Assembly (NCBI RefSeq): GCF_002931055.1
Contig: NZ_PSXX01000004.1
Location: 124,001 to 188,000, forward strand
Direction of reading: 5' to 3'
Source: Pseudoclavibacter sp. AY1H1
Lineage (GTDB): Bacteria; Actinomycetota; Actinomycetes; Actinomycetales; Microbacteriaceae
DNA length: 64,000 nucleotides
Made by a program: the position numbers and the translations under genes. Below are positions 1 to 64,000 of the stretch, piece after piece (position 1 is the first letter of the stretch; every line of letters starts with the position of its first letter). A model generated the notes under the pieces. That model saw only the letters and a list, made by a program, of their open reading frames with translations, was not told the DNA's origin and did no database searches.

Positions 1-965
1 GATACGCGATCGTCGCCGTGGTCACGCTTCCCGAGGCAGCCACGCGCGTCATCGACCTCGGTGAGGCGGGCGCCCCCATCGGACCGCAGACCTGCATGGG
101 CATCGCCGTCGGCGCTGGATACGCCTACGTCGGCGGCAATGGCGGTGTCGCCCGGCACAACCTCAGGACGGGGGACGTCTTCAACCTCACGATCCCTGGC
201 GAGGCGAAAGACGCCGAGGTCATCGACGGTGTCCTCTACACGGGCCAGTACAGCGGCCAGGGCATCTGGGCGCACGACCCTCGAAGCGGCACCACGACCC
301 GGCGCGTCGCCAGCTTCCCGGAAGCTCAGAATCGCCCCCTGGACACCACCTGGGATGCCTGCAACGAGCTGCTCCTCGTCGCCGCGCAGGCGGACACCGA
401 GGGCGGTGGCTCCCTGTGGACCTACAAGCCCGCCACAGGGGTCGCGAGCATCGCGGTCAACCCGATCGACGACATCCAGCTCGTGCGTGCCGTCGCGACC
501 GCAGACGGTGTCGCGTACCTCGGCGGGGACAACGCCCAGAAGACCGGGCCGCGCGGCACCATCGTCGCCTGGGACCCCACGCTGCAGAGCGAGCTCTGGC
601 GGGTGGAGACGAACCAGGCCAATGGCATCGCCGCGCTCGCCGTCCAGGGCGAGCACCTGTTCGCGATCACCATCAAGGGCACGCTGATCGTCATCGATCG
701 CACCGAGCGTGCGATCGTGCACACGTCCGACCAGCGATCCCTCACCCCGGGCTTCGCGGCGATGACCAATGCCGGCGGCAGCGTCTACGTCGTCACGGAC
801 ACGACTCTGTTCCGCATCGACCCGCAGACGTTCGCGATCACGGTCGTCGTCGCCGGCATCAATGGCGGCTGGTACAGCGGACCGCACCTCGCGGCGGACA
901 AGCACGGTGCCATCTACACGCTCCGCTCCCGCGAGCTCGTCCGCATCGAAGACCAAGCCCGGTGA
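1..965 (+). CDS. Partial beta-propeller (PQQ/WD-like) protein, C-terminal part
   Basis: The reading frame is open from the first bases of the window (codons in phase from position 3), so the GTG at 18 is probably internal and the true N-terminus lies upstream. About 320 residues are visible. They form recurring blade-like units with GIAVG-AYVGG, VDGVLYTG, ADGVAYLGG, VQGEHLFAIT and GGSVYVVTDTTLFRID motifs, typical of PQQ-like or quinoprotein-type beta-propellers. No signal peptide can be judged because the start is missing. The stop overlaps the GTG start of the downstream kinase (GTGA), which suggests one transcript and perhaps a shared carbohydrate-related role. No catalytic residues are recognised and the substrate is unknown. 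Confidence 0.7.
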   Translation, partial: YAIVAVVTLPEAATRVIDLGEAGAPIGPQTCMGIAVGAGYAYVGGNGGVARHNLRTGDVFNLTIPGEAKDAEVIDGVLYTGQYSGQGIWAHDPRSGTTTRRVASFPEAQNRPLDTTWDACNELLLVAAQADTEGGGSLWTYKPATGVASIAVNPIDDIQLVRAVATADGVAYLGGDNAQKTGPRGTIVAWDPTLQSELWRVETNQANGIAALAVQGEHLFAITIKGTLIVIDRTERAIVHTSDQRSLTPGFAAMTNAGGSVYVVTDTTLFRIDPQTFAITVVVAGINGGWYSGPHLAADKHGAIYTLRSRELVRIEDQAR

Positions 966-1921
966 CCGCGCCGACTCTGCGCTCCGTCGGCCTCGATGTC
1001 GGCGGCACGAAGACCCACGTTGCTTTCGAGGACACCTCAGGGCTGCGCGGGGAGGTTGTCGTCTCTTCCACGGAGTGGCGACGGGGCTCGCTGTTCTCCG
1101 ACACGGGCAACCTCGAGCGCCTTGCTGGCATCGTCCACGACCACGGGGTCGTGGACGCCGAGACCAGCGTCGCAGCTGGCCTGAACGGTGTCGACACTTC
1201 CGAACAAGCCCGCCGTGCCGAGTGCGAACTCTCCAGCGCACTCGGCACGGCGCTCATCACCGTCTCAAACGACGCGGAACTCCTGGGTCATGCCCTGGGT
1301 CCCGAGCCGTCCCTGCAGCTGATCGTGGGAACTGGAACCGTCCTGGTAGGACGTGACCAGTCCGGCGCTCCACTGCGCGCGATGGGTTACGGCTGGCGGT
1401 TCAACGACTTCGGCAGCGCTCCAGCGCTCGTCCGTGAAGCGCTTCGTGAGCTGCACCGCCTCGCTGATCACACGACCACCGTCCCAGACCCTCTCGCTGA
1501 GGTGCTGCAAGCGGCATACGGAGCAAGGAACCTCACCGAGCTCACGCTCGCGATATCCGACCGGGCCAGCCTGACCGAGTGGGGAAGCCACGCGCCACTC
1601 ATCTTCCAAGCCGCAGATCTGGGCTCCCCCAGTGCCATCAGGGTGATCGCTGACGCGGCCGACTACATCGCCGCCGTCGTGCACGCGTTGCGGCAACGGG
1701 GTGCAGTCGGCGAACGCATCGTGGCGGCGGGTGGGGTCATCACCAACCAGCCCCGACTCCAGAGCGCGATACGGGCTGCGCTCACAGCGATCGAGGAGCC
1801 GTTGGAGCTGCTCGTGCTCGATCGCCCGCCGGTCAGCGGAGCGCTTGTTCTTGCCAGCCTTCGCCACCGCGATCTGCGCAGGGCCCTCGATGTCCCTGTG
1901 CCCTGCGCCCCTCTTCCGTGA
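962..1921 (+). CDS. BadF/BadG/BcrA/BcrD-type kinase (N-acetylglucosamine kinase-like)
   Basis: The 319-residue protein has the ASKHA phosphate-binding loop DVGGTKTH near residues 12-19, AAGLNGV near residue 65, NDAELLGHALG, the second phosphate loop IVGTGTVLVG, GYGWRFNDFGS, and the adenosine-region motif IVAAGGVITNQPRL near the C-terminus. This is the layout of BadF-type sugar kinases such as N-acetylglucosamine kinase. The phosphoryl acceptor is probably an amino sugar or related sugar, which is inference. The GTG start at 962 overlaps the upstream stop and places the phosphate loop close to the N-terminus. A longer in-frame extension to 416 would lie wholly inside the upstream gene and was not used. 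The 3' end overlaps the convergent MFS gene by 89 bp. Confidence 0.85.
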   Translation: MTAPTLRSVGLDVGGTKTHVAFEDTSGLRGEVVVSSTEWRRGSLFSDTGNLERLAGIVHDHGVVDAETSVAAGLNGVDTSEQARRAECELSSALGTALITVSNDAELLGHALGPEPSLQLIVGTGTVLVGRDQSGAPLRAMGYGWRFNDFGSAPALVREALRELHRLADHTTTVPDPLAEVLQAAYGARNLTELTLAISDRASLTEWGSHAPLIFQAADLGSPSAIRVIADAADYIAAVVHALRQRGAVGERIVAAGGVITNQPRLQSAIRAALTAIEEPLELLVLDRPPVSGALVLASLRHRDLRRALDVPVPCAPLP

Positions 1922-3143
1922 GGTGAGCACCTCGTCGAGGCCGCTCGAAGACGAGGAGCGCCCCGATCGCCGCGACGCCGGCCAGGAGCGCGACCGCGAG
2001 CGGGAACGAGCCCACCGCAGCCGCGAGAGCGACCCCCGCAACCGGGGCGAGCGCGATCGACGCCGTGATCGGGGCGCTGAACACCCCGTTGAGCGTGCCG
2101 AGCCGTTCGGTGCCCCAGCGCTCGACGACGGCGGTGGCCTGCACGAGCGTCAACGCACCGCGGGCCGCCCCGGCGAGCAGCGCGAGGAGAACGAGCACGG
2201 CGAACGGACCCGAGATGAGCGCGAACGCCACGAGCGTGAGGCTCGCGACAGCGCCCACGAGCAGTGCGCGCAGCGGCAGCGGAACGACGCGGTTGAGGAC
2301 GGTGAAGAGCGCGCGGCCCACGACCTGCCCCACGCCCACGAGCCCGAGCAGCAGGGCCGCCGCTCTCGCGTCGATGCCCCGCTCGGAGAGCAGCGGGATG
2401 AGGTTGAGGGACACGGCGTAGACGCTGAACGAGAGGAGCGTCACGCCAAGGCAGAGTCTGATGAAGCGACTGCTCCTGACGACGACCGGATGCCCCATCC
2501 GCTCCCCGTTCGGCACCCGTCGGGGCGTGGGGTCGCGTCTCGGCAGCAGGAGCGCGTGCAGCGGGATCGTGACGACGGCGAGGAGAGCACCGAGCACGAG
2601 GTAGGTGCCACGCCAGCCGACAACCTCCGCGAGCAGTGTCGCGCCCGGCACGTACAGCGTCGAGGCGAGGCCGGCAACGAGGGTGACCACCAGGAGAGGT
2701 CTTCCGGCGGCGGCTCCGTAGCGGAGGCCGATGACCGTGAAGGCGGCCTGGTAGAGCACGCCCGCCTGCGCGACGCCGACCACCACCCAGGCGACGACGA
2801 ACATGGGGAAGGTGCTGGCTGCGGCCACAAGCGCGACACCGGCAGTGGCGAGTGCCGATGACCACGCCATGACGACGCGGCCCCCGAAGCGGTCGAGCAG
2901 ACCCCCGAAGCCGACACCGACGCCGGCCGAGACGAGAAGACCCGCGGAGAAGGCGGCCATGACGCTGACGAGACTCCACCCGGTGTCGGCGACGATCTCG
3001 GCGGCGACCGCGGGGAGGACGTAGTAGAGCGTGCCCCAGCTGATGAGCTGCGTCACGCAGAGGGTGACCAGCACCGGATCCGGACGCCACCGCGTCTTCT
3101 GTGCTCCCGAGCGCTGAGGAGACGTGGCAGCCGAGGCGGTCAT
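1833..3143 (-). CDS. MFS transporter, last gene of the phosphonate operon
   Basis: The 436-residue protein has about 12 hydrophobic segments and begins with a short polar tail followed by VLVTLCVTQLISWGTLYY. The loop GGLLDRFGGR after the second or third helix resembles the MFS signature between TM2 and TM3. Its ATG overlaps the alcohol dehydrogenase stop (ATGA), so it looks like the seventh and last cistron of the phosphonate operon. It could take up or export a pathway compound, for example a carboxylate or aldehyde-derived acid, but the substrate cannot be read from the sequence. The polar C-terminus is encoded antisense to the end of the BadF-type kinase gene over 89 bp. Confidence 0.82.
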   Translation of the reverse strand: MTASAATSPQRSGAQKTRWRPDPVLVTLCVTQLISWGTLYYVLPAVAAEIVADTGWSLVSVMAAFSAGLLVSAGVGVGFGGLLDRFGGRVVMAWSSALATAGVALVAAASTFPMFVVAWVVVGVAQAGVLYQAAFTVIGLRYGAAAGRPLLVVTLVAGLASTLYVPGATLLAEVVGWRGTYLVLGALLAVVTIPLHALLLPRRDPTPRRVPNGERMGHPVVVRSSRFIRLCLGVTLLSFSVYAVSLNLIPLLSERGIDARAAALLLGLVGVGQVVGRALFTVLNRVVPLPLRALLVGAVASLTLVAFALISGPFAVLVLLALLAGAARGALTLVQATAVVERWGTERLGTLNGVFSAPITASIALAPVAGVALAAAVGSFPLAVALLAGVAAIGALLVFERPRRGAHLTEEGRRAQGHRGPCADRGGEGWQEQALR

Positions 3144-4360
3144 CTGGGGGTGACCGCCGCCTCGACCTCACGGGTGCGCCGCTGGCCACGCGGGGCAGTC
3201 CCCGCGCCGCACGATGTCGACAGGTCTATGCCGACGCGTATGGGGCCCCCGGTGGCAGCCAGCGCGACGCCGTCTCCGAGACGCTCGAGGGGGAAGGTGG
3301 CCTCGACGAGTTCCGCGAACGGCCACCGGTCGGCGCTGCCTTCGACGAACTCGAGAGCCGCCGCCAGGTCGGCCGAAGTGTAGTTGTGGACGCCGCGGAC
3401 GGTCACGAGACCCCGGACGAGGGATTCCGGGTCGAGGGCGACGGGCTCAGTGGGGAAGACGCTGCCGACGAGGACGACGGCACCGCCGACCTCGACAGCG
3501 TCGAGCGCGGCGGATACGGCGGCTCGCGACCCGGAGGCCTCGATCACGATGTCCGGGCCAAGCAGGCCAAGCCCCGACCAGGCCTCGGCCGCGGCGCCGG
3601 GATCACCGGGATCGATGGCCGCGTGCGCGCCGAAGCGCGCGGCGAGGTCCCGCCGTTTGCCGTCTGGGTCAGCGACGACGACCGTGCACCCGCGGTCGCG
3701 CGCGAGCGCGGCGACGGTAAGGCCGATGAGCCCGGCCCCGGAGACCAGCACCGCGGGCGAGTCGAGCTCGAGGACACGGAGCGCGGCGCGCATCGCGGCG
3801 ACCGCGGTCGCCGTGCCGCAGGTGACGGGGGCGAGGGCAGCAGCCGGCGTCGTCTCGTCGACGGCGACGATGCCCGTTCCCGACCGCAGATGCATGTGGG
3901 TCGCGAAGCCGCCGCTCAACTCCCACCTGGTGGTGAGGCGCTCGTGCCCGTACTTGAGCAGGCTCCGGCACTTCTGTGTCAGCCCTCGCGTGCAGCGGTC
4001 GCATTCGCCGCAGCTGGCCAGCACCGACCAGACGATCCGGGCACCGTGCTCGAGGGCCTCCCCGTCGATGGTGCGGGCGCCGCCGTCACCGGTTGCGACG
4101 ACCCTGCCCACGTACTCGTGGCCGAGCACTCCCGGCGCCGGGGACTGCCGGTGGCCGAGCATTGTGTGCACGTCGGAGCCGCAGATCGTTGCGAACTCGA
4201 GGGCCACGAGCACCTCGCCCGGCCCGAGCACGACGTCGGGCACGGCGACAGCCTCCAGCGGCCTCTCGACGCCGAGCCACACCATGGCCGTCGCGGCGGG
4301 CTGCAGGTGGATGCGAAGCGCAGACGGCTCTTCGACTCTCGGCGCCGCGGCCGACCTCAC
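3140..4360 (-). CDS. Zinc-dependent alcohol dehydrogenase, phosphonate-catabolism-associated (HpnZ-like)
   Basis: The 406-residue medium-chain dehydrogenase has catalytic zinc ligands in TICGSDVHT (Cys60, His65) and GHEYVGRV (His81, Glu82). Four cysteines for the structural zinc lie in the ASCGECDRCTRGLTQKC segment, and the Rossmann motif SGAGLIGLTVAAL follows, so both zinc sites look intact. The GTG start at 4360 overlaps the TGA of the phosphonatase-like gene, which suggests translational coupling. Known context: a family of alcohol dehydrogenases (TIGRFAM name HpnZ) recurs in phosphonate clusters with the same neighbours. It probably acts on the C2 aldehyde or alcohol released by C-P cleavage, but the direction of the reaction is inference. 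A longer frame running back to 4927 lies antisense to other real genes and was rejected. Confidence 0.86.
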   Translation of the reverse strand: MRSAAAPRVEEPSALRIHLQPAATAMVWLGVERPLEAVAVPDVVLGPGEVLVALEFATICGSDVHTMLGHRQSPAPGVLGHEYVGRVVATGDGGARTIDGEALEHGARIVWSVLASCGECDRCTRGLTQKCRSLLKYGHERLTTRWELSGGFATHMHLRSGTGIVAVDETTPAAALAPVTCGTATAVAAMRAALRVLELDSPAVLVSGAGLIGLTVAALARDRGCTVVVADPDGKRRDLAARFGAHAAIDPGDPGAAAEAWSGLGLLGPDIVIEASGSRAAVSAALDAVEVGGAVVLVGSVFPTEPVALDPESLVRGLVTVRGVHNYTSADLAAALEFVEGSADRWPFAELVEATFPLERLGDGVALAATGGPIRVGIDLSTSCGAGTAPRGQRRTREVEAAVTPR

Positions 4361-5112
4361 GATGCGGGCCGCTGGAACGCGGGCAGCTCGCGGAGCGCGG
4401 CGACGCTGTCGATGACGGCGTGGGCGCCGCTCGCTTCGAGCGTCTCCTGGTCGTGGGCGCCGCTGAGCACGCCGACTGCGAGGCCGGCCCCCGCGCGAAG
4501 TCCCGACTGCACGTCGCTCGCGGTGTCCCCCACCACGGCGACGGCCGCGACGCTCGAGGTTCCGGTGCGCAGCACGGCGCTCAGCACGAGGTCGGGGGCG
4601 GGACGGCCACGGCCGACGTCTGCGGGCGACAGCGCGAGATCGACGAGCTCCTCCCAGCCGAGGGCTCGGAGGATCGCGTCGCGCGTGACCGGCGCGAAGC
4701 CTGTCGTCAGCACGACCGAGAGACCGGCGTCTCGCAGGGACTCGATCGTCTCCCTCGCCCCAGGGATCTCCTCGACCCCCTCTTCCTCGACGAGCTCGGC
4801 GTAGGCAAGCTCGAATGCGGCGGTCGCCTCCGCTGCGGCCGCGGTGTCTCCGTCCGCGAGGTGCGTGAAGACGTCGAGCTTCGATTGGCCCATCGTCTCG
4901 CGGACGTAGGCGAGGGCCTCGGGCCATGGGAGGTGCGCGGCGACCCCCGTGCGGTTCGCGGCACGCTCGAACGCGCGCTCCACGACGCCGTCGTCGAGCA
5001 CGGTCGTTCCTGCCATGTCGAGCACGACGAGCTCGAGGGGCACGCGAACGGACGCGGCGGTCTGCGCCTGTGTCTGTGCCTGCGCCTGCGCGGAAGTGGT
5101 GAGGGTCGTCAT
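4357..5112 (-). CDS. Phosphonatase-like HAD hydrolase (PhnX-like)
   Basis: The 251-residue HAD-superfamily protein carries motif I DMAGTT with nucleophile Asp32, a helical cap, motif II VVLTTGFAPVT, and motif IV VGDTASDVQSGLRAGAG. The DxAGT form of motif I is shared with phosphonoacetaldehyde hydrolase and the related phosphonatase-like family (TIGR03351). The expected reaction is hydrolytic C-P cleavage of a phosphonoaldehyde to an aldehyde and phosphate. The N-terminus has an unusual Gln/Ala/Thr-rich run (SAQAQAQTQAQTAA, residues 7-20) before the first strand, so the true start might lie further in. Its ATG overlaps the stop of the FAD oxidoreductase gene (ATGA). Confidence 0.87.
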   Translation of the reverse strand: MTTLTTSAQAQAQTQAQTAASVRVPLELVVLDMAGTTVLDDGVVERAFERAANRTGVAAHLPWPEALAYVRETMGQSKLDVFTHLADGDTAAAAEATAAFELAYAELVEEEGVEEIPGARETIESLRDAGLSVVLTTGFAPVTRDAILRALGWEELVDLALSPADVGRGRPAPDLVLSAVLRTGTSSVAAVAVVGDTASDVQSGLRAGAGLAVGVLSGAHDQETLEASGAHAVIDSVAALRELPAFQRPAS

Positions 5113-6281
5113 CTCAGGCCTTTCGAAGGTGTTCGAGCGGACACGGCGTCCAGCTCGAGAGCAAGGTGGTGCTCGGCGAGGCCGAGCCCGGTGGTCATGC
5201 CGATGCCCGTGGTCGCCGCAATGGCGAGCACGCCCGGCTGCGGGCGTTCGACGAGGAACTCGTTCGGTGCGGCTGCGTACACGCCCTGCCAGCGCTCCCG
5301 AACGCGCAGCGGCCCGACGTCGAGGAGCCGTTCGGCTTCGGCGAGCATGAGGTTCACGGCTGCCTCGGATTGGAAGGGCGACACCGTCACGCCACGCCAG
5401 TGCGTGTCGCCGACCAGCAGCGAGCCGTCTGGGAGCTGCGTGAACATCTGGTTGAGATCGATGGCCGCGAGATCCGGGCGTTCACCGTGGAGGCGTTCGC
5501 GGACCGCCGAAGCCTCCGAGAGCCCGGCAAACCCCCGGTAGCGGATGAGCGACCAGCCGGTGAGCAGCGGGGCGCCGAGCGGCCTCGGGAGCGGAGCATC
5601 CACTCGCAGCATGTCGAGCGCGCACCGTTCGACGGCGTTCTCCTCGGCGGCATCCGGGAGGAGCTGGTCGATGTCGTGGTTGACGGCGACGACCACGAGC
5701 CCCGTGGCGATATCACCCCGGCTCGTCTCGACGACGCCGCTGCGGACGCGGCCGACGGCCGTGCGCATCCGGAACTCGACGCCGATGCTCTGCAGGCGGC
5801 GGATGATCGCGGCGACCGCGGAACGCGGATCAGTCTGCAGGTCTGCCGCCAGGAACGCGCCACCGGCCGCGACGCCGTGTCTCACCGGGGTGCGATCGGC
5901 GACCTCGGCCGCATCGAGCATCCGGATCTCCTCCCCGACGGGGAGTCGGTCGGCTTCACCGAGCGGAGAGCGCCTGGCAGCGTCGAGCAGCGCCAGCTCA
6001 TCGTCGTGCCGAGCGACGACGACGGTGCCCGTCTCCCGAAGCCAGAACCCGGCATCGGTCGCGAGTTGCAGCCAGAGTTCCCGGGCCAGCACGCCGTACC
6101 TTCGGGCGTCGCCCGTCTGCGGCGTGAAGCACAGGTGCCCGAAGTTGCGGATGCTCGCACCGATCGGCTCGCTCGTGCGGTCGACGACGACAACCGACAG
6201 GCCTCGCTTGGCTGCAGCGTATGCGGCACCGAGACCGACGATGCCGGAGCCGACGACGGTGACGTCGAAGCCGCGGCTCAT
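5109..6281 (-). CDS. FAD-dependent oxidoreductase of phosphonate clusters (HpnW-like, DAO family)
   Basis: The 390-residue protein starts with a dinucleotide-binding motif VVGSGIVGLGAA (Gly11, Gly13, Gly16) followed by an acidic strand end (VVVVDR). It has the DAO-family C-terminal segment AIAATTGIGMTTGLGLAE. The motif NFGHLCFTPQTGDA near residue 45 fits the clade of FAD oxidoreductases (TIGR03364, proposed HpnW) found next to phosphonatase-like genes. The likely role is oxidative deamination of an aminophosphonate such as 2-aminoethylphosphonate or an N-methyl derivative, giving the aldehyde used by the next enzyme. That is inferred from family and context. The ATG at 6281 overlaps the phnE stop and places the FAD motif at the N-terminus as expected. 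Confidence 0.86.
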   Translation of the reverse strand: MSRGFDVTVVGSGIVGLGAAYAAAKRGLSVVVVDRTSEPIGASIRNFGHLCFTPQTGDARRYGVLARELWLQLATDAGFWLRETGTVVVARHDDELALLDAARRSPLGEADRLPVGEEIRMLDAAEVADRTPVRHGVAAGGAFLAADLQTDPRSAVAAIIRRLQSIGVEFRMRTAVGRVRSGVVETSRGDIATGLVVVAVNHDIDQLLPDAAEENAVERCALDMLRVDAPLPRPLGAPLLTGWSLIRYRGFAGLSEASAVRERLHGERPDLAAIDLNQMFTQLPDGSLLVGDTHWRGVTVSPFQSEAAVNLMLAEAERLLDVGPLRVRERWQGVYAAAPNEFLVERPQPGVLAIAATTGIGMTTGLGLAEHHLALELDAVSARTPSKGLR

Positions 6282-8023
6282 CGGAACACCCGCCTCATCC
6301 ACATCGCGAGGCCCTCGACCAGGAGCACGGTGACCAGGATCATGAGCACGATGGCCGTCACGAGCGGGTAGTTCGAGCCCTGTCCGGCGTTGAGGAGGTA
6401 GTAGCCGACGCCACCGCCCCCGACGATGCCGAGCAGCGTCGCCGCGCGGATGTTCGTGTCGAGCAGGTAGAAGGTGTGGCCGATGAGGGCGGGCGTGCCC
6501 TGCGGCAGTGTCGCGCTGGCATAGGTCTGCAGGCGGGTCGCTCCGGTCGCTCGGAGGGCCGTCTCGGGGCCGCGGCGCACCTCCTCGAAGGAGTCGGCGA
6601 TGAGCTTGCCGAGCAGGCCGATGCCGCCGATCGCCAGTGCGATCGTGCCCGCCTGCGTGCCGAGCCCCGTGATGATGATGAGCACGATCGCGAGGATCAC
6701 CTCGGGGATGCCGCGGATGCCGACCAGCAGCAGACGCGTCCCTCCCTGGACGGTGCGGTTCGGCGCGACGTTCCTGGCGGCGAGGGAGCCGATGACGAGG
6801 GAGACCAGGAAGGTGAGGAGCGTGGCCGCGAACGCGATGGCGATCGTGTCGCGCATCGCCTCGAACATGGTCGCGAGGTCGTAGACGCCGAACGAGGGCG
6901 GCCAGAACTGCGCGGCGATCTCGGGGATGCGGGCCCAGAACGTGAGGAAGTCGAGCCAGTTGATGTCGGCGAACGCGACGGCGGCGACCACGACGAGCGC
7001 TGCCACCCACCCCCAGACGACGTGGCTCACGCGGGTCGCGTTCCAGGGGCGGCGGATCGCCTCCGCCGGCGACCGGAAGCGCCGTGCGCCGCCGAGCTGG
7101 CCGCTTCGCGTGGTGCCTCGCGAGCCGCGCATCCGGTCGACGAGCCGGTCGATGGGGTTGCGGCTGCCTTCGTGACCGCCGAGCATCGCGGCGCGCACCA
7201 GGCTCGAGACCACCTCCATCGCGACGCAGAGAACGAAGATCACAAGCGCGATACCGAGGCCCAGCGAGTAGTCGAGCGACTTGAAGGCGGTCGACATCTC
7301 GAAGCCGAGCCCCGCGACGCCGACGTAGCCGAGGATCACGGAGCCGCGAAGGTTGATGTCGTTGCGGTGGAGCACCGTCGCGACCCACGAGGGCAGCACC
7401 TGGGGCAGCACTCCCGACGTGAACTCCTGCAGCTTGGAGCCACCGGCCGCGCGGATCGCGAGGCGCGGCCCCTCGTCGATCTGCTCGATCGCGTCGGCGA
7501 ACATCTTCGAGATCATGCCGATCGAATGGATGCCGATCGCCAGAATTCCAGGGAGCGACCCGAGGGAGAACATGAGCACGAACACCATGGCGAGGACCAC
7601 GTCGGGAAGCGCGCGGGTGAAGACGCCGAGGAAGCGGGCGGAGGCGCGCCAGGAACGGCCTGGGGTCGTGTTGGCCGCAGCCAGGTACGCGACTGGGATC
7701 GAGACGACGGCGGCGAAGAGCGTGCCGCACAGCACGAGCCCCAGAGTGAGGCCCGTGAGCTCGAGCAGCTCGGGCCACTCCGGGAAGGCGAGTCCGCCGA
7801 CGCGGGTGAAGAAGCGCTCGGCGTTGGACCAGCTCTCGAGCATCGCCGGCACGGAGATGTCGATCTCGATGAGCGCGGCGACCGCGATGCCCGCGAGCGC
7901 GAGGAGGGTGAGGACGGCGGCGATGCGCTCTGGGGTTCGGCGCTGGCGAGGAGCGCGCGCCTCGAGGTCCGTCTGGTGAGGGGCGGATGTGCGCGGGGGC
8001 GGGGGCGCGACGGTCGCGGTCAT
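6278..8023 (-). CDS. phnE: Phosphonate ABC transporter permease, two PhnE domains fused
   Basis: The 581-residue membrane protein is about twice the usual PhnE length and contains two homologous permease halves. Half one runs from about residue 35 to 285, with the coupling loop ADAIEQIDEGPRLAIRAAG near residue 175. Half two runs from about 335 to the end, with the matching loop ADSFEEVRRGPETALRATG near residue 475. Each half carries an EAA-like loop and about six membrane segments. A charged linker (MRGSRGTTRSGQLGGARRF) joins them. One polypeptide could therefore form the whole channel of a PhnCDE importer in the cytoplasmic membrane. It overlaps phnC upstream and the FAD gene downstream by 4 bp each. 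Confidence 0.93.
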   Translation of the reverse strand: MTATVAPPPPRTSAPHQTDLEARAPRQRRTPERIAAVLTLLALAGIAVAALIEIDISVPAMLESWSNAERFFTRVGGLAFPEWPELLELTGLTLGLVLCGTLFAAVVSIPVAYLAAANTTPGRSWRASARFLGVFTRALPDVVLAMVFVLMFSLGSLPGILAIGIHSIGMISKMFADAIEQIDEGPRLAIRAAGGSKLQEFTSGVLPQVLPSWVATVLHRNDINLRGSVILGYVGVAGLGFEMSTAFKSLDYSLGLGIALVIFVLCVAMEVVSSLVRAAMLGGHEGSRNPIDRLVDRMRGSRGTTRSGQLGGARRFRSPAEAIRRPWNATRVSHVVWGWVAALVVVAAVAFADINWLDFLTFWARIPEIAAQFWPPSFGVYDLATMFEAMRDTIAIAFAATLLTFLVSLVIGSLAARNVAPNRTVQGGTRLLLVGIRGIPEVILAIVLIIITGLGTQAGTIALAIGGIGLLGKLIADSFEEVRRGPETALRATGATRLQTYASATLPQGTPALIGHTFYLLDTNIRAATLLGIVGGGGVGYYLLNAGQGSNYPLVTAIVLMILVTVLLVEGLAMWMRRVFR

Positions 8024-8859
8024 CGTGCCGCCTCCGCCGCGAGGAGTTCGTTCTGCACGGCCTCGAGCTCGGCGGTGCTGGTGGCGACCCGGCCGTAGAT
8101 CTCCATGACCTCGGCCTTGGTGAGGCCTTCGACGGGGGTGTCCAGCACGACTGCCCCGTGGCGGAGCCCGACGATGCGGTCCGCCCAGGAGATGGCGAGG
8201 TCGACCTGGTGGAGGCTGCAGACCACGGTCAGGCCGTCGGCGGCGGCGATCTCGCGGATGAGGCGCATGACCTGCTCGCTCGACTCGGGGTCGAGGGAGG
8301 CGACGGGCTCGTCGGCGAGGAGGATGTCCGGGCGCTGCATCAGGGCGCGCGCGATGGCGACGCGCTGCTGCTGGCCGCCGGAGAGCGTGTCAGCGCGCTG
8401 GTAGGCGCGGTCGAGCAGGCCGACCCGGTCGAGGTGGCCGAGCGCCTCCAGCTTCCTCGCCTTGGAGTAGCCGAACAGTCCGAGGCGCGGGCCGCGGATG
8501 GTGGCGAGCGCCCCGGTCAGCACGTTCTCGAGCACCGTGAGCGACGGCACGAGCTCGAACTGCTGGAAGATGAACCCCACCCTGCTGCGCAGCCGCCGGA
8601 GTGGGCGGCCGCGCAGTCGCGACACCTGGTCGCCGAGGACGTTCACGTCTCCCGACGTGGGCTGCTCGAGCGCGTTCAGGTGGCGCAGCAGGGTGGACTT
8701 GCCGGACCCGGAGAGGCCGAGCAGCACGACCATCTCGCCGCGAGCGACCTCGAGGCTCACGCCATCGAGCGCGGTGGTCTCGCCGAAGCGCTTGGTGACG
8801 TCGGCAAGCGAGATCACTGGGGACGTGGTGTCAGCGGTGGTGCTCATGTCGGTGCTCAT
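8020..8859 (-). CDS. phnC: Phosphonate ABC transporter ATP-binding protein
   Basis: The 279-residue ABC ATPase has Walker A GLSGSGKST (about residues 48-56), Q-loop FIFQQFELVP, signature LSGGQQQRVAIARAL, Walker B ILLADEPVASLDP and switch His in CSLHQVD. The spacing and the VGFIFQQFELVPSLTVLENV stretch match PhnC. It would energise uptake through the fused PhnE. The ATG at 8859 was chosen over the longer frame from 9003 because upstream residues are Ser/Arg/Thr-rich and lie antisense to phnD. A second in-frame ATG occurs at 8847. It lies 37 bp after phnD and overlaps phnE by 4 bp. Confidence 0.93.
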   Translation of the reverse strand: MSTDMSTTADTTSPVISLADVTKRFGETTALDGVSLEVARGEMVVLLGLSGSGKSTLLRHLNALEQPTSGDVNVLGDQVSRLRGRPLRRLRSRVGFIFQQFELVPSLTVLENVLTGALATIRGPRLGLFGYSKARKLEALGHLDRVGLLDRAYQRADTLSGGQQQRVAIARALMQRPDILLADEPVASLDPESSEQVMRLIREIAAADGLTVVCSLHQVDLAISWADRIVGLRHGAVVLDTPVEGLTKAEVMEIYGRVATSTAELEAVQNELLAAEAAR

Positions 8860-8896
8860 CTCGGGTCTCGGCTGATCAGACGGGGTCAGGCGTGGG

Positions 8897-9817
8897 TCAG
8901 CTCTGGCACTGCGTGGCGTTGGTCGCCTCGCAGATGTCGCGAACCGTGTCGTAGTACTGGTCGTCGACCGGCTTGGTCTCGAAGAAGACGCTGCGGAAGC
9001 CATCGCTGTCGGCGCTCTCCACGCCGGCGGCGATGATGTCGTCGATCGTGACCTCGGAGAGGATGTCGCGGAGCTGCTGCTTCAGGTCGTCCGGCAGCTT
9101 GTCCGACTCGACGATGGGGGCACCGGGGACCATGGTCTCCGCGATGACCTTCACCTTGTCGGATTTCTCGACCTCGCTGTCTTCGGCGAATCCTGCCTCG
9201 CATTCGACGCCTTCGCCGACCTTCTGCACGCTGACGTCGTGCTTGCCCGCCATGACGGGGGTGATGTCCGCTTCGGGGTCGATGCCTGCTTCGAGGAGGT
9301 TGTAGCTCGGGAACAGGTAGCCGGAGGTGGAGGAGGGGTCGACGAAGCAGACCTTCTTGCCCGCGAGGTCTTCGATCGATGCGATGTCGCTGTCGACGGG
9401 CACGATGGCCTGCGAGTAGTAGCCGGGCTCCTGGCCCTCGGACGTCACGATGGAGGAGATCGGGGTGAGCTCGGCGCCGTTGTTCGTGGCGGTGACGTAG
9501 GTGAACCCGGAGAAGGAGGCCACGTCGACCTTGCCGGCGATCGCGGCTTCGATGAGCGCCGCGTAGTCCGTGGACTCGTGGTACTCGACGGTCTTGCCCG
9601 TCTCGAGCGCGATGTAGTCCATGAGCGGCTGGTAGTTGGTCTCGGTGTCGACGGAGTCGGGGACGACGCCGAAGACGAGGGTGTTCGAGTCGACGGCGAA
9701 GCCGGAGGAGTCGGTGGATCCGGAGGCGTCTGCTGCGGGCGTGGAGCAGGCGGCGAGGCTGAGTGCGAGGATGCCGGCGCCTGCGAGGGCGATCGCGGGC
9801 TTGAGAGCGCGGGTCAT
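8897..9817 (-). CDS. phnD: Phosphonate ABC transporter substrate-binding lipoprotein
   Basis: The 306-residue protein starts with a lipoprotein signal: basic MTRALK, a hydrophobic core and lipobox LAAC with Cys24, followed by an Asp/Ser/Thr-rich linker. The mature part has PhnD-family features: VFGVVPDSVDTETNYQPLMD, ALIEAAIAGKVDVASFSGFT, and CFVDPSSTSGYLFPSYNLLE, in which the Ser/Thr cluster is expected to bind the phosphonate group. It is the first gene of the operon and would capture the substrate outside the membrane. The start at 9817 was chosen because it gives an intact signal peptide; the frame upstream to 9904 lies in the promoter region. Confidence 0.93.
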   Translation of the reverse strand: MTRALKPAIALAGAGILALSLAACSTPAADASGSTDSSGFAVDSNTLVFGVVPDSVDTETNYQPLMDYIALETGKTVEYHESTDYAALIEAAIAGKVDVASFSGFTYVTATNNGAELTPISSIVTSEGQEPGYYSQAIVPVDSDIASIEDLAGKKVCFVDPSSTSGYLFPSYNLLEAGIDPEADITPVMAGKHDVSVQKVGEGVECEAGFAEDSEVEKSDKVKVIAETMVPGAPIVESDKLPDDLKQQLRDILSEVTIDDIIAAGVESADSDGFRSVFFETKPVDDQYYDTVRDICEATNATQCQS

Positions 9818-9884
9818 GTGCTGTGCCTTTCGGGCGGGGTCTCGGAGCGGGACGTGAAGAGACTGCCAGAGACACCACCAACCT

Positions 9885-10026
9885 GTATGCCTATCTTTGC
9901 ACAATTCACGAGTTGTTCACCTATGTTGAGACCCTCGGCAACCAGGCTTCGCGAGAACAGGCCTCCAAACAAGCGGCTTCACACTTCAGCAGCGCTCAGG
10001 CGGGCGTGAGCAAGTAGTATGCCTAT
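9885..10026. promoter_or_regulatory. Divergent promoter region with repeated GTATGCCTAT, candidate GntR operator
   Basis: The 209-bp gap between phnD and the GntR gene carries the 10-mer GTATGCCTAT twice in the same orientation, at 9885-9894 and 10017-10026. The second copy ends directly at the regulator's GTG start. TAGTAT at 10015-10020 fits a -10 box whose transcript would begin at about 10027, so the regulator mRNA may be leaderless. No Shine-Dalgarno sequence precedes the GTG. Repressor binding at both copies could control both directions. This is inference from repeat position. Confidence 0.5.
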
Positions 10027-10776
10027 GTGACCGACGTTATGTACAAGCAGATCGCTGACGACCTCCGACGACGCATCGCCAGCGGTCAACTCGCACCCGG
10101 CGATGACGTCCCATCCGAAGGAGAGCTCGCCGAACGCTGGAGCACCTCCCGGGGCCCGGTCCGCAACGCGCTCGCGGCCCTGCGCGGCGAGGGCCTCATC
10201 GAGACCGGCCGCGGTCGACCGGCACGGGTCGTCGAGCGCAAGGCCCACCAGGCCGTCGACGTGTCCATCCCGTTCACGAAGTGGGCCAAGGAAATCGGCA
10301 CCGTTCCTGGCGCCGAGACGCAGGAGGTGAGCCTGCGGCGTCCAGACCCGGCGCAGGCTGAGATCTTCGGGATCGACCCGTCCCAGCTTGTTGTGCACGT
10401 CCTTCGACTCCGCAGCCTCGATGGCCGGCCGACGATGCTCGAGCGGCTCACATTCACGGAGGAAGTCGGACGCCACCTCTTCGAGGTCGACCTGAACACC
10501 GTGTCCATCACCGAGTTCCTCGACAGCCGCGGCTACGGCTACACCGACATCGACCACGAGATCGACGCGAAGGCCGCCAATGCACTGGACGCCAGGCTGC
10601 TGGAGATCGAGGAAGGCTCCCCCGTCCTGCGCCTGCGCCGGGTGACGCGAGACAACGATGGCCGCGTCTTCGAGGTCTCCGACGACCGCTACCGGAGCGA
10701 CATCGTGCGCTTCACGGTGTCAGCATCCGGCAGGTCGCGGCGGGGGACGCACTACGTGCGGCCGATCGCGTTCTGA
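10027..10776 (+). CDS. GntR-family regulator with UTRA domain, likely controls the phosphonate operon
   Basis: The 249-residue regulator has an N-terminal winged helix (MYKQIADDLRRRI, GDDVPSEGELAERW, SRGPVRNALAALRGEGLI, residues about 5-70). A UTRA ligand-binding domain follows, with VVHVLRLRSLDGRPTMLERLTF and the C-terminal FEVSDDRYRSDIVRFT segment. The UTRA fold senses small phosphorylated or sugar-like ligands, and PhnF is a known member. It is divergent from phnD, so local control of phosphonate uptake and breakdown is the natural inference. The ligand may be the phosphonate or a phosphate ester. The GTG start at 10027 has no visible ribosome binding site, consistent with a leaderless message. 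Confidence 0.9.
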   Translation: MTDVMYKQIADDLRRRIASGQLAPGDDVPSEGELAERWSTSRGPVRNALAALRGEGLIETGRGRPARVVERKAHQAVDVSIPFTKWAKEIGTVPGAETQEVSLRRPDPAQAEIFGIDPSQLVVHVLRLRSLDGRPTMLERLTFTEEVGRHLFEVDLNTVSITEFLDSRGYGYTDIDHEIDAKAANALDARLLEIEEGSPVLRLRRVTRDNDGRVFEVSDDRYRSDIVRFTVSASGRSRRGTHYVRPIAF

Positions 10777-10861
10777 CCTTCGCCGGTCGGCGTTCAAGGT
10801 CGCCGATGCTGCCATCTGCCGACCCACTTGAGCCCGCTTGAACGGACCGCTGGCCTCACCC

Positions 10862-10907
10862 TTGTGTCAAGCGTGCTTGACGTGTATAACTGTCTCGACA
10901 GTCAAGC
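10862..10907 (+). promoter_or_regulatory. Promoter with palindromic operator in the spacer
   Basis: TTGTGT (10862-10867), a 17-bp spacer and TATAAC (10885-10890) form a good promoter for the membrane-protein/XRE pair. The spacer contains the perfect palindrome GTCAAGC-GT-GCTTGAC (10866-10881). A third copy of GTCAAGC lies at 10901-10907, about where transcription would start. Placement between -35 and -10 suggests repression, most simply autoregulation by the XRE protein encoded in the same unit. Confidence 0.65.
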
Positions 10908-10931
10908 TAGCTTTACACATGGGAGTGCAAC

Positions 10932-11408
10932 ATGGACACCGAGCGTTCTTCGTACACAGCGGACACTCGAAGCCGATGGGGCCGAGTGAAGTTCGGCGGG
11001 CGCTGGTCGGCACTCTGGCTGGCGATCCCCTCCGGCCTGCTCCTCGCCTGTGCCATCGCAACGATTCTGGTGCTGACCGGGTCCGCCGGCCCGCACCCGC
11101 TCGTCGGGTGGTTCGCGACGGTGCTGGTGTCGTTCTGGGCCTGTGCCGGTCTCGTGTGGGCGCTGTCCGTCGACCGGGACAGCCTTCGAGGGGCCACCCC
11201 GCGTCCCGAGCAGTCGGTGGAGTCGGCGTGGATCGAACGCGCGACGAGTGGCGCGTTCGGCGACACCCTGCTCGTGACCGGTCTCGGCACCGCAGTCATC
11301 GCGGTCGGGAACCTCGACATTCCCGCGCTCCTTGCCCTGGTCGCCGTGATCATCGTCGCGATGGGATCGGTGAGCATCCGGTATGGCCTCGAGCGAAGGC
11401 GAGGCTAG
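10932..11408 (+). CDS. Four-helix membrane protein of unknown function, XRE-paired
   Basis: The 158-residue protein is polar at both ends with four hydrophobic stretches: LWLAIPSGLLLACAIATILV, WFATVLVSFWACAGLVWAL, LLVTGLGTAVIAVG and IPALLALVAVIIVAMGSV. No known catalytic motif is visible. GGGAG at 10921-10925 lies 6 nt before the ATG. It is followed 3 bp later by a small XRE regulator, an arrangement common for membrane proteins paired with short Cro/CI-like regulators. It might sense or modulate the regulator, but this is not established. It shares the palindrome-bearing promoter upstream. Confidence 0.8.
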   Translation: MDTERSSYTADTRSRWGRVKFGGRWSALWLAIPSGLLLACAIATILVLTGSAGPHPLVGWFATVLVSFWACAGLVWALSVDRDSLRGATPRPEQSVESAWIERATSGAFGDTLLVTGLGTAVIAVGNLDIPALLALVAVIIVAMGSVSIRYGLERRRG

Positions 11409-11411
11409 TCG

Positions 11412-11630
11412 GTGAAGAACGAGCTCCCGGCGCTTCGCAAGCAACGCGGGTGGTCGCAGCAGCGCCTCGCGGAGGAGCTCGGCGTCTCCCGCCAGACGGT
11501 CATCTCCATCGAGCGCGGCCGCTTCGACCCCTCGCTGCCCCTCGCGTTCCGACTCGCGCGCGTCTTCGAATGCCCGATCGAGAGCATCTTCGACGACGAT
11601 GACGCCGAAGGGGCCGACGACACCGAGTGA
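11412..11630 (+). CDS. Small XRE-family transcriptional regulator
   Basis: The 72-residue protein is almost entirely a helix-turn-helix domain: LPALRKQRGWSQQRLAEELG, then SRQTVISIERGRFDPSLPLA, then the FRLARVFECPIESIF dimer region. It has a very acidic tail. The family (YvaO/small XRE type) usually represses its own operon with the adjacent membrane protein. The GTG start at 11412 follows the membrane-protein stop closely. The palindrome GTCAAGCGTGCTTGAC at 10866-10881 is the obvious candidate binding site, though no experiment supports this. Confidence 0.88.
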   Translation: MKNELPALRKQRGWSQQRLAEELGVSRQTVISIERGRFDPSLPLAFRLARVFECPIESIFDDDDAEGADDTE

Positions 11631-11677
11631 CGGGTCCCCTCTGACGACTCCCGCAGGCATCCGCGAGAAGGGCCGCG

Positions 11678-12319
11678 TCAGCCGTCGTCGCGCGGGCGTT
11701 CCGTCAGCCCGAGGAGGGCGATGACCTGCTCGGCGTGCGCGCGCGCAGCCGCCGCGCTCGGTGCGGGCGCCAGCCCGAGCAGGCGGCGACGGTGCGGCTC
11801 ACCGAGGAGCAGCCCGAACAGCGCCTCCGCCAGCGCCAGCACCTCCGCGTCCGTCTTCACCTGCACGAGCCCGCTCGCAGGAGAGACGCACTGCGCAAGC
11901 AGGGCGACGTAGCCCCGTGGGCCGCTGGAGTAGAAGCCCGACGCGAGCTCCGGGAACTGCGCCGCTTCTCCGATCATGAGTCGGTGCAGGCCGACGGCGT
12001 TGTCCGAGTGCAGGACGAAGACGAGCCGCGCTGCGGTCTCGAGCAGCGACTCGGCGGTAACCCCGTGGTTCGCGAGGTCGCGAGCGCGGAACCGCTCGAT
12101 CGCCGCGGTGAACACCTCCGCCTTGTCACCGAAGTAGGTGTAGATCGTGCGCTTGGTGACCCGTGCGGCTGCTGCGATCTCATCGACGGTGACCTGGCCG
12201 TAGCCATTCGACACGAACAGCGCGACGGCGACGTCCAGGATCTGGTCTCGGCGCTCCTCCCGCTCCTCCGCGGTCGGACGGCCCCGCTTGCGGCTCGTGC
12301 TCGACACGGTCTCGCTCAT
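11678..12319 (-). CDS. TetR-family regulator divergent from the E1/E2 dehydrogenase operon
   Basis: The 213-residue protein has a basic N-terminal tail (SRKRGRPTAEEREERRDQI). A TetR helix-turn-helix follows (VTVDEIAAAARVTKRTIYTYFGDKAEVF, residues about 43-70), and the C-terminal helical domain is like those of AcrR/TetR_C regulators. The ATG at 12319 was chosen because upstream codons run into the divergent promoter and antisense to E1alpha. It is transcribed away from the dehydrogenase operon. The near-palindrome at 12377-12398 overlaps that operon's -10 box, so repression of the operon is likely. The inducer is unknown. Confidence 0.88.
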   Translation of the reverse strand: MSETVSSTSRKRGRPTAEEREERRDQILDVAVALFVSNGYGQVTVDEIAAAARVTKRTIYTYFGDKAEVFTAAIERFRARDLANHGVTAESLLETAARLVFVLHSDNAVGLHRLMIGEAAQFPELASGFYSSGPRGYVALLAQCVSPASGLVQVKTDAEVLALAEALFGLLLGEPHRRRLLGLAPAPSAAAARAHAEQVIALLGLTERPRDDG

Positions 12320-12350
12320 CCGCAGTGCTCCCCACCTCGTGCTTCGCCTG

Positions 12351-12398
12351 TCGACCCTCGACGACAACCATCCTATAATGAGACGTATTCGTTTCATT
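12351..12398 (+). promoter_or_regulatory. E1/E2 operon promoter with TetR-type operator
   Basis: TCGACC (12351-12356), a 17-bp spacer and a perfect TATAAT (12374-12379) form a promoter pointing toward the E1alpha gene. Overlapping it is the inverted repeat AATGAGACG-TATT-CGTTTCATT (12377-12398, 8 of 9 arm positions paired), which covers the end of the -10 box and the expected transcription start. This position suits TetR repression. Confidence 0.65.
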
Positions 12399-12466
12399 AC
12401 ACGCGTGGTCATCCCTCGCGGTCGATCGCGCCGAGCCCCAGAAGGGTCAGGCGAGAGGAGCTCCCA

Positions 12467-13570
12467 ATGGCTGCACGCAGATCCGCAACCCCGCGGAAGA
12501 CAGCGTCGAATCCACCCCCAGCGCACACCACGTCCCTCGACAGTGAGGGACTCGTCGAGTTCTACCGCCAGATGGTGCTGATCCGGCGGTTCGAGGAGCG
12601 CGCCGCCCGCTCGTACACGCAGGCGGAGATCGGTGGCTACTGCCACCTGAACCTCGGTGAGGAGGCGACGGTGGTCGGCCTGATGGCGGCGATGGAGTCG
12701 ACCGACTACCTCTTCACGAACTACCGGGAGCACGGATACGCGCTCGGGCGAGGCATCGCGCCAGGGCGGATCATGGCAGAGCTCTACGGGCGCAGCGGCG
12801 GCGTGTCGAAGGGGTGGGGCGGGTCGATGCACCTCTTCGACCTGGAGTCGCGCCTGCTCGGCGGGTACGGCATCGTCGGCGGGCAGGTGCCGCTCGCCAC
12901 CGGTGCGGCCCTCGCGATCGACTACCGCAGCGGCCAAGAGGCCGTGGTCTGCGTCATGGGAGACGGCACCACGAACATCGGGGCGTTTCACGAGTCGCTG
13001 AACATCGCTGCCCTGTGGGACCTGCCGGTCGTCTACGTGGTCGTCAACAACGGCCTCGGGATGGGCACCACGGTCGAGCGCGCCTCCGGCGAGCCCGAGC
13101 TGCACAAGCGGGCATCCTCGTACCGGATGGCATCCGCCCGCGTCGACGGGAACGATCCCGTCGCCGTCCGGGACGCTGCGGCCAGCGCGCTCGCGAGCGC
13201 CCGGGCCGGCAAGCCGTTCCTGCTGGAGACGGTGAGCGAGCGGTTGAAGGGCCACTCGGTCGTCGACCCCGCGAAGTACCGCACCCGCGAGGAGGCTGAG
13301 GCTCTCAAGGCCGGCGACCCCATCGCCGCGTTCGCGGTTCGCCTCGCCGAGCAGGGACTCCTGACGGACGAGGCAATCGCCGACATCGACGCTGCCGCCA
13401 TGGCCGCCGTCGCCGAGGCCGTCGCGTTCGCCGAGGCGAGCCCGCACCCGTCGGTCGACACGCTCTTCGACTACACCTACGCCACACCGGTTCCCAACGA
13501 TTCCCGCAGGCTGCCCGGCCAGCCACTCTTCGAACCATCCCCCTCACCCACGATCGGAGCATCCGCATGA
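12467..13570 (+). CDS. 2-oxoacid (pyruvate/acetoin) dehydrogenase E1 component, alpha subunit
   Basis: The 367-residue protein has the thiamine diphosphate motif GDGTTNIGAFHESLNIAA running to VVVNNGLGMGT (GDG...NN, about residues 165-195). It also has the E1alpha motifs RRFEERAARSYTQAEIGG and NYREHGYALGRG, and a phosphorylation-loop-like ERLKGHSVVDPAKYRT region. It decarboxylates a 2-oxoacid, or cleaves acetoin, and transfers the two-carbon unit to E2. The ATG at 12467 follows AGAGGAG with good spacing. The stop overlaps the E1beta start by ATGA. The family cannot separate pyruvate from acetoin dehydrogenase by eye. Confidence 0.9.
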   Translation: MAARRSATPRKTASNPPPAHTTSLDSEGLVEFYRQMVLIRRFEERAARSYTQAEIGGYCHLNLGEEATVVGLMAAMESTDYLFTNYREHGYALGRGIAPGRIMAELYGRSGGVSKGWGGSMHLFDLESRLLGGYGIVGGQVPLATGAALAIDYRSGQEAVVCVMGDGTTNIGAFHESLNIAALWDLPVVYVVVNNGLGMGTTVERASGEPELHKRASSYRMASARVDGNDPVAVRDAAASALASARAGKPFLLETVSERLKGHSVVDPAKYRTREEAEALKAGDPIAAFAVRLAEQGLLTDEAIADIDAAAMAAVAEAVAFAEASPHPSVDTLFDYTYATPVPNDSRRLPGQPLFEPSPSPTIGASA

Positions 13571-14562
13571 GCATGATGACCTACCGTCAGGCGCTCCACG
13601 ACACCCTCCGCGCCGAGATGCTGCGAGACGAGAACGTGCTGCTCATCGGCGAGGAGATCGGCGTCTTCGAGGGCTCGTACAAGATCACCGCCGGCATGCT
13701 CGCGGAGTTCGGCGAGAAGCGCGTGCGAGACACCCCCATCGCCGAGGAGGGGTTCACGGGAGCCGCCATCGGCGCCGCGATGCTCGGACTGCGCCCGGTC
13801 GTGGAGATCATGACCATCAACTTCTCGCTGCTGGCCCTGGACCAGATCGTGAACCACGCCGCGAAGATCTATGGCATGTTCGGCGGTCAGGCCCGGGTCC
13901 CCCTCGTCATCCGCACCCCGGGCGGAGGCGGGCAGCAGCTCGGCGCCACGCACTCGCAGAACATCGAGCTGTACTACGCGTTCGTGCCCGGAATGAAGGT
14001 CGTCGCCCCGTCCAGCCCCGCTGACGCGAAGGCGCTGCTGCTGGCCGCGATCCGCGACGACGACCCCGTGCTGTTCCTCGAGAACCTGGCGCTCTACAAC
14101 ACCAAGGGCGAGGTGCCGGACGACGACACCCCCGCCGAGATCGGCCGGGCCGCCGTGACCCGCGAGGGTGCCGACATCACCGTGGTCGCCTACTCGCGCA
14201 TGGCGGCCGTCGCCCTCGAAGTGGCCGAGCGGCTCGCCGAGACCGAGGGCATCGACGTGGAGGTCGTCGACCTCCGCAGCCTGCGCCCGCTCGACCGCGA
14301 CACCGTCATCGCATCCGTGAAGAAGACCCACTGCGCCGTCGTCCTGGAAGACGACTGGCTCACCTACGGCATCGGCGCCGAGATCGCCGCGACCATCTCG
14401 GACGGCGCCTTCGACTGGCTGGACGCACCCGTGCGCCGGGTCGCGATGGCCGAGGTGCCCATGCCCTACTCCAAGCCGCTCGAGACCGCCGCGCTCCCCT
14501 CCGCGGACGACGCCGCCACCGCCATCCGGCAGACCCTCGCCGCGGTCTCCCGCCGCATCTAA
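13567..14562 (+). CDS. 2-oxoacid (pyruvate/acetoin) dehydrogenase E1 component, beta subunit
   Basis: The 331-residue protein is of normal length for E1beta. It has LLIGEEIGVFEGSYKIT, the TPP-binding Glu region RDTPIAEEGFTGAAIGAAM, GMFGGQARVPLVIRTPGGGG and a transketolase C-terminal domain (VVDLRSLRPLDRDTVIASVK, YGIGAEIAATI). It forms the alpha2beta2 E1 heterotetramer with the preceding gene, to which it is coupled by a 4-bp overlap. The GGGGQQLGATHSQ stretch and the EIMTINF segment are usual for acetoin/pyruvate-type E1beta proteins. Only 9 bp separate its stop from the E2 gene. Confidence 0.92.
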   Translation: MSMMTYRQALHDTLRAEMLRDENVLLIGEEIGVFEGSYKITAGMLAEFGEKRVRDTPIAEEGFTGAAIGAAMLGLRPVVEIMTINFSLLALDQIVNHAAKIYGMFGGQARVPLVIRTPGGGGQQLGATHSQNIELYYAFVPGMKVVAPSSPADAKALLLAAIRDDDPVLFLENLALYNTKGEVPDDDTPAEIGRAAVTREGADITVVAYSRMAAVALEVAERLAETEGIDVEVVDLRSLRPLDRDTVIASVKKTHCAVVLEDDWLTYGIGAEIAATISDGAFDWLDAPVRRVAMAEVPMPYSKPLETAALPSADDAATAIRQTLAAVSRRI

Positions 14563-14571
14563 GGACACCCC

Positions 14572-15912
14572 ATGATCGATATCCTCATGCCCCGCCTCTC
14601 CGACACCATGCAGGAGGGCGCCATCGCCGCGTGGCACAAGCAGCCAGGCGATGCCGTCGCCGTTGGCGACCTGCTCGTCGAGGTCGAGACCGACAAGGCC
14701 ACCATGGAATACGAGGCCTACGACGCCGGCGTCCTGCGCGACATCCTGGTCGCCGAAGGCGAGGTGGCGACCATCGGCACGGTCATCGCGCGCCTCGATG
14801 ACGGCAACGACGAAGCGAACGACGACGCACCAGCGAGCGCATCCGACGCTGTCGCGCCAGCGGCTGCGGATGCGGATGCGGCTGGCGCGATGGGCGCAGC
14901 GGACGCGAGCGCCGCCGCTCGGGAGGTCGCTTCCCAGCGCACAGCAGGACAGCGGCTATTCGCGACGCCGCTCGCGCGCCGACTCGCCCGCGAGCACGAG
15001 ATCGACCTGTCGGGCGTCCTGGGATCCGGCCCCGGCGGCCGGATCGTCCGCGCCGATATCGAGGATGCACGCGCACGTCAGGCCTCCCCCGAGGACACGG
15101 CCATCGCGTCGCCCGCTCGGTGCACGTCGCGCGCGACGGCGGGCCAGACCACCGGTGGCACCAGCACCAGCACCAACACCAACACCAACACCACCAACAC
15201 TCCTGATGCGCGACAGCCAACGGTCGTCCCGTTCGACAAGACCCGCGAAGTGATCGCTCGACGCCTCAGCGAGAGCAGCAGCACGGTGCCGCACTTCTTC
15301 GTCACGGCTGCGGCCGACGTCGAGGCCCTCCTGGCGCTCCGCGCCGAGCTGAACGGCAGCCTCGAATCGACGGGGCGCCCCAAGATCAGCGTCAACGATC
15401 TCCTCGTGCGCGCCTGCGCCATCGCGCTTCGCGAGCATCCGGGAGTCAACGCCTCCTACTCCCCGGAGGGCCGCGGAGAGACCCTGCTCCACGGGCGCGT
15501 CAACATCGGCATCGCCATCGCCTCCCCGACCGGGCTCGTCGTGCCGGTGATCGACGACGCAGACCTGAGGCCGGCGTCGCAGATCGCGCGCGAGTCTCGG
15601 CGACTGGCCGGACTCGCGACGGAACGCAAGCTCGGAGCCTCGGACATGGCGGGCGGCACGTTCACCATCAGCAACCTCGGCATGTACGGCGTCGAGCAGT
15701 TCACCGCCATCATCAACCCGCCGGAGGGGGCGATCCTCGCGGTCGGCGCGGCGAGGCCAGAACCCGTCGCCGTCAACGGGGCAGTCGAGGTGCGTCACCG
15801 CCTGCGATACACCCTCTCCGCCGACCACCGCATCATCGACGGAGCCCTTGCCGCGGAGTTCCTCGCCACGCTGACGGGGCTCCTCGAACAGCCCATGCAC
15901 ATCATCGCCTGA
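14572..15912 (+). CDS. Dihydrolipoamide acyltransferase (E2) of the 2-oxoacid dehydrogenase complex
   Basis: The 446-residue protein has three parts. An N-terminal lipoyl domain carries the modified lysine in VETDKATMEYEA (residues about 41-52). A peripheral-subunit binding domain follows (ATPLARRLAREHEIDLSGV, near residue 130), then a catalytic acyltransferase domain with ADHRIIDGA near the C-terminus holding the catalytic His and Asp. The parts are joined by Ala/Asp-rich and Thr/Ser/Asn-rich linkers. It carries the acyl group on lipoate and transfers it to CoA. AAGGA precedes the ATG. No E3 gene follows, so lipoamide dehydrogenase must come from elsewhere in the genome. Confidence 0.92.
   Translation: MIDILMPRLSDTMQEGAIAAWHKQPGDAVAVGDLLVEVETDKATMEYEAYDAGVLRDILVAEGEVATIGTVIARLDDGNDEANDDAPASASDAVAPAAADADAAGAMGAADASAAAREVASQRTAGQRLFATPLARRLAREHEIDLSGVLGSGPGGRIVRADIEDARARQASPEDTAIASPARCTSRATAGQTTGGTSTSTNTNTNTTNTPDARQPTVVPFDKTREVIARRLSESSSTVPHFFVTAAADVEALLALRAELNGSLESTGRPKISVNDLLVRACAIALREHPGVNASYSPEGRGETLLHGRVNIGIAIASPTGLVVPVIDDADLRPASQIARESRRLAGLATERKLGASDMAGGTFTISNLGMYGVEQFTAIINPPEGAILAVGAARPEPVAVNGAVEVRHRLRYTLSADHRIIDGALAAEFLATLTGLLEQPMHIIA
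15160..15200 (+). repeat. ACC/AAC/AGC trinucleotide-rich repeat in the E2 linker
   Basis: A run of ACC AGC and ACC AAC codons encodes a Thr-Ser/Thr-Asn alternating linker between the subunit-binding and catalytic domains. It is in frame, so length changes by slippage in steps of three would alter only linker length. It is distinct from the Ala/Pro-rich linkers usual in E2 proteins. Confidence 0.8.
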
Positions 15913-15926
15913 GCGACTGGAATCGC

Positions 15927-15956
15927 GGTCGCGGGGACGGTCGCACCCCCGCGACC
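15927..15956 (+). terminator. Strong hairpin after the E2 gene, likely terminator
   Basis: GGTCGCGGGG (15927-15936) and CCCCGCGACC (15947-15956) form a perfect 10-bp stem with a 10-nt loop, 15 nt after the E2 stop. No T-run follows, which is common for actinobacterial terminators. It would close the E1/E2 operon. Confidence 0.65.
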
Positions 15957-16078
15957 CCGACCCGGTGTTGGCGGTCCGGCTTCCCGGGCGGCGATCTCGT
16001 ACTGTGGTGGGACCGTCGCTCGAAACCGGAGAGCCCGGGCGACGCCCACTCCAGGTGGGAAGCTGAAGGAGGGACCAC

Positions 16079-16663
16079 ATGGGCCGACCGAGTCTTGTGC
16101 ATGAGCGGCGCCCGCAGATCGTCGCGGCCGCGAAGCGAGTCATCGGGAAGTACGGAGTCGAGGGCGCGACCCAGGAGCGCATCGCCTCCGAAGCTCAGCT
16201 GAGCCGGGCGCACATCCGTCACTACGTCGGCAACCGCGACGAGCTCATCCAGCTCGTCTGGAACTCGACGATGGACCCGTACGCGCAGGAGATGCACGAA
16301 CGGGTGCAGGCCGCGCGCTCCGGCCAGGGGCTCGAGGGGGTGCTCGACTTCCTCTTCGGCACCGGTGTCGAAGCGAGTCCAGACGATGCCGTGTTCGATG
16401 CATTCCTGGCCTGGTCCCAGCACGACGAGCAGGTCAGGCGGCGCCTGCTCGACAGCTACGCGACCGTGGTCACCGAGGTCGCCGCGGCGATCAGGGCGAC
16501 GCACCGGGAGATGGACGTCGCACGGAGCGAGGCGCTCGGCTATGCCATGCTGTGCCTCACCATCGGGTCCTCGAGCATGAGCGTTCTCCAGTTCCCGGAC
16601 GCGCAGACCAGTCCGCTTCGCGACTTGGCGGCGTCGATGATCCAAGCGGCGGCGGCTGCCTGA
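16079..16663 (+). CDS. TetR-family (BetI-like) transcriptional regulator
   Basis: The 194-residue protein starts with MGRPSLVHERRPQIVAAAKR and has a TetR helix-turn-helix (VEGATQERIASEAQLSRAHI, then RHYVGNRDELI). The C-terminal ligand domain resembles BetI_C-type regulators. AAGGAGGGA ends 5 nt before the ATG. It converges with the APC permease gene, and only 21 bp separate the two stops. The best candidate targets are the divergent permease and amidohydrolase promoters, where a TetR-like dyad sits at 18165-18182. This link is inferred from proximity. Confidence 0.87.
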   Translation: MGRPSLVHERRPQIVAAAKRVIGKYGVEGATQERIASEAQLSRAHIRHYVGNRDELIQLVWNSTMDPYAQEMHERVQAARSGQGLEGVLDFLFGTGVEASPDDAVFDAFLAWSQHDEQVRRRLLDSYATVVTEVAAAIRATHREMDVARSEALGYAMLCLTIGSSSMSVLQFPDAQTSPLRDLAASMIQAAAAA

Positions 16664-16684
16664 GCGCCGCCGCTCGATCGCGGC

Positions 16685-18088
16685 TCAGCTGCGGTCGGCG
16701 CTCGGCACCTCGAGACTGCGGGTGCTCTCGTCGTCGCCGACCTCGTCCTCCGCGCGGATCTGCGCGGGCAGACGGCGGAAGCCCTTCGTCAGGAAGCCGA
16801 GGTAGATCACCCCGATGATCAGCCAGGTGATGCCGAGCATCTTCGCTGAGGAATCGATGCTCACCCAGAGGGCGACATTGGTGGCGACGCCGATCAGCGG
16901 GAGGACGAGGTAGCGCACCACATCCATCCCCGAACGCCGGCGCTGGCGAACGAAGTAGTGGTTGATCACGGCGATGTTGACCATGATGAAGCCGGTGATG
17001 GCGCCGAAGCTCGTGAGCGAGGTCGCGCCGAGGAGGTTGTCGGTGAAGAACACGGCACCGAGCGCCGCGACGGAGACGAGCACGATGTTGTTGACCGGGG
17101 TTCCGAACCGCGGCGAGAGCTTGCCGAAGAACCGCTTCGGGAGCAGACCGTCGCGCCCCATGCCGTAGAGCACGCGGGAGACGGCGGCGACGGCCGCCAT
17201 CGCGCAGAGGATGCTCGCGGCCTGATCGGCGACGAAGAACGTGATGTTCAGTGCTTCTCCCCCGATCCGGGGCAGGAGCTCGAAGATGCCGGTATCCGGA
17301 TCCTCGAACTCCGCGTACCCGGTGGGCCAGGCGATCTGCAGGAAGTAGGCGATCGTCGCGAAGCCGAGGCCCGCGCCGATGCACATGATCAGGATCGCTC
17401 GCGGGATCGTGACGGTCGGCGCGTGGGTCTCCTCCGCGAGCGTGGAGACGGCGTCGAAGCCGAGGAAGGAGACGGCGAGGATCGAAGCCGCCCACATCAC
17501 GTTGCCGAAGTTGAACGTCTCGGGGTTGTAGATCGCCTCCGGCACGAAGAGGCCGCCAGCTCCGCCGCCCTGCAGGACGTAGCTCGTGATGAGGCCGATG
17601 AGCACAACCGCGAAGATGATCTGCGCGGAGACGACGGCGATGTTGAGTCGGCCGGAGACCCGTGCTCCGAGGATGTTCATGAACGCGCCGAAACCGGCCG
17701 CGAGCAGCACCCAGATGGCGGTCGGAATGGCGGGAACGTACTCCTCCATGTAGATCCCGAACAGCAGGTAGCAGATCATCGGGAGCAGCATGTAGTCGAG
17801 TAGGAACACCCAGCCGGTCGCGAAGCCGAGGTAGGGATGCACGCTCTTCTGCACGTAGGTATACGCGGACCCGGCGACCGGGAAGGCCTTCACCATCTGC
17901 GCATACGAGTACGCGGTGAAGAACATGACGACCAGCGTCACGAGGTACGCGAGGGCCATCATGCCCCCGCTGAGCTCGGTGGCGATGCCGTAGAAGTTGA
18001 AGATGGCCGTCGGGGCGAGGTAGGCAAGCCCGAACGCCAGGAGGTGACGCAGCTTGAGTGATCGAACGAACTGGGTGGCTTGACTCAC
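16685..18088 (-). CDS. APC-superfamily amino acid/amine permease
   Basis: The 467-residue protein has about 12 membrane segments. Typical APC motifs are present: LAYLAPTAIFNFYGI in TM1, AYSYAQMVKAFPVAGSAYTYV in TM2, and SFLGFDAVSTLAEET near residue 215. It should be a cytoplasmic-membrane importer of an amino acid, polyamine or similar nitrogen compound. The GTG start at 18088 is preceded by AGAGGAG with good spacing; a longer frame from 18175 lacks this. It is divergent from the amidohydrolase gene, suggesting uptake of the compound that the hydrolase attacks. Confidence 0.9.
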   Translation of the reverse strand: MSQATQFVRSLKLRHLLAFGLAYLAPTAIFNFYGIATELSGGMMALAYLVTLVVMFFTAYSYAQMVKAFPVAGSAYTYVQKSVHPYLGFATGWVFLLDYMLLPMICYLLFGIYMEEYVPAIPTAIWVLLAAGFGAFMNILGARVSGRLNIAVVSAQIIFAVVLIGLITSYVLQGGGAGGLFVPEAIYNPETFNFGNVMWAASILAVSFLGFDAVSTLAEETHAPTVTIPRAILIMCIGAGLGFATIAYFLQIAWPTGYAEFEDPDTGIFELLPRIGGEALNITFFVADQAASILCAMAAVAAVSRVLYGMGRDGLLPKRFFGKLSPRFGTPVNNIVLVSVAALGAVFFTDNLLGATSLTSFGAITGFIMVNIAVINHYFVRQRRRSGMDVVRYLVLPLIGVATNVALWVSIDSSAKMLGITWLIIGVIYLGFLTKGFRRLPAQIRAEDEVGDDESTRSLEVPSADRS

Positions 18089-18137
18089 GGGTGCTCCTCT
18101 GGGGGTCTCCGTCGACTGCACTGTCGCGTGGAGTGGG

Positions 18138-18182
18138 GCACGAATCGTGCCCTCTGGCGAATAGATTACCAACATTGCTAAT
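18138..18182. promoter_or_regulatory. Divergent promoter region with two inverted repeats
   Basis: Between the permease and amidohydrolase starts lie a perfect palindrome GCACGA-A-TCGTGC (18138-18150) and a TetR-size dyad ATTACCAA-CA-TTGCTAAT (18165-18182, 7 of 8 pairs) in a locally AT-rich stretch. Either could be bound by the nearby TetR regulator at 16079 and control both genes. Confidence 0.5.
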
Positions 18183-18238
18183 TTATGCCAGACTGCATTT
18201 CCAAGTTGTTACGTCTCTACCCGCAAGGAGCGCTCATC

Positions 18239-19924
18239 GTGGACCTGATCCTGACGAACGGCAGATTCTTCACCGCCGACGAGGCCGCTCCGTGGGCGAA
18301 CGGAGCGGTCATCCGTGACGGCCGGATCGCGCAGATGCTCAGGGAGGAGGACTCGCTGGCCCTCCCAGCCGAGGGGCTTCCCAGCTACGACCTGGGCGGA
18401 CGACTCGTGCTGCCCGGCCTGATCGACGCCCACACGCATCCCAGCGGCGTCGCGAAGAGCGCCTGGCACGTTTCCCTCCCGCAGACGGACGACGTGGACG
18501 CGATCCTCGCCTTCATCCGCGAACACGGCGAGCGGCACCCCAAGGAGGAGGCGCCCTACCTGTTCTTCGAGTACTACCCGAGCACGCTGTTCGCGGGAAG
18601 CGCCCCGACGAAGGAGCTCCTCGACTCGGCGATCAGCGACCGCCCCGTGCTCTGCCAGGACTTCAGCGACCACGCGCACTGGGTCAACTCGAAGATGCTC
18701 GAGCTGCTCGAGGTCGACGAGCACACGCCAGACCCCGTGCCTGGCCTCGAGATGTTCGTCCGTGACGCACACGGCGTGCCGACTGGTCACATCCTCGAGT
18801 TCGCGCACCTCCGCTTCATCGACCGCCTGTACGACTCCATCGGGTGGCGCCCACCAGAGGAGCTGACCGCCGAGAGCCTGAAGCCGTTCTTCGAGTTCAT
18901 GACCCGGCACGGTGTCACGTCCCTCTTCGAGGCGCTCATCGAGGACGAGGATGTGCTCCCCGCACTCCGCGAGCTCCACCGACGCGGGGAGCTGCACACC
19001 AGGTACGAAGGCGCGGTTCGGTTCCGGACCCTCGCCGACCTTCCCGACGCGATCGAGCGAGCCCAGCGCCTCGACCGCGAGCACGGCACGGATCACATCC
19101 GCGTGCGAACGCTCAAGCTCTTCCTCGACGGCACGAACGAGAGCGGGAACAGCGCGGTCCTCGCTCCGCTGGTCCACGACGACTCCGGCAGTCTCGGCGA
19201 GATGCAGATCGAGACCGACGAGCTTGTGAGCTGCCTGCTGCTGGCGAACGAGGCGGAGATCGACGTGCACATCCACATGGTCGGCGACCGCGCCTTCCGG
19301 GCTGGATGCGATGCCGTCGCGGCCACCAAGGAGTCGCTCGCCGGGACAGGCGGTGCCTGGCGGACGCAGGTGACGTTCGCGCACTGCGAGCTCATCGACC
19401 CGGCCGACATGCACCGGCCGGCCGAGCTCGGCATCATCGTGAACTGGACGAACCACTGGTCGGCGGGGTACTTCGGTGAAGAAGCGAAGAGCTACCTCGG
19501 GGACGAGCGATGGAATCGGATGTACGACTTCCGGGGCGTCCTGCAGGCCGGCACCTCGATGACCTTCGCGAGCGACGTCGTGACGAACTTCGAGCTCCAC
19601 CGGGGAAACCCGTTCTTCGGCATGCAGGTGGCCGCGACGCGGGTCGACCCTGAGCTGCCCCTCGACCCCGACCGCTACCCGGGGAGCATCCGGCCGAGCC
19701 GCGAATCGCGCTTCGAGGTCACCGCGCTCCTGCGCGGGCACACCATCGAAGCGGCTCGACAGCTCCGGATCGATGACAGAGTCGGGTCCCTCGAGGTCGG
19801 GAAGGACGCGAACCTCGTCGTCCTCGACCGGGACCTCTTCGACGTGGAGCTCGACCAGCTCGGACAGGTGAGCCCGTCGGCGGTCCTGTTCGAAGGAGAG
19901 CTGGCCTTCGGCTCGCTCACCTAG
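18239..19924 (+). CDS. YtcJ-type metal-dependent amidohydrolase (Amidohydro_3)
   Basis: The 561-residue protein begins VDLILTNGRFFTADEAAPWA and has the metal-binding motif DAHTHPSG near residue 78. Further motifs are VDVHIHMVGDRA, TFAHCEL, the late Asp in TFASDVVTNFEL, and the closing VGSLEVGKDANLVVLDRD typical of amidohydrolases of the YtcJ family. It hydrolyses an amide, lactam or similar bond of a small molecule; the substrate is unknown. The GTG at 18239 follows AAGGAG by 8 nt and was preferred to the ATG at 18185. Divergent pairing with an APC permease suggests a small uptake-and-hydrolysis module for a nitrogen compound. Confidence 0.88.
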   Translation: MDLILTNGRFFTADEAAPWANGAVIRDGRIAQMLREEDSLALPAEGLPSYDLGGRLVLPGLIDAHTHPSGVAKSAWHVSLPQTDDVDAILAFIREHGERHPKEEAPYLFFEYYPSTLFAGSAPTKELLDSAISDRPVLCQDFSDHAHWVNSKMLELLEVDEHTPDPVPGLEMFVRDAHGVPTGHILEFAHLRFIDRLYDSIGWRPPEELTAESLKPFFEFMTRHGVTSLFEALIEDEDVLPALRELHRRGELHTRYEGAVRFRTLADLPDAIERAQRLDREHGTDHIRVRTLKLFLDGTNESGNSAVLAPLVHDDSGSLGEMQIETDELVSCLLLANEAEIDVHIHMVGDRAFRAGCDAVAATKESLAGTGGAWRTQVTFAHCELIDPADMHRPAELGIIVNWTNHWSAGYFGEEAKSYLGDERWNRMYDFRGVLQAGTSMTFASDVVTNFELHRGNPFFGMQVAATRVDPELPLDPDRYPGSIRPSRESRFEVTALLRGHTIEAARQLRIDDRVGSLEVGKDANLVVLDRDLFDVELDQLGQVSPSAVLFEGELAFGSLT

Positions 19925-19953
19925 ACCGACGGCGGTCTCCGTCCGCGAAGTCC

Positions 19954-20148
19954 TCAGCGAGATGTGCGCTTCGGAACGAGCAGAGTGATGAGGAGAACGG
20001 CGAGACCTGCGCCTCCGGCGACGAACCCCGCCATCTGGAGTATCCCGGCACCGATGTTCGCATCGAGTGCCGTCGGGTCGGTGATGAGGACCGCCGAGGC
20101 GAGCGCGATGAATCCGATGGCAAGAAGAATCGTTCCGAGAAGTCGCAT
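19954..20148 (-). CDS. Small two-helix membrane protein, unknown function
   Basis: The 64-residue protein consists of two hydrophobic helices (LLGTILLAIGFIALASAVLI and LQMAGFVAGGAGLAVLLITL) joined by a short polar loop, with a basic C-terminus PKRTSR. AAAGGAA lies at good spacing before the ATG, supporting a real gene. It sits just after the response regulator stop, transcribed in the same direction with 54 bp between. It might therefore be expressed with the two-component system, but no function is recognised. Confidence 0.65.
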   Translation of the reverse strand: MRLLGTILLAIGFIALASAVLITDPTALDANIGAGILQMAGFVAGGAGLAVLLITLLVPKRTSR

Positions 20149-20202
20149 GCAGTGTTCCTTTGGTTGAAGCGCGGTTGGGTGTGGTCGTGATGTGTGTCCG
20201 GC

Positions 20203-20886
20203 TCAGCCCTCGTGGAGCGTGTACCCGACCCCGTAGACGGTGAGGAGCCTCGACGGCGTCTGCGGATCGGCCTCGATCTTGGCCCGGAGGTTCTTCACGT
20301 GGGTGTCGATCGTGCGGCCTCCGATCCAGCGATCTGTGCCATGCAGGCGGTCGAGCAGGCGGGCGCGGCTGAGGACGATACCGGGGTGCAGGGCGAACTC
20401 CTCGAGCAGGTCGAACTCCGCGCGGGTGAGGTCGAGGAGCCGATCGGAGAGGGTGGCTCGACGCCGCTCCGGGTCGATCTCCAGGTCGCCGACGGCGACG
20501 ACCCTCGTGGCCGGCGCCGTGCGGTGGACTCGCCGCAGAAGCGCGCGGACTCGGGCGACGAGCTCGCGCGGGCTGTACGGCTTGGCGAGGTAGTCATCGG
20601 CGCCGAGCTCGAGCCCGAGGAGCAGATCGTTCTCCGTGGAGCGTGCGGTGAGCAGGAGTATCGGGAGCTCGAACTGCTCCTCGCGCAGCGTGCGGCAGAC
20701 GGTGAGGCCGTCGGCCCCGGGGAGCATCACGTCGAGGACAAGCAGGTCGGGCGCAGAGCGACGCACCTCGGAGAGCGCTTCGGCGCCGTCGGCCAGCACC
20801 GTCACGTCATGCCCCTCGCGTTCGAGGTAACGGCGGACGAGCTCGGACTGCAGCGCATCGTCCTCGACGATCAAGACTCTGGTCAC
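20203..20886 (-). CDS. OmpR-family response regulator
   Basis: The 227-residue protein has a receiver domain with acidic pocket EDD (residues 8-10), phospho-acceptor Asp52 in LLVLDVMLPG, Thr in LLTARS and Lys in YLAKPYSP. A winged-helix output domain follows (LTRAEFDLLEEFALHPGIVLSRARLLDRL, RTIDTHVKNLRAKIE, VYGVGYTL). It is divergent from a lipoprotein/efflux operon, and the matching sensor kinase gene lies at the other end of that operon. The start is GTG at 20886. Direct CTCACA repeats in the shared promoter are candidate binding sites. Confidence 0.93.
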   Translation of the reverse strand: MTRVLIVEDDALQSELVRRYLEREGHDVTVLADGAEALSEVRRSAPDLLVLDVMLPGADGLTVCRTLREEQFELPILLLTARSTENDLLLGLELGADDYLAKPYSPRELVARVRALLRRVHRTAPATRVVAVGDLEIDPERRRATLSDRLLDLTRAEFDLLEEFALHPGIVLSRARLLDRLHGTDRWIGGRTIDTHVKNLRAKIEADPQTPSRLLTVYGVGYTLHEG

Positions 20887-20937
20887 GACCCAACCCTAAG
20901 CACGCGTCCGCCATGCGGTCTGGCTCTGCACTGAACG

Positions 20938-20987
20938 CTCACAAGTCCCTCACATCCGAGGACGAGCGTGGGTCACGGCCGCTCACG
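20938..20987 (+). promoter_or_regulatory. CTCACA direct repeats, candidate response-regulator site
   Basis: CTCACA occurs at 20938-20943 and 20949-20954, exactly 11 bp apart. CTCACG follows at 20982-20987 before the lipoprotein gene. Direct hexamers one helical turn apart are the usual OmpR/PhoP-family binding layout. The position fits control of the efflux operon by the divergent regulator. Confidence 0.45.
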
Positions 20988-21002
20988 ACACGAGGAGGAC
21001 TC

Positions 21003-21623
21003 ATGCTCCGCATCACCCACCGATCCCTGACCGCCGCAGCAGGCGCCATCGCGCTCGTCGGAGTGCTCGCCGCGTGCTCCGCACCCTCAGCCGACCAGAG
21101 CCCTGAGGGTGACACCGGCATCGCGACGTTGGAGACGGCCGCTCCGGCCCCGACCGAGGCAGCCGATGCGCTCATCGCGGAGTACGGCGAGCCGGTGCGC
21201 CTGCGTCTCGACATGTCGGACGAAGAGGAGGCGGACGCCTGGAAGGCGCGGGATCGCTGCCTCGAAGACCACACCGATGCACCGCAGGACGCCCCCGTGG
21301 GCGGCGGCGGAGACTCGGTCAGCGCCAGCGACGGTGGGGATCCGGTGAAGGCCGCCGAGGCCGAGGCTCTCTGCCTGCGCGTGGCGCCGCTGCCTCCGTG
21401 GGAGCTCGACGTGCAGAACCCGGATGCGCTGCGGTTCGCGCAGGGCGTGGTGGACTGCCTGCACGATCGCGGCGTCCGCGAGGTCGAGATCGCGGAGGCG
21501 GACCAGTTCGGCCGGATCAATATCGCCTTCGGCGGTGAGACGAACGATGCCACCTCGATCTCGCTTGGCATGCAGTACGTGGATGCCTGTGTGGCCTCCG
21601 AATCGGATGGGAGCGCTGCATGA
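21003..21623 (+). CDS. Lipoprotein of unknown function in the efflux operon
   Basis: The 206-residue protein has a signal peptide with lipobox LAAC at about residues 20-23, then a Pro/Thr/Ala linker and a soluble domain. That domain holds four further cysteines, in DRCLEDH, ALCLRV, VVDCLHD and VDACVAS. AGGAGG lies 4 nt before the ATG. No family is recognised. It is coupled by ATGA to the MacA-like gene and would sit on the outer face of the membrane near the transporter and the sensor kinase, so it may be an accessory binding or sensing protein. That role is inference. Confidence 0.8.
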   Translation: MLRITHRSLTAAAGAIALVGVLAACSAPSADQSPEGDTGIATLETAAPAPTEAADALIAEYGEPVRLRLDMSDEEEADAWKARDRCLEDHTDAPQDAPVGGGGDSVSASDGGDPVKAAEAEALCLRVAPLPPWELDVQNPDALRFAQGVVDCLHDRGVREVEIAEADQFGRINIAFGGETNDATSISLGMQYVDACVASESDGSAA

Positions 21624-22663
21624 CGAGAGGTCGTCGCCGCACCGCGCTCATCGTCGCGCTCGCGGTCTGCTCCGCGCTCGCCGCGGGCGCCGGCGGTGCC
21701 GCCCTGGTGCTCCGGCCCGCGAATGAGGCAGCCCCCGTGGAGGAGACAGCCGCGCCGTCCACCACGGTCGTCGAGCGTGGCGAGCTCGTGCAGACCGCTC
21801 GCCTCGACGGTGCCGTCGGCTTCGGCGCCGCGGCCCCCGTGACGACGAAGGCGGATGGCATCATCACCTGGCTGCCCGAGGCGGGCGAAGTCCTTGATCG
21901 GGGGTCGGTGGCCCTGCGCGCGAACGAGCGCCCGGTGCCCGTGCTCATCGGCGAGGTTCCGCTCTACCGCGCGATCGACAAGCCGAAGATGGAGGGGGCC
22001 GATGTCAGCATGGTCGCGTCGAACCTGATGGACCTCGGCTACCTGTATCCCAGCGACATCGACACGTTCGAGACGGGGAAGCACTTCAAGCAGGCAGTGC
22101 GGGACTGGCAGGAGTCGCTCGGCGTCGAGCGCACCGGCATCCTCGGACCCGCCGACGTGGTCGTCCTGAGCGCGTCGAGTCGCGTCGCCGCCGTGAGCGC
22201 CCGCCTCGGCGACACTGCGGCTGGCCAGCCATACACGGTGACGCTCACGAGGCGCGTCGTCGAGGCGTCCGTCCCGGCGCAGGACGCGGGGGTGATCGGC
22301 GCCGGTGCACGAGCCACGATCGAGCTGCCGGATGGACGCGTCGTCGACGGTTCCATCGACAGCGTGAACACGACCGGCGAGGGGGCCGAGGCGAAGGTCG
22401 ACGCAATCGTCGCGATCGACGATCAGGCCGCCCTCGACGGCGTCGACGCTGCCGCCGTGACCATCCGCATCGTCACCAGATCGGTGCAGGACGTGCTGAT
22501 CGTCCCCGTGGCCTCGCTTGTCGCCCTCGCCGAAGGCGGGTACGCCCTGCAGGACGACCGGGGCGGACTGCACGGCGTCGAGATCGGTCTGATCGCGGAC
22601 GACCGCGTCGAGGTCAGCGGCGAGGGAATCGACGCCGGCATGACGGTGGTGTCGGCACGATGA
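21620..22663 (+). CDS. MacA-like efflux accessory protein with peptidoglycan-binding domain
   Basis: The 347-residue protein has an N-terminal membrane anchor (ALIVALAVCSALAAGAGGAA). A region near residues 50-90 resembles the biotinyl-lipoyl-like part of membrane fusion proteins. A peptidoglycan-binding-like helical insert (VASNLMDLGYLYPSDIDTFE, KHFKQAVRDWQESLGV) lies near residues 130-175, and a beta-barrel C-terminal part carries VPVASLVALAEGGYAL. This architecture is common in Gram-positive MacAB-type exporters. It couples by ATGA to the genes on both sides. The substrate is unknown and could be a peptide antibiotic or envelope-damaging agent. Confidence 0.85.
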   Translation: MTRGRRRTALIVALAVCSALAAGAGGAALVLRPANEAAPVEETAAPSTTVVERGELVQTARLDGAVGFGAAAPVTTKADGIITWLPEAGEVLDRGSVALRANERPVPVLIGEVPLYRAIDKPKMEGADVSMVASNLMDLGYLYPSDIDTFETGKHFKQAVRDWQESLGVERTGILGPADVVVLSASSRVAAVSARLGDTAAGQPYTVTLTRRVVEASVPAQDAGVIGAGARATIELPDGRVVDGSIDSVNTTGEGAEAKVDAIVAIDDQAALDGVDAAAVTIRIVTRSVQDVLIVPVASLVALAEGGYALQDDRGGLHGVEIGLIADDRVEVSGEGIDAGMTVVSAR

Positions 22664-23382
22664 CGACGACGCCTGCACTCGAGCTCGAGCGAGTCAGCCG
22701 CATCCACCCCGGTGGAGTCGTCGCCCTCGACGACGTCTCGCTGCAGATCGACCCCGGTGAGCTCACCGCGATCGTCGGACGCTCCGGCGCCGGCAAGTCA
22801 ACGCTGCTCAACGTGCTCGGCACGCTCGACCGCCCCACGAGCGGTGCGGTTCGCATCGGCGGGACCGACACCCGAAATCTCACGGATCGTGCGCTCTCCA
22901 CCCTGCGGGGCAGCACGATCGGGTTCGTCTTCCAGGGCTTCCACCTGAGCGACGGCGTGACCGCCGAGCAGAACGTCATGATGGCGCTCCTCTACAGCGG
23001 CGTTCCGAGGCGAGCGCGCCGCGATCTCGCACGCGCGGCGCTCGAGCGCGTGGGGCTCGAGCACCGCATGGGGCACGCGGCGCAGGAGCTCTCCGGCGGC
23101 GAACGGCAGCGAGTCGCCATCGCCAGGGCGATCGTGACCGATCCGCTCGTCGTCCTCGCCGACGAACCGACCGGCGCCCTCGACACCGCGAACGGCGAAC
23201 GTGTGCTCAGCCTGCTCGAGCGGCTGCACGACGAGGGCACCACCGTCGTCGTCATCACCCACGACGTCGAGCTCGCCACGCGACTGCCGCGCCGTGTCGA
23301 GCTGAGCGACGGCCGCATCGTCGCCGACACGAACACCGCCACCACCACCGACGCCGGTACCGAGGCGGTGGAGCATGCGTGA
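22660..23382 (+). CDS. MacB/LolD-type ABC transporter ATP-binding protein
   Basis: The 240-residue ATPase has Walker A IVGRSGAGKSTLLN, Q-loop VFQGFHLSDGVTAEQNV, signature ELSGGERQRVAIARAI and Walker B VVLADEPTGALD, with switch His in VITHDVELATR. The LSDGVTAEQNV region and the GALD sequence are typical of the MacB/LolD export family. It energises the permease that follows, with which it overlaps by 8 bp. The operon order lipoprotein, accessory protein, ATPase, permease suggests an efflux or envelope-stress machine. Confidence 0.93.
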   Translation: MTTTPALELERVSRIHPGGVVALDDVSLQIDPGELTAIVGRSGAGKSTLLNVLGTLDRPTSGAVRIGGTDTRNLTDRALSTLRGSTIGFVFQGFHLSDGVTAEQNVMMALLYSGVPRRARRDLARAALERVGLEHRMGHAAQELSGGERQRVAIARAIVTDPLVVLADEPTGALDTANGERVLSLLERLHDEGTTVVVITHDVELATRLPRRVELSDGRIVADTNTATTTDAGTEAVEHA

Positions 23383-24562
23383 GCGCCGCAGACGCCTCGG
23401 CCTCCGAGACCTGCTCGAGGTGGGCACGGTCGGGCTTCGCACTCGGCCGCTGCGCGCCGTGCTCTCCACCATCGGCATCGCCATCGGCATCGCCACGCTG
23501 GTGACCGTCACCGCGGTGCCCGCGTCCTCGCAGGCCGCGCTCGACGAACAGCTCACCGCGCTCGGCGCGGACCTGCTGCGCGCCGACCCACGTGCAGGTG
23601 CCGACGGAGACCCCGTCCCGCTTCCGGCCGAGGCGCTCGGCATGCTGCAGCGCATCGGGGCCGTGACCGATGCCGCGACGGTCGGCAATGCCCACGCCCC
23701 CATTCGCAGCAACGAGCTCCGCGAGTACCCGGAGACCGGGCTGACGACGCTCGCCGTTCGCGGTGACCTCCCCGCGGTGCTCAGGGCGGAGGTGACCTCC
23801 GGTCGCTGGCTGGCAGAGAGCGACCTGCCCACAGCGGTGCTCGGCATCGACGCCGCTGAGCGGCTCGGCCTGTCCCAGCTCCCCGACCGTCCCGTCACGA
23901 TCGACGTCGGCGGCGTCGCGTTCACCGTCATCGGAGTGCTTTCCGCGACGCCGCTCTCCGGCGACCTGCAGTCAGCGGTCCTCGTCGACGATGCTGCGGC
24001 GCAGCGCTGGCTCGGCTTCGATGGCGCACCGACGGTCGCCTACGTCACCGGAGACGAGGCGTCGATCGAGGCGCTGCGTCCGGTCGTCGCCGCGACCCTC
24101 TCCCCGGGGGCGAGCGGGCTCGTGCAGGTGAGTCAGCCCTCGGCCGTCCTCGCCGCGAAGGACGCCGCCCGTTCCAACTTCGATGGGCTGTTCCTCGCGC
24201 TCGCCGCGGTCGCGCTCGTGATCGGCGGCATCGGCATCGCGAACACGATGTTCGTCTCCGTGCTCGAGCGTCGCCGGGAGATCGGCCTGCGACGCGCGCT
24301 CGGCGCACACCGCGGGCAGATCCGGGCCCAGTTCCTCCTGGAGGCGATCCTGCTCTGCGCGCTGGGCGGCGCATCCGGAGTGCCGCTCGGGCTGCTCGGC
24401 ACCGCAGCTTGGAGCGTCGTGCAGGGGTGGCCGCTGGTCGTTCCGGTGGAGACGATCGTGGCAGGTATGACAGCGGCGCTTGCGACAGGCGCAGTCGCCG
24501 GACTCGCCCCCTCGATCCGCGCCGCGCGACAGTCGCCGACGGCGGCCCTCGCCGCGACGTGA
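23375..24562 (+). CDS. MacB/FtsX-type ABC transporter permease
   Basis: The 395-residue protein has an N-terminal membrane helix (LRAVLSTIGIAIGIATLVTV) and a large extracytoplasmic MacB periplasmic-core-like domain (residues about 50-260). Three C-terminal helices include LFLALAAVALVIGGIGIANT, followed by VLERRREIGLRRALGAHRGQIRAQFL, the conserved coupling segment of FtsX-like permeases. It ends with a typical APSIRAARQSPTAALAAT tail. It is the channel partner of the preceding ATPase. The sensor kinase starts 56 bp later on the same strand and may be co-transcribed. Confidence 0.92.
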   Translation: MRERRRRLGLRDLLEVGTVGLRTRPLRAVLSTIGIAIGIATLVTVTAVPASSQAALDEQLTALGADLLRADPRAGADGDPVPLPAEALGMLQRIGAVTDAATVGNAHAPIRSNELREYPETGLTTLAVRGDLPAVLRAEVTSGRWLAESDLPTAVLGIDAAERLGLSQLPDRPVTIDVGGVAFTVIGVLSATPLSGDLQSAVLVDDAAAQRWLGFDGAPTVAYVTGDEASIEALRPVVAATLSPGASGLVQVSQPSAVLAAKDAARSNFDGLFLALAAVALVIGGIGIANTMFVSVLERRREIGLRRALGAHRGQIRAQFLLEAILLCALGGASGVPLGLLGTAAWSVVQGWPLVVPVETIVAGMTAALATGAVAGLAPSIRAARQSPTAALAAT

Positions 24563-24618
24563 GCAGGCAGGGCGTCGACCGTGCGCGGATACCATTCCGG
24601 GCGAACAGCGATGAGAGC

Positions 24619-26424
24619 ATGGCAGACGACATGAGCAGAAGCAAAAGAGCCGGGGCCGCGGGCGCCCGACGTGTGCCCCGGCTGCTCGCCCGCTACCTCG
24701 CGGCTGGAGTACTGCTCGTCATCGCGTCGGCGGGCGGCACGATCTGGCTCGCGGAGACCTCCGAGTACCGCTACGACGAGCAGGCGTCCGGCGCCGCGCT
24801 CATGCGGGACGAGCAGGTGATCGACGAGCTCACGAACTGGGCTGGGAGCCACACCGACTGGAGCACCGTCGGGCCAACGCTGCTGCTCCTGGGCAACGAG
24901 ACAGGGCGCCGCATCGCCGTCATCGACGCTGCGGGGACGGTCATCGCCGACACGGCGCCCGATCTGCCCCGCCCAGCGAGCTCCACTCGGCTGCTCGACC
25001 CGCTCGAGCCGCTCTCCGACCCGGTGACGCTCGAGCCGCAGCTGCACGAGGGAATCACCGGGCCCTTCCTGCTCGATCAGACGCAGCGCGACCAGCTCAC
25101 AGGGCAGGCGAGCGCGGTGGTGGAGTGCCTGGGTGACGCGCTCGTCGACACGACGGTGTGGGCGAGCGGTCGCCCAGTGGTCGCCGGCGGAGAAGACGCC
25201 CCAGACTGCGGCCGTGCGGCCCTGAACACGCCACTGCCGAGCGAGCGGACCGCCCTCGACGAGCTCCGCGATCGCACGAACGCGTGCATGCTCGCCGCAG
25301 ATGCACCTCTCGTCGCCGACGTCGAGCTCGACCTGCCCCCGTCGAGCGACTCCGCGCATCTCGCGCTGCGCACCGTCCCGGCGAGCGGCGATACCGCAGA
25401 CGAGTGCCTCCTGCAGGCGCGCATCGACCAGTCCGAGGCGACGACCGCGCCCGCGGTGCACGTGGTCCTCACCGACGAGCGTGGCGGCCCGCAGGGTCCG
25501 CTCGACGCGAGCCCAGGATCGATCGCCCGCTTCGGAGTCTTCATCGTGGTGCTGCTCGCGCTCCTGTCGGCAGCCGCCGCGCTCATCATCGGGCCGACCC
25601 TGCGGAGCGCGCGCCGACTCGAGACCGCCGTCGATCGCTTCAGCACCGGTGACCGCGACGCTCGCACGGGGCTGCATGCCCGCGACGATCTCGCCGGGAT
25701 CGGTGCGGCATTCGACCGCATGTCCAGCGAGATCGCCGGACACGAAGCGTCCCGCCGGCGCCTGCTCGGCGATATCGCTCACGAGCTGCGCAGCCCGCTC
25801 ACGAACATCCGCGGATGGGTCGAGGCTGCGGACGATGGACTCGGCCTCGAACATGCGGCGCTCCGGCGGCTGGTGCTCGACGAGGCCAGTCGCATGGAAC
25901 GCATCACCGGCGACCTCCAGCTCCTCGCGCTCGCGGAGTCCGGCGACCTCGTGCTGGAGCGCACGCGGTGCGATGCGGCCGCCGTCGTGCAGGAGCTCGC
26001 CGAGGCGTACCGAGCCCGCGCGGCCACCGCAGGCGTCGAGCTGAACGTCACGACCCCCGAGCAGCTGCCGCTCACCACCGATCCCGCCAGATTGCGGCAG
26101 ATCCTCGACAACCTCCTCTCGAACGCGCTCCGGCACACGCCGTCCGGCGGACGCGTCGACGTCGAGGCGGCGACAGCAGACGGCACGGTGCGCATCGCCG
26201 TGATCGACACCGGGACGGGCATCGCCCCAGCCGACCTCCCCCGCGTCTTCGATCGCCTCTGGCGCGGGGAGCCTTCTCGAGTCCGCGCAGGGCAGAGCAC
26301 CGGCCTCGGCCTCTCGATCGCCCGCAGCCTCGCCGAAGCGCTCGGCGGCACGATCCAGGCGCGGAGCACTCTCGGCGAGGGCAGCCGGTTCGAGGTGTCG
26401 CTGCCTCCGCTCAGACCACAGTGA
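24619..26424 (+). CDS. Sensor histidine kinase with large extracytoplasmic domain
   Basis: The 601-residue kinase has TM1 (YLAAGVLLVIASAGGTIWLA) and about 260 residues outside the membrane. TM2 follows (FGVFIVVLLALLSAAAALII), then HAMP, and HisKA with phospho-acceptor His388 in GDIAHELRSP. The ATPase domain has N-box DNLLSNALRHT, G1 VIDTGTGIAP and G2 STGLGLSIA. The outer domain has four cysteines (VVECLGD, PDCGRA, NACMLA, DECLLQ). It most likely pairs with the response regulator at 20203-20886, from which the efflux operon separates it. The ATG at 24619 was chosen by proximity to TM1; ATG 24631 is an alternative. Confidence 0.9.
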   Translation: MADDMSRSKRAGAAGARRVPRLLARYLAAGVLLVIASAGGTIWLAETSEYRYDEQASGAALMRDEQVIDELTNWAGSHTDWSTVGPTLLLLGNETGRRIAVIDAAGTVIADTAPDLPRPASSTRLLDPLEPLSDPVTLEPQLHEGITGPFLLDQTQRDQLTGQASAVVECLGDALVDTTVWASGRPVVAGGEDAPDCGRAALNTPLPSERTALDELRDRTNACMLAADAPLVADVELDLPPSSDSAHLALRTVPASGDTADECLLQARIDQSEATTAPAVHVVLTDERGGPQGPLDASPGSIARFGVFIVVLLALLSAAAALIIGPTLRSARRLETAVDRFSTGDRDARTGLHARDDLAGIGAAFDRMSSEIAGHEASRRRLLGDIAHELRSPLTNIRGWVEAADDGLGLEHAALRRLVLDEASRMERITGDLQLLALAESGDLVLERTRCDAAAVVQELAEAYRARAATAGVELNVTTPEQLPLTTDPARLRQILDNLLSNALRHTPSGGRVDVEAATADGTVRIAVIDTGTGIAPADLPRVFDRLWRGEPSRVRAGQSTGLGLSIARSLAEALGGTIQARSTLGEGSRFEVSLPPLRPQ

Positions 26425-26445
26425 CGGGTTCCGCGTGCAGCGGGA

Positions 26446-28266
26446 TCAGCCCTGAGCCAGCCAGAAGTCGACCTCCTGCTGGCGCGGCCTCGGAACGACC
26501 CTGGTCTCATCGCCGAGCTCGAGGACGTGATCGGGAGATGCCTGGAGCGTGGGCCAGGCAGGCCGCGCATCGCCGTTCGGGTCGCCGGTCCTGACGAAGG
26601 CCAGCCAGTAGCCGGTCATCTCGGCCTCGAGACGATGATCGATCGCCTCGTAGGCGACGTCGCCATCGGCCCCCAGATTGCCGTACGCGTACATGACCTC
26701 GGCCCCGTGGTACGCGCCGAATCGCTCGAGTGCGGGGTCAGGTGGCACCCGCGTGAAGAAGTACGGATAGACGCTCCCGGTACCCGTCGCCGCCGCGCTC
26801 ACGCCCCACTCGTGGGTCGGGCTGATCATGGACCTGTCGGTCTCCGCCCGCACGCGCGAGTCGAGCACCTGCTCCGCGGTCTCGCCCGGGTACAGCTGCA
26901 GGTAGGCATCCGCCTCCGCGCCGTAGGTCTCGCGGGCTTCCTGCTCGTAGGCGCCCGGGTCCGTGTCCAGGCTCCCCAGCAACGACAGGGAGGCTTCGTC
27001 CGCGTTGCTGCCCAAGAGCAGCGGGACGTCATTCTGCGCGCCGGCGGCGTAGATCTCGGTGGGCGAGGCGGGGAGCAGCGCACCGTCGATGTGCGGCCAC
27101 CAGTGCGCCGACAGCGAAGCCGCAGCTTCCTGGATCGCCTCGGAGGGCAGTGCGCGCAGCTCGGCCAGACTCGCGACCCCGAGCGCTTCCTGCAACGAGG
27201 CTGCGGCCGCGCGGGCGTTCTCGGCGGTGTCGTACAGGTCGCCGGCGTCTCTGTCGCCGGCCGTTCCGAGACAGCTGCCGCTCTCGCCGATGAGGCCGTG
27301 GACGAGCCCCGCAGCAAGCGGGGAGACGCCGAGGATGCAGGCGCTGCCGGAGCCCGCCGACTCCCCCGCCACGGTGACCCGGCCGGGATCGCCCCCGAAC
27401 GCGGCGATGTTGTCCTGCACCCAGTGCAGCGCGGCGATCTGATCGCGCAGACCCTGGTTGCCGCCCTCGTCCCCCAGCTCCTCATCCGCCAAGAAGCCGA
27501 ACACGCCGAGACGGTAGTTGATGGTGATGACGATTGCCTCGCCGCGAGCAGCCAGCGCGGCACCGTCGTAGGCGGGAAGCGCCCCAGACCCACCGGTGAA
27601 TGAGCCACCGTGCACGAACACCAGCACCGGGAGCCGCTGTTCGGGCTGCGCCGAACTGCTGCGCCAGATGTTGAGCCGCAGCGCATCCTCGTCCGTGGCG
27701 TAGCCGCCGAGCAGGGTGTTCTCGAGCGGCACATCCATTGCCTGCGTCGCCGCGCGAACGAAGAACGACGGCTCGGATTGCACAGCAGAAGGGCCGAAAT
27801 CGTCCGCGATCAGGGTCTCAGCGCGAGGAAGCGCGGGCTGCGGCGCCGCCCACCGCAAGTCGCCGACGGGAGGGGCCGCGTACGGTATGCCGGCGAACGC
27901 CTCGACCCCGGCTTCCTCGTCGCGCACCCCGACCACCGCTCCCTGCTCGGTCGCCACGGTGGCGGTGTGCGGACCATCGATGGTCCGGGTCACGATCGGC
28001 GGACCAGCCGCGATGGCAATCGCTGCGACCAGGGAGGCGGACACCAGCCATGCCGGCACCTGCACGAACCACCGGCGAGAGCCCCACGTGTGCGCCGCGA
28101 GCGCGACGAGCAGCACGCTGGCGCCCACCAGCAGCCAGGCCCACCAGAGCCCCTGGTTGAGCCAGACCAGAACCCCGCCGAGGGCCGAGACCAGCGCAAG
28201 CGGCACCCACCATTTGGCGCCGACCTTCGGTGTCCGGGAATCGCGCGGAGTTCGGGGACTGCTCAT
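26446..28266 (-). CDS. Membrane-anchored type B carboxylesterase
   Basis: The 606-residue protein has three hydrophobic segments in the first 90 residues (WWVPLALVSALGGVLVWL, WWAWLLVGASVLLVALAA, VPAWLVSASLVAAIAIAA). A full carboxylesterase type B domain follows: AFAGIPYAAPPVGDLRW, oxyanion loop VFVHGGSFTGGSG, nucleophile elbow GESAGSGSA, an acidic residue in GSNADEASL and His in GAYHGAEVMYAY. The catalytic domain would face outside if the third helix is the anchor. AGGAG precedes the ATG. Type B esterases are normally soluble or secreted, so the multi-helix N-terminus is unusual. The substrate is unknown. Confidence 0.88.
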   Translation of the reverse strand: MSSPRTPRDSRTPKVGAKWWVPLALVSALGGVLVWLNQGLWWAWLLVGASVLLVALAAHTWGSRRWFVQVPAWLVSASLVAAIAIAAGPPIVTRTIDGPHTATVATEQGAVVGVRDEEAGVEAFAGIPYAAPPVGDLRWAAPQPALPRAETLIADDFGPSAVQSEPSFFVRAATQAMDVPLENTLLGGYATDEDALRLNIWRSSSAQPEQRLPVLVFVHGGSFTGGSGALPAYDGAALAARGEAIVITINYRLGVFGFLADEELGDEGGNQGLRDQIAALHWVQDNIAAFGGDPGRVTVAGESAGSGSACILGVSPLAAGLVHGLIGESGSCLGTAGDRDAGDLYDTAENARAAAASLQEALGVASLAELRALPSEAIQEAAASLSAHWWPHIDGALLPASPTEIYAAGAQNDVPLLLGSNADEASLSLLGSLDTDPGAYEQEARETYGAEADAYLQLYPGETAEQVLDSRVRAETDRSMISPTHEWGVSAAATGTGSVYPYFFTRVPPDPALERFGAYHGAEVMYAYGNLGADGDVAYEAIDHRLEAEMTGYWLAFVRTGDPNGDARPAWPTLQASPDHVLELGDETRVVPRPRQQEVDFWLAQG

Positions 28267-28357
28267 GGTCTTCTCCTCGTTGCAGCTCTCAGATACCTCA
28301 CCACACCTCGACCTGCGCAGAGGCAGGGTTCGCGACGCTGACTCGCGTCGTGGTGGG

Positions 28358-29275
28358 TCAGTAGAGCTCGAGCGCCAGTTCCTGGGCGAGTTCCATGCTC
28401 CGCCAGCGCGCTGGGGAGAAGTCGTACGGCATCATCTGGACGGCCTCGGCGAGGCTCGTTCCGCGCGCCGCACGGGCGTCTTCGGCATCTTCGGCGGCGT
28501 CCTCCGCGCCCTCGTGGTCATCGGCAGGAGCAGGAGCAGGATGTGACTCCTCCCAGGCGTCGAAGCGGTCGTTGTCGGCCTGCGCGAGGCCGGAGCTCTC
28601 GATGACCCCGTTGAGGGTGGCCTCGAAGGCGGCCCGTTCAGCGGCCACCTCAGCCACGCGGGGGTCGTCGACGGCGACCGTATCGTCGAGCGCCTCCTCG
28701 GCGGCATCGATGCGGTCGGCCTCCTCCCGCAGCTCCGGGTGGGTGGCCAGGGCGATGAACCGGGATGCCTGGACGGAAGCACCGAGTGCGCCGAAGATCC
28801 GCTCGGTCACGAGGAGGGTGTCCAGGTCTTCCTGCCGCAGGGCCCCCTCTGGCAGCTCTGCCAGGCGGTCGCTCACGACATCGGAGAGCAAACCCAACCT
28901 GCTGCCCTGCGCGCGCATGCGCTGCACCGCCGTCCGCTGCCGCTCGAGTTCGGCCTGCCGCGCGACGAGGGACTCCTCCAGCCGCTCGAGGATGCGCGCG
29001 ACATCGCCGCCGCTGCCGGCTGAGTCGGCCACGTTCGCGTCCGCGAAGGCATCGCGGATGTCGTCGAGCGCGATGCCGGCGTCGGCCATCCGACGGATCC
29101 ACAGCAGCTGGATCATCTCGTCGTAGCCGTAGCGGCGGCGGTCGTCGCTCCCCCGCGCCGGCTCCGGGATCAGCCCCAGCTGGTGGTAATGGCGAATCGC
29201 GCGGGGCGTGGTCCCGACGAATTCGGCGGCTCCGCCGATCGTGACCTGGCGGGGCGGGATGAACGACGACAGCAT
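28358..29275 (-). CDS. MerR-family transcriptional regulator with long C-terminal domain
   Basis: The 305-residue protein has a MerR winged helix near the N-terminus (VTIGGAAEFVGTTPRAIRHY, HQLGLIPEP, RYGYDEMIQLLWIRRMADAG). A coiled-coil stretch follows (LERLEESLVARQAELERQRTA), then about 170 residues of helical C-terminal domain with no metal-binding cysteines. An acidic segment (HEGAEDAAEDAEDARAARG) lies near the end. GAGGAAGG precedes the ATG at 29275, so this was chosen over the frame from 29311. It sits downstream of the esterase's divergent neighbour space, and no clear target is visible. A drug or other organic ligand is possible. Confidence 0.87.
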   Translation of the reverse strand: MLSSFIPPRQVTIGGAAEFVGTTPRAIRHYHQLGLIPEPARGSDDRRRYGYDEMIQLLWIRRMADAGIALDDIRDAFADANVADSAGSGGDVARILERLEESLVARQAELERQRTAVQRMRAQGSRLGLLSDVVSDRLAELPEGALRQEDLDTLLVTERIFGALGASVQASRFIALATHPELREEADRIDAAEEALDDTVAVDDPRVAEVAAERAAFEATLNGVIESSGLAQADNDRFDAWEESHPAPAPADDHEGAEDAAEDAEDARAARGTSLAEAVQMMPYDFSPARWRSMELAQELALELY

Positions 29276-29375
29276 GTGGGGCCTTCCTCGGGGGTGGCTG
29301 GATGCATCCACTGCACCACATGACGCTGCGGAAGGTGCAAGTCCGCAGTCGATCCGAGCCGGAGACGGCGGGGTC

Positions 29376-29393
29376 TAGAATGAGAACTGTTCT
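29376..29393 (+). promoter_or_regulatory. Promoter -10 with adjacent palindrome for the YtrA-type operon
   Basis: TAGAAT (29376-29381) is a plausible -10 box. It is followed by the perfect palindrome AGAAC-T-GTTCT (29383-29393), covering the expected transcription start. This is a candidate autoregulatory site for the GntR protein encoded 34 bp downstream. Confidence 0.45.
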
Positions 29394-29426
29394 GGTGTTA
29401 TGGTGTTTATGTACAGTGGAGTTCGC

Positions 29427-29807
29427 ATGCGGAAAGTACTGATTTCAACGAGCGCCTCGTTGCCCATCTACGAACAGATCAAGACGCAGGTACGGTCGGC
29501 GATCCTGTCCGGAGATGCCGCGGCAGGCGAGACGTTGCCTTCATTGCGCCAGTTGGCGGCAGACCTCCGAGTGAGTGTCATCACCGTGACTCGCGCGTAC
29601 AACGACCTCGTCCACGAAGGCCTGGTCCGCAACGAGCACGGCCGCGGATTCGTCGTGCTGGAGGTCGACCCCACGATCGCCTCCGGAGCCCTGGAGGAAC
29701 GAGTCGCCGCCGCACTGCACGAGCTGCTCATCGCAGCTCGAAGCGCCCACATCGACATCGACGAAATGCACCGACGCCTTGATGAGGCTTGGAGGAACAA
29801 TGACTGA
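29427..29807 (+). CDS. YtrA-subfamily GntR regulator
   Basis: The 126-residue protein is short, as expected for YtrA-type regulators. A winged helix (LPIYEQIKTQVRSAILSGD, GETLPSLRQLAADLRVSVIT, VTRAYNDLVHEGLV, GFVVLEVD) is followed by only about 45 residues of dimerising helix. Such regulators typically repress an ABC transporter in the same operon, which is exactly the layout here. The ATG at 29427 with GGAG 5 nt upstream was chosen; ATG 29400 lies nearer the promoter and lacks a clear ribosome site. Its last codons overlap the ATPase gene by 8 bp. Confidence 0.9.
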   Translation: MRKVLISTSASLPIYEQIKTQVRSAILSGDAAAGETLPSLRQLAADLRVSVITVTRAYNDLVHEGLVRNEHGRGFVVLEVDPTIASGALEERVAAALHELLIAARSAHIDIDEMHRRLDEAWRNND

Positions 29808-30648
29808 CGACGCAGCGCAGATCGCAGACCTGCGCATCACTCGACCCGACTTCACGGTCGAGGACATCTCATTCAGCATCCCGCGCGGTTCCGTGGTTGG
29901 ACTCGTCGGCCCGAACGGCGCCGGGAAGACCACGATCATCCGCTCCCTGCTTGGCCTGATCACCCCCGACGCGGGACGCATCGAGGTCTTCGGCGGCCCA
30001 GCTGGAGCGAGCACGGCCCTCGCGAAGACGGGCATCGTCCTCGACCGGCCGACAGCCGCCGAGGACTGGCGCGTAACGTCGCTCGGCCGAAGGCTCGCCC
30101 CGTTCTACCCGAGGTGGGATCACGCCCGCTTCGCGCAGCTGCTCGACCGGTTCAGCATCCCCGAGAAGCGGCGAGTCGGTGAGCTCTCCCGCGGACAGGG
30201 CGTGAAGCTCGCGCTCTCGTGCGCCCTCGCGCAGCAGCCGGAGCTCCTCATCCTCGACGAGCCCTCGAGCGGACTCGATCCGGCATCGCGCCGGGAGATC
30301 ACGGACGTGATCCGCGAGTTCATGGTCGACGCGCGGCACGCGGTGCTGTTCTCGACGCACATCACGACCGACCTCGACGAGCTCGCCGATGACCTCATCG
30401 TGCTCGTGGGCGGGCGCATCGCGCGCCGAGGCCCACTCCCCGACGTCAAGGGGAGCTACGCCATCGCGCGCGGCACAGGCACCGTGCCCGCGAGCGCACT
30501 CGGCCCCCAGCACACGGGCCAGGGATGGTCCGCGCTCATCCGCGTCGACGACTCCCCGCAGTACGGGCCCGAGGTCGTGATCGACGAGGCGACCATCGAC
30601 GACATCATCATCCACCTGGCCGCCGCACACGAGGAGGCAACAGCATGA
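29800..30648 (+). CDS. ABC transporter ATP-binding protein (YtrB-like)
   Basis: The 282-residue ATPase has Walker A GLVGPNGAGKTTII, signature ELSRGQGVKLALSCAL (LSRGQ in place of LSGGQ) and Walker B LLILDEPSSGLDP, with switch His in FSTHITTD. The LSRGQ signature is seen in YtrB/BcrA-like exporters. GGAGGAACA precedes the ATG at 29800. It should pair with the short permease downstream. Regulation by the YtrA-type protein suggests response to cell-wall-active compounds, by analogy with other ytr operons. This is inference. Confidence 0.92.
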   Translation: MTDDAAQIADLRITRPDFTVEDISFSIPRGSVVGLVGPNGAGKTTIIRSLLGLITPDAGRIEVFGGPAGASTALAKTGIVLDRPTAAEDWRVTSLGRRLAPFYPRWDHARFAQLLDRFSIPEKRRVGELSRGQGVKLALSCALAQQPELLILDEPSSGLDPASRREITDVIREFMVDARHAVLFSTHITTDLDELADDLIVLVGGRIARRGPLPDVKGSYAIARGTGTVPASALGPQHTGQGWSALIRVDDSPQYGPEVVIDEATIDDIIIHLAAAHEEATA

Positions 30649-31283
30649 CGCTCGCATTCACTCGCTTCGACCTGATGTCCTGGGCCGTCAAGAAGCAGAC
30701 GCTGCTGCTGCTCGCGTTCATCGCCCTGGTCGGCATCGTGCTCCCGCTACCGGGGATGGCCATCGCCGCATCCGCCCTCGTCACATCCCTGATCTTGTCC
30801 GCCCCTTTCCTGGGAGACGAACGCGATCGACTCGACACGCTCTACGGAGTGCTCCCGATCTCGCGGGGCGCAGTTGTCGTCGGGCGCGCGATCTCGGTGC
30901 TCCTCTACGGCCTCGCCGCGGTGGCCGTCGCGACAGCAGTGACGTTCGTCATGGCGTGGGTGCGCAACCGCGAGCTCGCGCCCGAACTGCTTCTCGTGAA
31001 CTACGCGGCGGCGTTCGCGATCATCGGCCTGGCGGTCGGCGTGCAGCTCCCCGTGCTCTTCCGCGTCGGCTACACCCGTGGACGCTTCATGGTCTACGCC
31101 CCGGTGATCGTCATCGCGGGCGGAGCCTGGGTGGGCCAGGCCACCGGCGTCCTCGGCGACGACACGTTCTCGGCCCTGCCCCTCGAGGGCATCGTCGCGG
31201 CGTGCGCCGCCATCGGCATCATCGGCATCACCGTGGGCACCGGTCTCGCTGCACGTTTCTACCGGGCGCGCGAACTGCGCTGA
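30645..31283 (+). CDS. ABC-2-type membrane protein
   Basis: The 212-residue protein has about six hydrophobic segments (LLLLAFIALVGIVLPLPGMA, AIAASALVTSLILSAPFLG, AISVLLYGLAAVAVATAVTF, NYAAAFAIIGLAVGVQLPV, FMVYAPVIVIAGGAWVG and VAACAAIGIIGITVGTGLAA). A DERDRLDTLYGVLPISRGAVVVGR loop resembles the ABC2_membrane_5 family often found with YtrB-like ATPases. It overlaps the ATPase gene by 4 bp (ATGA). It would form the channel of a small exporter or sensory ABC system in the cytoplasmic membrane. Confidence 0.88.
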   Translation: MTLAFTRFDLMSWAVKKQTLLLLAFIALVGIVLPLPGMAIAASALVTSLILSAPFLGDERDRLDTLYGVLPISRGAVVVGRAISVLLYGLAAVAVATAVTFVMAWVRNRELAPELLLVNYAAAFAIIGLAVGVQLPVLFRVGYTRGRFMVYAPVIVIAGGAWVGQATGVLGDDTFSALPLEGIVAACAAIGIIGITVGTGLAARFYRARELR

Positions 31284-31337
31284 CCGCATTCCCGCACTCC
31301 GCCACTCCCGCATTCCTGGCGACCCGCATCGAACAGC

Positions 31338-31380
31338 ATGCATTGCAATACCTTGCATTACAAAGTAAAGTGCAATGCAT
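31338..31380 (+). promoter_or_regulatory. padR promoter with long inverted-repeat operator, leaderless start
   Basis: TTGCAA (31343-31348), a 17-bp spacer and TAAAGT (31366-31371) place transcription at about the ATG at 31379. A perfect 10-bp inverted repeat, ATGCATTGCA (31338-31347) and TGCAATGCAT (31371-31380), brackets the promoter, with an extra TTGCATT half-site at 31353. PadR proteins bind such ATGCAT-type dyads, so this is very likely the autoregulatory operator. Confidence 0.75.
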
Positions 31381-31771
31381 GACAACCTCAGTCGGTGCGC
31401 AACTCCGCAAGGGCGTCGTAGAGTACTGCGTCCTCGGACTCCTTCAACAGGGGCCCATGTACGGGTGGCTGATCTCAGAACGACTGGTCTCCCTCGGGCT
31501 CATCGGCAGCATCGGAACGCTCTACCCGTTGATGACTCGACTGCGCGAGCGCGAGCTGATCGCCGCGCACGCCGACGACTCCGATTCGGCGCGACCCCGG
31601 AAGTACTACGCCATCACCAGTCAGGGACACGCCGAGTTGGAGCAGTTCAGGTCCCAGTGGGCGCCGTTCGCCTCCGCCGTGGAGGAAGTCACGCAATCAC
31701 GAACGACCACCACCACGACCGCGAGCGACAGCATCCGCTCACGCGACCAGACGGAAGCAGGAGACCGATGA
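31379..31771 (+). CDS. PadR-family transcriptional regulator
   Basis: The 130-residue protein is a compact PadR winged helix (LRKGVVEYCVLGLLQQGPMYGW, ISERLVSLGLIGSIGTLYPL, RLRERELIAAHADD, PRKYYAITSQGHAELEQF). A polar Thr-rich tail (SRTTTTTTASDSIRSRDQ) follows. The ATG has no Shine-Dalgarno sequence and coincides with the predicted transcription start, so the mRNA is probably leaderless. Its stop overlaps the start of the HAAS-type membrane gene by ATGA. PadR repressors usually respond to small aromatic or envelope stress signals; the ligand here is unknown. Confidence 0.92.
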   Translation: MTTSVGAQLRKGVVEYCVLGLLQQGPMYGWLISERLVSLGLIGSIGTLYPLMTRLRERELIAAHADDSDSARPRKYYAITSQGHAELEQFRSQWAPFASAVEEVTQSRTTTTTTASDSIRSRDQTEAGDR

Positions 31772-32307
31772 AGCCTTTCGAATCGCAGAACGAAATCGCA
31801 GGCAGCTACCTGAAGGAGCTCCAAGCAGCGCTTCGTGATGGGGTGCCCCAGGTCCGGGACGAGGTGCTCAACGACATCGCGGACACGCTCCGCGGCCTCG
31901 ATGCCGACGAGACTCGAGTCCGCATCCGAGAGCTCGGGGCACCGAGCACGATCGCAGCCGACGCCATGGCGGAGACGCCCTCGCCCGAAGGGACCGGGCC
32001 GAGCCGCGCGTACCCGATCATCATGTCCATCGCCCTCATCGCCGGCTGGTACCTGGTGCCGGTGCTCGGCTGGGTGGCCGGACTCATCATGATCGGCTCG
32101 AGCCAGCACTGGTCGTCGCGAGTGCGCAGGAACGGCATCCTCGCGTCTGTCGCCGTGATCGCCGTCTCGACCATCGGCATCTTCGCGTTCCGCGGGACAG
32201 ACGCGTGGGTCGTCGGCGTGATCATCTTCGCCGTGCTGCCGCTCCTCGGCAACATCTTCGTCGCCGACTACCTCCGCCGCCGCTGGGCACTGCCCGGCCA
32301 GCACTAG
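31768..32307 (+). CDS. HAAS-type signalling domain membrane protein, PadR partner
   Basis: The 179-residue protein has an N-terminal helical domain (YLKELQAALRDGVPQVRDEV, DIADTLRG, TRVRIRELGAPSTIAADAM) like the HAAS domain found next to PadR regulators. Three or four membrane helices follow (YPIIMSIALIAGWYLVPVL, GILASVAVIAVSTIGIFAF, WVVGVIIFAVLPLLGNIFV). HAAS proteins are thought to act in signalling with PadR partners. It overlaps the padR stop by 4 bp, so the pair is translationally coupled. Function beyond this association is unknown. Confidence 0.85.
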   Translation: MKPFESQNEIAGSYLKELQAALRDGVPQVRDEVLNDIADTLRGLDADETRVRIRELGAPSTIAADAMAETPSPEGTGPSRAYPIIMSIALIAGWYLVPVLGWVAGLIMIGSSQHWSSRVRRNGILASVAVIAVSTIGIFAFRGTDAWVVGVIIFAVLPLLGNIFVADYLRRRWALPGQH

Positions 32308-32399
32308 ATCCGACGCACACCCGGCCCGATCTGGCCCAGCTCGACAGCTCTGCCGATGACCGATGACCGATGACCCGAACTCTGGAGGAGAATGTCGGT

Positions 32400-32903
32400 A
32401 TGCGCCTCCGTCGATTCACTCCAGTGCTGCTCGTCCCCCTCGTGCTCGCAGCACTCGTTGGATGCTCGCCCACTGCGCCCACGGAACCGGAGCCGCCGAA
32501 GTTCAAGCTCTCCCTCAACGAGGTACGCGACGCATCGCGGGAGGTGGCCGAGGGGATGGTCGCGGAGTTCCCGGAAGCAACGGGGCTCATCGAAGCCGAT
32601 CCCAACGTCTCAGCCTGCGCCGGCGAGGAACCCAGAATCGGTCGTTGGGTGTGGGCGACGACGTTCTCGTCCACCGACCTCGTGAACACCGTCACGAAAC
32701 TCCAAGAGGAGTATGGCGACGCCGTGACCTCCACGGGCACCGCGAGTGAGACGGTCGAGTATGCCGACGGCTCCACATGGCCTGCGACTGGCTCGCACAC
32801 CTTGATCGAAGACGAGACCGGGTCGTACCTCCTGAGCTACCCGGCTGGAACCGAAGGACAGGTCCTGCTTCGCGTGGTCACCGCCTGCGGAGTGCTGCGC
32901 TGA
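32400..32903 (+). CDS. Lipoprotein of unknown function
   Basis: The 167-residue protein has a basic start (MRLRRFT), a hydrophobic core and lipobox LVGC near residues 17-20, then a Thr/Pro/Glu-rich linker. The soluble domain contains two cysteines (SACAGEE and TACGVLR). GGAGGAG lies 10 nt before the ATG at 32400; an in-frame ATG at 32370 would bury the signal. It has no recognised family. It follows the PadR pair by 92 bp on the same strand and may be independent. Confidence 0.78.
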   Translation: MRLRRFTPVLLVPLVLAALVGCSPTAPTEPEPPKFKLSLNEVRDASREVAEGMVAEFPEATGLIEADPNVSACAGEEPRIGRWVWATTFSSTDLVNTVTKLQEEYGDAVTSTGTASETVEYADGSTWPATGSHTLIEDETGSYLLSYPAGTEGQVLLRVVTACGVLR

Positions 32904-32969
32904 GCATCCCGCCACCGAGACGATTCGGAACCCACGGGTCTCGCGTATCTGGGCGCTAACGCCTCCCTG

Positions 32970-33037
32970 CCGAACCCTGCTAAGTTAGGGGCAATCGTTC
33001 AGCCCGCCCGGTCCACCGGTGTGGGCTGGATTTTTTT
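32970..33037 (+). ncRNA. Candidate abiF-associated structured RNA
   Basis: Just upstream of the AbiF-like gene is a compact element: a small hairpin CCCT-GCTAAGTT-AGGG (32975-32990), a short linker, then a strong two-part stem ending in a seven-T run (33000-33037). Structured RNAs called the abiF motif have been described upstream of abiF genes in many bacteria (from memory). The position and the short-hairpin plus terminator layout fit that description. The 5' end is not visible; it could begin around 32950. A covariance search was not possible. Confidence 0.55.
33000..33037 (+). terminator. Intrinsic terminator upstream of the AbiF-like gene
   Basis: CAGCCC (33000-33005) pairs with GGGCTG (33023-33028). 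An inner CCGG-TCCA-CCGG stem extends the structure, and TTTTTTT follows at 33031-33037. True T-tract terminators are rare in this window. It ends only 19 nt before the AbiF-like start, so it either ends the small RNA or regulates entry into the gene. Confidence 0.75.
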
Positions 33038-33056
33038 GTCCGAGAGGATGCCGAGA

Positions 33057-33854
33057 GTGTCACCTTCACCGAAGAAGTACCTCACGATCGGAGAGCAGGC
33101 TCAGCTCCTCGAGAGCCGGGGCATGGAGCTCGACGGCAACCCCGAGCAGTGGCTGAAGTCGATCAACTACTACCGGTTGAGCGGGTACTGGTACACGTCG
33201 CGTCGATTCGAGACAACCGCTGAGGGCGCGCCCTCACGATCCGATCAGTTCCAACCGGGGACCAAGTTCTCAGAGGTTGCGGCACTGTACGAGCTTGACC
33301 GCAAACTTCGCTCTCTTGTACACGTCGGGCTCGAGCGGGTCGAAGTAGCGCTCCGCAGTCAGGTCAGCTACGTCCTCGGGCGCTACGGCCCCTTGTCCTA
33401 CGAGGACAAGTCCCTGTTTCGGGATGCCTTCAACCACTCGTCGTGGGTCGACAAGACGCACGAACGGGTGAAGCGGGCGGCCCGCAGATCGATGTTCATC
33501 AACCATCACATGCAGAATCACGCTGGGGTGATTCCGATCTGGGTGCTCGTCGACGTCCTCGACTTCTCGGACGTATCGATGCTCTACGACGGAATGCGCG
33601 CAACAGACCAGTTCGATGTGGCTGAAGGCATGGGTATTCGTCTCCGACTTGACCGGTTATCGCACAGGCAACGCGGCAAAGCCGTCAAGCATCATCCGTT
33701 CGCCCGGTGGCGCGAGCAGCTGACGGTCGTTCGCAATATCTCTGCCCATCATGGACGCCTTTGGAACCGCTCCCTCGTCCCGGCTGCGACAGGGGCAATG
33801 AGGACCATCGAAGAGTTGGAGAGCCTTCCTCCTGGACAGAGCGAAGATCTCTAA
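33057..33854 (+). CDS. AbiF/AbiD-like Abi_2 HEPN abortive-infection protein, truncated by an in-frame stop
   Basis: The 265-residue reading frame matches Abi_2 family proteins: NYYRLSGYWYTSRRFE (about residues 37-52), ALYELDRKLRSLVHVGLERVEVALRSQV, PIWVLVDVLDFSDVSMLY, and the HEPN ribonuclease-type motif Arg226-x4-His231 in VVRNISAHHGRLWNR. Full-length relatives carry about 55 more residues. Here a TAA at 33852-33854 ends the frame and the missing tail continues in frame beyond it. The GTG at 33057 is favoured because AGAGG lies 9 nt upstream; ATG 33048 would have no spacing. Base composition is less GC-rich than the neighbours, suggesting transfer. Known members are phage-defence proteins. 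Confidence 0.88.
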   Translation: MSPSPKKYLTIGEQAQLLESRGMELDGNPEQWLKSINYYRLSGYWYTSRRFETTAEGAPSRSDQFQPGTKFSEVAALYELDRKLRSLVHVGLERVEVALRSQVSYVLGRYGPLSYEDKSLFRDAFNHSSWVDKTHERVKRAARRSMFINHHMQNHAGVIPIWVLVDVLDFSDVSMLYDGMRATDQFDVAEGMGIRLRLDRLSHRQRGKAVKHHPFARWREQLTVVRNISAHHGRLWNRSLVPAATGAMRTIEELESLPPGQSEDL

Positions 33855-34025
33855 GGAGCGCTCGCGGTCATCGCGCAGATCTTGACAGCTGCCGCGCCCG
33901 ACTCGAATTGGGCACTCAAGGTCGCGTCGGAAGTCGAGCGCGGGTTCGCGGCGCTGCCCGGGCGGGTTGTCAGTGAGATGGGGTTTCCCGGCGATTGGCG
34001 CGATGTCGGCGTCTGGAGGGCCTGA
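33855..34025 (+). pseudogene. Orphaned C-terminal tail of the AbiF-like gene
   Basis: Directly after the TAA, in the same frame, lie 56 codons reading GALAVIAQILTAAAPDSNWA and ending MGFPGDWRDVGVWRA before a TGA at 34023. The P-x-S-x-W segment and the MGFP-x-DW ending are what full-length actinobacterial Abi_2 proteins carry at this position. A change of one base at a Tyr codon (TAC or TAT to TAA) would explain the break. No start codon with a ribosome site precedes the tail, so it is probably not translated separately. Confidence 0.8.
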
Positions 34026-34150
34026 GAAGCGCACCGTCCGCAGTGGGTCGTTTGCGCAGGATTTCCTGGGTGGGCCACACCTATCTCGCCGAGCACGCTC
34101 GCAGAGCGTCCCCTCGGAACCGGTGACCCGATCAGCGATAGCGTGATCGC

Positions 34151-34702
34151 ATGACAGGCGGCACTCTGCGTTGGGCGACCGAAGCTGATGCGCGGGCAGT
34201 CGCCATCGTGCACGTCGACTCGTGGCGAGCGGCCTACGCGGGCCTCATCCCCTCGGAGGTGCTGGCCGCCCTGAGCGTCGAGCAGCGCACCGCCGGCTGG
34301 ACACGGTGGATCGCCGCCTCCCTGCGCGGCGATGCGACGGACCTCGACGCCGTGCGCCCGCATCGGCTGCTCGTCGCCGAGGACGGGGAACGCATCGTCG
34401 GCTGGGCCGCATTCGGGCCCGGGAGAGACCCCGACGATGGGCACCGAGGGGAGCTCGGTGGCCTATACGTGCATCCAGACCACTGGTCGACGGGGGTCGG
34501 CGCTTCGCTCATCCGTCGCGCCGAACAAGAACTCCGCACGGCCGGCCACTCGGACGCCTACGTGTGGGTGCTGACGGGCAACGAGCGGGCGATCGGCTTC
34601 TACGAGCGACAGGGCTGGCGTGCGGACGGCGCCAGCAAGATCGCGGATGAGGGCAGCGCACGCGCGCTCGTCGAACTCCGACACACAAAGCCCCTGTCTT
34701 AG
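34151..34702 (+). CDS. GNAT-family N-acetyltransferase
   Basis: The 183-residue protein has GNAT features: TLRWATEADARAVAIVHVDSW, VGWAAFGPG, the acetyl-CoA loop GLYVHPDHWSTGVGASLI (RxxGxG variant WSTGVG) and YVWVLTGNERAIGFYERQGW. The last is a typical motif B with the Tyr that often acts as general acid. The acceptor is unknown. There is no Shine-Dalgarno sequence. TAGCGT at 34139-34144 would start transcription at the ATG itself, so a leaderless mRNA is likely. Confidence 0.9.
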   Translation: MTGGTLRWATEADARAVAIVHVDSWRAAYAGLIPSEVLAALSVEQRTAGWTRWIAASLRGDATDLDAVRPHRLLVAEDGERIVGWAAFGPGRDPDDGHRGELGGLYVHPDHWSTGVGASLIRRAEQELRTAGHSDAYVWVLTGNERAIGFYERQGWRADGASKIADEGSARALVELRHTKPLS

Positions 34703-34799
34703 TCATGCCGAAGAAGCGCTGACCGAGAAGGACCTGGGGCGGCTGGCCTCAGCGACGGATACGCGGGGCCAGCCGCCCGACCTGGAGGCGACGCCTGGA

Positions 34800-35636
34800 C
34801 TAGACGCCCAGCTGCCCCAGCCACTCTGCGACGGAGCGAGGCGTGATGCCGAGGCGCCGCTGCGCGCTCATCGCCTCCTCGATGACCTCGTGGGCCTGCG
34901 TGGCTCGCCACTTGTAGGAGTCGACGACGGGCGCAGCACCGGGACCGATGACACGCGCGAGGTCCTCTCCGAACGCATCCGGATCACGACTCTCGAAGCT
35001 GACCGGACGACCAAGGTGCGCTGCGAAACTCTGCGCCAGATCGTCGCCGAGCAGACCGGGGAGGGCGCCGACGCCGACGATTCCGGTGATCGCATCGTCC
35101 TGCAGCAGTCCGACGACGACGTCAGCGACGTCGAGGTGGGAGCTCCAAGAGACCGCATAGTCCGCACGGATGGGGTAGCTGAGAACGCCACGCTCCTGCA
35201 CCGACTCGACGACGAACGGCAGCAGGAGGTTCTCGAGGTAGAGGCGGGGCTGCACGATGGCGGTCGAGATCTCGGCTTCCTCGAGCCTGCGCACCAGCAC
35301 GGCGAGCGCGCTCTCTGGGTCCTCCAGCGTGTACCCGCTCGTGGAGACCACGACTCGGGCCGGAGTCGACGCCTCGGCGGCGTCGGCGACCGCGTTCGCT
35401 GCCGACAGCTGGTCGGCAGGCGATCCGATCGGCAGGTGGACGAAGATCCCCTGAACTCTGCGATACGCGTCGGCCAGCGAGGCGGCGTCGGTGAAGTCGA
35501 CGGCAACTGCCGTTCCCGGGCCGGCATAGGAGCTCGGTGTGCGAACCGCGGCAGTGACATCGAGGTCGGCCTGGGCGAGGGCTGCGATGACGGGGGCGCC
35601 CTGGGCACCAGTGGCGCCATGAATCAAGTAGGTCAT
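34800..35636 (-). CDS. NmrA-like NAD(P)-binding protein
   Basis: The 278-residue protein has the Rossmann motif IHGATGAQGAPVIAAL at the N-terminus, AVDFTDAASLADAYR, GIFVHLPIG, and the NmrA-type segment LYLENLLLPFV near residue 155. This class includes NADPH-binding sensors and quinone or isoflavone reductases (QorB-like), so it may be an enzyme or a redox sensor. It is divergent from an HxlR regulator across 64 bp containing a perfect 8-bp inverted repeat. That is a typical arrangement for an electrophile or quinone-inducible oxidoreductase. Confidence 0.88.
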   Translation of the reverse strand: MTYLIHGATGAQGAPVIAALAQADLDVTAAVRTPSSYAGPGTAVAVDFTDAASLADAYRRVQGIFVHLPIGSPADQLSAANAVADAAEASTPARVVVSTSGYTLEDPESALAVLVRRLEEAEISTAIVQPRLYLENLLLPFVVESVQERGVLSYPIRADYAVSWSSHLDVADVVVGLLQDDAITGIVGVGALPGLLGDDLAQSFAAHLGRPVSFESRDPDAFGEDLARVIGPGAAPVVDSYKWRATQAHEVIEEAMSAQRRLGITPRSVAEWLGQLGV

Positions 35637-35643
35637 GCGTCCA

Positions 35644-35693
35644 TTAGTGCACAGGATGCATCGGTTACGTCAACTGCACTAAAGGGATACGCT
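35644..35693. promoter_or_regulatory. Divergent HxlR/NmrA promoter with inverted repeat
   Basis: TTAGTGCA (35644-35651) and TGCACTAA (35675-35682) are perfect inverted repeats in the 64-bp gap. TTACGT (35665-35670), 17 bp and TACGCT (35688-35693) form a promoter whose start falls at the HxlR ATG, so that message is probably leaderless. HxlR repressors bind such spaced dyads. Confidence 0.6.
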
Positions 35694-35700
35694 CAAACTC

Positions 35701-36033
35701 ATGCCACGATGCGACGATCTCCCCGAGTGCGGTGTCGCCCGATTCCTCGTACTCCTCGAAGGGCCATGGGCCACCCTGATCGTGCGGGAACTGCTCCACG
35801 GCCCCCTCCGATTCACCGAGATCAAAGACCGCCTCCCCGGCATCAGTGCGCACACGCTCACGAACCGGCTGCGGCGCTTCGAGGCCAACGGGCTCGTCAC
35901 ACGGACGTCCTACCCGGAGATCCCGCCGAGGGTCGTCTACGAGCTGACCGAGGTCGGTGAGCAGCTGCGGACGGTCCTCGACGCCATGAACGCGTGGGCC
36001 CTGTCCGTGCCGGAAGTCGCCAACGCGGAGTGA
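35701..36033 (+). CDS. HxlR-family transcriptional regulator
   Basis: The 110-residue protein is a full-length HxlR winged helix. It has the redox-type cysteines near the start (CDDLPECGVARF), then LEGPWATLIVRELLHGPLRF, EIKDRLPGISAHTLTNRLRR, FEANGLVTRTSYPEIPPRVVYELTEVG. Two N-terminal cysteines are typical of quinone- or electrophile-sensing members such as YodB and HypR. It likely represses itself and the divergent NmrA-like gene. The ATG lies at the predicted transcription start with no ribosome site. Confidence 0.92.
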   Translation: MPRCDDLPECGVARFLVLLEGPWATLIVRELLHGPLRFTEIKDRLPGISAHTLTNRLRRFEANGLVTRTSYPEIPPRVVYELTEVGEQLRTVLDAMNAWALSVPEVANAE

Positions 36034-36139
36034 CCGGTTAGCTCCGCCATCACCGTTCTACTAAGATCCTTGCTCGGAATTGCTAGCCATGTCACGAGGT
36101 TCGCCTGATGCCTCGTGCCGACCGAGCAAGGAGCCGGCC

Positions 36140-37252
36140 GTGCAGTCGCCCGCGTCAAAACTCACCCCAAGCAGCTACGGCGCGGTTCGCCGGACGACCA
36201 AGGGAGAGAAGACTCCCCGGATCACGCAGAGCTATGGCGCAGTCTCGAAGGCGATCCGTGGGGAGGGACTCCTCGAACGCACGCTCGGGTTCTACGGCGC
36301 TCTCGCAGCAGGCCTTCTGGTCGCGCTCGCCGCCGCGATCACGGGGTTCATCCTGCTCGGGGACAGCTGGTTCCAGCTGCTCATCGCGGCGGCACTCGGG
36401 GTCATCTTCACGCAGTTCGCGTTCCTCGCTCACGAAGCCTCCCACCGCCAGGTCCTGACCTCGGGGCGGGCGAACGACCGGCTCGGTCGTTTCCTCGCGG
36501 CCGGCATCGTCGGGATGAGCTACAGCTGGTGGATGACGAAGCACACGCGTCACCACGCCAACCCCAACAAGAAGGGGAAGGATCCCGACATCGACTTCGA
36601 CACGATCTCCTTCACGGAGGAGTCGGCGAGCGAGCAACGGGGCCTGCTGGCGCTGATCACCCGCAAGCAGGGGTACCTGTTCTTCCCGCTGCTGACGTTC
36701 GAGGGCTACAACCTCCACTTCCGGTCCATCAAGTCGCTCTTCGCCAGGGAGAAGATCACGGGTCGGTGGGTGGAGCTGACGATGATCGCGGTCCGCTTCG
36801 CGATCTACCTCGGCGCGATCTTCTGGATGCTCCCGCTCGGCATGGCGTTCGCCTTCGTCGCCGTGCAGATGGCCGTGTTCGGGGTCTACATGGGGGCGTC
36901 GTTCGCGCCCAACCACAAGGGCATGCCGCTCATCCCCGCCGACGTGAAGCTCGACTTCTTCAGCAGGCAGGTCCTCACCTCGCGCAACGTGCGGGGCGGC
37001 TGGTGGGCCAGTGCGCTCATGGGCGGACTCAACTACCAGATCGAGCACCACCTCTTCCCGAGCATGCCGAGGCCGCACCTCGCCCGTGCTCGCGAGATCG
37101 TGCGCGCCTACTGCGAAGAGCAGGACGTGCCGTACGCGGAGACCTCGCTCCTGGAGTCGTACCGCATCGTGGTCGAGTACCTCAACCGGGTGGGGCTGCA
37201 CGCTCGCGACCCGTTCGACTGCCCCGTCGCCGGCGACTTCCGGCGCCGATAG
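36140..37252 (+). CDS. Membrane fatty acid (acyl-CoA) desaturase
   Basis: The 370-residue protein has the three histidine boxes of membrane desaturases: HEASH at residue 98, HTRHH at 135-139 and QIEHH at 300-304. Hydrophobic pairs of helices flank them (LAAGLLVALAAAITGFILL, FRLA-type segments and WMLPLGMAFAFVAVQMAVFG). The QIEHH third box and NYQIEHHLFPSMPR context are typical of front-end-like actinobacterial acyl-CoA desaturases. It inserts double bonds into acyl chains, altering membrane fluidity. The GTG start at 36140 follows AAGGAG by 7 nt. No electron-transfer partner is encoded next to it. Confidence 0.92.
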   Translation: MQSPASKLTPSSYGAVRRTTKGEKTPRITQSYGAVSKAIRGEGLLERTLGFYGALAAGLLVALAAAITGFILLGDSWFQLLIAAALGVIFTQFAFLAHEASHRQVLTSGRANDRLGRFLAAGIVGMSYSWWMTKHTRHHANPNKKGKDPDIDFDTISFTEESASEQRGLLALITRKQGYLFFPLLTFEGYNLHFRSIKSLFAREKITGRWVELTMIAVRFAIYLGAIFWMLPLGMAFAFVAVQMAVFGVYMGASFAPNHKGMPLIPADVKLDFFSRQVLTSRNVRGGWWASALMGGLNYQIEHHLFPSMPRPHLARAREIVRAYCEEQDVPYAETSLLESYRIVVEYLNRVGLHARDPFDCPVAGDFRRR

Positions 37253-37287
37253 GCGACCACGCCCACTTGCCTCGATGAGCCCAGAGC

Positions 37288-38037
37288 TCAGAGCTCGCGC
37301 GCGAACCCGCGAACAGCCTCGGCGACCGGCGTCTGCCCCTCGTTCAACTCCAGGATCTGCCGGCTGACGGACGGCTCGAGCACCAGCGCCTCGAGGACAG
37401 CGGCCACATCCTCGCGGGGTATCTCGCCGTGCTCCTCTGCGGGCCCGAGGGAGACCTCCCCGGTTCCAGCGTCATCCGTCAAGAGCGATGGGCGGAGGAT
37501 CACCCAATCGACATCCTGTCGGGTCAGGCTCACCTCTGCCCGCTTCTTGACCGCGAAGTAGTGTTCCTCGTCGTCGCTCAGCGCTCGTTCACGCCACGCT
37601 TCGGGAAGCACGGAGAGCAGAATGAGCCGCACCCCTCGGACGCGCTCGACCGCCTCCGCCACGCGACCGAGAGCGGCGAGGTCGATGTCGTCCGTCACGC
37701 GCTGGGGGCCAGCATTCGAGCCAGCGGCGTACACGACGACATCGCAGTCCCGGATCATCGCCCCGAGCTCGTCTGCGGTGGAGGCTCCGAGGTCCCCGAG
37801 CAGCGGCGACACCTCGGCCCGCTCGAGCGCTGCGGCCTGCCGCCGCGTCCGAACGAGACCGGAAACGGGCACGCCCTGACCTTGGAGGCGGGCCGCGAGC
37901 AGCCGACCGACCCTGCCTGAGATGCCGAAGATGAAGACGCGAGGAGGCACCGCCCGCTTCGGCGCTGAGCTCGACTGCTCATCCGCAGAAGTGGGAGCTG
38001 AGTGGATGGGCTTCGAAATGATGATGCTCCCTTTCAT
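37288..38037 (-). CDS. NAD(P)H-binding SDR-like protein
   Basis: The 249-residue protein has a Ser/Ala/Pro-rich N-terminal stretch, then a Rossmann motif VFIFGISGRVGRLLAARL (about residues 34-51), VSGLVRTRRQAAALERAEV, DVVVYAAGSN, and the NAD(P)H_10-type segment AEVSLTRQDVDWVILRPSLL. It belongs with atypical SDR proteins such as YwnB/BLVRB-like reductases. Its ATG overlaps the stop of the ankyrin gene (ATGA), so it is the third gene of a hydrolase-ankyrin-SDR operon. The substrate is not evident. Confidence 0.85.
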   Translation of the reverse strand: MKGSIIISKPIHSAPTSADEQSSSAPKRAVPPRVFIFGISGRVGRLLAARLQGQGVPVSGLVRTRRQAAALERAEVSPLLGDLGASTADELGAMIRDCDVVVYAAGSNAGPQRVTDDIDLAALGRVAEAVERVRGVRLILLSVLPEAWRERALSDDEEHYFAVKKRAEVSLTRQDVDWVILRPSLLTDDAGTGEVSLGPAEEHGEIPREDVAAVLEALVLEPSVSRQILELNEGQTPVAEAVRGFAREL

Positions 38038-39044
38038 CGGCGAACCTCTTCTGCTGCCAGCAGGTTCACGAGCTCCTCGTATCCGTAGAGACGGGCGAGA
38101 TCCTTCGGCGTGAGCCCTGCGTGTGTTCGCAGCACCAGTGAGGCCCCCGCCTCGAGGAGCACCCGAGCCGAGTCGACGTGGCCGTGCCAGACCGCGTCGT
38201 GCAGCGCAGTGAGGCCGTTGTACAACCCCTGGGCGTCAAGGTCTGCCGACAGGCCTGTCTGGCGTGGCGCAAGCAGGCAGCGGAGCACGTCGGCATGTCC
38301 GAAGTAGGCGGCATCGTGAACCGCGGTGCCCTTCATCAGGCCGATCGTGAGGCGCGGGTCTGCGCCGGCATCGAGGAGACGATCTGCGACATCGACGTGA
38401 CCTTCGCGAGCGGCCACACCCAACGGCGTGTAGTCGTCGTCGAAGCCACCGACGATCGGGTGGCGCTCGTCGAGCGCGGCGCCGCCTGCGATGAGCTGCT
38501 CAACCGCGGAGAGATCCCCCGCGCTCGCGGCGGCGAACAGCGCAAGGGAAGCCACATGCCGCTCGTTGGCACTGTCATGGTCCAGGATGAGCGCTTCGAT
38601 GGTACCCAAGCCATCCTCGCGGGCGAGCTGGACTGCCGTCTGGTGCCAGTGGTTCATCACGTCGGTTCGAGCTCCTCGGTTCAGGAGAACCTGGACGGCT
38701 TCCGGCTGCTTCTGCAGGACAGCGTCCATGAGCGCGGTGTTGCCGAGAGACGGTGACTGCTGATCGATGAACGCGCCGTGATCGAGGAGCAGCGACACCA
38801 CATCGCCGTTGCCGCCCTGCGCTGCCTTGTGCAGAGCTGTGGCCCCCATGTGACGTTCCACTGTCAGCGGGTCGGCTCCTGCGGTCAGCAGCAGGTCGAC
38901 GAGTTGCGCGTTCCCGAAGGCGGCGGCGACCATCAGGGGCGTGAGGCCGTCTGGCAGGGGCTGGCTGGCGTCTGTTCCCGTGCGAAGAAGGTCAGCGACC
39001 CTGGACAGGTCTTCCGCTCGGACAGCTTGGTCGAGGTTCATCAT
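38034..39044 (-). CDS. Ankyrin-repeat protein
   Basis: The 336-residue protein is made of about nine ankyrin repeats, recognised from recurring DGLTPLMVAAAFGNAQLVDL, GATALHKAAQGGNGDVVSLL, NTALMDAVLQKQPEAVQVLL, TPLGVAAREGHVDVADRLL and GLTALHDAVWHGHVDSARVL units. It has no signal peptide or other domain, so it should be a cytoplasmic protein-binding scaffold. It overlaps genes on both sides by 4 bp. Its operon partners, an alpha/beta hydrolase and an SDR, suggest it may bind or protect one of them; this is inference. Confidence 0.9.
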   Translation of the reverse strand: MMNLDQAVRAEDLSRVADLLRTGTDASQPLPDGLTPLMVAAAFGNAQLVDLLLTAGADPLTVERHMGATALHKAAQGGNGDVVSLLLDHGAFIDQQSPSLGNTALMDAVLQKQPEAVQVLLNRGARTDVMNHWHQTAVQLAREDGLGTIEALILDHDSANERHVASLALFAAASAGDLSAVEQLIAGGAALDERHPIVGGFDDDYTPLGVAAREGHVDVADRLLDAGADPRLTIGLMKGTAVHDAAYFGHADVLRCLLAPRQTGLSADLDAQGLYNGLTALHDAVWHGHVDSARVLLEAGASLVLRTHAGLTPKDLARLYGYEELVNLLAAEEVRR

Positions 39045-40063
39045 CGTTTGCTCTCACTTTCAGCACCCATGTCACTGGTGCATTGCCATTCGATACCGGC
39101 AAGGAATGCCAAGATCTCCGCCGTCACCCGTTCGGCCGCTTCGTGCTGCGGCCAGTGCCCGACCCCTTCGAGACGGACGACGTCTACCAGCCCAGGGGCG
39201 GATACGCGCAACTGCTCGACGGTCGGCGGTTCGGGGTGGAAGAGCTGGCAGAGGCCATCTTCAGCGCCCCATATGTACAGCGCGGGCTGCCGGATCGGCA
39301 CCCCCTTGAACGCCGACATCTGCTCGAAGGTGATGTCGGATGCGCGGTAGTAGTTCAGACCCGTCGCGAAGCCGCTCCCTTGGAAGGCGGCGATGGAGCG
39401 CGAGACATACGTGGGGTCGGCCCAAGCGGGGACGCCGACTGGCGCAGGTCGGAGCATGCCTCGGGAGGAGTCGACGGGATCCCACCCTTCCCCGACGGCG
39501 GGGCTTCCAGAAAGCCAGTACAGCGCACTCGGAATGGATGCAGCCGCGGGCTCGAAGGCGAGATGCCCGTCAGGCTTCATCATCTCGAACGCGTAGTAGC
39601 TGTCGCCCAACCCGTCCTTCTTCAGCTGGCTCCACAGGCTCGCTTCCCCGCGGGGCAGAAACGGGATGCTCAAGCTGACAAGTCCGCGGAACAGGTCTGG
39701 ACGGAGCACCATCGCGCGCTGCGCCACGTCCGCACCCCAGTCGTGGCCGACGAGCACGGCCTCGGAGATCTCCAGCGCGTCCAGAACCCCGACAAGGTCC
39801 CCCACCGTGTGGAGAGCGCTGTAGAGCTCGACGCTGCTTGGGGAGTAGCTGGCTCCGAACCCTCGCATGTCGAGAGCCACAGCCCTGTATCCCGCCTCGG
39901 CGACTCCGGCCATCTGACCGAGCCAGGTCTCCCCCACGTCAGGGAACCCGTGGGCGAACAGGACAGTGGGCCCATCTCCTTGATCGAGCACTCGGAACGG
40001 GTGGCCGTTCACGTCGATCTGCCGCTCGCGCAACGGCGGCCTGTTTCCTTCTCCTCGGTTCAA
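39041..40063 (-). CDS. Alpha/beta hydrolase, epoxide-hydrolase-like
   Basis: The 340-residue protein has the oxyanion motif FAHGFPDVGETW, the nucleophile elbow VGHDWGADVA with Asp as nucleophile (epoxide hydrolase or dehalogenase type rather than esterase), a cap domain with Tyr-rich segments, and the His motif LEGVGHWPQHEAAERV. The likely reaction is opening of an epoxide or cleavage of a carbon-halogen bond through a covalent ester. The start is uncertain. TTG at 40063 has AAGGGGG 9 nt upstream, TTG 40033 is an alternative, and the longer frame from TTG 40162 would begin inside the TetR operator. Confidence 0.8.
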   Translation of the reverse strand: MNRGEGNRPPLRERQIDVNGHPFRVLDQGDGPTVLFAHGFPDVGETWLGQMAGVAEAGYRAVALDMRGFGASYSPSSVELYSALHTVGDLVGVLDALEISEAVLVGHDWGADVAQRAMVLRPDLFRGLVSLSIPFLPRGEASLWSQLKKDGLGDSYYAFEMMKPDGHLAFEPAAASIPSALYWLSGSPAVGEGWDPVDSSRGMLRPAPVGVPAWADPTYVSRSIAAFQGSGFATGLNYYRASDITFEQMSAFKGVPIRQPALYIWGAEDGLCQLFHPEPPTVEQLRVSAPGLVDVVRLEGVGHWPQHEAAERVTAEILAFLAGIEWQCTSDMGAESESKR

Positions 40064-40142
40064 CGGTGGTCCCCCTTCTCTCTTGCGTGGCCGAGCCGAA
40101 GCGGTTGGGCGCAGAAACGCCCCATCGGTGCCTTCGACTCGA

Positions 40143-40186
40143 TAAGCTACTTTCTGTAGCAACAGTAACCTACTGAAGGTAGCTTA
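40143..40186. promoter_or_regulatory. TetR operator region between two hydrolase genes
   Basis: TAAGCTACTTTC (40143-40154) and GAAGGTAGCTTA (40175-40186) form a 12-bp inverted repeat with one mismatch. Within it CTAC...GTAG dyads (CTACTTTCTGTAG and CTACTGAAGGTAG) form two overlapping smaller sites. It abuts the TetR ATG at 40187, so self-repression plus control of the divergent hydrolase operon is likely. Confidence 0.65.
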
Positions 40187-40813
40187 ATGACGGCCCAAGC
40201 AACACCGCCCCCCGAAGAACCACGGAAGCGTCGCCTCCCCTGGGATGCTCGCCACCAGGATCTGCTGGAGAAGGCGCTGGCCATCGTGCGGCAGGACGGG
40301 GTGGACGCCCTGACGCTGGGCACCCTCGCCCAGCACGGGGGCGTGTCGAAGCCCGTCGTCTACGATCACTTCGAGTCGCGCTCGTCGCTGCTGACGGCCC
40401 TGTACCGGTGGATCGACGCGGAGCGGAAGCGGGCGTTCCAAGAGGGGATGGCCCAGGACGGTCTCGCCCACGAGCCCACGATCGACGCCCTCTCCGAGAC
40501 GTACATCCGGTGCGCGACGGATGCCAGCAGCGAGTTCTTCGCCGTCGGGGCTGCGATGACGGGCAACGAAGAACGTGCCAGCATCTACCGCGAGCTCGAG
40601 GAGACGGGCGTGCAGATGTTCGAGGCGATCCTTCGGCCGCACGTCCGCATGCCCGACCCGGACCTCCACCGCCTCTGCATCGCCCTTGTCGGCGCGGGCG
40701 AGTCCCTGTCGGCCTCGACCCTCAAGGGGGCGATCACGGAGGCCGAGGCGATCGCGACGTACGCCCAGCTGATCGGACTGGCGACGAAGAAGGACAGCGG
40801 ATGTCGGAGCTGA
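40187..40813 (+). CDS. TetR/AcrR-family regulator
   Basis: The 208-residue protein has a basic N-terminal tail (EEPRKRRLPWDARHQDLL) and a TetR helix-turn-helix (VDALTLGTLAQHGGVSKPVV, then YDHFESRSSLLTALYRWID). A C-terminal domain like TetR_C_13/AcrR types follows. The large inverted repeat upstream is its likely site. Its 3' end overlaps the second hydrolase gene by 13 bp, so the pair is co-transcribed. It is divergent from the epoxide-hydrolase-like operon, and both hydrolases could be in its regulon. Confidence 0.9.
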   Translation: MTAQATPPPEEPRKRRLPWDARHQDLLEKALAIVRQDGVDALTLGTLAQHGGVSKPVVYDHFESRSSLLTALYRWIDAERKRAFQEGMAQDGLAHEPTIDALSETYIRCATDASSEFFAVGAAMTGNEERASIYRELEETGVQMFEAILRPHVRMPDPDLHRLCIALVGAGESLSASTLKGAITEAEAIATYAQLIGLATKKDSGCRS

Positions 40814-41604
40814 GCGCCGACGACCGGGTGATCCTCGTCCATGGGTGGCCGGGACTCCCGTCGGACTACGACGCGGTGCGAGACGCCCTCCAGCCTGCGA
40901 CGACGATCGTGCCCGACCTCCGCGGATTCGGAGCAGCGTTCGCGGGCGAGCTCCCGCTCGCTGAGGCCACAGCGGAAGCGCACGCCCGCCGTCTCCTCGA
41001 TGGACTTGCGGACCCTGCCAGCGGCGGCCGCACCATCATCGCCGGCTACGACATCGGCAGCCGAATCGCTCAGGCAGCGCTTCGCCTCGACCCGTCGCGG
41101 TTCGACGGGGCCGTCCTCACCCCCGCGTATCCGGGCATCGGCGACCGCGCGACGGCGCCGTCCCTCGCACCGACATTCTGGTACCAGCACTTCCAACGCG
41201 AGCCGGTCGCTGCCGAGCTGATCGATGGCAGACCCGACGCGGTCGCCAGCTACCTCGACTACCTCTGGCGCACCTGGAGCGGAGCCGCCGCACCCCAGCG
41301 TCACCCGCAGCGCGAGGAGCTCATCGCGGCCTACTCCCGGCCGGGAGCGTTCGCCGCGAGCATCCAGTGGTACCTCGCGAATCGCGGGTACGCGGGCGAA
41401 CTGCCACCGATCGAGACCCCGACCGTCATGCTCTGGCCGACGGAGGATCCCCTGTTCCCGATCGAGTGGGCCGACCGGCTCGACGATCACTTCAGCCGCG
41501 TCAGCCTGCACCCCGTCGTCGGAAGCGGACACCTCCTCCCGATCGAAGCACCCGCCGCCTTCGTCAGCGCGATCCGCTCCCTCGTCGTCGCCAGCGAGCG
41601 CTGA
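40801..41604 (+). CDS. Alpha/beta hydrolase, epoxide-hydrolase-like
   Basis: The 267-residue protein is a compact alpha/beta hydrolase with VILVHGWPGLPSDYDAV, PDLRGFGAA, nucleophile elbow AGYDIGSRIA (Asp nucleophile), and His in VGSGHLLPIEAP. The Asp in the elbow again suggests epoxide hydrolase or dehalogenase chemistry. The ATG at 40801 lies inside the TetR gene's end. It is the second hydrolase of this type around the same TetR gene, so the locus may detoxify or use a reactive epoxide-like compound. Confidence 0.87.
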   Translation: MSELSADDRVILVHGWPGLPSDYDAVRDALQPATTIVPDLRGFGAAFAGELPLAEATAEAHARRLLDGLADPASGGRTIIAGYDIGSRIAQAALRLDPSRFDGAVLTPAYPGIGDRATAPSLAPTFWYQHFQREPVAAELIDGRPDAVASYLDYLWRTWSGAAAPQRHPQREELIAAYSRPGAFAASIQWYLANRGYAGELPPIETPTVMLWPTEDPLFPIEWADRLDDHFSRVSLHPVVGSGHLLPIEAPAAFVSAIRSLVVASER

Positions 41605-41640
41605 GCACACCGGGCGCGCGGCAGCCGACGTCGCCAGGAC

Positions 41641-42828
41641 TCAGAGCGCTCCGTTGCCGGTGGGTCCCTCGGCGAGGTCCCTGAACCGGGGCGCGCCCAG
41701 ATGCATGCAGAAGGCCGCGACGCTCAGCAGCGTCGCGAACACCGCGAGTACGACCTCGGTCCGCACCACGCTCCCGAGGACTCCGATCGCCAGCACCGTC
41801 GACGCGGATGCGGCGTAGGTGGCGACGGCGAACTTCGACGCGAGCGAGCTCTGCTGGCTCGCGGCCGCTCCGCGCGTCAGATGCACCAGCGACGTCCGGT
41901 AGGCCACAGCCCCTCCCGCACCGAGCAGCGCCATCGCGAGCAACGCGAGCGGGTTGTTCGAGAGCAGCACCGACGTGACCGCGAGCGCACAGCCGACGGC
42001 GAACGCGAGGTGACCGCTGGCTGCGGGGAGCAGTCGACCGAGCGGCACGCTCGCGAGCTGAGCGACGGCCGCGGCAACCAGCATGGTGACGCTGCCGCCG
42101 AACTGCGCCAGCGGCATCGCGGCATCGGAGAACACCGTCGGCGCGTAGACGACGCCAGCGCTGAGCCCCGTCCAGACCACCGCGGCGCGCGCGATCGTCC
42201 GGACGTCGGCGCGCGTCAGCCGACGGGAGGTCGGAGCCCCGACTCCGCGCTTGCGCGCAGCCCGTGGCACGCTTCGGGGAAGCAACAGGACAAGGGCCAG
42301 TGCGAGCAGGAGCGCTATCGCGGCGCCAGCGACGTACATGGACATCGCCCCGGCGATGGTCTCGAGCGCCGCAACCCCCTGGGCGATCGCGGTGCCGACG
42401 ACAGCGCCGACGAGGTTCCCCGTCGCGGCCAGTCCCCGCCCACGCCCTTTGAGCGCATCCACCACCAGACCGGCCGCGCCGCCCGTCGCGAGCCCGACCG
42501 CGACCCCGGTCGCCGCCCGCCCGACGAGCAGCTGCACCTCGTTCGAGGACGCGAGGAGCAGGTTCGCGAGCGCCGCGATGAGCAGGGCCGCGACCACGGC
42601 CGAACCGGGTGTCACTCGCAGCCGGGAGAATCCGACGACCAGGAGGGTGGCAACCGCTGCTGACACGTAGACCACGAACGTCAGCGACACACCGAGCGGG
42701 CTCAGGGGCACCTCGACCCGGAGCATGGGCAGCAGCGGGTTGATGCTGTTGGCGCCGGCGATCACGAAGCCGAAGGCGATGGCCGCGAACGCAGCCAGCG
42801 CACGCTCCCTGGGGCGGATGTTCGTCAA
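41641..42828 (-). CDS. MFS transporter
   Basis: The 395-residue protein has about 12 hydrophobic segments. The N-terminal half includes LAAFAAIAFGFVIAGANSIN and PLGVSLTFVVYVSAAVATLL, followed by GRAATGVAVGLATGGAAGLV, which resembles the conserved helix-5 region of drug/metabolite MFS exporters. It has a conserved cytoplasmic loop SRRLTRADVRTIARA between the halves. The TTG start at 42828 follows GGAG with 5-nt spacing. It converges with the hydrolase gene. The substrate is unknown; multidrug or metabolite export is the likeliest general role. Confidence 0.87.
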   Translation of the reverse strand: MTNIRPRERALAAFAAIAFGFVIAGANSINPLLPMLRVEVPLSPLGVSLTFVVYVSAAVATLLVVGFSRLRVTPGSAVVAALLIAALANLLLASSNEVQLLVGRAATGVAVGLATGGAAGLVVDALKGRGRGLAATGNLVGAVVGTAIAQGVAALETIAGAMSMYVAGAAIALLLALALVLLLPRSVPRAARKRGVGAPTSRRLTRADVRTIARAAVVWTGLSAGVVYAPTVFSDAAMPLAQFGGSVTMLVAAAVAQLASVPLGRLLPAASGHLAFAVGCALAVTSVLLSNNPLALLAMALLGAGGAVAYRTSLVHLTRGAAASQQSSLASKFAVATYAASASTVLAIGVLGSVVRTEVVLAVFATLLSVAAFCMHLGAPRFRDLAEGPTGNGAL

Positions 42829-43002
42829 GGGGACTCCAGATATCGCTCACCGATCGGATCGCGAAGGCCCCGAAGGTCACCTGGCGCGCGGGTGCCACGC
42901 GCGCACCCTGCTGAGCCCGAGTGTACCTCCGAACCGCCGGTGGACACCGCCCCAGGATCCGTGTAAGTTCATGCAACGGACATGTGACTGGTCATGCAGG
43001 CA

Positions 43003-43046
43003 GGATCCGATTGTTGCTCTACAGAGCTACGGTCGGGTCCTTTTTT
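43003..43046 (+). promoter_or_regulatory. BglG-type antiterminator/terminator leader of the beta-glucoside operon
   Basis: GGATCCGA (43003-43010) pairs with TCGGGTCC (43033-43040), followed directly by six T residues: a transcription terminator in the leader of the PTS operon. The 5' part (GGATCCGATTGTTGCTCTAC) overlaps a RAT-like hairpin of the kind that BglG/LicT proteins stabilise to prevent termination. The operon encodes such an antiterminator as its third gene. Confidence 0.72.
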
Positions 43047-43090
43047 GTTGCCCGGAAGCTGTCCCCCGAGTTCCAATGGAGGAGCACAAC

Positions 43091-46463
<3,373 letters not shown>

Positions 46464-46499
46464 CCCCCTCCCCTCCAAGCGGCGTCAAAGGAGACCACC

Positions 46500-47327
46500 G
46501 TGCCCGCCATCAAGAAGGTCCTCAATTCCAGTGTGGTGCTCGTCGTCGACGACCGCGGCGTCGAGCGCGTCCTGCTGGGCAAGGGCATCGGGTACGGCCA
46601 GAAGCCGGGCGACGAGGTTTCGGCGACGATCACGGACCAGGAGTTCATCTCCCTCCCTGACTCGGATCACCGGAACCTCGTCGAGCTGCTCGCGCAGATC
46701 CCGGCAGAGTACGTCGAGCTGACCCGCGAGATCGTCGCGGATGCGGGTCGAGCGGGACTCACCCTCGACCCGCACGTGTACCTCACCCTCACCGACCACC
46801 TCCACTTCGCGGTGGAGCGATACCGGAAGGGCATCGCCCTCACGAACCGGCTCGCGTGGGAGGTGCGCACCGTCTACCCGGACCACCACGCCGTGAGCGT
46901 CCGCGCCCTCGACGACGTCGAACGACGCCTCGGCGTGCGGCTCGGCGAGGAGGAGGCAGCCAACGTCGCCTTCCACCTCGTCAACGCCGACACGGGCAAG
47001 CTCGGCGTCGACTCGATGCGCGTCGTCGACCTTGTCGCGAAGGTCACGAGCATCGTGACGATGACCTCCGCCGTCCGGGTCTCCAGGAAGGACCTCCACG
47101 CCTCGCGGTTCCTCACGCACCTGCAGTTCTTCGCGGAGCGATTCTTCGCAGGCCAGCTGCTGGGCGGCGACGACTTCCTGTTCCGGAACCTCAGCGAGCG
47201 CGCCCCTCGTGCGATCGCGACCGCGGAACGCGTGCGCACGTTCATCCGCGAGACGCACGGCGTGGAGCTTCCCGACGAGGAAGTGGCCTTCCTCGCGGTG
47301 CACATCGCGCGCGCCTCGCCGGAGTAG
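46500..47327 (+). CDS. BglG/LicT-family transcription antiterminator
   Basis: The 275-residue protein has an N-terminal RNA-binding domain (KKVLNSSVVLVVDDRGVERV, GKGIGYGQKPGDEV). Two PRD domains follow with phosphorylatable histidines (YLTLTDHLHFAVERY in PRD1, FLTHLQFFAERFF in PRD2). It binds the RAT in the leader RNA and lets transcription pass the terminator when the substrate PTS is active. The GTG start is at 46500. It is the last gene of the three-gene operon, so it controls its own expression as well. Confidence 0.94.
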   Translation: MPAIKKVLNSSVVLVVDDRGVERVLLGKGIGYGQKPGDEVSATITDQEFISLPDSDHRNLVELLAQIPAEYVELTREIVADAGRAGLTLDPHVYLTLTDHLHFAVERYRKGIALTNRLAWEVRTVYPDHHAVSVRALDDVERRLGVRLGEEEAANVAFHLVNADTGKLGVDSMRVVDLVAKVTSIVTMTSAVRVSRKDLHASRFLTHLQFFAERFFAGQLLGGDDFLFRNLSERAPRAIATAERVRTFIRETHGVELPDEEVAFLAVHIARASPE

Positions 47328-47352
47328 AGATGAACGCGGCACCCCATCCCTC

Positions 47353-48780
47353 CTACCGGCGTCGATCCCCGGCTTCGGCCGCCTGACCCCGGAGGCGACC
47401 CGCGACCCACACACCGACCAGGGCGAGTGCGGCGGTGGACCCGAAGACCGCGAGGAACGCGGGCGTCGTGGCGTCGAGCCGTGCGACGGCCGCCCCACCG
47501 AGGCCGGCGATGACCGCCGTCGCGAGGGTCTGCGCGAGCTGCAGGCTCGCGCTGATGCTCCCCGCAGCCGAGGTCGGCGTGGCCGACATGGTCGCCGCCG
47601 TCGACGCGTTGAACGCGATCCCCATCCCGATTCCCGCGATGCCCCAGCCGACGACGGCCCAGCCCGGCCAGACCGCCGGAAGCGCGACAGCCGCCCCCAT
47701 GAGCAGCTGGCCACCCAGCAGGACGAGCATCCCGACCCTCGTCGAGCGAGCGCGCTGTCCGGGCCGGGCTGCGTCGATCCGCGCCTGCACGAACGACCCG
47801 GCCGTCCAGGCGAGCGCGCCGGCCGCGAGGCCCAGCCCTGCGATCGTGACGTCGAGGCCGTGGATGCTCGTGAGCCCGAGGGGCAGGAACGCCTCCGACC
47901 CGAAATACACGCCGCACAGGATGAAGCGCACGACGACCCCGGCCGGCGCACCACGGCGCGCACGGAAAGATCCCACGGGCAGGGTGCTGCGCAAGCCGAC
48001 GGCTGCAGCCACCAGGCCCACGACAAGCAGCGCGAGCATCAGCGGGAGCGCATCCACCTCGAGGCCGAAGAGCACGGCCCCCGTCCCGGCCGCCAGGAGC
48101 ACCGAGAACCAGACGGGCGCGGAGAACAACCGGCCACTCCGCACCCTTGGGCCTGCCGAGACCCGGCGTGCACCCGGCAAGACGAGCGGGAGGAGGAGGA
48201 TCGTGATCGGCGCGATGGTCCAGAACACGACGCGCCAGTCGAGCACCGTCGTGAGCACCCCGGCGAAGACCGGGCCCAGGAGCGACGGGATCGTCCACGC
48301 AGACGACAGGAACGCGAACATGACGGCCTGGAGCCGAGGCGGATACGCGAGGCCGACCAGGCTGTAGGCGTACGCCATGATCGCTCCGACCCCGAACCCC
48401 TGGAGCGCTCGCGCGGCCACGAACACTCCCCACCCGGGGGCGAGGCCAGCGAGCAGGCAGCCGAACGCGAAGACCAGGCTTCCGACCACCACTGCCCGGG
48501 CGGGCCCCCTCCGGTCGATGTCGCTCCCGGCGACGACGGTGCCGACGATGCTGGCGAGCATGAGCGCCGAGAGCCCCCAGCCGTATCCGCGCAGGCCGCC
48601 CAGCTCCTCGGCGACGGTCGGGAGGACGGTCGCGACCCCCAGCGATTCGAAGGCCACCGCCCCGACGCTCACGAGGATCCCGATCGTGGACCCGCGCAGA
48701 CGGGGCGAGAAGACACCTCCGGCCTCTACCTCTGAGGGTGTCGTCGCCTCCGCCGTCGAACGCGATTCATCCTGCTGCAT
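47353..48780 (-). CDS. MFS drug-type exporter
   Basis: The 475-residue protein has about 14 hydrophobic segments, as in DHA2-type exporters. The N-terminal motif is GILVSVGAVAFESLGVATVL, and motif A-like DIDRRGPARAVVV and motif C-like WTIPSLLGPVFAGVL are present. A drug or antibiotic efflux role is likely by family. It is divergent from a TetR gene across a region with a 14-bp near-perfect dyad. The ATG at 48780 follows GGGAG with 6-nt spacing; the frame could extend to 48792 but has no ribosome site there. Confidence 0.9.
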   Translation of the reverse strand: MQQDESRSTAEATTPSEVEAGGVFSPRLRGSTIGILVSVGAVAFESLGVATVLPTVAEELGGLRGYGWGLSALMLASIVGTVVAGSDIDRRGPARAVVVGSLVFAFGCLLAGLAPGWGVFVAARALQGFGVGAIMAYAYSLVGLAYPPRLQAVMFAFLSSAWTIPSLLGPVFAGVLTTVLDWRVVFWTIAPITILLLPLVLPGARRVSAGPRVRSGRLFSAPVWFSVLLAAGTGAVLFGLEVDALPLMLALLVVGLVAAAVGLRSTLPVGSFRARRGAPAGVVVRFILCGVYFGSEAFLPLGLTSIHGLDVTIAGLGLAAGALAWTAGSFVQARIDAARPGQRARSTRVGMLVLLGGQLLMGAAVALPAVWPGWAVVGWGIAGIGMGIAFNASTAATMSATPTSAAGSISASLQLAQTLATAVIAGLGGAAVARLDATTPAFLAVFGSTAALALVGVWVAGRLRGQAAEAGDRRR

Positions 48781-48790
48781 GCGCACTCCC

Positions 48791-48823
48791 ATTCATTACA
48801 TTCCACACCGGAACGTAATGAAT
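48791..48823. promoter_or_regulatory. Long inverted repeat, TetR operator of the MFS exporter
   Basis: ATTCATTACATTCC (48791-48804) and GGAACGTAATGAAT (48810-48823) form 14-bp arms with one mismatch and a 5-bp spacer. They cover most of the 61-bp gap between the divergent exporter and regulator genes. This is a strong candidate site for the adjacent TetR protein. Confidence 0.8.
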
Positions 48824-48841
48824 GTAGGGTACGGTGAGGCA

Positions 48842-49501
48842 ATGCCGCAACCAGAGCCGCACGCTGCACCCCGGACCCGATCACTGCCGCACGGCCGCCC
48901 CCGCGACGCGACGATCGACGCCAGGGCGACCGAGGCGGTCATCGGCCTCCTCAAGACCGGCCAGTACCGCTCGCTCACGATGGAGAATGTCGCGGCAGCC
49001 GCCGGCACGAGCAAGCCAGCGCTTCGACGGCGCTGGAAGAGTCTGCCCGGCATCGTCGTGCACACGCTCATCTCGGTGCTCGGAACGACGCCGACACCAG
49101 ATACCGGCTGCGTGCACTGCGACCTCGTCAGCGGCATCTCGAACATCGCCGACGGGTTCGGCAACTCCCCCATCACCCGCGCACTCCCGGGACTCCTCGC
49201 CGACCTGGAGGCCGACCCGGAGCTCCGCGAGCTGTTCCTCCGCGAGTACTTCGAGGCTCGCCGCGCGACGAGCAGGACAGTCCTCGAGCACGCCATCGAG
49301 CGAGGAGATCTGCGGGCGGGACTCGACATGGAGCTCACCCTCGACCTCCTCGCGGCACCGCTCTACTACCGAGCGTTCTTCGGCCACCAGCCGATCGACG
49401 CGAAGCTCGCCGAGCGCACGGTGCTCAGCGTCCTGACCGGCATCGCCGACCCCTCCTGGCGAGAACGGCACCATTCGGAACAGGACCGGCCGCCAAGCTA
49501 G
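48842..49501 (+). CDS. TetR-family regulator of the MFS exporter
   Basis: The 219-residue protein has an N-terminal helix-turn-helix (HGRPRDATIDARATEAVIGL, YRSLTMENVAAAAGTSKPAL, then RRRWKSLPGIVVHTLISV). A C-terminal domain with DCVH-type cysteines (TGCVHCDLVSGIS) follows. The C-terminal segments (PGLLADLEADPELRELFL) match TetR_C_11/16-like regulators of exporters. It is divergent from the MFS exporter, with the 14-bp dyad between them. ATG 48842 is the first start downstream of the operator; the frame to 48377 is antisense to the exporter. Confidence 0.9.
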   Translation: MPQPEPHAAPRTRSLPHGRPRDATIDARATEAVIGLLKTGQYRSLTMENVAAAAGTSKPALRRRWKSLPGIVVHTLISVLGTTPTPDTGCVHCDLVSGISNIADGFGNSPITRALPGLLADLEADPELRELFLREYFEARRATSRTVLEHAIERGDLRAGLDMELTLDLLAAPLYYRAFFGHQPIDAKLAERTVLSVLTGIADPSWRERHHSEQDRPPS

Positions 49502-49543
49502 CCGAGTCGAGCGCCGCCTCGAACGCTGTGCTGAACACCGTGC

Positions 49544-50083
49544 TCAAGAAACGGACGATGCTGCCGCCGCCGCGCGGTGCGCGCGCACACGTCCGCGGGA
49601 TGCACACGCAGCCGCCGGGCACCACCGCCTGCGGCCGGATGAATCCAGAAAGACCCAGCGGCAGTCGACCTCGTCGCACTGGCGGAGGAGCGCTCGGTCG
49701 GGCCCACGCAGCGTGAGGGTCGCCTGGATGGCGAGCGCTGACAGCGCGGATGCGACATCGCCGAGCGGCGCCCCGGCTAGAGCCGGGTTCCCCTTCGTGG
49801 AGAACTCGAGGAGCGCATCCATGCTCAGCTCCCTGGGTGACGAGGGCTCCACGGCTGCCATAGCGAGCCCACGAAGGGTCTCACGGAGCCGCACCGTCTC
49901 CTTCAGGTCGCCTCCACTCGGCGCCTCGAGGGGTCGCAGGCCCATCAACGTGAGCCACCGCTGGAGGTCTTCAGGGGCGCGAAGGCGCTCGATGGGATGC
50001 GCACCGAATGTCTGCCCCCGAGTGGCGAGGAGATTGAGCCACGCCGCTCCACCATCTGTCCTGAATGCTGTCTTGTCGGCCAC
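49544..50083 (-). CDS. CGNR zinc-finger (ABATE domain) regulator
   Basis: The 179-residue protein has the ABATE-domain layout: WLNLLATRG near the N-terminus, DLQRWLTLMGLRP, LRETLRGLAMAAVEP and then the C-terminal zinc-finger region QCDEVDCRWVFLDSSGRRRW followed by CPAAACASRGRVRAHRA. In typical members the last part reads CGNRxKxRAHR; here CASR replaces CGNR while the surrounding zinc Cys and RAHR are kept. Proteins of this type are likely transcriptional regulators. It is divergent from the CMD-like gene across a 7-bp perfect dyad. Confidence 0.85.
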   Translation of the reverse strand: MADKTAFRTDGGAAWLNLLATRGQTFGAHPIERLRAPEDLQRWLTLMGLRPLEAPSGGDLKETVRLRETLRGLAMAAVEPSSPRELSMDALLEFSTKGNPALAGAPLGDVASALSALAIQATLTLRGPDRALLRQCDEVDCRWVFLDSSGRRRWCPAAACASRGRVRAHRAAAAASSVS

Positions 50084-50091
50084 TCGACAAG

Positions 50092-50112
50092 TGTAACGTG
50101 TGAACCGTTACA
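50092..50112. promoter_or_regulatory. TGTAACG inverted repeat between CGNR and CMD genes
   Basis: TGTAACG (50092-50098) and CGTTACA (50106-50112) form a perfect 7-bp dyad with a 7-bp spacer in the 42-bp gap between divergent genes. It is the probable binding site of the CGNR regulator, and its proximity to both starts suggests repression in both directions. Confidence 0.6.
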
Positions 50113-50125
50113 GAATGGAGTCGCC

Positions 50126-50512
50126 ATGGACAGGCAGTACGACCCAGAGGCGGGCCTCGATACGCTCGCCGCGTTGCAGGAACCCGAGACGACGCAGGGA
50201 TGGCGCACGACCGTCGACGCGACGGCGCCCGGTTTCGACGAGTGGATCGTCGGTGCGGTCTTCGGCGGCACCTACCAGCGCCCCGGGCTCAGCCCCCGCG
50301 ATCGGCAGCTCCTCAACCTCGGAGCCCTCGCGGCACTGGGCGGCGTGGATCCTCAACTGCAGGGACAGATCGCATCCTCGATCAGGATCGGCATGTCGCG
50401 GGAGGAGGTCGCCGAGGCCTTCGTTCACCTCGTCGCCTACGTCGGCCTGCCCCGCACCATGGCGGCCCTGCGCGCACTCGACACGGTCTCCCCGAACAGC
50501 GCGACAGCGTGA
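50126..50512 (+). CDS. Carboxymuconolactone-decarboxylase-like protein
   Basis: The 128-residue protein matches the CMD fold: DEWIVGAVFGGTYQRPGLSPRDRQLLNLGALAALGG, then QLQGQIASSIRIGMSREEVAEAF, then VHLVAYVGLPRTMAALRAL. It lacks the CxxC pair of AhpD-type peroxidases, so it fits the decarboxylase or lactonase branch. GGAG precedes the ATG at 50126. Its stop overlaps the downstream phosphotriesterase-like gene by GTGA. The pair may break down a lactone or aromatic ring-cleavage product, which is inference. Confidence 0.88.
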   Translation: MDRQYDPEAGLDTLAALQEPETTQGWRTTVDATAPGFDEWIVGAVFGGTYQRPGLSPRDRQLLNLGALAALGGVDPQLQGQIASSIRIGMSREEVAEAFVHLVAYVGLPRTMAALRALDTVSPNSATA

Positions 50513-51429
50513 CCGGGGAGGTCGTCCGAACGACTGCCGGCGACCTCGACGCGGCGAGCCTCGGCGTCGTGGATTCGCACGACCATCTCTTCCTCTCCAC
50601 GCCGGCCCTGCCAGGCCAGGAGCTCGCCGACTTCGGGGCCGCGGTGCTCGAGGCTGACCTCTTCCGCGAGGCCGGCGGAACCACGATCGTGCAGTGGACT
50701 CCGCGCGGCCTCGGTCGGCAGCTGGCCGCACTGCAGGAACTCGGGCATGCGTCTCGAGTCCACATCGTCGCCGCGACCGGCCGGCACCGCCGGGAGGTCT
50801 ATCGGCCCGGGCATCCACTGCTCGACGCCAGTGCCGTCGAACTCGCGGCGGCCTTCGTCGACGACGTGATCGATCGGCGGTGCGGCCTGATCAAGGTCGG
50901 GACCGGACCGGCGGGCGCGACGCCGTTCGAGCGGACCAGCTTGGATGCGGCCGCGGCCGCGCATCACGCGACCGGTGCGCCCATCGCCGTCCACCTGGAA
51001 GGAGGAAGGTGCGCCCTCGCGGTCGTCGGCCTGCTCCGGGAGCTCGAGGTGGCCCCTGAAGCCGTCGTCCTGGGACACCTGGGCCGCAACCCCGACCTCG
51101 AGTACATCGCCGAAGTCAGCGCCACCGGCGCGTACCTTTGCGTCCACGGCCCCTCGCCCAACCACGCCCGCACGGACTCCGCCCTTCTGTCCGTCATCAG
51201 CCGGATCGTGGACACGGGGCATGCCGGCTCGCTCCTCATCGGCGGCGACACCACGACGCGCTCGGCGACGGCAGCCAACGGCGGGGCCGGGATGCGCGGC
51301 CTCCTCAGCCAGACGAGGCGGACGATCGCCTCGCACGTCGGCGACGCCGTCGCCACAGCGATGTTCACGACGAATCCCGCTCGGGCGTGGCGCCTTCGCG
51401 GCAGTGGGCACCCCGAACGAGGTTCGTGA
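50509..51429 (+). CDS. Phosphotriesterase-like metal-dependent hydrolase
   Basis: The 306-residue TIM-barrel hydrolase has the binuclear metal motifs of the phosphotriesterase family: His24-x-His26 in VVDSHDHLF, the bridging Lys in GLIKVGTGPAG, His in IAVHLEGGRC, His in VVLGHLGRNPD and Asp in LLIGGDTTT. Family members include lactonases and phosphotriesterases, and the CMD-like partner favours a lactone. The GTG start overlaps the upstream stop. It converges with the DUF4440-like gene, only 1 bp apart. Confidence 0.9.
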   Translation: MTGEVVRTTAGDLDAASLGVVDSHDHLFLSTPALPGQELADFGAAVLEADLFREAGGTTIVQWTPRGLGRQLAALQELGHASRVHIVAATGRHRREVYRPGHPLLDASAVELAAAFVDDVIDRRCGLIKVGTGPAGATPFERTSLDAAAAAHHATGAPIAVHLEGGRCALAVVGLLRELEVAPEAVVLGHLGRNPDLEYIAEVSATGAYLCVHGPSPNHARTDSALLSVISRIVDTGHAGSLLIGGDTTTRSATAANGGAGMRGLLSQTRRTIASHVGDAVATAMFTTNPARAWRLRGSGHPERGS

Positions 51430-51430
51430 A

Positions 51431-51802
51431 CTACAGCTCAGTCGGCGAGCTGGGGATGATCGTCCCCTGGTGGTATCGGAGGGTTGGGCCTCGCGTGTCC
51501 CACAGCGACGCATGCCTGCTGTCCCGGCCGGGCTCATGGAGCACGTAGTTCACGAGCACGAGCTCCGCACTCACCCGGTTGAAGAGCCACTCCGATGTGC
51601 GCGGAAGAGGGCGCTCCTCCTCGCCGGCCAGGGCCGCCACCGACTCCGCGTACGTCCAGCGACGCCCGGAGCGCCCGATCTCTGCGAAGTCCTCAGATAG
51701 GAACGCGGACGTCTGGGCGGAGTCGGCTCGCACGGCCGACGAGAGCAGCGCGAGTTCAGCGCTCTTGATGTCCGCGAAGTCCTCGGTATCCGTCTCCCAC
51801 AT
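51431..51802 (-). CDS. DUF4440/NTF2-like protein
   Basis: The 123-residue protein has the NTF2-like features of the DUF4440 group: an N-terminal helix (ELALLSSAVRADSAQTSAFLSEDF), a beta-sheet core with RRWTYAESVAAL, and the ending RHASLWDTRGPTLRYHQGT, a motif common in DUF4440 proteins. No signal peptide is visible. It lies between a hydrolase gene and the iron-uptake locus and may belong to neither. Enzymatic function is not established for such small members. Confidence 0.8.
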   Translation of the reverse strand: MWETDTEDFADIKSAELALLSSAVRADSAQTSAFLSEDFAEIGRSGRRWTYAESVAALAGEEERPLPRTSEWLFNRVSAELVLVNYVLHEPGRDSRHASLWDTRGPTLRYHQGTIIPSSPTEL

Positions 51803-51890
51803 AGAGCGACCCTACCGACGCATCTGCTCGTCGCAGCCCCGGCAGGAGCCTCTCGGCCCCTGCCCGTTGGACCTGAACGGGAGCACGGGC

Positions 51891-52745
51891 TCAGGCGCCC
51901 TCGAACTCCAGCCGGTCGTAGACGACGGGATCCATGACATCGAGGCCCGCGTCGACAGCTTCCCCGTAGACGACCGCTTCCCTGTCATCCCTCTGGCTGC
52001 TCGTGAGCCCCGAGATCCAGTACGCCGTGGCGTGCAGATTCCCCCGAGGCACCCCGAGACCCTCGATGAGGTGGCGGCGGATGCTGCGAACGGTCGCCGA
52101 CTCGGCGGCCAGCCACACCTGCGCATGCGGGGGTACGGTCAGGTTGCGGGCGGCGCTCACGAGGGCGCTCTCCAACCCCTGGGACGACCTCCCGGTGAGC
52201 CAGACGACACGCAGTCGGTCACCCAGCGACTCGATCGCCGCGGAGAGAAGCGCACGATCTTCTGGGTTGCCCGTCTCCGCCAGCAGAGCCACTCGGTGAC
52301 CAGTGGGAAGCGACTCGAGGATGGCGGCGGTTGCGGGGAGAGCGCTGGCGTCGGCGATGAACACGTGCTCTGTGACCCCGTCACCGACGGCGAAATCTCG
52401 CCGGAAGCCGAGGAAGCGCACCCGTTGACCGACCGCGACCGTCTGCGACCAGTCGCTGGCACGACCCGCCTCATGCAGGGCGACGTCGAAGTCGAACTGC
52501 AAGCGCTCTGCCCGGAAATCACGGACCGTGAAGCCCCGGATAAGCGGGTTCGCCTCCGAGCCGATATCAATCTTGAAGGCATCTGCAGGCAGCGGCTCCG
52601 TGTAGTCCGCAAGGCACGCGCCCCCGAGCGTGACCCGTTGGAACCCCGGAGTGAGACGACGGCTCGCGACCACCTCGACGAAGTCGTCGATCAGGATCGC
52701 TCGCCCCTGGGAGAGCTCCCGGATGCGGTCACGGATCGTTGCCAT
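51891..52745 (-). CDS. Siderophore-interacting protein (FAD-dependent ferric-siderophore reductase)
   Basis: The 284-residue protein matches the SIP/ViuB family. The FAD-binding beta-barrel has TPGFQRVTLGGACLADY, IRGFTVRDFRAERLQFDFDV and a GQRVRFLGFRRDF segment. The C-terminal reductase domain has VFIADASALPATAAILE, VWLAAESATVRSIRRHLIEG and AYWISGLTS. It releases iron from imported ferric siderophores in the cytoplasm. It is divergent from the siderophore ABC genes across the DtxR box. The ATG at 52745 lies after a GAAGG; an upstream ATG at 52799 would begin beside the iron box and is less likely. Confidence 0.9.
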   Translation of the reverse strand: MATIRDRIRELSQGRAILIDDFVEVVASRRLTPGFQRVTLGGACLADYTEPLPADAFKIDIGSEANPLIRGFTVRDFRAERLQFDFDVALHEAGRASDWSQTVAVGQRVRFLGFRRDFAVGDGVTEHVFIADASALPATAAILESLPTGHRVALLAETGNPEDRALLSAAIESLGDRLRVVWLTGRSSQGLESALVSAARNLTVPPHAQVWLAAESATVRSIRRHLIEGLGVPRGNLHATAYWISGLTSSQRDDREAVVYGEAVDAGLDVMDPVVYDRLEFEGA

Positions 52746-52804
52746 GAAGGCCTTCGTCTGGGGATGAGAGGCGCCGGACAGGACGCACTCCCACGACACT
52801 GCAC

Positions 52805-52823
52805 TTAGGTTAGCATTCCCTTA
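52805..52823. promoter_or_regulatory. DtxR/IdeR-type iron box
   Basis: TTAGGTTAGCATTCCCTTA matches the DtxR/IdeR consensus (TTAGGTTAGSCTAACCTAA) at 14 of 19 positions, with the left nine exact. It sits between the divergent siderophore-interacting and binding-protein genes, so both directions would be repressed when iron is plentiful. Confidence 0.78.
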
Positions 52824-52877
52824 CATAAGCCTCCGTGACAGCCGTACTGTCCCGCATCAGAGAAAGCCCTCCCCCCA

Positions 52878-53864
52878 ATGACGCTTCCCATTGCGCGCAT
52901 CGCCGCTGTCAGTCTCGCGGCCTTGACCGCCCTCTCCCTCGCGGCCTGCTCGGCACCAACGGAGTCCAGCCCTGCCGCGGGCAACGACAGTTCGGCACTC
53001 TCAGGCGAGTTCCCCCGAACCGTGACGACGATCCAAGGCGATGTCGAACTGACGGAGAAGCCGGAGCGCATCGTCGTCCTCGATTCTCAGAGCGCCGACG
53101 TCGCCGCTGCCCTCGGTGTCGAACCGGTTGCCTACGACATCGGCACGAGCGACAGCCTCGAGACGCTGCCCTGGCTCGACGGGGCCCTGACGGGCTCCTT
53201 CGAACCTGGTCTCATCGGCGCCGACGGCTCACTCGACTTCGAAGCCATCCTGGCAACGGACCCCGATCTGATTGTCGTCGACTACTGGACGGCAGCGGAG
53301 GGAGAGGCCTACGACCGCCTCAGCGCCATCGCGCCGACCCTCACCAGTGACGTCGAAGCCGCGCAGAGCTGGCAGGAACGCACGACCTTCCTCGCGGACG
53401 CGCTCGGAGTCGCCGACCAGGGCGAGCGTGTGATCTCTGAGACGGAAGCCTCCATCACGACAGCAACCGAGGGGCTCTCCGCACTCGATGGCGAAAGCTA
53501 CTCGTACCTCGGCTATTCAGTCGAGCAGGGCGGCTTCTGGTACGGAAACGGGACATGGCTCGAGGACTTCGGGCTCGCCCCCGCCGACGGCCAGGACAAC
53601 AGCCACGAGGAGTTCACCGTCATCTCGCTCGAGAATGTGAGTGACTTCGACTCTGATGTGCTCAGCATCTGGGCGATGACCGACGCAGACAAGGCCGCCC
53701 TCGAAGCGGATGCGCGCTTCCAGGCACTGCCCGCCGTGCAGAGCGGCAAGGTCGTCTGGCTCGACTATGCCCTCGCCGTTGCCACCAACGTGCCCGGCCC
53801 GCTCAGCATCACGTACATGCTCGACGAGGTGACTCCGACCTTCGAGGCAGCCCTTGCCAGCTGA
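52878..53864 (+). CDS. Ferric-siderophore ABC transporter substrate-binding lipoprotein
   Basis: The 328-residue protein has a lipoprotein signal with lipobox LAAC at about residues 21-24, then a Ser/Ala-rich linker. A FecB/FhuD-type binding domain follows (KPERIVVLDSQSADVAAALG, ILATDPDLIVVDYWT, LDGALTGSFEPGLIG, and PGPLSITYMLDEV at the end). It binds the iron complex outside the membrane for the permeases downstream. The gene lies just after the iron box. Its stop overlaps the next gene's TTG start by 11 bp. Confidence 0.93.
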   Translation: MTLPIARIAAVSLAALTALSLAACSAPTESSPAAGNDSSALSGEFPRTVTTIQGDVELTEKPERIVVLDSQSADVAAALGVEPVAYDIGTSDSLETLPWLDGALTGSFEPGLIGADGSLDFEAILATDPDLIVVDYWTAAEGEAYDRLSAIAPTLTSDVEAAQSWQERTTFLADALGVADQGERVISETEASITTATEGLSALDGESYSYLGYSVEQGGFWYGNGTWLEDFGLAPADGQDNSHEEFTVISLENVSDFDSDVLSIWAMTDADKAALEADARFQALPAVQSGKVVWLDYALAVATNVPGPLSITYMLDEVTPTFEAALAS

Positions 53865-54918
53865 GCTCACCGACACGCAAGGGGCGGCGCTGACGGGCGC
53901 TGCCCCTTCCGCTGCGGGCGCGCGACGCCGGATGCGGATGCTCGGTCTCGCAATCGGGGTCGCGCTGCTCCTCGTGACGGTCGTGCTCTCGGTCCTCATC
54001 GGCGCGAAGCCGCTCCCGATCCCGGACATGATCTCGGCGCTGGCGAACCCAGACGGCTCAGAGGCCTCCGAGATCCTCTTCACCTTGCGCATTCCACGAA
54101 CCGTGGTCGGCATCTTCGCGGGCATGGCGCTTGCCGTGTCGGGCGCTCTGATGCAGGCGCTCACGCGCAATCCCCTGGCTGACCCCGGGCTGCTCGGCGT
54201 CAACGCCGGTGCCGCGCTCGCCGTCGCGCTCGGCATAGCGCTTGTCGGCATCACGACGCCGAGCGAGTACAGCGTTTTCTCGTTCGTGGGCGCCGTCGTT
54301 GCGACGCTCGTGGTGCTAGCCATCGGCCGCACGGGAAGATACGGCGCCTCCCCCGCTCGGCTCGTCCTCGCGGGCGTCGCCCTAGCCGCGGTCTTCTCCG
54401 GCATCAGCATGGCCCTCACCATGCTCTTTCCCCTTGTCTTCGCGGGCTACCGCGCCTGGACCGTCGGGTCGCTGGTCGGGCACGACCTGCTCGGTGCCAT
54501 GCCAGTTCTGCCCGTCATCGTGGTCGGCCTCATCGTCGCGGTCTGCATCAGTCGCGGTCTGGGAGCGCTCTCGCTCGGCGACGATCATGCGCGCGCGCTC
54601 GGAACGCGGGTGCGGCTCGTCCGCGGGGCCGCGCTCGTGTCGGTGACGCTGCTCGCGGGATGCGCCACGGCGCTCATCGGGCCGGTTGCGTTCATCGGAC
54701 TCATGATCCCGCACGTCGTACGGAGGTTCACGGGGCCGAGCCAGCCCTGGATCCTCGCCTCGTCACTCATCTACGGACCGGCGGTGCTGCTCGCCGCAGA
54801 CATCCTCGGCCGGGTCGTCGCGCAGCCAGGCGAATACCCCGTCGCGTTCATGATGGCGATCATCGGCGCGCCCGTGCTGATCGCGATGATGGCCAGGCGC
54901 CGGGTGATCTCGCTGTGA
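53854..54918 (+). CDS. Ferric-siderophore ABC transporter permease (FecCD family)
   Basis: The 354-residue protein has a polar N-terminal tail then about nine to ten membrane helices. FecCD-family motifs are clear: LRIPRTVVGIFAGMALAVSGALMQALTRNPLADPGLLGV, SLGDDHARALGTRVRL and IGPVAFIGLMIPHVVRRFTG. The TTG at 53854 is the start that best fits; it overlaps the upstream stop. It pairs with the permease that follows to form the importer channel. Confidence 0.92.
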   Translation: MPAELTDTQGAALTGAAPSAAGARRRMRMLGLAIGVALLLVTVVLSVLIGAKPLPIPDMISALANPDGSEASEILFTLRIPRTVVGIFAGMALAVSGALMQALTRNPLADPGLLGVNAGAALAVALGIALVGITTPSEYSVFSFVGAVVATLVVLAIGRTGRYGASPARLVLAGVALAAVFSGISMALTMLFPLVFAGYRAWTVGSLVGHDLLGAMPVLPVIVVGLIVAVCISRGLGALSLGDDHARALGTRVRLVRGAALVSVTLLAGCATALIGPVAFIGLMIPHVVRRFTGPSQPWILASSLIYGPAVLLAADILGRVVAQPGEYPVAFMMAIIGAPVLIAMMARRRVISL

Positions 54919-55982
54919 ACGAGGGCGGCGGCTCCAGGCCCGAGACCACGCCCACGGGCACGCTGGTCCTGCGGCGGGCGGCCCTCAGCATCCGCGTCCG
55001 CATCCGCACCCTTATCGTCGGCGCATGCCTGGTCGCCGCGATCGTCCTTCTCGGCGTCACTGCCCTCTGCGTCGGCAGCCTCGTCCTCTCACCCGGCGAG
55101 GTCCTCGCTGCCCTCCTCGGGCAGGGCGACAGCCGCAGCCAGCTCGTGGTGATGGAATGGCGGCTCCCCAGGGTTCTGGCTGCCGTCGTGTTCGGCGCGG
55201 CCCTCGGCGCAAGCGGCGCGCTCTTCCAATCGCTGACGAGGAACCCCCTCGGCAGCCCCGACGTCCTCGGCTTCGATGCCGGGGCGGTCACCGGGGCCCT
55301 CGTCGCGACTCTGGTGCTCGGCGCGGGGCAGACCGGCCTCACCATCGGCGCCCTCGTCGGCGGTCTCGCCACGGCCGTGGTCGTAGCGGCATTCGGCCTG
55401 TCATCTGGGAGCGGCAGCATCCGCCTGATCGTCGTCGGCATCGGCATGAGCGCCATGTTGCTCGCGATCAACCAACTGCTCATCCAGCGCGCCGAGCTCG
55501 AGGAAGCGATGCGCGCAAGCTCGTGGACGCTCGGGAGCCTCGCTTCGATCGGCTGGGAGCGCCTGGTGCCAGCGACCTGCGTCATCGCCGTGCTCCTCGT
55601 GCTGGCCGTTCTGGCAGCCCGACCCGGTCGAATGCTCGAGCTCCACAACGATGCGGCCGCGGCGTTCGGGGTCAGCGTCCGCCCCGTCCGACTCGCCCTT
55701 CTCGCCATCGGCGTGGCGCTGGTCGCCGTGCCGGTGGCGGTGGCCGGGCCGATCGCGTTCGTTGCGCTCACCGCTCCACACCTGGCACGCCAGCTGACCC
55801 GGGTCGGACCGCTCGCCGTGCTGCCCGCCGCGCTCATGGGTTCACTCGTCCTGCTGGGCGCGGACGTGGCCGTCCTCGTCGCCCCCACCACGTCGAGCCT
55901 GCCCGTGAGCATCGCCACGCTCGTGCTCGGCGGGAGCTACTTCATCTGGCTGCTCATCAACGAATGGAGGCACGCGCGATGA
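54915..55982 (+). CDS. Ferric-siderophore ABC transporter permease (FecCD family)
   Basis: The 355-residue protein has a membrane helix near residue 40 (IVGACLVAAIVLLGVTALCV) and matching FecCD motifs: WRLPRVLAAVVFGAALGASGALFQSLTRNPLGSPDVLGF, AFGVSVRPVRLALLAIG and AGPIAFVALTAPHLARQL. It forms the second half of the channel. Its GTG start at 54915 overlaps the stop of the first permease by GTGA. ATGA coupling follows to the ATPase. Confidence 0.92.
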   Translation: MNEGGGSRPETTPTGTLVLRRAALSIRVRIRTLIVGACLVAAIVLLGVTALCVGSLVLSPGEVLAALLGQGDSRSQLVVMEWRLPRVLAAVVFGAALGASGALFQSLTRNPLGSPDVLGFDAGAVTGALVATLVLGAGQTGLTIGALVGGLATAVVVAAFGLSSGSGSIRLIVVGIGMSAMLLAINQLLIQRAELEEAMRASSWTLGSLASIGWERLVPATCVIAVLLVLAVLAARPGRMLELHNDAAAAFGVSVRPVRLALLAIGVALVAVPVAVAGPIAFVALTAPHLARQLTRVGPLAVLPAALMGSLVLLGADVAVLVAPTTSSLPVSIATLVLGGSYFIWLLINEWRHAR

Positions 55983-56773
55983 CCACACCACGGCTCGCCG
56001 CTGACGGAGCTCGACTCAGCTACGGCGGCAAGGTTGTCAGCGAGCATCTCACCGTCGCTATCCCGGACGGGTCGTTCACCGTCATCGTGGGCGCGAACGC
56101 GTGCGGCAAGTCAACGCTCCTGAGGGCCCTCGCCCGCCTGCTACCCACGACCGAGGGGGCAGTCGTCCTCGACGGGCGCAACATCCTGTCTCTTCCCACG
56201 CGCGAGGTCGCGAAGACCATCGGGTTGCTCCCGCAGACATCGGTTGCTCCGGACGGCATCACGGTCGCCGACCTCGTCGCCCACGGCCGCTACCCGCACC
56301 AGCGAATGCTGAAGCAGTGGAGTGCGGCAGACGCGGCTGCAGTGGATGAGGCGTTGGAGCTGACGGAGACCGCCGCTCTTGCGGACCGGTTCGTCGACGA
56401 GCTCTCGGGTGGGCAACGACAACGCGCGTGGATCGCCATGGCACTGGCCCAGGAGACCCCGTACCTGCTGCTCGACGAACCCACCACGTATCTCGACATC
56501 GCGCATCAGATCGACGTGCTGGAACTGTGCGCTGCGTTGAACCGCCGGGGGCGCACGCTTGTGGCAGTGCTGCACGATCTCAACCACGCGGCCCGCTACG
56601 CAACCCACCTCATCGCCTTGAAGGACGGATCGCTGGTCGCCGAGGGCAACCCCCGTGAGGTCGTGTCGGCCGAGTTCGTGCAGGAGGTCTTCGGCGTCGA
56701 GTCGACGATCCTCAGCGATCCTTACTCGGGTTCTCCCCTCGTCGTGCCTGCGGGGCGCAGCGTCAAGGCCTGA
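55979..56773 (+). CDS. Ferric-siderophore ABC transporter ATP-binding protein
   Basis: The 264-residue ATPase has Walker A IVGANACGKSTLLRAL (with Ala-Cys in the loop), Q-loop LLPQTSVAPDGITVADLV, signature ELSGGQRQRAWIAMALA, Walker B LLLDEPTTYLDIAHQ and switch His in VLHDLNHAARYA. This is the FepC/FecE type. It drives siderophore import through the two permeases. The 3' end overlaps the convergent MFS gene by 11 bp. Confidence 0.94.
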   Translation: MTTPRLAADGARLSYGGKVVSEHLTVAIPDGSFTVIVGANACGKSTLLRALARLLPTTEGAVVLDGRNILSLPTREVAKTIGLLPQTSVAPDGITVADLVAHGRYPHQRMLKQWSAADAAAVDEALELTETAALADRFVDELSGGQRQRAWIAMALAQETPYLLLDEPTTYLDIAHQIDVLELCAALNRRGRTLVAVLHDLNHAARYATHLIALKDGSLVAEGNPREVVSAEFVQEVFGVESTILSDPYSGSPLVVPAGRSVKA

Positions 56774-57986
56774 CGTCGGAGCCTGACCGACCGGATACGC
56801 CGCCCCGCAGCGCGCCAGCAGCAACCAAGCTGCAGACCACGAACACTCCGGCCCCGGTGGCGACCGGTATCGCGAGGTCGACCTCCCCCAGGAGCCCGCC
56901 CATCGTCGCCCCGATGGCAAGCCCCAGGAGACCGAGCACGCGCGTGCTGGCGCCCACGCGTCCGAGCAGCTCGTCCGGGATGAGGCGCTGGCGGAGGGAC
57001 TGCGAGCAGATGTTCCAGACCGTCGCGTGCAGGATGTAGAGCGCCAAGAGCACGCCGGCGACGATCGGGTTCGTCGTGAGGCACAGTCCACCGAGCGTCA
57101 GCGCCCCCAGCGCCAGACTTGCCACGATCGTCCATCGGTATCCGAGCCACGTGCGAAGCCGGGCTGCGAGGAAGGAGCCGAGCAAGCCGCCGAGGGCCGA
57201 CGCGGCGAGCAGCAAGCCGTATCCGGTGCTGTCCAGGCCGAGGCGCTCCTCGGCGAACAGCACGAGAATCGAGAAGGGCAGCATGTAGCCGATGCTCGCG
57301 AGCGCTCCGATGAGCGCAAGGCTCCCGACCACACGGTGGCGTGCCAGCCAGGCGATGCCCTCACGCACCTCGACGGAGACCGAACGTCGTGCGTCGCGCG
57401 CATCCGATCCTGGCCTCGACAGTCGCCGAATCGGCAGCGCGAGGGCGACGAGGCCCGCGACAGCCCACAGCCCACCCATCGCGAAGACAGGGGCCGCTGC
57501 GGCGAGGGCGAACAGCAATCCCCCGAGGGGAGGACCAGCGAACTCGTCCGCGACGAGCTGCGCCGCCGCGACCCTCCCGTTCGCGGAATCGAGTCGCTCT
57601 CGGTCGACAAGCGACGGCAGCATGGCCGATGCGGCGTTGTCCGCCGCGCTCTCCAACGTCGCGACCACCCCCATCGCTGCATACAGAACCATGAGGGAGG
57701 AGAAGCCGAGCTGGATCGCCAGGGCGAGCCCCAGCAGGGCGCAGCCGCGCAGCACGTTCGCCGCGACGATCAGGGTCCGGCGGTCGACCCGATCGACCCA
57801 GACGCCGATGGGCAGCGCGACCAGGAGGCGGACCAGGGCGTAGAGCGTCGCCAAGCCCGCGACGAGGCGCGGGTCGTCGGTGACCGAGGCGGCCAGCAGC
57901 GGCATCGACACGAACGCGATGCCGTCTGCCAGGTTCGACAGGGCGTTCGCGCTCCAGAGCACACGAAATCCGCGACCGAGTGGCAT
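56763..57986 (-). CDS. MFS transporter, EntS-like (MFS_3)
   Basis: The 407-residue protein has 12 membrane segments. It begins GRGFRVLWSANALSNLADGIA, includes LVALPIGVWVDRVDRRTLIVAA and matches the MFS_3 group, which contains the enterobactin exporter EntS. It lies next to the siderophore uptake genes on the opposite strand, so export of a siderophore or related compound is plausible. No siderophore biosynthesis gene is present in this window. Drug efflux is an alternative. Confidence 0.88.
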   Translation of the reverse strand: MPLGRGFRVLWSANALSNLADGIAFVSMPLLAASVTDDPRLVAGLATLYALVRLLVALPIGVWVDRVDRRTLIVAANVLRGCALLGLALAIQLGFSSLMVLYAAMGVVATLESAADNAASAMLPSLVDRERLDSANGRVAAAQLVADEFAGPPLGGLLFALAAAAPVFAMGGLWAVAGLVALALPIRRLSRPGSDARDARRSVSVEVREGIAWLARHRVVGSLALIGALASIGYMLPFSILVLFAEERLGLDSTGYGLLLAASALGGLLGSFLAARLRTWLGYRWTIVASLALGALTLGGLCLTTNPIVAGVLLALYILHATVWNICSQSLRQRLIPDELLGRVGASTRVLGLLGLAIGATMGGLLGEVDLAIPVATGAGVFVVCSLVAAGALRGGVSGRSGSDVRP

Positions 57987-57995
57987 CCGGGAAGC

Positions 57996-58553
57996 CTACC
58001 GATGCGTGGCTTGCCTGATATCCCTCACCAAGCGCGGAGTCCGAAAGCGTCGCACCTCTGGCAGCCAGGCCCGGGCCGGGTAGCTCAGCCGCACGACGAA
58101 GTAGTTGAGGTACTCGACGGTCCCAAATGCCCATGTGAACAGGACGAGCACCGCGACCAGCCAGGAGCTGGGCCACCAGGCCACGATGCCGACGAGGCCG
58201 CCGACGAGCACCGCGAGGTTCAGCCACTTCAGCACCCAGAACGTGCGCGCGAGCCCGACGGGCATCCTTGAGGTGCCGACCCAGCGGCGGGCGAGCAGCC
58301 AGTACGAACCACCGTGCAGGAGCACAAGCAGCAGGGGTGCGAGCGCCGACCAGAACGCGGCCACGTCACTGCCCGACGGCAAGATGGGTGGCACGGCCCA
58401 CACGCCCAGCATCGTGAAGGTCAGGACCGACGCCAGCTCGCCGGTGCCGAGCGAGAAGTACTGGCGGCGGGCCGCGTCGCGCAGCCCGGGCAGCGAACCG
58501 CTGGGTCGGGACGGACTCGCCCCGTCGAAGCCCGGCGTCCGACGATCCGTCAC
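57996..58553 (-). CDS. Four-helix membrane protein of unknown function
   Basis: The 185-residue protein has a polar N-terminal region (SFDGASP-like, about residues 1-35), four hydrophobic helices (LASVLTFTMLGVWAVPPIL, WSALAPLLLVLLHGGSYWLL, VLKWLNLAVLVGGLVGIVAW, WLVAVLVLFTWAFGTVEYL) and a basic tail. No family is recognised. Its ATG overlaps the LacI stop by ATGA, so it is the fourth gene of the catabolic operon. The WWxSSWL-VAVLV and tail Arg cluster suggest a typical small integral membrane protein. Confidence 0.72.
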   Translation of the reverse strand: MTDRRTPGFDGASPSRPSGSLPGLRDAARRQYFSLGTGELASVLTFTMLGVWAVPPILPSGSDVAAFWSALAPLLLVLLHGGSYWLLARRWVGTSRMPVGLARTFWVLKWLNLAVLVGGLVGIVAWWPSSWLVAVLVLFTWAFGTVEYLNYFVVRLSYPARAWLPEVRRFRTPRLVRDIRQATHR

Positions 58554-59626
58554 CTCGAGCGCCCGACCGAGTTGCCATTGCTGGTGCTGCTGCGCACGAC
58601 GAGCCTCGTCGGCAGGATGCGGTGCTCCCCGCTCCGCGGCTGCTCGCCTTCGGCGCTCGCGTCGACGCGCCCCACCACCATCTCGACGGCCGCGGATGCG
58701 AGCTGCGCCGGGTCCTGCGCGAGGCTTGTGAGCTGCAGGTACGGCAGCTCGGCCTGCTCGGAGTCGTCGAAGCCGACCACGGCCAGGTCCTCGGGAACAC
58801 GTTTGCCGAGGAGGCGCGCCTGAGCGACGACGCCCTGCGCGCTCCGGTCGTTGAAGGCGACAACCGCGGTGGCGTCCGGGTAGCGCGCCAGCGCCTCCTC
58901 GATCACCTTCGCGCCGGCGGCCTCGGAAGCTCCGCCCGCGACGATCGCGACCTGGTCGCCGAGCCCGGCAGCAGCCGTGGCGGTGAGGAACGTAGTCGTG
59001 CGCACCTCATCACCCGAGACGCCAGGCGCCCCGAGGTACAGGATGCGCGAGTGCCCGCGCTCGTGCAGGTGCCGCACCGCCAGCTCCATGCCGCGCGCGT
59101 CGTCCATGGACACGCTGTCGAACGACGCCGACGAGTACTGGCTGGCGACCGTGACGACGGGGACCTCCTCGGCGATGCGTTCGAGCTGCTCCTCGGGCAG
59201 CGACGCTCCGAGCAGGACGAGCCCCTCGACCCGCTCCCCCAGCAGCGCCTCGATCGCATCCGCCTCGCCCCGCCGCTTCGTGACCGCGGCGAGCGACACG
59301 TTGTACCCAGCAGACCGGGCCGCGAGCTGGAGCTCGTCGATGAGCTCGCCGTGGAACGGCTGCGCCGCGTGGAAGACGATGCCGACGAGGCGCGAACGGC
59401 CCTGCTTGAGCATCCTCGCCCGCTCGTCTCGCCGGTACCCGAGACGGGCCGCGACCTCGAGGACATGCGCGCGAGACTCCGGGCTCGCGCCGGGCACGTC
59501 ACGCATGACAATCGACACGAGCGGCTGCGAGACGCCAGCCGCGTCGGCGACGTCGCGCATCGTGACGCGCTTGCCGCCGCCCGGTCTCGCCGGGCGGCGG
59601 GCGTCTCGTGCGTCAACGTCGCTCAT
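58550..59626 (-). CDS. LacI-family transcriptional regulator
   Basis: The 358-residue protein has a LacI helix-turn-helix (VTMRDVADAAGVSQPLVSIV, residues about 21-40) and hinge (ARLGYRRDERARMLKQGRS). A sugar-binding domain follows (LVGIVFHAAQPFHGELIDEL, GLVLLGASLP, VVAFNDRSAQGVV and VPEDLAVVGFDDSEQAELPY). It is translationally coupled to its neighbours by ATGA. It likely represses the catabolic operon and the divergent sugar porter through the two CTAG-type sites at 61538-61575. The effector should be the pathway substrate. Confidence 0.94.
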   Translation of the reverse strand: MSDVDARDARRPARPGGGKRVTMRDVADAAGVSQPLVSIVMRDVPGASPESRAHVLEVAARLGYRRDERARMLKQGRSRLVGIVFHAAQPFHGELIDELQLAARSAGYNVSLAAVTKRRGEADAIEALLGERVEGLVLLGASLPEEQLERIAEEVPVVTVASQYSSASFDSVSMDDARGMELAVRHLHERGHSRILYLGAPGVSGDEVRTTTFLTATAAAGLGDQVAIVAGGASEAAGAKVIEEALARYPDATAVVAFNDRSAQGVVAQARLLGKRVPEDLAVVGFDDSEQAELPYLQLTSLAQDPAQLASAAVEMVVGRVDASAEGEQPRSGEHRILPTRLVVRSSTSNGNSVGRSR

Positions 59627-60459
59627 ACCTCGATGCTAAAGGCCTCCCGGAACCTGCGGAGCGCGAGGTCGGAGTCACCGGACGCGAAGGCCTCCATCGC
59701 GACGACCCCGCGGTAGCCGAGCTCGTCGAGTTCCCGAGCGACCCGCGGGTAGTGGATCTCGCCCGTTCCCGGCTCGCAGCGCCCTGGCACATCCGCGACC
59801 TGGATCTCGCCGATGTAGGGCAGCGCGCGCCCACACAGGTCGACGAGGTCACCCTCGCCGACCTGCGCGTGGTAAAGGTCGAGGTTGAGCCGGAGGTGCG
59901 GGCTGTCGACCGCAGCGACGAGTGCGATCGTGTCGCTCGCCCGGTTGAACGGCACGCCGGGGTGGTCGACGGCGTGGTTGAGGTTCTCGAGGGTGAACAC
60001 CTTGCCGTACTCCTCGCCGAGCTTCGCGAGGCGCTCCAGCGTGCGCAGGGCCGCGAGCCAATCAGCCGGAGTGGTGTGCGCGCTCGGACGCACGGGCAGG
60101 CCGTTGGCGTCGAGGCCCGTCCCGTGGATCACGAGTCGCGGCACGTCCAGCACCTGGGCCGCCTCGAGCGACTCGCGCGCCGTGGCGACGATCGCGTCGG
60201 CCCCGTCCGGGTCGATGAGCTCTCCGCGAATGTACCCAGACATGGAGCCGAACGTCGCGCCGGTCGCGACGAGCGCATCCAGGTCCTTCTCCCACCACCG
60301 CCAGATCTCGACCTCGAAGCCGGCCTCATCGATGCGCCGCACCCGCTCCTCGAACGGGAGGTCGAGGAACAGCATCTCCGCGCAGGCGGCGAGCACGAAC
60401 GGCGACTCGGCGGCGCCCGAACCAGCGCCCGAGCCAGCGCCGGCGACGGCCCCGCTCAT
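59623..60459 (-). CDS. TIM-barrel sugar isomerase/epimerase-like protein
   Basis: The 278-residue protein has a Gly/Ala/Ser-rich leader (GAVAGAGSGAGSGAA) then an AP-endonuclease-2-type TIM barrel with LPFEERVRRIDEAGFEVEIW, GATFGSMSGYI, metal-ligand regions VFTLENLNH, LNLDLYHAQVGEGDL, and IQVADVPGRCEPGTGEI. The layout fits hydroxypyruvate isomerase or inosose isomerase/dehydratase-like enzymes. It overlaps the oxidoreductase gene and the LacI gene by 4 bp each. Context with an inositol-type dehydrogenase and porter suggests a polyol pathway step. Confidence 0.85.
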   Translation of the reverse strand: MSGAVAGAGSGAGSGAAESPFVLAACAEMLFLDLPFEERVRRIDEAGFEVEIWRWWEKDLDALVATGATFGSMSGYIRGELIDPDGADAIVATARESLEAAQVLDVPRLVIHGTGLDANGLPVRPSAHTTPADWLAALRTLERLAKLGEEYGKVFTLENLNHAVDHPGVPFNRASDTIALVAAVDSPHLRLNLDLYHAQVGEGDLVDLCGRALPYIGEIQVADVPGRCEPGTGEIHYPRVARELDELGYRGVVAMEAFASGDSDLALRRFREAFSIEV

Positions 60460-61469
60460 CGGACGACCTCGACGGGTGCGCCGGTCTTGACCGACTCGAT
60501 GCAGGCGAGCGCGATGACCATGGCCTCGAGCGCGGCCTCCGTGCCGGGGCGGGGGCTCTCGACGCCGGCGACGGCGTCGACGAACGCCTGCAGCTCGCCC
60601 GTGTAGGCGGCGCGCATGAGCTGCGTGTCGGCACGCACCGTGTCGAAGGACGCGCCCGCCGCGCCATAGAGGCGCAGGCTCGACGCCGCCAGCTCACCCG
60701 CGGTCGCCATGCCGGCGCTGCCGAAGACCTCAGCACGGGTGTCGTAACCGTAGGCGGCCGAGAAGTTCGCCTCCGCGGTGGCGATGGCGCCGTTGTCGTA
60801 GCGGATCGTGACGACAGCGGTGTCGAGGAGGCCCTTGTCCTTGAAGTCCGGCGCGACGAGCGCATCCGCGACCGCGTAGACCCGGGTGGCGCGGGCGCCC
60901 GGGTTGAAGAAGTTGAGGGTGTCGAAGTCGTGGATGAGGGTCTCGAGGAAGATCGTGAACGGCGGGATCGCCGCGGGGTTCGCGAGGCCCGGGTCGCGGG
61001 TCACCGAGCGCAGCAGCTGCGGTGTGCCGAGGGCTCCCGCGTCGAGGGCGGAGCGCAGCTCAGGGAACCCGTTGGCGTAGCGGCGGTTGAAGCCGACCTG
61101 GAAGATCACGTCGTGGCGCTCGACGGCGGCCTCGACGCGGCGAAGCTCCTCGAGCGAGACACCCGTCGGCTTCTCGCAGAAGATGGCCTTGCCTGCCGCG
61201 GCCGCCTGCTCCACGAGCGCCGTGTGGAAGCGGGGCGGGGCCGTGATGACGACCGCGTCGAGGTCTGGACGGGCGAGCAGCTCGGCGATGTCCGTGTACG
61301 ACTGCTCGACGCCGAGCGTCTCGGCGAGCTTCGCCGCGGCGCCCTCGACGGGGTCGGCGATGGCGATGAGCTCGGCGTTCGGGATGTCGCGGGCGATGAG
61401 CGCGGCGTGGTTGCTGCCGATGCGGCCGGCGCCGATGAGCGCGACACGAATGAGGGGGGTCTTGGACAT
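60456..61469 (-). CDS. Gfo/Idh/MocA-family dehydrogenase (inositol 2-dehydrogenase-like)
   Basis: The 337-residue protein has NAD-binding motif VALIGAGRIGSNHAALIA (Gly13, Gly15, Gly18), the EKP motif in IFCEKPTGVSLEELRR, and VGFNRRYANGF. The catalytic-region segment LIHDFDTLNFF holds the His/Asp pair of the family. The sequence resembles myo-inositol 2-dehydrogenases, which start inositol catabolism, but the substrate cannot be proved. It is the first gene of a four-gene operon and its promoter faces the sugar porter across two LacI-type operators. Confidence 0.9.
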   Translation of the reverse strand: MSKTPLIRVALIGAGRIGSNHAALIARDIPNAELIAIADPVEGAAAKLAETLGVEQSYTDIAELLARPDLDAVVITAPPRFHTALVEQAAAAGKAIFCEKPTGVSLEELRRVEAAVERHDVIFQVGFNRRYANGFPELRSALDAGALGTPQLLRSVTRDPGLANPAAIPPFTIFLETLIHDFDTLNFFNPGARATRVYAVADALVAPDFKDKGLLDTAVVTIRYDNGAIATAEANFSAAYGYDTRAEVFGSAGMATAGELAASSLRLYGAAGASFDTVRADTQLMRAAYTGELQAFVDAVAGVESPRPGTEAALEAMVIALACIESVKTGAPVEVVR

Positions 61470-61537
61470 GGTGCTTCTCCTGAGGACGGCGGTGCCGACA
61501 CGACACTGTGCTGCTGGGTGCGCCCAGCACGCACAGA

Positions 61538-61575
61538 CTATTACGTACTAGCGCTCTGCGTCTAGTACGTATAAG
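61538..61575. promoter_or_regulatory. Paired LacI-type operators with central CG
   Basis: CTATTACGTACTAG (61538-61551) and CTAGTACGTATAAG (61562-61575) are two near-copies of the palindrome CTAGTACGTACTAG, each centred on CG, 24 bp apart. Their inner arms also make a perfect TACGTACTAG/CTAGTACGTA inverted repeat. They sit between the divergent dehydrogenase operon and the porter, so the LacI protein encoded nearby is the likely binder. Confidence 0.75.
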
Positions 61576-61686
61576 GTTGCCTCCAATCGGCCGGGAGACC
61601 CGGCCAGAATCGCGCAGAAATCACCCAGGAGCGCGACGAACCGCGGAGACAAAGGAGTTCTCATCACTTCCACGCATGGGGCATCA

Positions 61687-63111
61687 GTGTCAGAGACGAC
61701 CCTGCCCAAACTCACGCCAGGCCCGTACCGCAAGCGGCTCGGACTCATCTCGATCGTCGCCTGCTTCGGCGGACTGCTCTTCGGCTACGACACGGGTGTC
61801 ATCAACGGCGCGCTGCGCCCCATGGCCGCGGAGATCGGCCTCGATGCCTTCACGGAGGGCGTCGTCACCAGCTCCCTCGTGTTCGCCGCCGCCTTCGGCG
61901 CGCTCTTCGGAGGACGCATCTCGGACGCCATCGGCCGCCGCCGCACGATCATCATCCTCGCCGTGCTGTTCTTCCTCGGCACGGTCGTCGTCGTCGCGTC
62001 GCCGAACTTCGCGCTGCTCGTCGTGGGGCGCGTCATGCTGGGGCTCGCCGTCGGCGGCGCATCCACCGTCGTACCCGTCTACCTGGCAGAGCTGGCGCCG
62101 TTCGAGATCCGCGGTTCGATCACGGGCCGCAACGAGGTCGCGATCGTCACGGGCCAGCTCTCCGCTTTTGTCATCAACGCCATCCTCGGCAACACGCTCA
62201 GCCACATCGACGGAGTGTGGCGCATCATGTTCGCCGTCTGCGCGATCCCCGCCATCGCCCTCTTCTTCGGGATGCTGCGCATGCCCGAGTCGCCGCGCTG
62301 GCTGGTCGAGAAGGGCCGCCACGCGGACGCACTCACCGTGCTCAAGACGGTGCGCTCCGAGGAGCGCGCGATCGCCGAGCTCGGCGAGGTCGAGCAGGTC
62401 GCGAAGGAGGAGCAGACCGAAGCGAAGGTCGGCCTCGGCGCGGTACTCACGAACAAGTGGCTCATCCGCATCCTGCTCATCGGCATCGGCGTCTCCATGA
62501 TGCAGCAGCTGACGGGCATCAACTCGATCATGTACTACGGCCAGGTGGTGCTCATCGAGTCGGGCTTCGAGGCGGATGCGGCCCTCATCGCGAACATCGC
62601 GCCCGGTGTGGTCGCCGTCATCGGCGGGTTCATCGCGCTGTACATGATGGACCGCGTCGACCGCAGAAAGACGTTTGCGATCGGCCTCACACTGACGACG
62701 ACCTGCCACCTGCTCATCGGCGCCGCTTCCCTGCTGCTCCCGGTCGGCAACCCGGCCCGCCCGTTCGTGATCCTCATCCTCGTCGTCGCATTCGTCGCGT
62801 CGATGCAGACCTTCTTGAACGTCGCCGTCTGGGTGTACCTCGCGGAGATCTTCCCGCTGCACATGCGCGGCCTCGGCATCGGCGTGTCCGTGTTCTTCGG
62901 CTGGATGACCAACGGCTTCCTGGCGCTCTACTTCCCGAGCCTGATCGCCGGGATGGGCATCAGCGGGGTGTTCTTCCTGTTCGCCGGTATCGGGGCGCTC
63001 GCGTTGCTCTTCACGATCACGCAGGTTCCCGAGACCCGCGGGGTGACCCTCGAGAAGCTCGAGGCCGGCGTCACGACGGGGGCCATCCACGTGCTCGGAA
63101 AGACCCGCTAG
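61687..63111 (+). CDS. Sugar porter-family MFS transporter (inositol-type)
   Basis: The 474-residue protein is a sugar porter: GGLLFGYDTGVINGALRPM in TM1, FGGRISDAIGRRRTII, PVYLAELAPFEIRG, PESPRWLVEKGR, and PETRGVTLEKLEAG at the end. It matches inositol/sugar:proton symporters of the IolT/GalP type. The GTG at 61687 is the nearest standard start, yet the only strong ribosome site, AAAGGAG (61651-61657), is 29 nt away and sits 5 nt before an in-frame ATC at 61663. It is divergent from the dehydrogenase operon and shares the LacI-type operators. Confidence 0.92.
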   Translation: MSETTLPKLTPGPYRKRLGLISIVACFGGLLFGYDTGVINGALRPMAAEIGLDAFTEGVVTSSLVFAAAFGALFGGRISDAIGRRRTIIILAVLFFLGTVVVVASPNFALLVVGRVMLGLAVGGASTVVPVYLAELAPFEIRGSITGRNEVAIVTGQLSAFVINAILGNTLSHIDGVWRIMFAVCAIPAIALFFGMLRMPESPRWLVEKGRHADALTVLKTVRSEERAIAELGEVEQVAKEEQTEAKVGLGAVLTNKWLIRILLIGIGVSMMQQLTGINSIMYYGQVVLIESGFEADAALIANIAPGVVAVIGGFIALYMMDRVDRRKTFAIGLTLTTTCHLLIGAASLLLPVGNPARPFVILILVVAFVASMQTFLNVAVWVYLAEIFPLHMRGLGIGVSVFFGWMTNGFLALYFPSLIAGMGISGVFFLFAGIGALALLFTITQVPETRGVTLEKLEAGVTTGAIHVLGKTR

Positions 63112-63130
63112 CCACCACAGAATTCACGAC

Positions 63131-63154
63131 TCGGCCGCTTCTGCGAGCGGCCGA
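63131..63154 (+). terminator. Hairpin after the sugar porter gene
   Basis: TCGGCCGCT (63131-63139) and AGCGGCCGA (63146-63154) form a perfect 9-bp stem with a 6-nt loop, 19 nt after the porter stop. There is no T-run. It is the likely end of the porter transcript. Confidence 0.6.
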
Positions 63155-63419
63155 CCCGCCCGCGGGATCGGCTTCGATCTGGACGTCCGAGCCGACTCCG
63201 CGGGCTCTTTCTGTGCGCTGCGCCGACCCCAACACCTCAACCGCGAGAGGTCGGACCTGAGTGCGAGCAGCGGACAATATTCGCGTGCTTTCCGCGACAA
63301 ACACTGTAAATTTCGGTTAATCATCGGATGAATCGGGGCATTTAGGGGGTTTGGGCCTTTCCCCGCGTTGATTGAAACGATACAGTCAACGGACCACGAG
63401 ACGAAGGAGTCCCGCCCCT
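63155..63419 (+). promoter_or_regulatory. Intergenic region before the secreted BNR-repeat gene
   Basis: The 308-bp gap from 63112 to 63419 holds no gene. After the terminator hairpin comes an AT-richer stretch (about 63275-63350). A dyad follows, GTTGA...TCAAC (63367-63390), around TTGAAACGATACAG, which resembles a LacI-family operator with a central CG. AAGGAG (63404-63409) is the ribosome site of the next gene. No clear -35/-10 pair could be assigned. Confidence 0.5.
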
Positions 63420-64000
63420 ATGGCTGAACGCACACGCCGCCTCCCACTGCTATCGAGCGCCAGTGTTCTCACTGCCGCCTTCATCGGCCTGCCGTTGCTC
63501 GCCGCGCCCGCGCAGGCGACAACCAGCCCGATCGACACCCCACCACCCGCGGCTTCCTCCACCGCACAACCCACTGCGACCCCGACCCCCACCGCAAGCG
63601 CCTCCCCACTGCCATCGGCGAGCGCGTCCGCGACGACTTCCCCAACACCCGGCCCGCTCGTCTGCGACGACCGGGGCGCACCGTACGACTTCGCCGATAC
63701 CTCCGAGACCGTCATCGAGGAATCGGAGCTCGGCCTCACCTGGGCGGGCATGTACGTCCTCCAGGACCTCCTGACCCAGGACGATCGCCAATACGTCGGC
63801 TTCTACACCGACGACCGCGAGATGGTCATCGCCCAGCGCGCCCTCCGCACCGACGGGACCAGCGCAGGCGATTGGATCTACCAGCCCCTCCCAGAGACGC
63901 TCGAATGGGACAGCCACAACTACATCTCGCTGGGCCTCGACCGCGACGGTGCGCTCCACGTCGCCGGCAACATGCACGATGTCGCGCTGAACTACTACCG
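63420..64000 (+). CDS. Secreted BNR_4-type beta-propeller protein, partial
   Basis: The first 193 codons are present and the gene runs off the window. A signal peptide (MAERTRRLPLLSSASVLTAA, then a hydrophobic core ending LAAPAQA) is followed by a Ser/Thr/Pro/Ala-rich linker of about 45 residues. Next is a domain with GLTWAGMYVLQDLLTQDDRQ, YVGFYTDDREMVIAQRAL, WDSHNYISLGLDRDGALHVAGNMH. This last motif is typical of BNR_4-type propellers, a fold that includes polysaccharide lyases. It may attack or bind an extracellular polysaccharide. AAGGAG lies 10 nt before the ATG. Confidence 0.85.
   Translation, partial: MAERTRRLPLLSSASVLTAAFIGLPLLAAPAQATTSPIDTPPPAASSTAQPTATPTPTASASPLPSASASATTSPTPGPLVCDDRGAPYDFADTSETVIEESELGLTWAGMYVLQDLLTQDDRQYVGFYTDDREMVIAQRALRTDGTSAGDWIYQPLPETLEWDSHNYISLGLDRDGALHVAGNMHDVALNYY

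What the first reader, a model, noticed from the sequence alone, without database searches (positions are those of the whole stretch)
33057..34025. AbiF-like HEPN gene interrupted by a single in-frame TAA
The frame up to 33854 has all Abi_2 hallmarks, including Arg226-x4-His231. Directly after the TAA, in the same frame and with no base lost, 56 codons read as the expected C-terminal tail (P-x-S-x-W then MGFP-x-DW). The sequence around the stop (EDL-stop-GALAV) is where relatives have a Tyr, so one base change from TAC or TAT explains it. Either the defence gene was recently inactivated, the truncated HEPN core still acts, or the stop is read through at low level.
Basis: partly seen in the sequence, partly recalled or inferred. 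Interest (0 to 1): 0.78.

Follow-up and report, generated by a model that had tools for sequence, protein, structure and literature searches.

The report
Broken AbiF toxin, intact RNA antidote
A bacterial self-killing defence gene has been cut short by a stop codon while the small RNA that seems to act as its antidote is intact, and phages appear to carry copies of the same RNA among their tRNA genes.

Summary
33057-33854 encodes 265 residues of an Abi_2/AbiF HEPN protein (Pfam E 1.8e-48). An in-frame TAA follows, then 56 open codons that match the C-terminal tail of intact relatives; the stop column is Tyr in 11 and Phe in 8 of 19. The stop removes the last helices of the fold. In-frame stops in other close AbiF genes lie elsewhere, so programmed read-through is unlikely; inactivation or attenuation is favoured.

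Such an RNA precedes 32 of 32 distinct close relatives and matched no Rfam family. By analogy with C. difficile AbiF-RCd22 it is probably an RNA antitoxin. Of 37 strong hits in family- and order-level genome searches, 10 have no AbiF. Copies also lie between tRNA genes of Rhodococcus and Mycobacterium phages, and a second AbiF RNA class does so in a viral contig: possible phage antidote mimics. Functions are inferred; nothing was assayed.

The parts
32302..34134 (.). Segment absent from a same-genus genome (G006): small lipoprotein-like ORF + RNA + abiF, an acquired cassette
   Evidence: BLASTN of the window against L232: window 31337-32301 and 34135 onward are 17 nt apart in G006; G006 has no AbiF match
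32370..32903 (+). Small lipoprotein-like ORF at the left of the cassette (start not tested)
   Evidence: ORF; match only in the own genome, 1 of 10 of the genus; lipobox read from the sequence
32981..32986 (+). -10 box TANNNT of the RNA gene
   Evidence: TANNNT at -12..-7 in 51 of 60 RNA loci, 57 of 60 with one-base shift, background 0.54% (some of the 60 are near-identical)
32993..33038 (+). AbiF-associated RNA (putative antitoxin): leader, 18-bp bulged hairpin, U tract
   Evidence: Model R1, 61.1 bits, only hit in the window; covariation; 32 of 32 distinct close AbiF relatives have it
33057..33854 (+). Truncated abiF: 265 codons and TAA; start GTG 33057 (ATG 33048 possible)
   Evidence: PF07751 1.8e-48; 8vz6 by sequence 1.7e-21
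33732..33749 (+). Catalytic HEPN motif R226-x4-H231
   Evidence: Both invariant in A1 and, as R227/H232 of L031, in A3; equivalents R202/H207 are needed for toxicity in C. difficile (PMC12373285 section 12; equivalence inferred)
33852..33854 (+). In-frame TAA (codon 266)
33855..34025 (+). Detached tail, 56 codons and TGA: the last helices of the fold in intact relatives
   Evidence: Alignment; AF2 model of intact L031: helices 266-280, 286-300, 306-309 lie after the stop position, residue 267

Best explanation
The locus is an acquired AbiF-type toxin-RNA module. A promoter at 32981-32986 makes a ~46-nt hairpin RNA that ends in a U tract; transcription that passes this terminator reaches abiF (inferred from the C. 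difficile pair). The RNA is probably the antitoxin that binds and silences the HEPN RNase. In this genome a recent nonsense mutation cut the toxin after residue 265 and removed its C-terminal helices, which disables or strongly attenuates it, while the RNA gene is untouched. It is one stage in a recurring path on which the toxin is lost and the RNA stays. Shown: gene, stop, conserved tail, covarying RNA with a fixed -10 box, its link to AbiF, solitary copies. Inferred: antitoxin function, toxicity of intact relatives, loss of activity here.
For: Tail conserved in frame; in 135 loci with the catalytic motif the median tail is 86 aa and 5 are under 60 aa: L097, L101, L103, L140 and L122, which ends at the contig end. 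RNA upstream of 32 of 32 distinct AbiF loci with E <= 3e-60, covarying: 97.0% of cells paired, 62 double-change cells against 16.3 in shuffles, 0 of 500. 37 strong RNA hits (13 of 398 family and 24 more of 396 order genomes): 27 next to AbiF (window's broken one included, one at a contig end), 10 without. Remnants of the abiF start in L200 and L212; clean abiF deletion with the RNA kept in L225 against L227. Among the 32 no AbiF lacks the RNA. RCd22 silences AbiFCd in cis and in trans by binding it (PMC12373285 abstract and passages).
Against: No assay. Three separate lesions cut at nearly the same place and keep the catalytic motif (window; L005; L215/L216), as if a tail-less core were tolerated or useful. 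Solitary RNAs may be neutral relics; the search favours well kept copies. The scan misses tail frameshifts: it did not flag L005. Species-mates were not available.
Confidence: 0.62

Rival explanations
1. The truncated HEPN core is a working shorter toxin or RNA-binding protein, and loss of the tail is selected (tail-less form).
For: R226/H231 and the other A1 invariants are kept; L005 and L215/L216 lose the tail at nearly the same point.
Against: Tail lengths are nearly uniform in 135 loci (median 86 aa); W286, G310 and W315 of the tail are nearly invariant in A3; the truncation removes whole helices; the window tail has not decayed beyond relatives. L215 and L216 are 99.8% identical, so they count once.
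Confidence: 0.24
2. The TAA is a sequencing or assembly error and the gene is intact.
For: A single-base event in a draft genome of 25 contigs; the tail is as conserved as in intact genes.
Against: Other lesions exist in the family, so real breakage is common. Reads were not available.
Confidence: 0.08
3. The stop is read through at low level to make the full toxin in controlled amounts.
For: The tail is open and conserved in frame.
Against: Stops in other close AbiF genes are at other codons and of other types (TAG in L033, L035, L036; TAA in L042). Suppressor tRNAs of the genome were not checked.
Confidence: 0.04
4. The upstream RNA is only the leader or terminator of abiF and not an antitoxin.
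For: It ends in a terminator-like hairpin and U tract; no binding was tested.
Against: Invariant G-U and U-G pairs (31 of 31 each at columns 5-57, 7-55) and invariant leader bases are not needed for a terminator; 10 of 10 solitary copies keep the -10 box; phage copies lie between tRNA genes without a U tract role.
Confidence: 0.2

Closest known systems
AbiFCd-RCd22 of Clostridioides difficile prophage phi027 (PMC12373285: abstract, sections 6, 7, 12 and passages seen)
   Same: Abi_2 HEPN toxin with the R-x4-H motif; RNA with own promoter and terminator directly upstream; read-through into the toxin gene there
   Different: RCd22 is ~98-132 nt with two RF03085 motifs; here one ~46-nt hairpin that no Rfam family matched; here the toxin is truncated; antitoxin action not shown here
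PbAbiF-AbiFr (PDB 8vz6; review passages in PMC12737573 seen; primary paper not read)
   Same: Only significant structural match of an intact relative (E 1.4e-14, TMq 0.75); sequence match to the window (1.7e-21)
   Different: Full length and RNA-bound; the window protein lacks the C-terminal helices; the RNAs were not compared
Rfam RF03085 (abiF RNA motif)
   Same: Upstream of abiF-like genes
   Different: No match to RF03085 in the window at E <= 5 or in 40 AbiF loci at the gathering score
Pseudo-ToxI of phage PhiTE (PMC3475682, abstract seen)
   Same: Phage-borne RNA that resembles an RNA antitoxin
   Different: There for ToxIN and shown to work; here for AbiF, between tRNA genes, untested
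RNA anti-CRISPRs, solitary repeat units in viral genomes (PMC10651486, passages seen)
   Same: Solitary viral copy of a defence RNA
   Different: Mimics CRISPR repeats, not an antitoxin

Membership tests
Abi_2/AbiF HEPN proteins | Abi_2 domain | tested here: met
   PF07751 1.8e-48, residues 31-237 on profile 1-184 of 184
Abi_2/AbiF HEPN proteins | R-x4-H catalytic motif | tested here: met
   R226, H231 invariant
Abi_2/AbiF HEPN proteins | C-terminal helices after the HEPN motif | tested here: not met
   Cut at codon 266; relatives carry them. It is a truncated member
Type III toxin-antitoxin systems | Structured RNA gene directly upstream of the toxin | tested here: met
Type III toxin-antitoxin systems | RNA binds and neutralises the toxin protein | not testable with these tools
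   Known for RCd22 (PMC12373285); not tested here
Type III toxin-antitoxin systems | Toxin is an active endoribonuclease | not testable with these tools
   Motif present; activity of the truncated protein unknown
Rfam RF03085 abiF RNA | Match to the covariance model | tested here: not met
   No match; not filed as RF03085
Programmed stop-codon read-through | Stop conserved in position among relatives | tested here: not met
Phage antitoxin mimics (PhiTE pseudo-ToxI kind) | Phage copy of the antitoxin RNA without the toxin | tested here: met
   (sequence and place only)
Phage antitoxin mimics (PhiTE pseudo-ToxI kind) | Phage RNA made in infection and neutralises the toxin | not testable with these tools
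   needs experiment

The most novel reading that the evidence does not exclude
The AbiF-linked RNA is a portable antidote. It silences AbiF in trans, so genomes keep it after the toxin breaks or is deleted (window, then solitary copies), and actinobacterial phages have taken it up as a counter-defence RNA inside tRNA arrays, where tRNA processing would cut it free without a promoter of its own. Two RNA classes would have reached this arrangement separately (class A in Rhodococcus and Mycobacterium phages, class B in viral contig L270).
Probability: 0.45. Interest if true: 0.82.

Novelty: new variant of a known kind. Interest (0 to 1): 0.6.

Why it matters
The stop codon alone is an ordinary event. 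The locus, however, exposes an RNA class linked to actinobacterial AbiF that Rfam did not match. Its distribution (AbiF without the RNA 0 of 32; RNA without AbiF 10 of 37) is what an addiction module predicts and gives natural stages of toxin loss. If the phage copies are antidotes, they give a concrete example of RNA counter-defence against the toxin family thought to be ancestral to Cas13, and one possible reason for phage tRNA arrays, which a listed abstract (PMC12803027) calls a putative antidefense system.

Tried and rejected
Programmed read-through: rejected, since stops in other close AbiF genes are elsewhere. Rfam for the RNA: no match. First genome-contig scan with the single protein: no relative found; an alignment query worked (best 80 of 570 kept, so frameshifted genes may be under-represented). 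A third hairpin class (pattern) had 0 viral matches. L270's RNA had no match among phage records. The viral scan gave 19 loci, of which 8 are not good R1 matches (E >= 0.049 or none). Two weak R1 genome hits (L203, L204) look like unrelated terminators; L229 and L230 (36.3 and 31.0 bits, no AbiF found) were left out of the 37 strong hits. The structural second look was unavailable. A comparison of stop rates with a control gene family was considered and not run.

Literature: searches listed no paper on AbiF RNAs of Actinobacteria or on AbiF RNA in phage tRNA arrays. Only listings were screened, the library lacks most subscription papers, and the primary PbAbiF/Cas13 paper was not read.

Full report
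Observation. The frame from 33057 gives 265 residues, TAA, 56 codons and TGA. The first part is Abi_2 (PF07751, 1.8e-48; PADLOC calls it AbiD) and matches the solved AbiF 8vz6 (1.7e-21). It is the only such match in its genome. The genus was not identified.

The tail is real. Seven of eight nearest relatives run on with the same tail and the eighth (L005) has a frameshift just past the point. In 19 intact relatives the stop column is Tyr (11) or Phe (8), and window tail identity is in the usual proportion to core identity. In 135 loci with the catalytic motif the median tail is 86 aa; 5 are under 60 aa, one of them at a contig end. In A3 (33 sequences) W286, G310 and W315, beyond the stop, are nearly invariant.

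What the stop removes. The AF2 model of intact L031 (pLDDT 95.0, pTM 0.91) puts the stop position at residue 267, the start of helix 266-280; helices 286-300 and 306-309 follow. The only significant PDB match is 8vz6, an AbiF dimer with its RNA (E 1.4e-14, TMq 0.75). Loss of activity is inferred.

Other lesions. A scan of 189 sequences flags in-frame stops in the window and 13 loci, four of these near an alignment end or in a short match (L051, L140, L159, L188), and frame changes in L022, L101 and L186; it missed L005's frameshift. Among close relatives L033, L035, L036 and L042 have stops at other codons. L215/L216 (99.8% identical to each other) lose the tail by rearrangement at codons 260-263. 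So three separate lesions fall near codon 265 and leave the core. This is post hoc and untested statistically; it keeps the short-form rival alive.

The RNA. Directly upstream of close AbiF genes lies AA(U/C)NG-UUC-(A/G)-GCC...GGGC(U/C)GGAU plus a U-rich end. All 32 distinct loci with E <= 3e-60 have it (30 distinct RNAs and 2 duplicates). The window copy is 32993-33038. On 31 sequences 97.0% of cells pair, 8 pairs have double changes, 62 double-change cells against 16.3 in shuffles (0 of 500), and slid versions fall to 27-51% paired; the number of pairs with double changes alone is not beyond shuffles (46 of 500). The structure was drawn from these sequences, which favours it. A TANNNT box sits at -12..-7 in 51 of 60 loci (57 with one shift; the 60 include near-duplicates). 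The sigma-70 scan found no full promoter in the window, so only the -10 box supports one.

Link to AbiF. In 398 family genomes model R1 gives 13 strong hits (57 bits or more) and 2 weak; 9 of 13 lie directly upstream of AbiF. In 396 order genomes 24 further strong hits (43 bits or more); 18 have AbiF downstream, one at a contig end. In 76 loci with more distant AbiF genes R1 gives 10 weak matches (E 0.032-0.82), each just upstream of AbiF. A second class (GACCGGTTCCGC...GTCCAGGGCCGGTC) occurs once in 12 of 388 family genomes, reversed-pattern control 0; 11 of 12 are upstream of an AbiF match.

Solitary copies. Ten of 37 strong R1 hits have no AbiF within about 1.5 kb: L190, L197, L200, L201, L207, L212, L213, L223, L224, L225. 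All ten keep the -10 box and at least 15 of their pairs. L200 and L212 keep a short start of abiF, and L225 differs from L227 (93.9% identical up to the RNA) by loss of abiF. None of the 32 close AbiF genes lacks the RNA. Toxin-first loss explains this; neutral relics are not excluded, because only well kept copies are found.

The cassette. In G006 (same genus, about 91% DNA identity) window 32302-34134 is missing, with 17 nt in its place; G006 has no AbiF match. A second difference (34697-36033) lies to the right, so the region is variable.

Phage copies. A pattern scan of viral contigs found 19 loci; 11 are R1 matches at E <= 4.1e-6. L243 and L254 have AbiF; L249 ends too soon to tell; L244, L256, L259 show the RNA without AbiF; five lie in tRNA arrays (L242, L257, L258, L245, L251). 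In L242 tRNA 1589-1663, RNA 1664-1701 and tRNA-Trp 1702-1776 abut. Matching records: 41 Rhodococcus phage records and 21 Mycobacterium phage records, with RefSeq/GenBank duplicates; 7 Gordonia phage records carry it outside a tRNA array. As an independent test, the abiF-linked RNA of Williamsia (L043) searched by BLASTN against 50,697 phage records hits 44, 39 of them Rhodococcus phages (best 5e-4), in the gap between the tRNAs. The reverse search in plasmids is weak (best E 0.2), but its best hit lies directly upstream of an Abi family gene (H158 with H4); three Streptomyces plasmid hits (E 0.7) were not followed. AbiF genes of a Rhodococcus and a Mycolicibacterium plasmid have the RNA upstream (58.8 and 63.1 bits). 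Class B: of 16 viral places, 8 show no AbiF in the DNA held (one of these near a contig end), and L270's RNA lies between tRNA-Trp and tRNA-Asn, L267's 5 nt before tRNA-Met. Limits: the tRNA-embedded copies score 32.7-40.5 bits, modest for a scan of this size; L251 and L258 lack part of the leader; expression is unknown.

Verdict. A truncated AbiF toxin next to an intact, probably antitoxic RNA. The stop is an ordinary loss event. The RNA class, its solitary copies and the phage copies are the part worth following.

Noticed in passing
L242:1664-1701, L245:1789-1831, L258:8733-8768, L251:137-175: AbiF-type RNA placed between two tRNA genes of phages or viral contigs (41 Rhodococcus and 21 Mycobacterium phage records).
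   Followed up: partly
L270:3395-3428 (-), L267:767-804: A different AbiF RNA class (class B) inside or beside a viral tRNA array.
   Followed up: partly
L256:3147-3203 (-); L290:1013-1069: AbiF-type RNA in Gordonia phages (Phinally, Leonard and others), between gp17 and gp18 on the opposite strand, no AbiF found.
   Followed up: partly
L225 and L227: Near-identical loci up to and including the RNA; abiF present in L227 and gone from L225, with an inverted repeat near the break.
   Followed up: partly
L215, L216: AbiF in two nearly identical loci ends within a few residues of the window's stop, by rearrangement.
   Followed up: partly
L066, L074, L089, L097, L103, L107, L110 upstream of AbiF: Another hairpin type (AACATAACCG...CAACCTTGGCGGTTTTT) before proteobacterial AbiF genes, not matched by Rfam.
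   Followed up: no
window 34697-36033: Second stretch missing from G006, so the right flank is variable too.
   Followed up: no
L287 (G104): Class B RNA in a bacterial genome with no AbiF match beside it.
   Followed up: no
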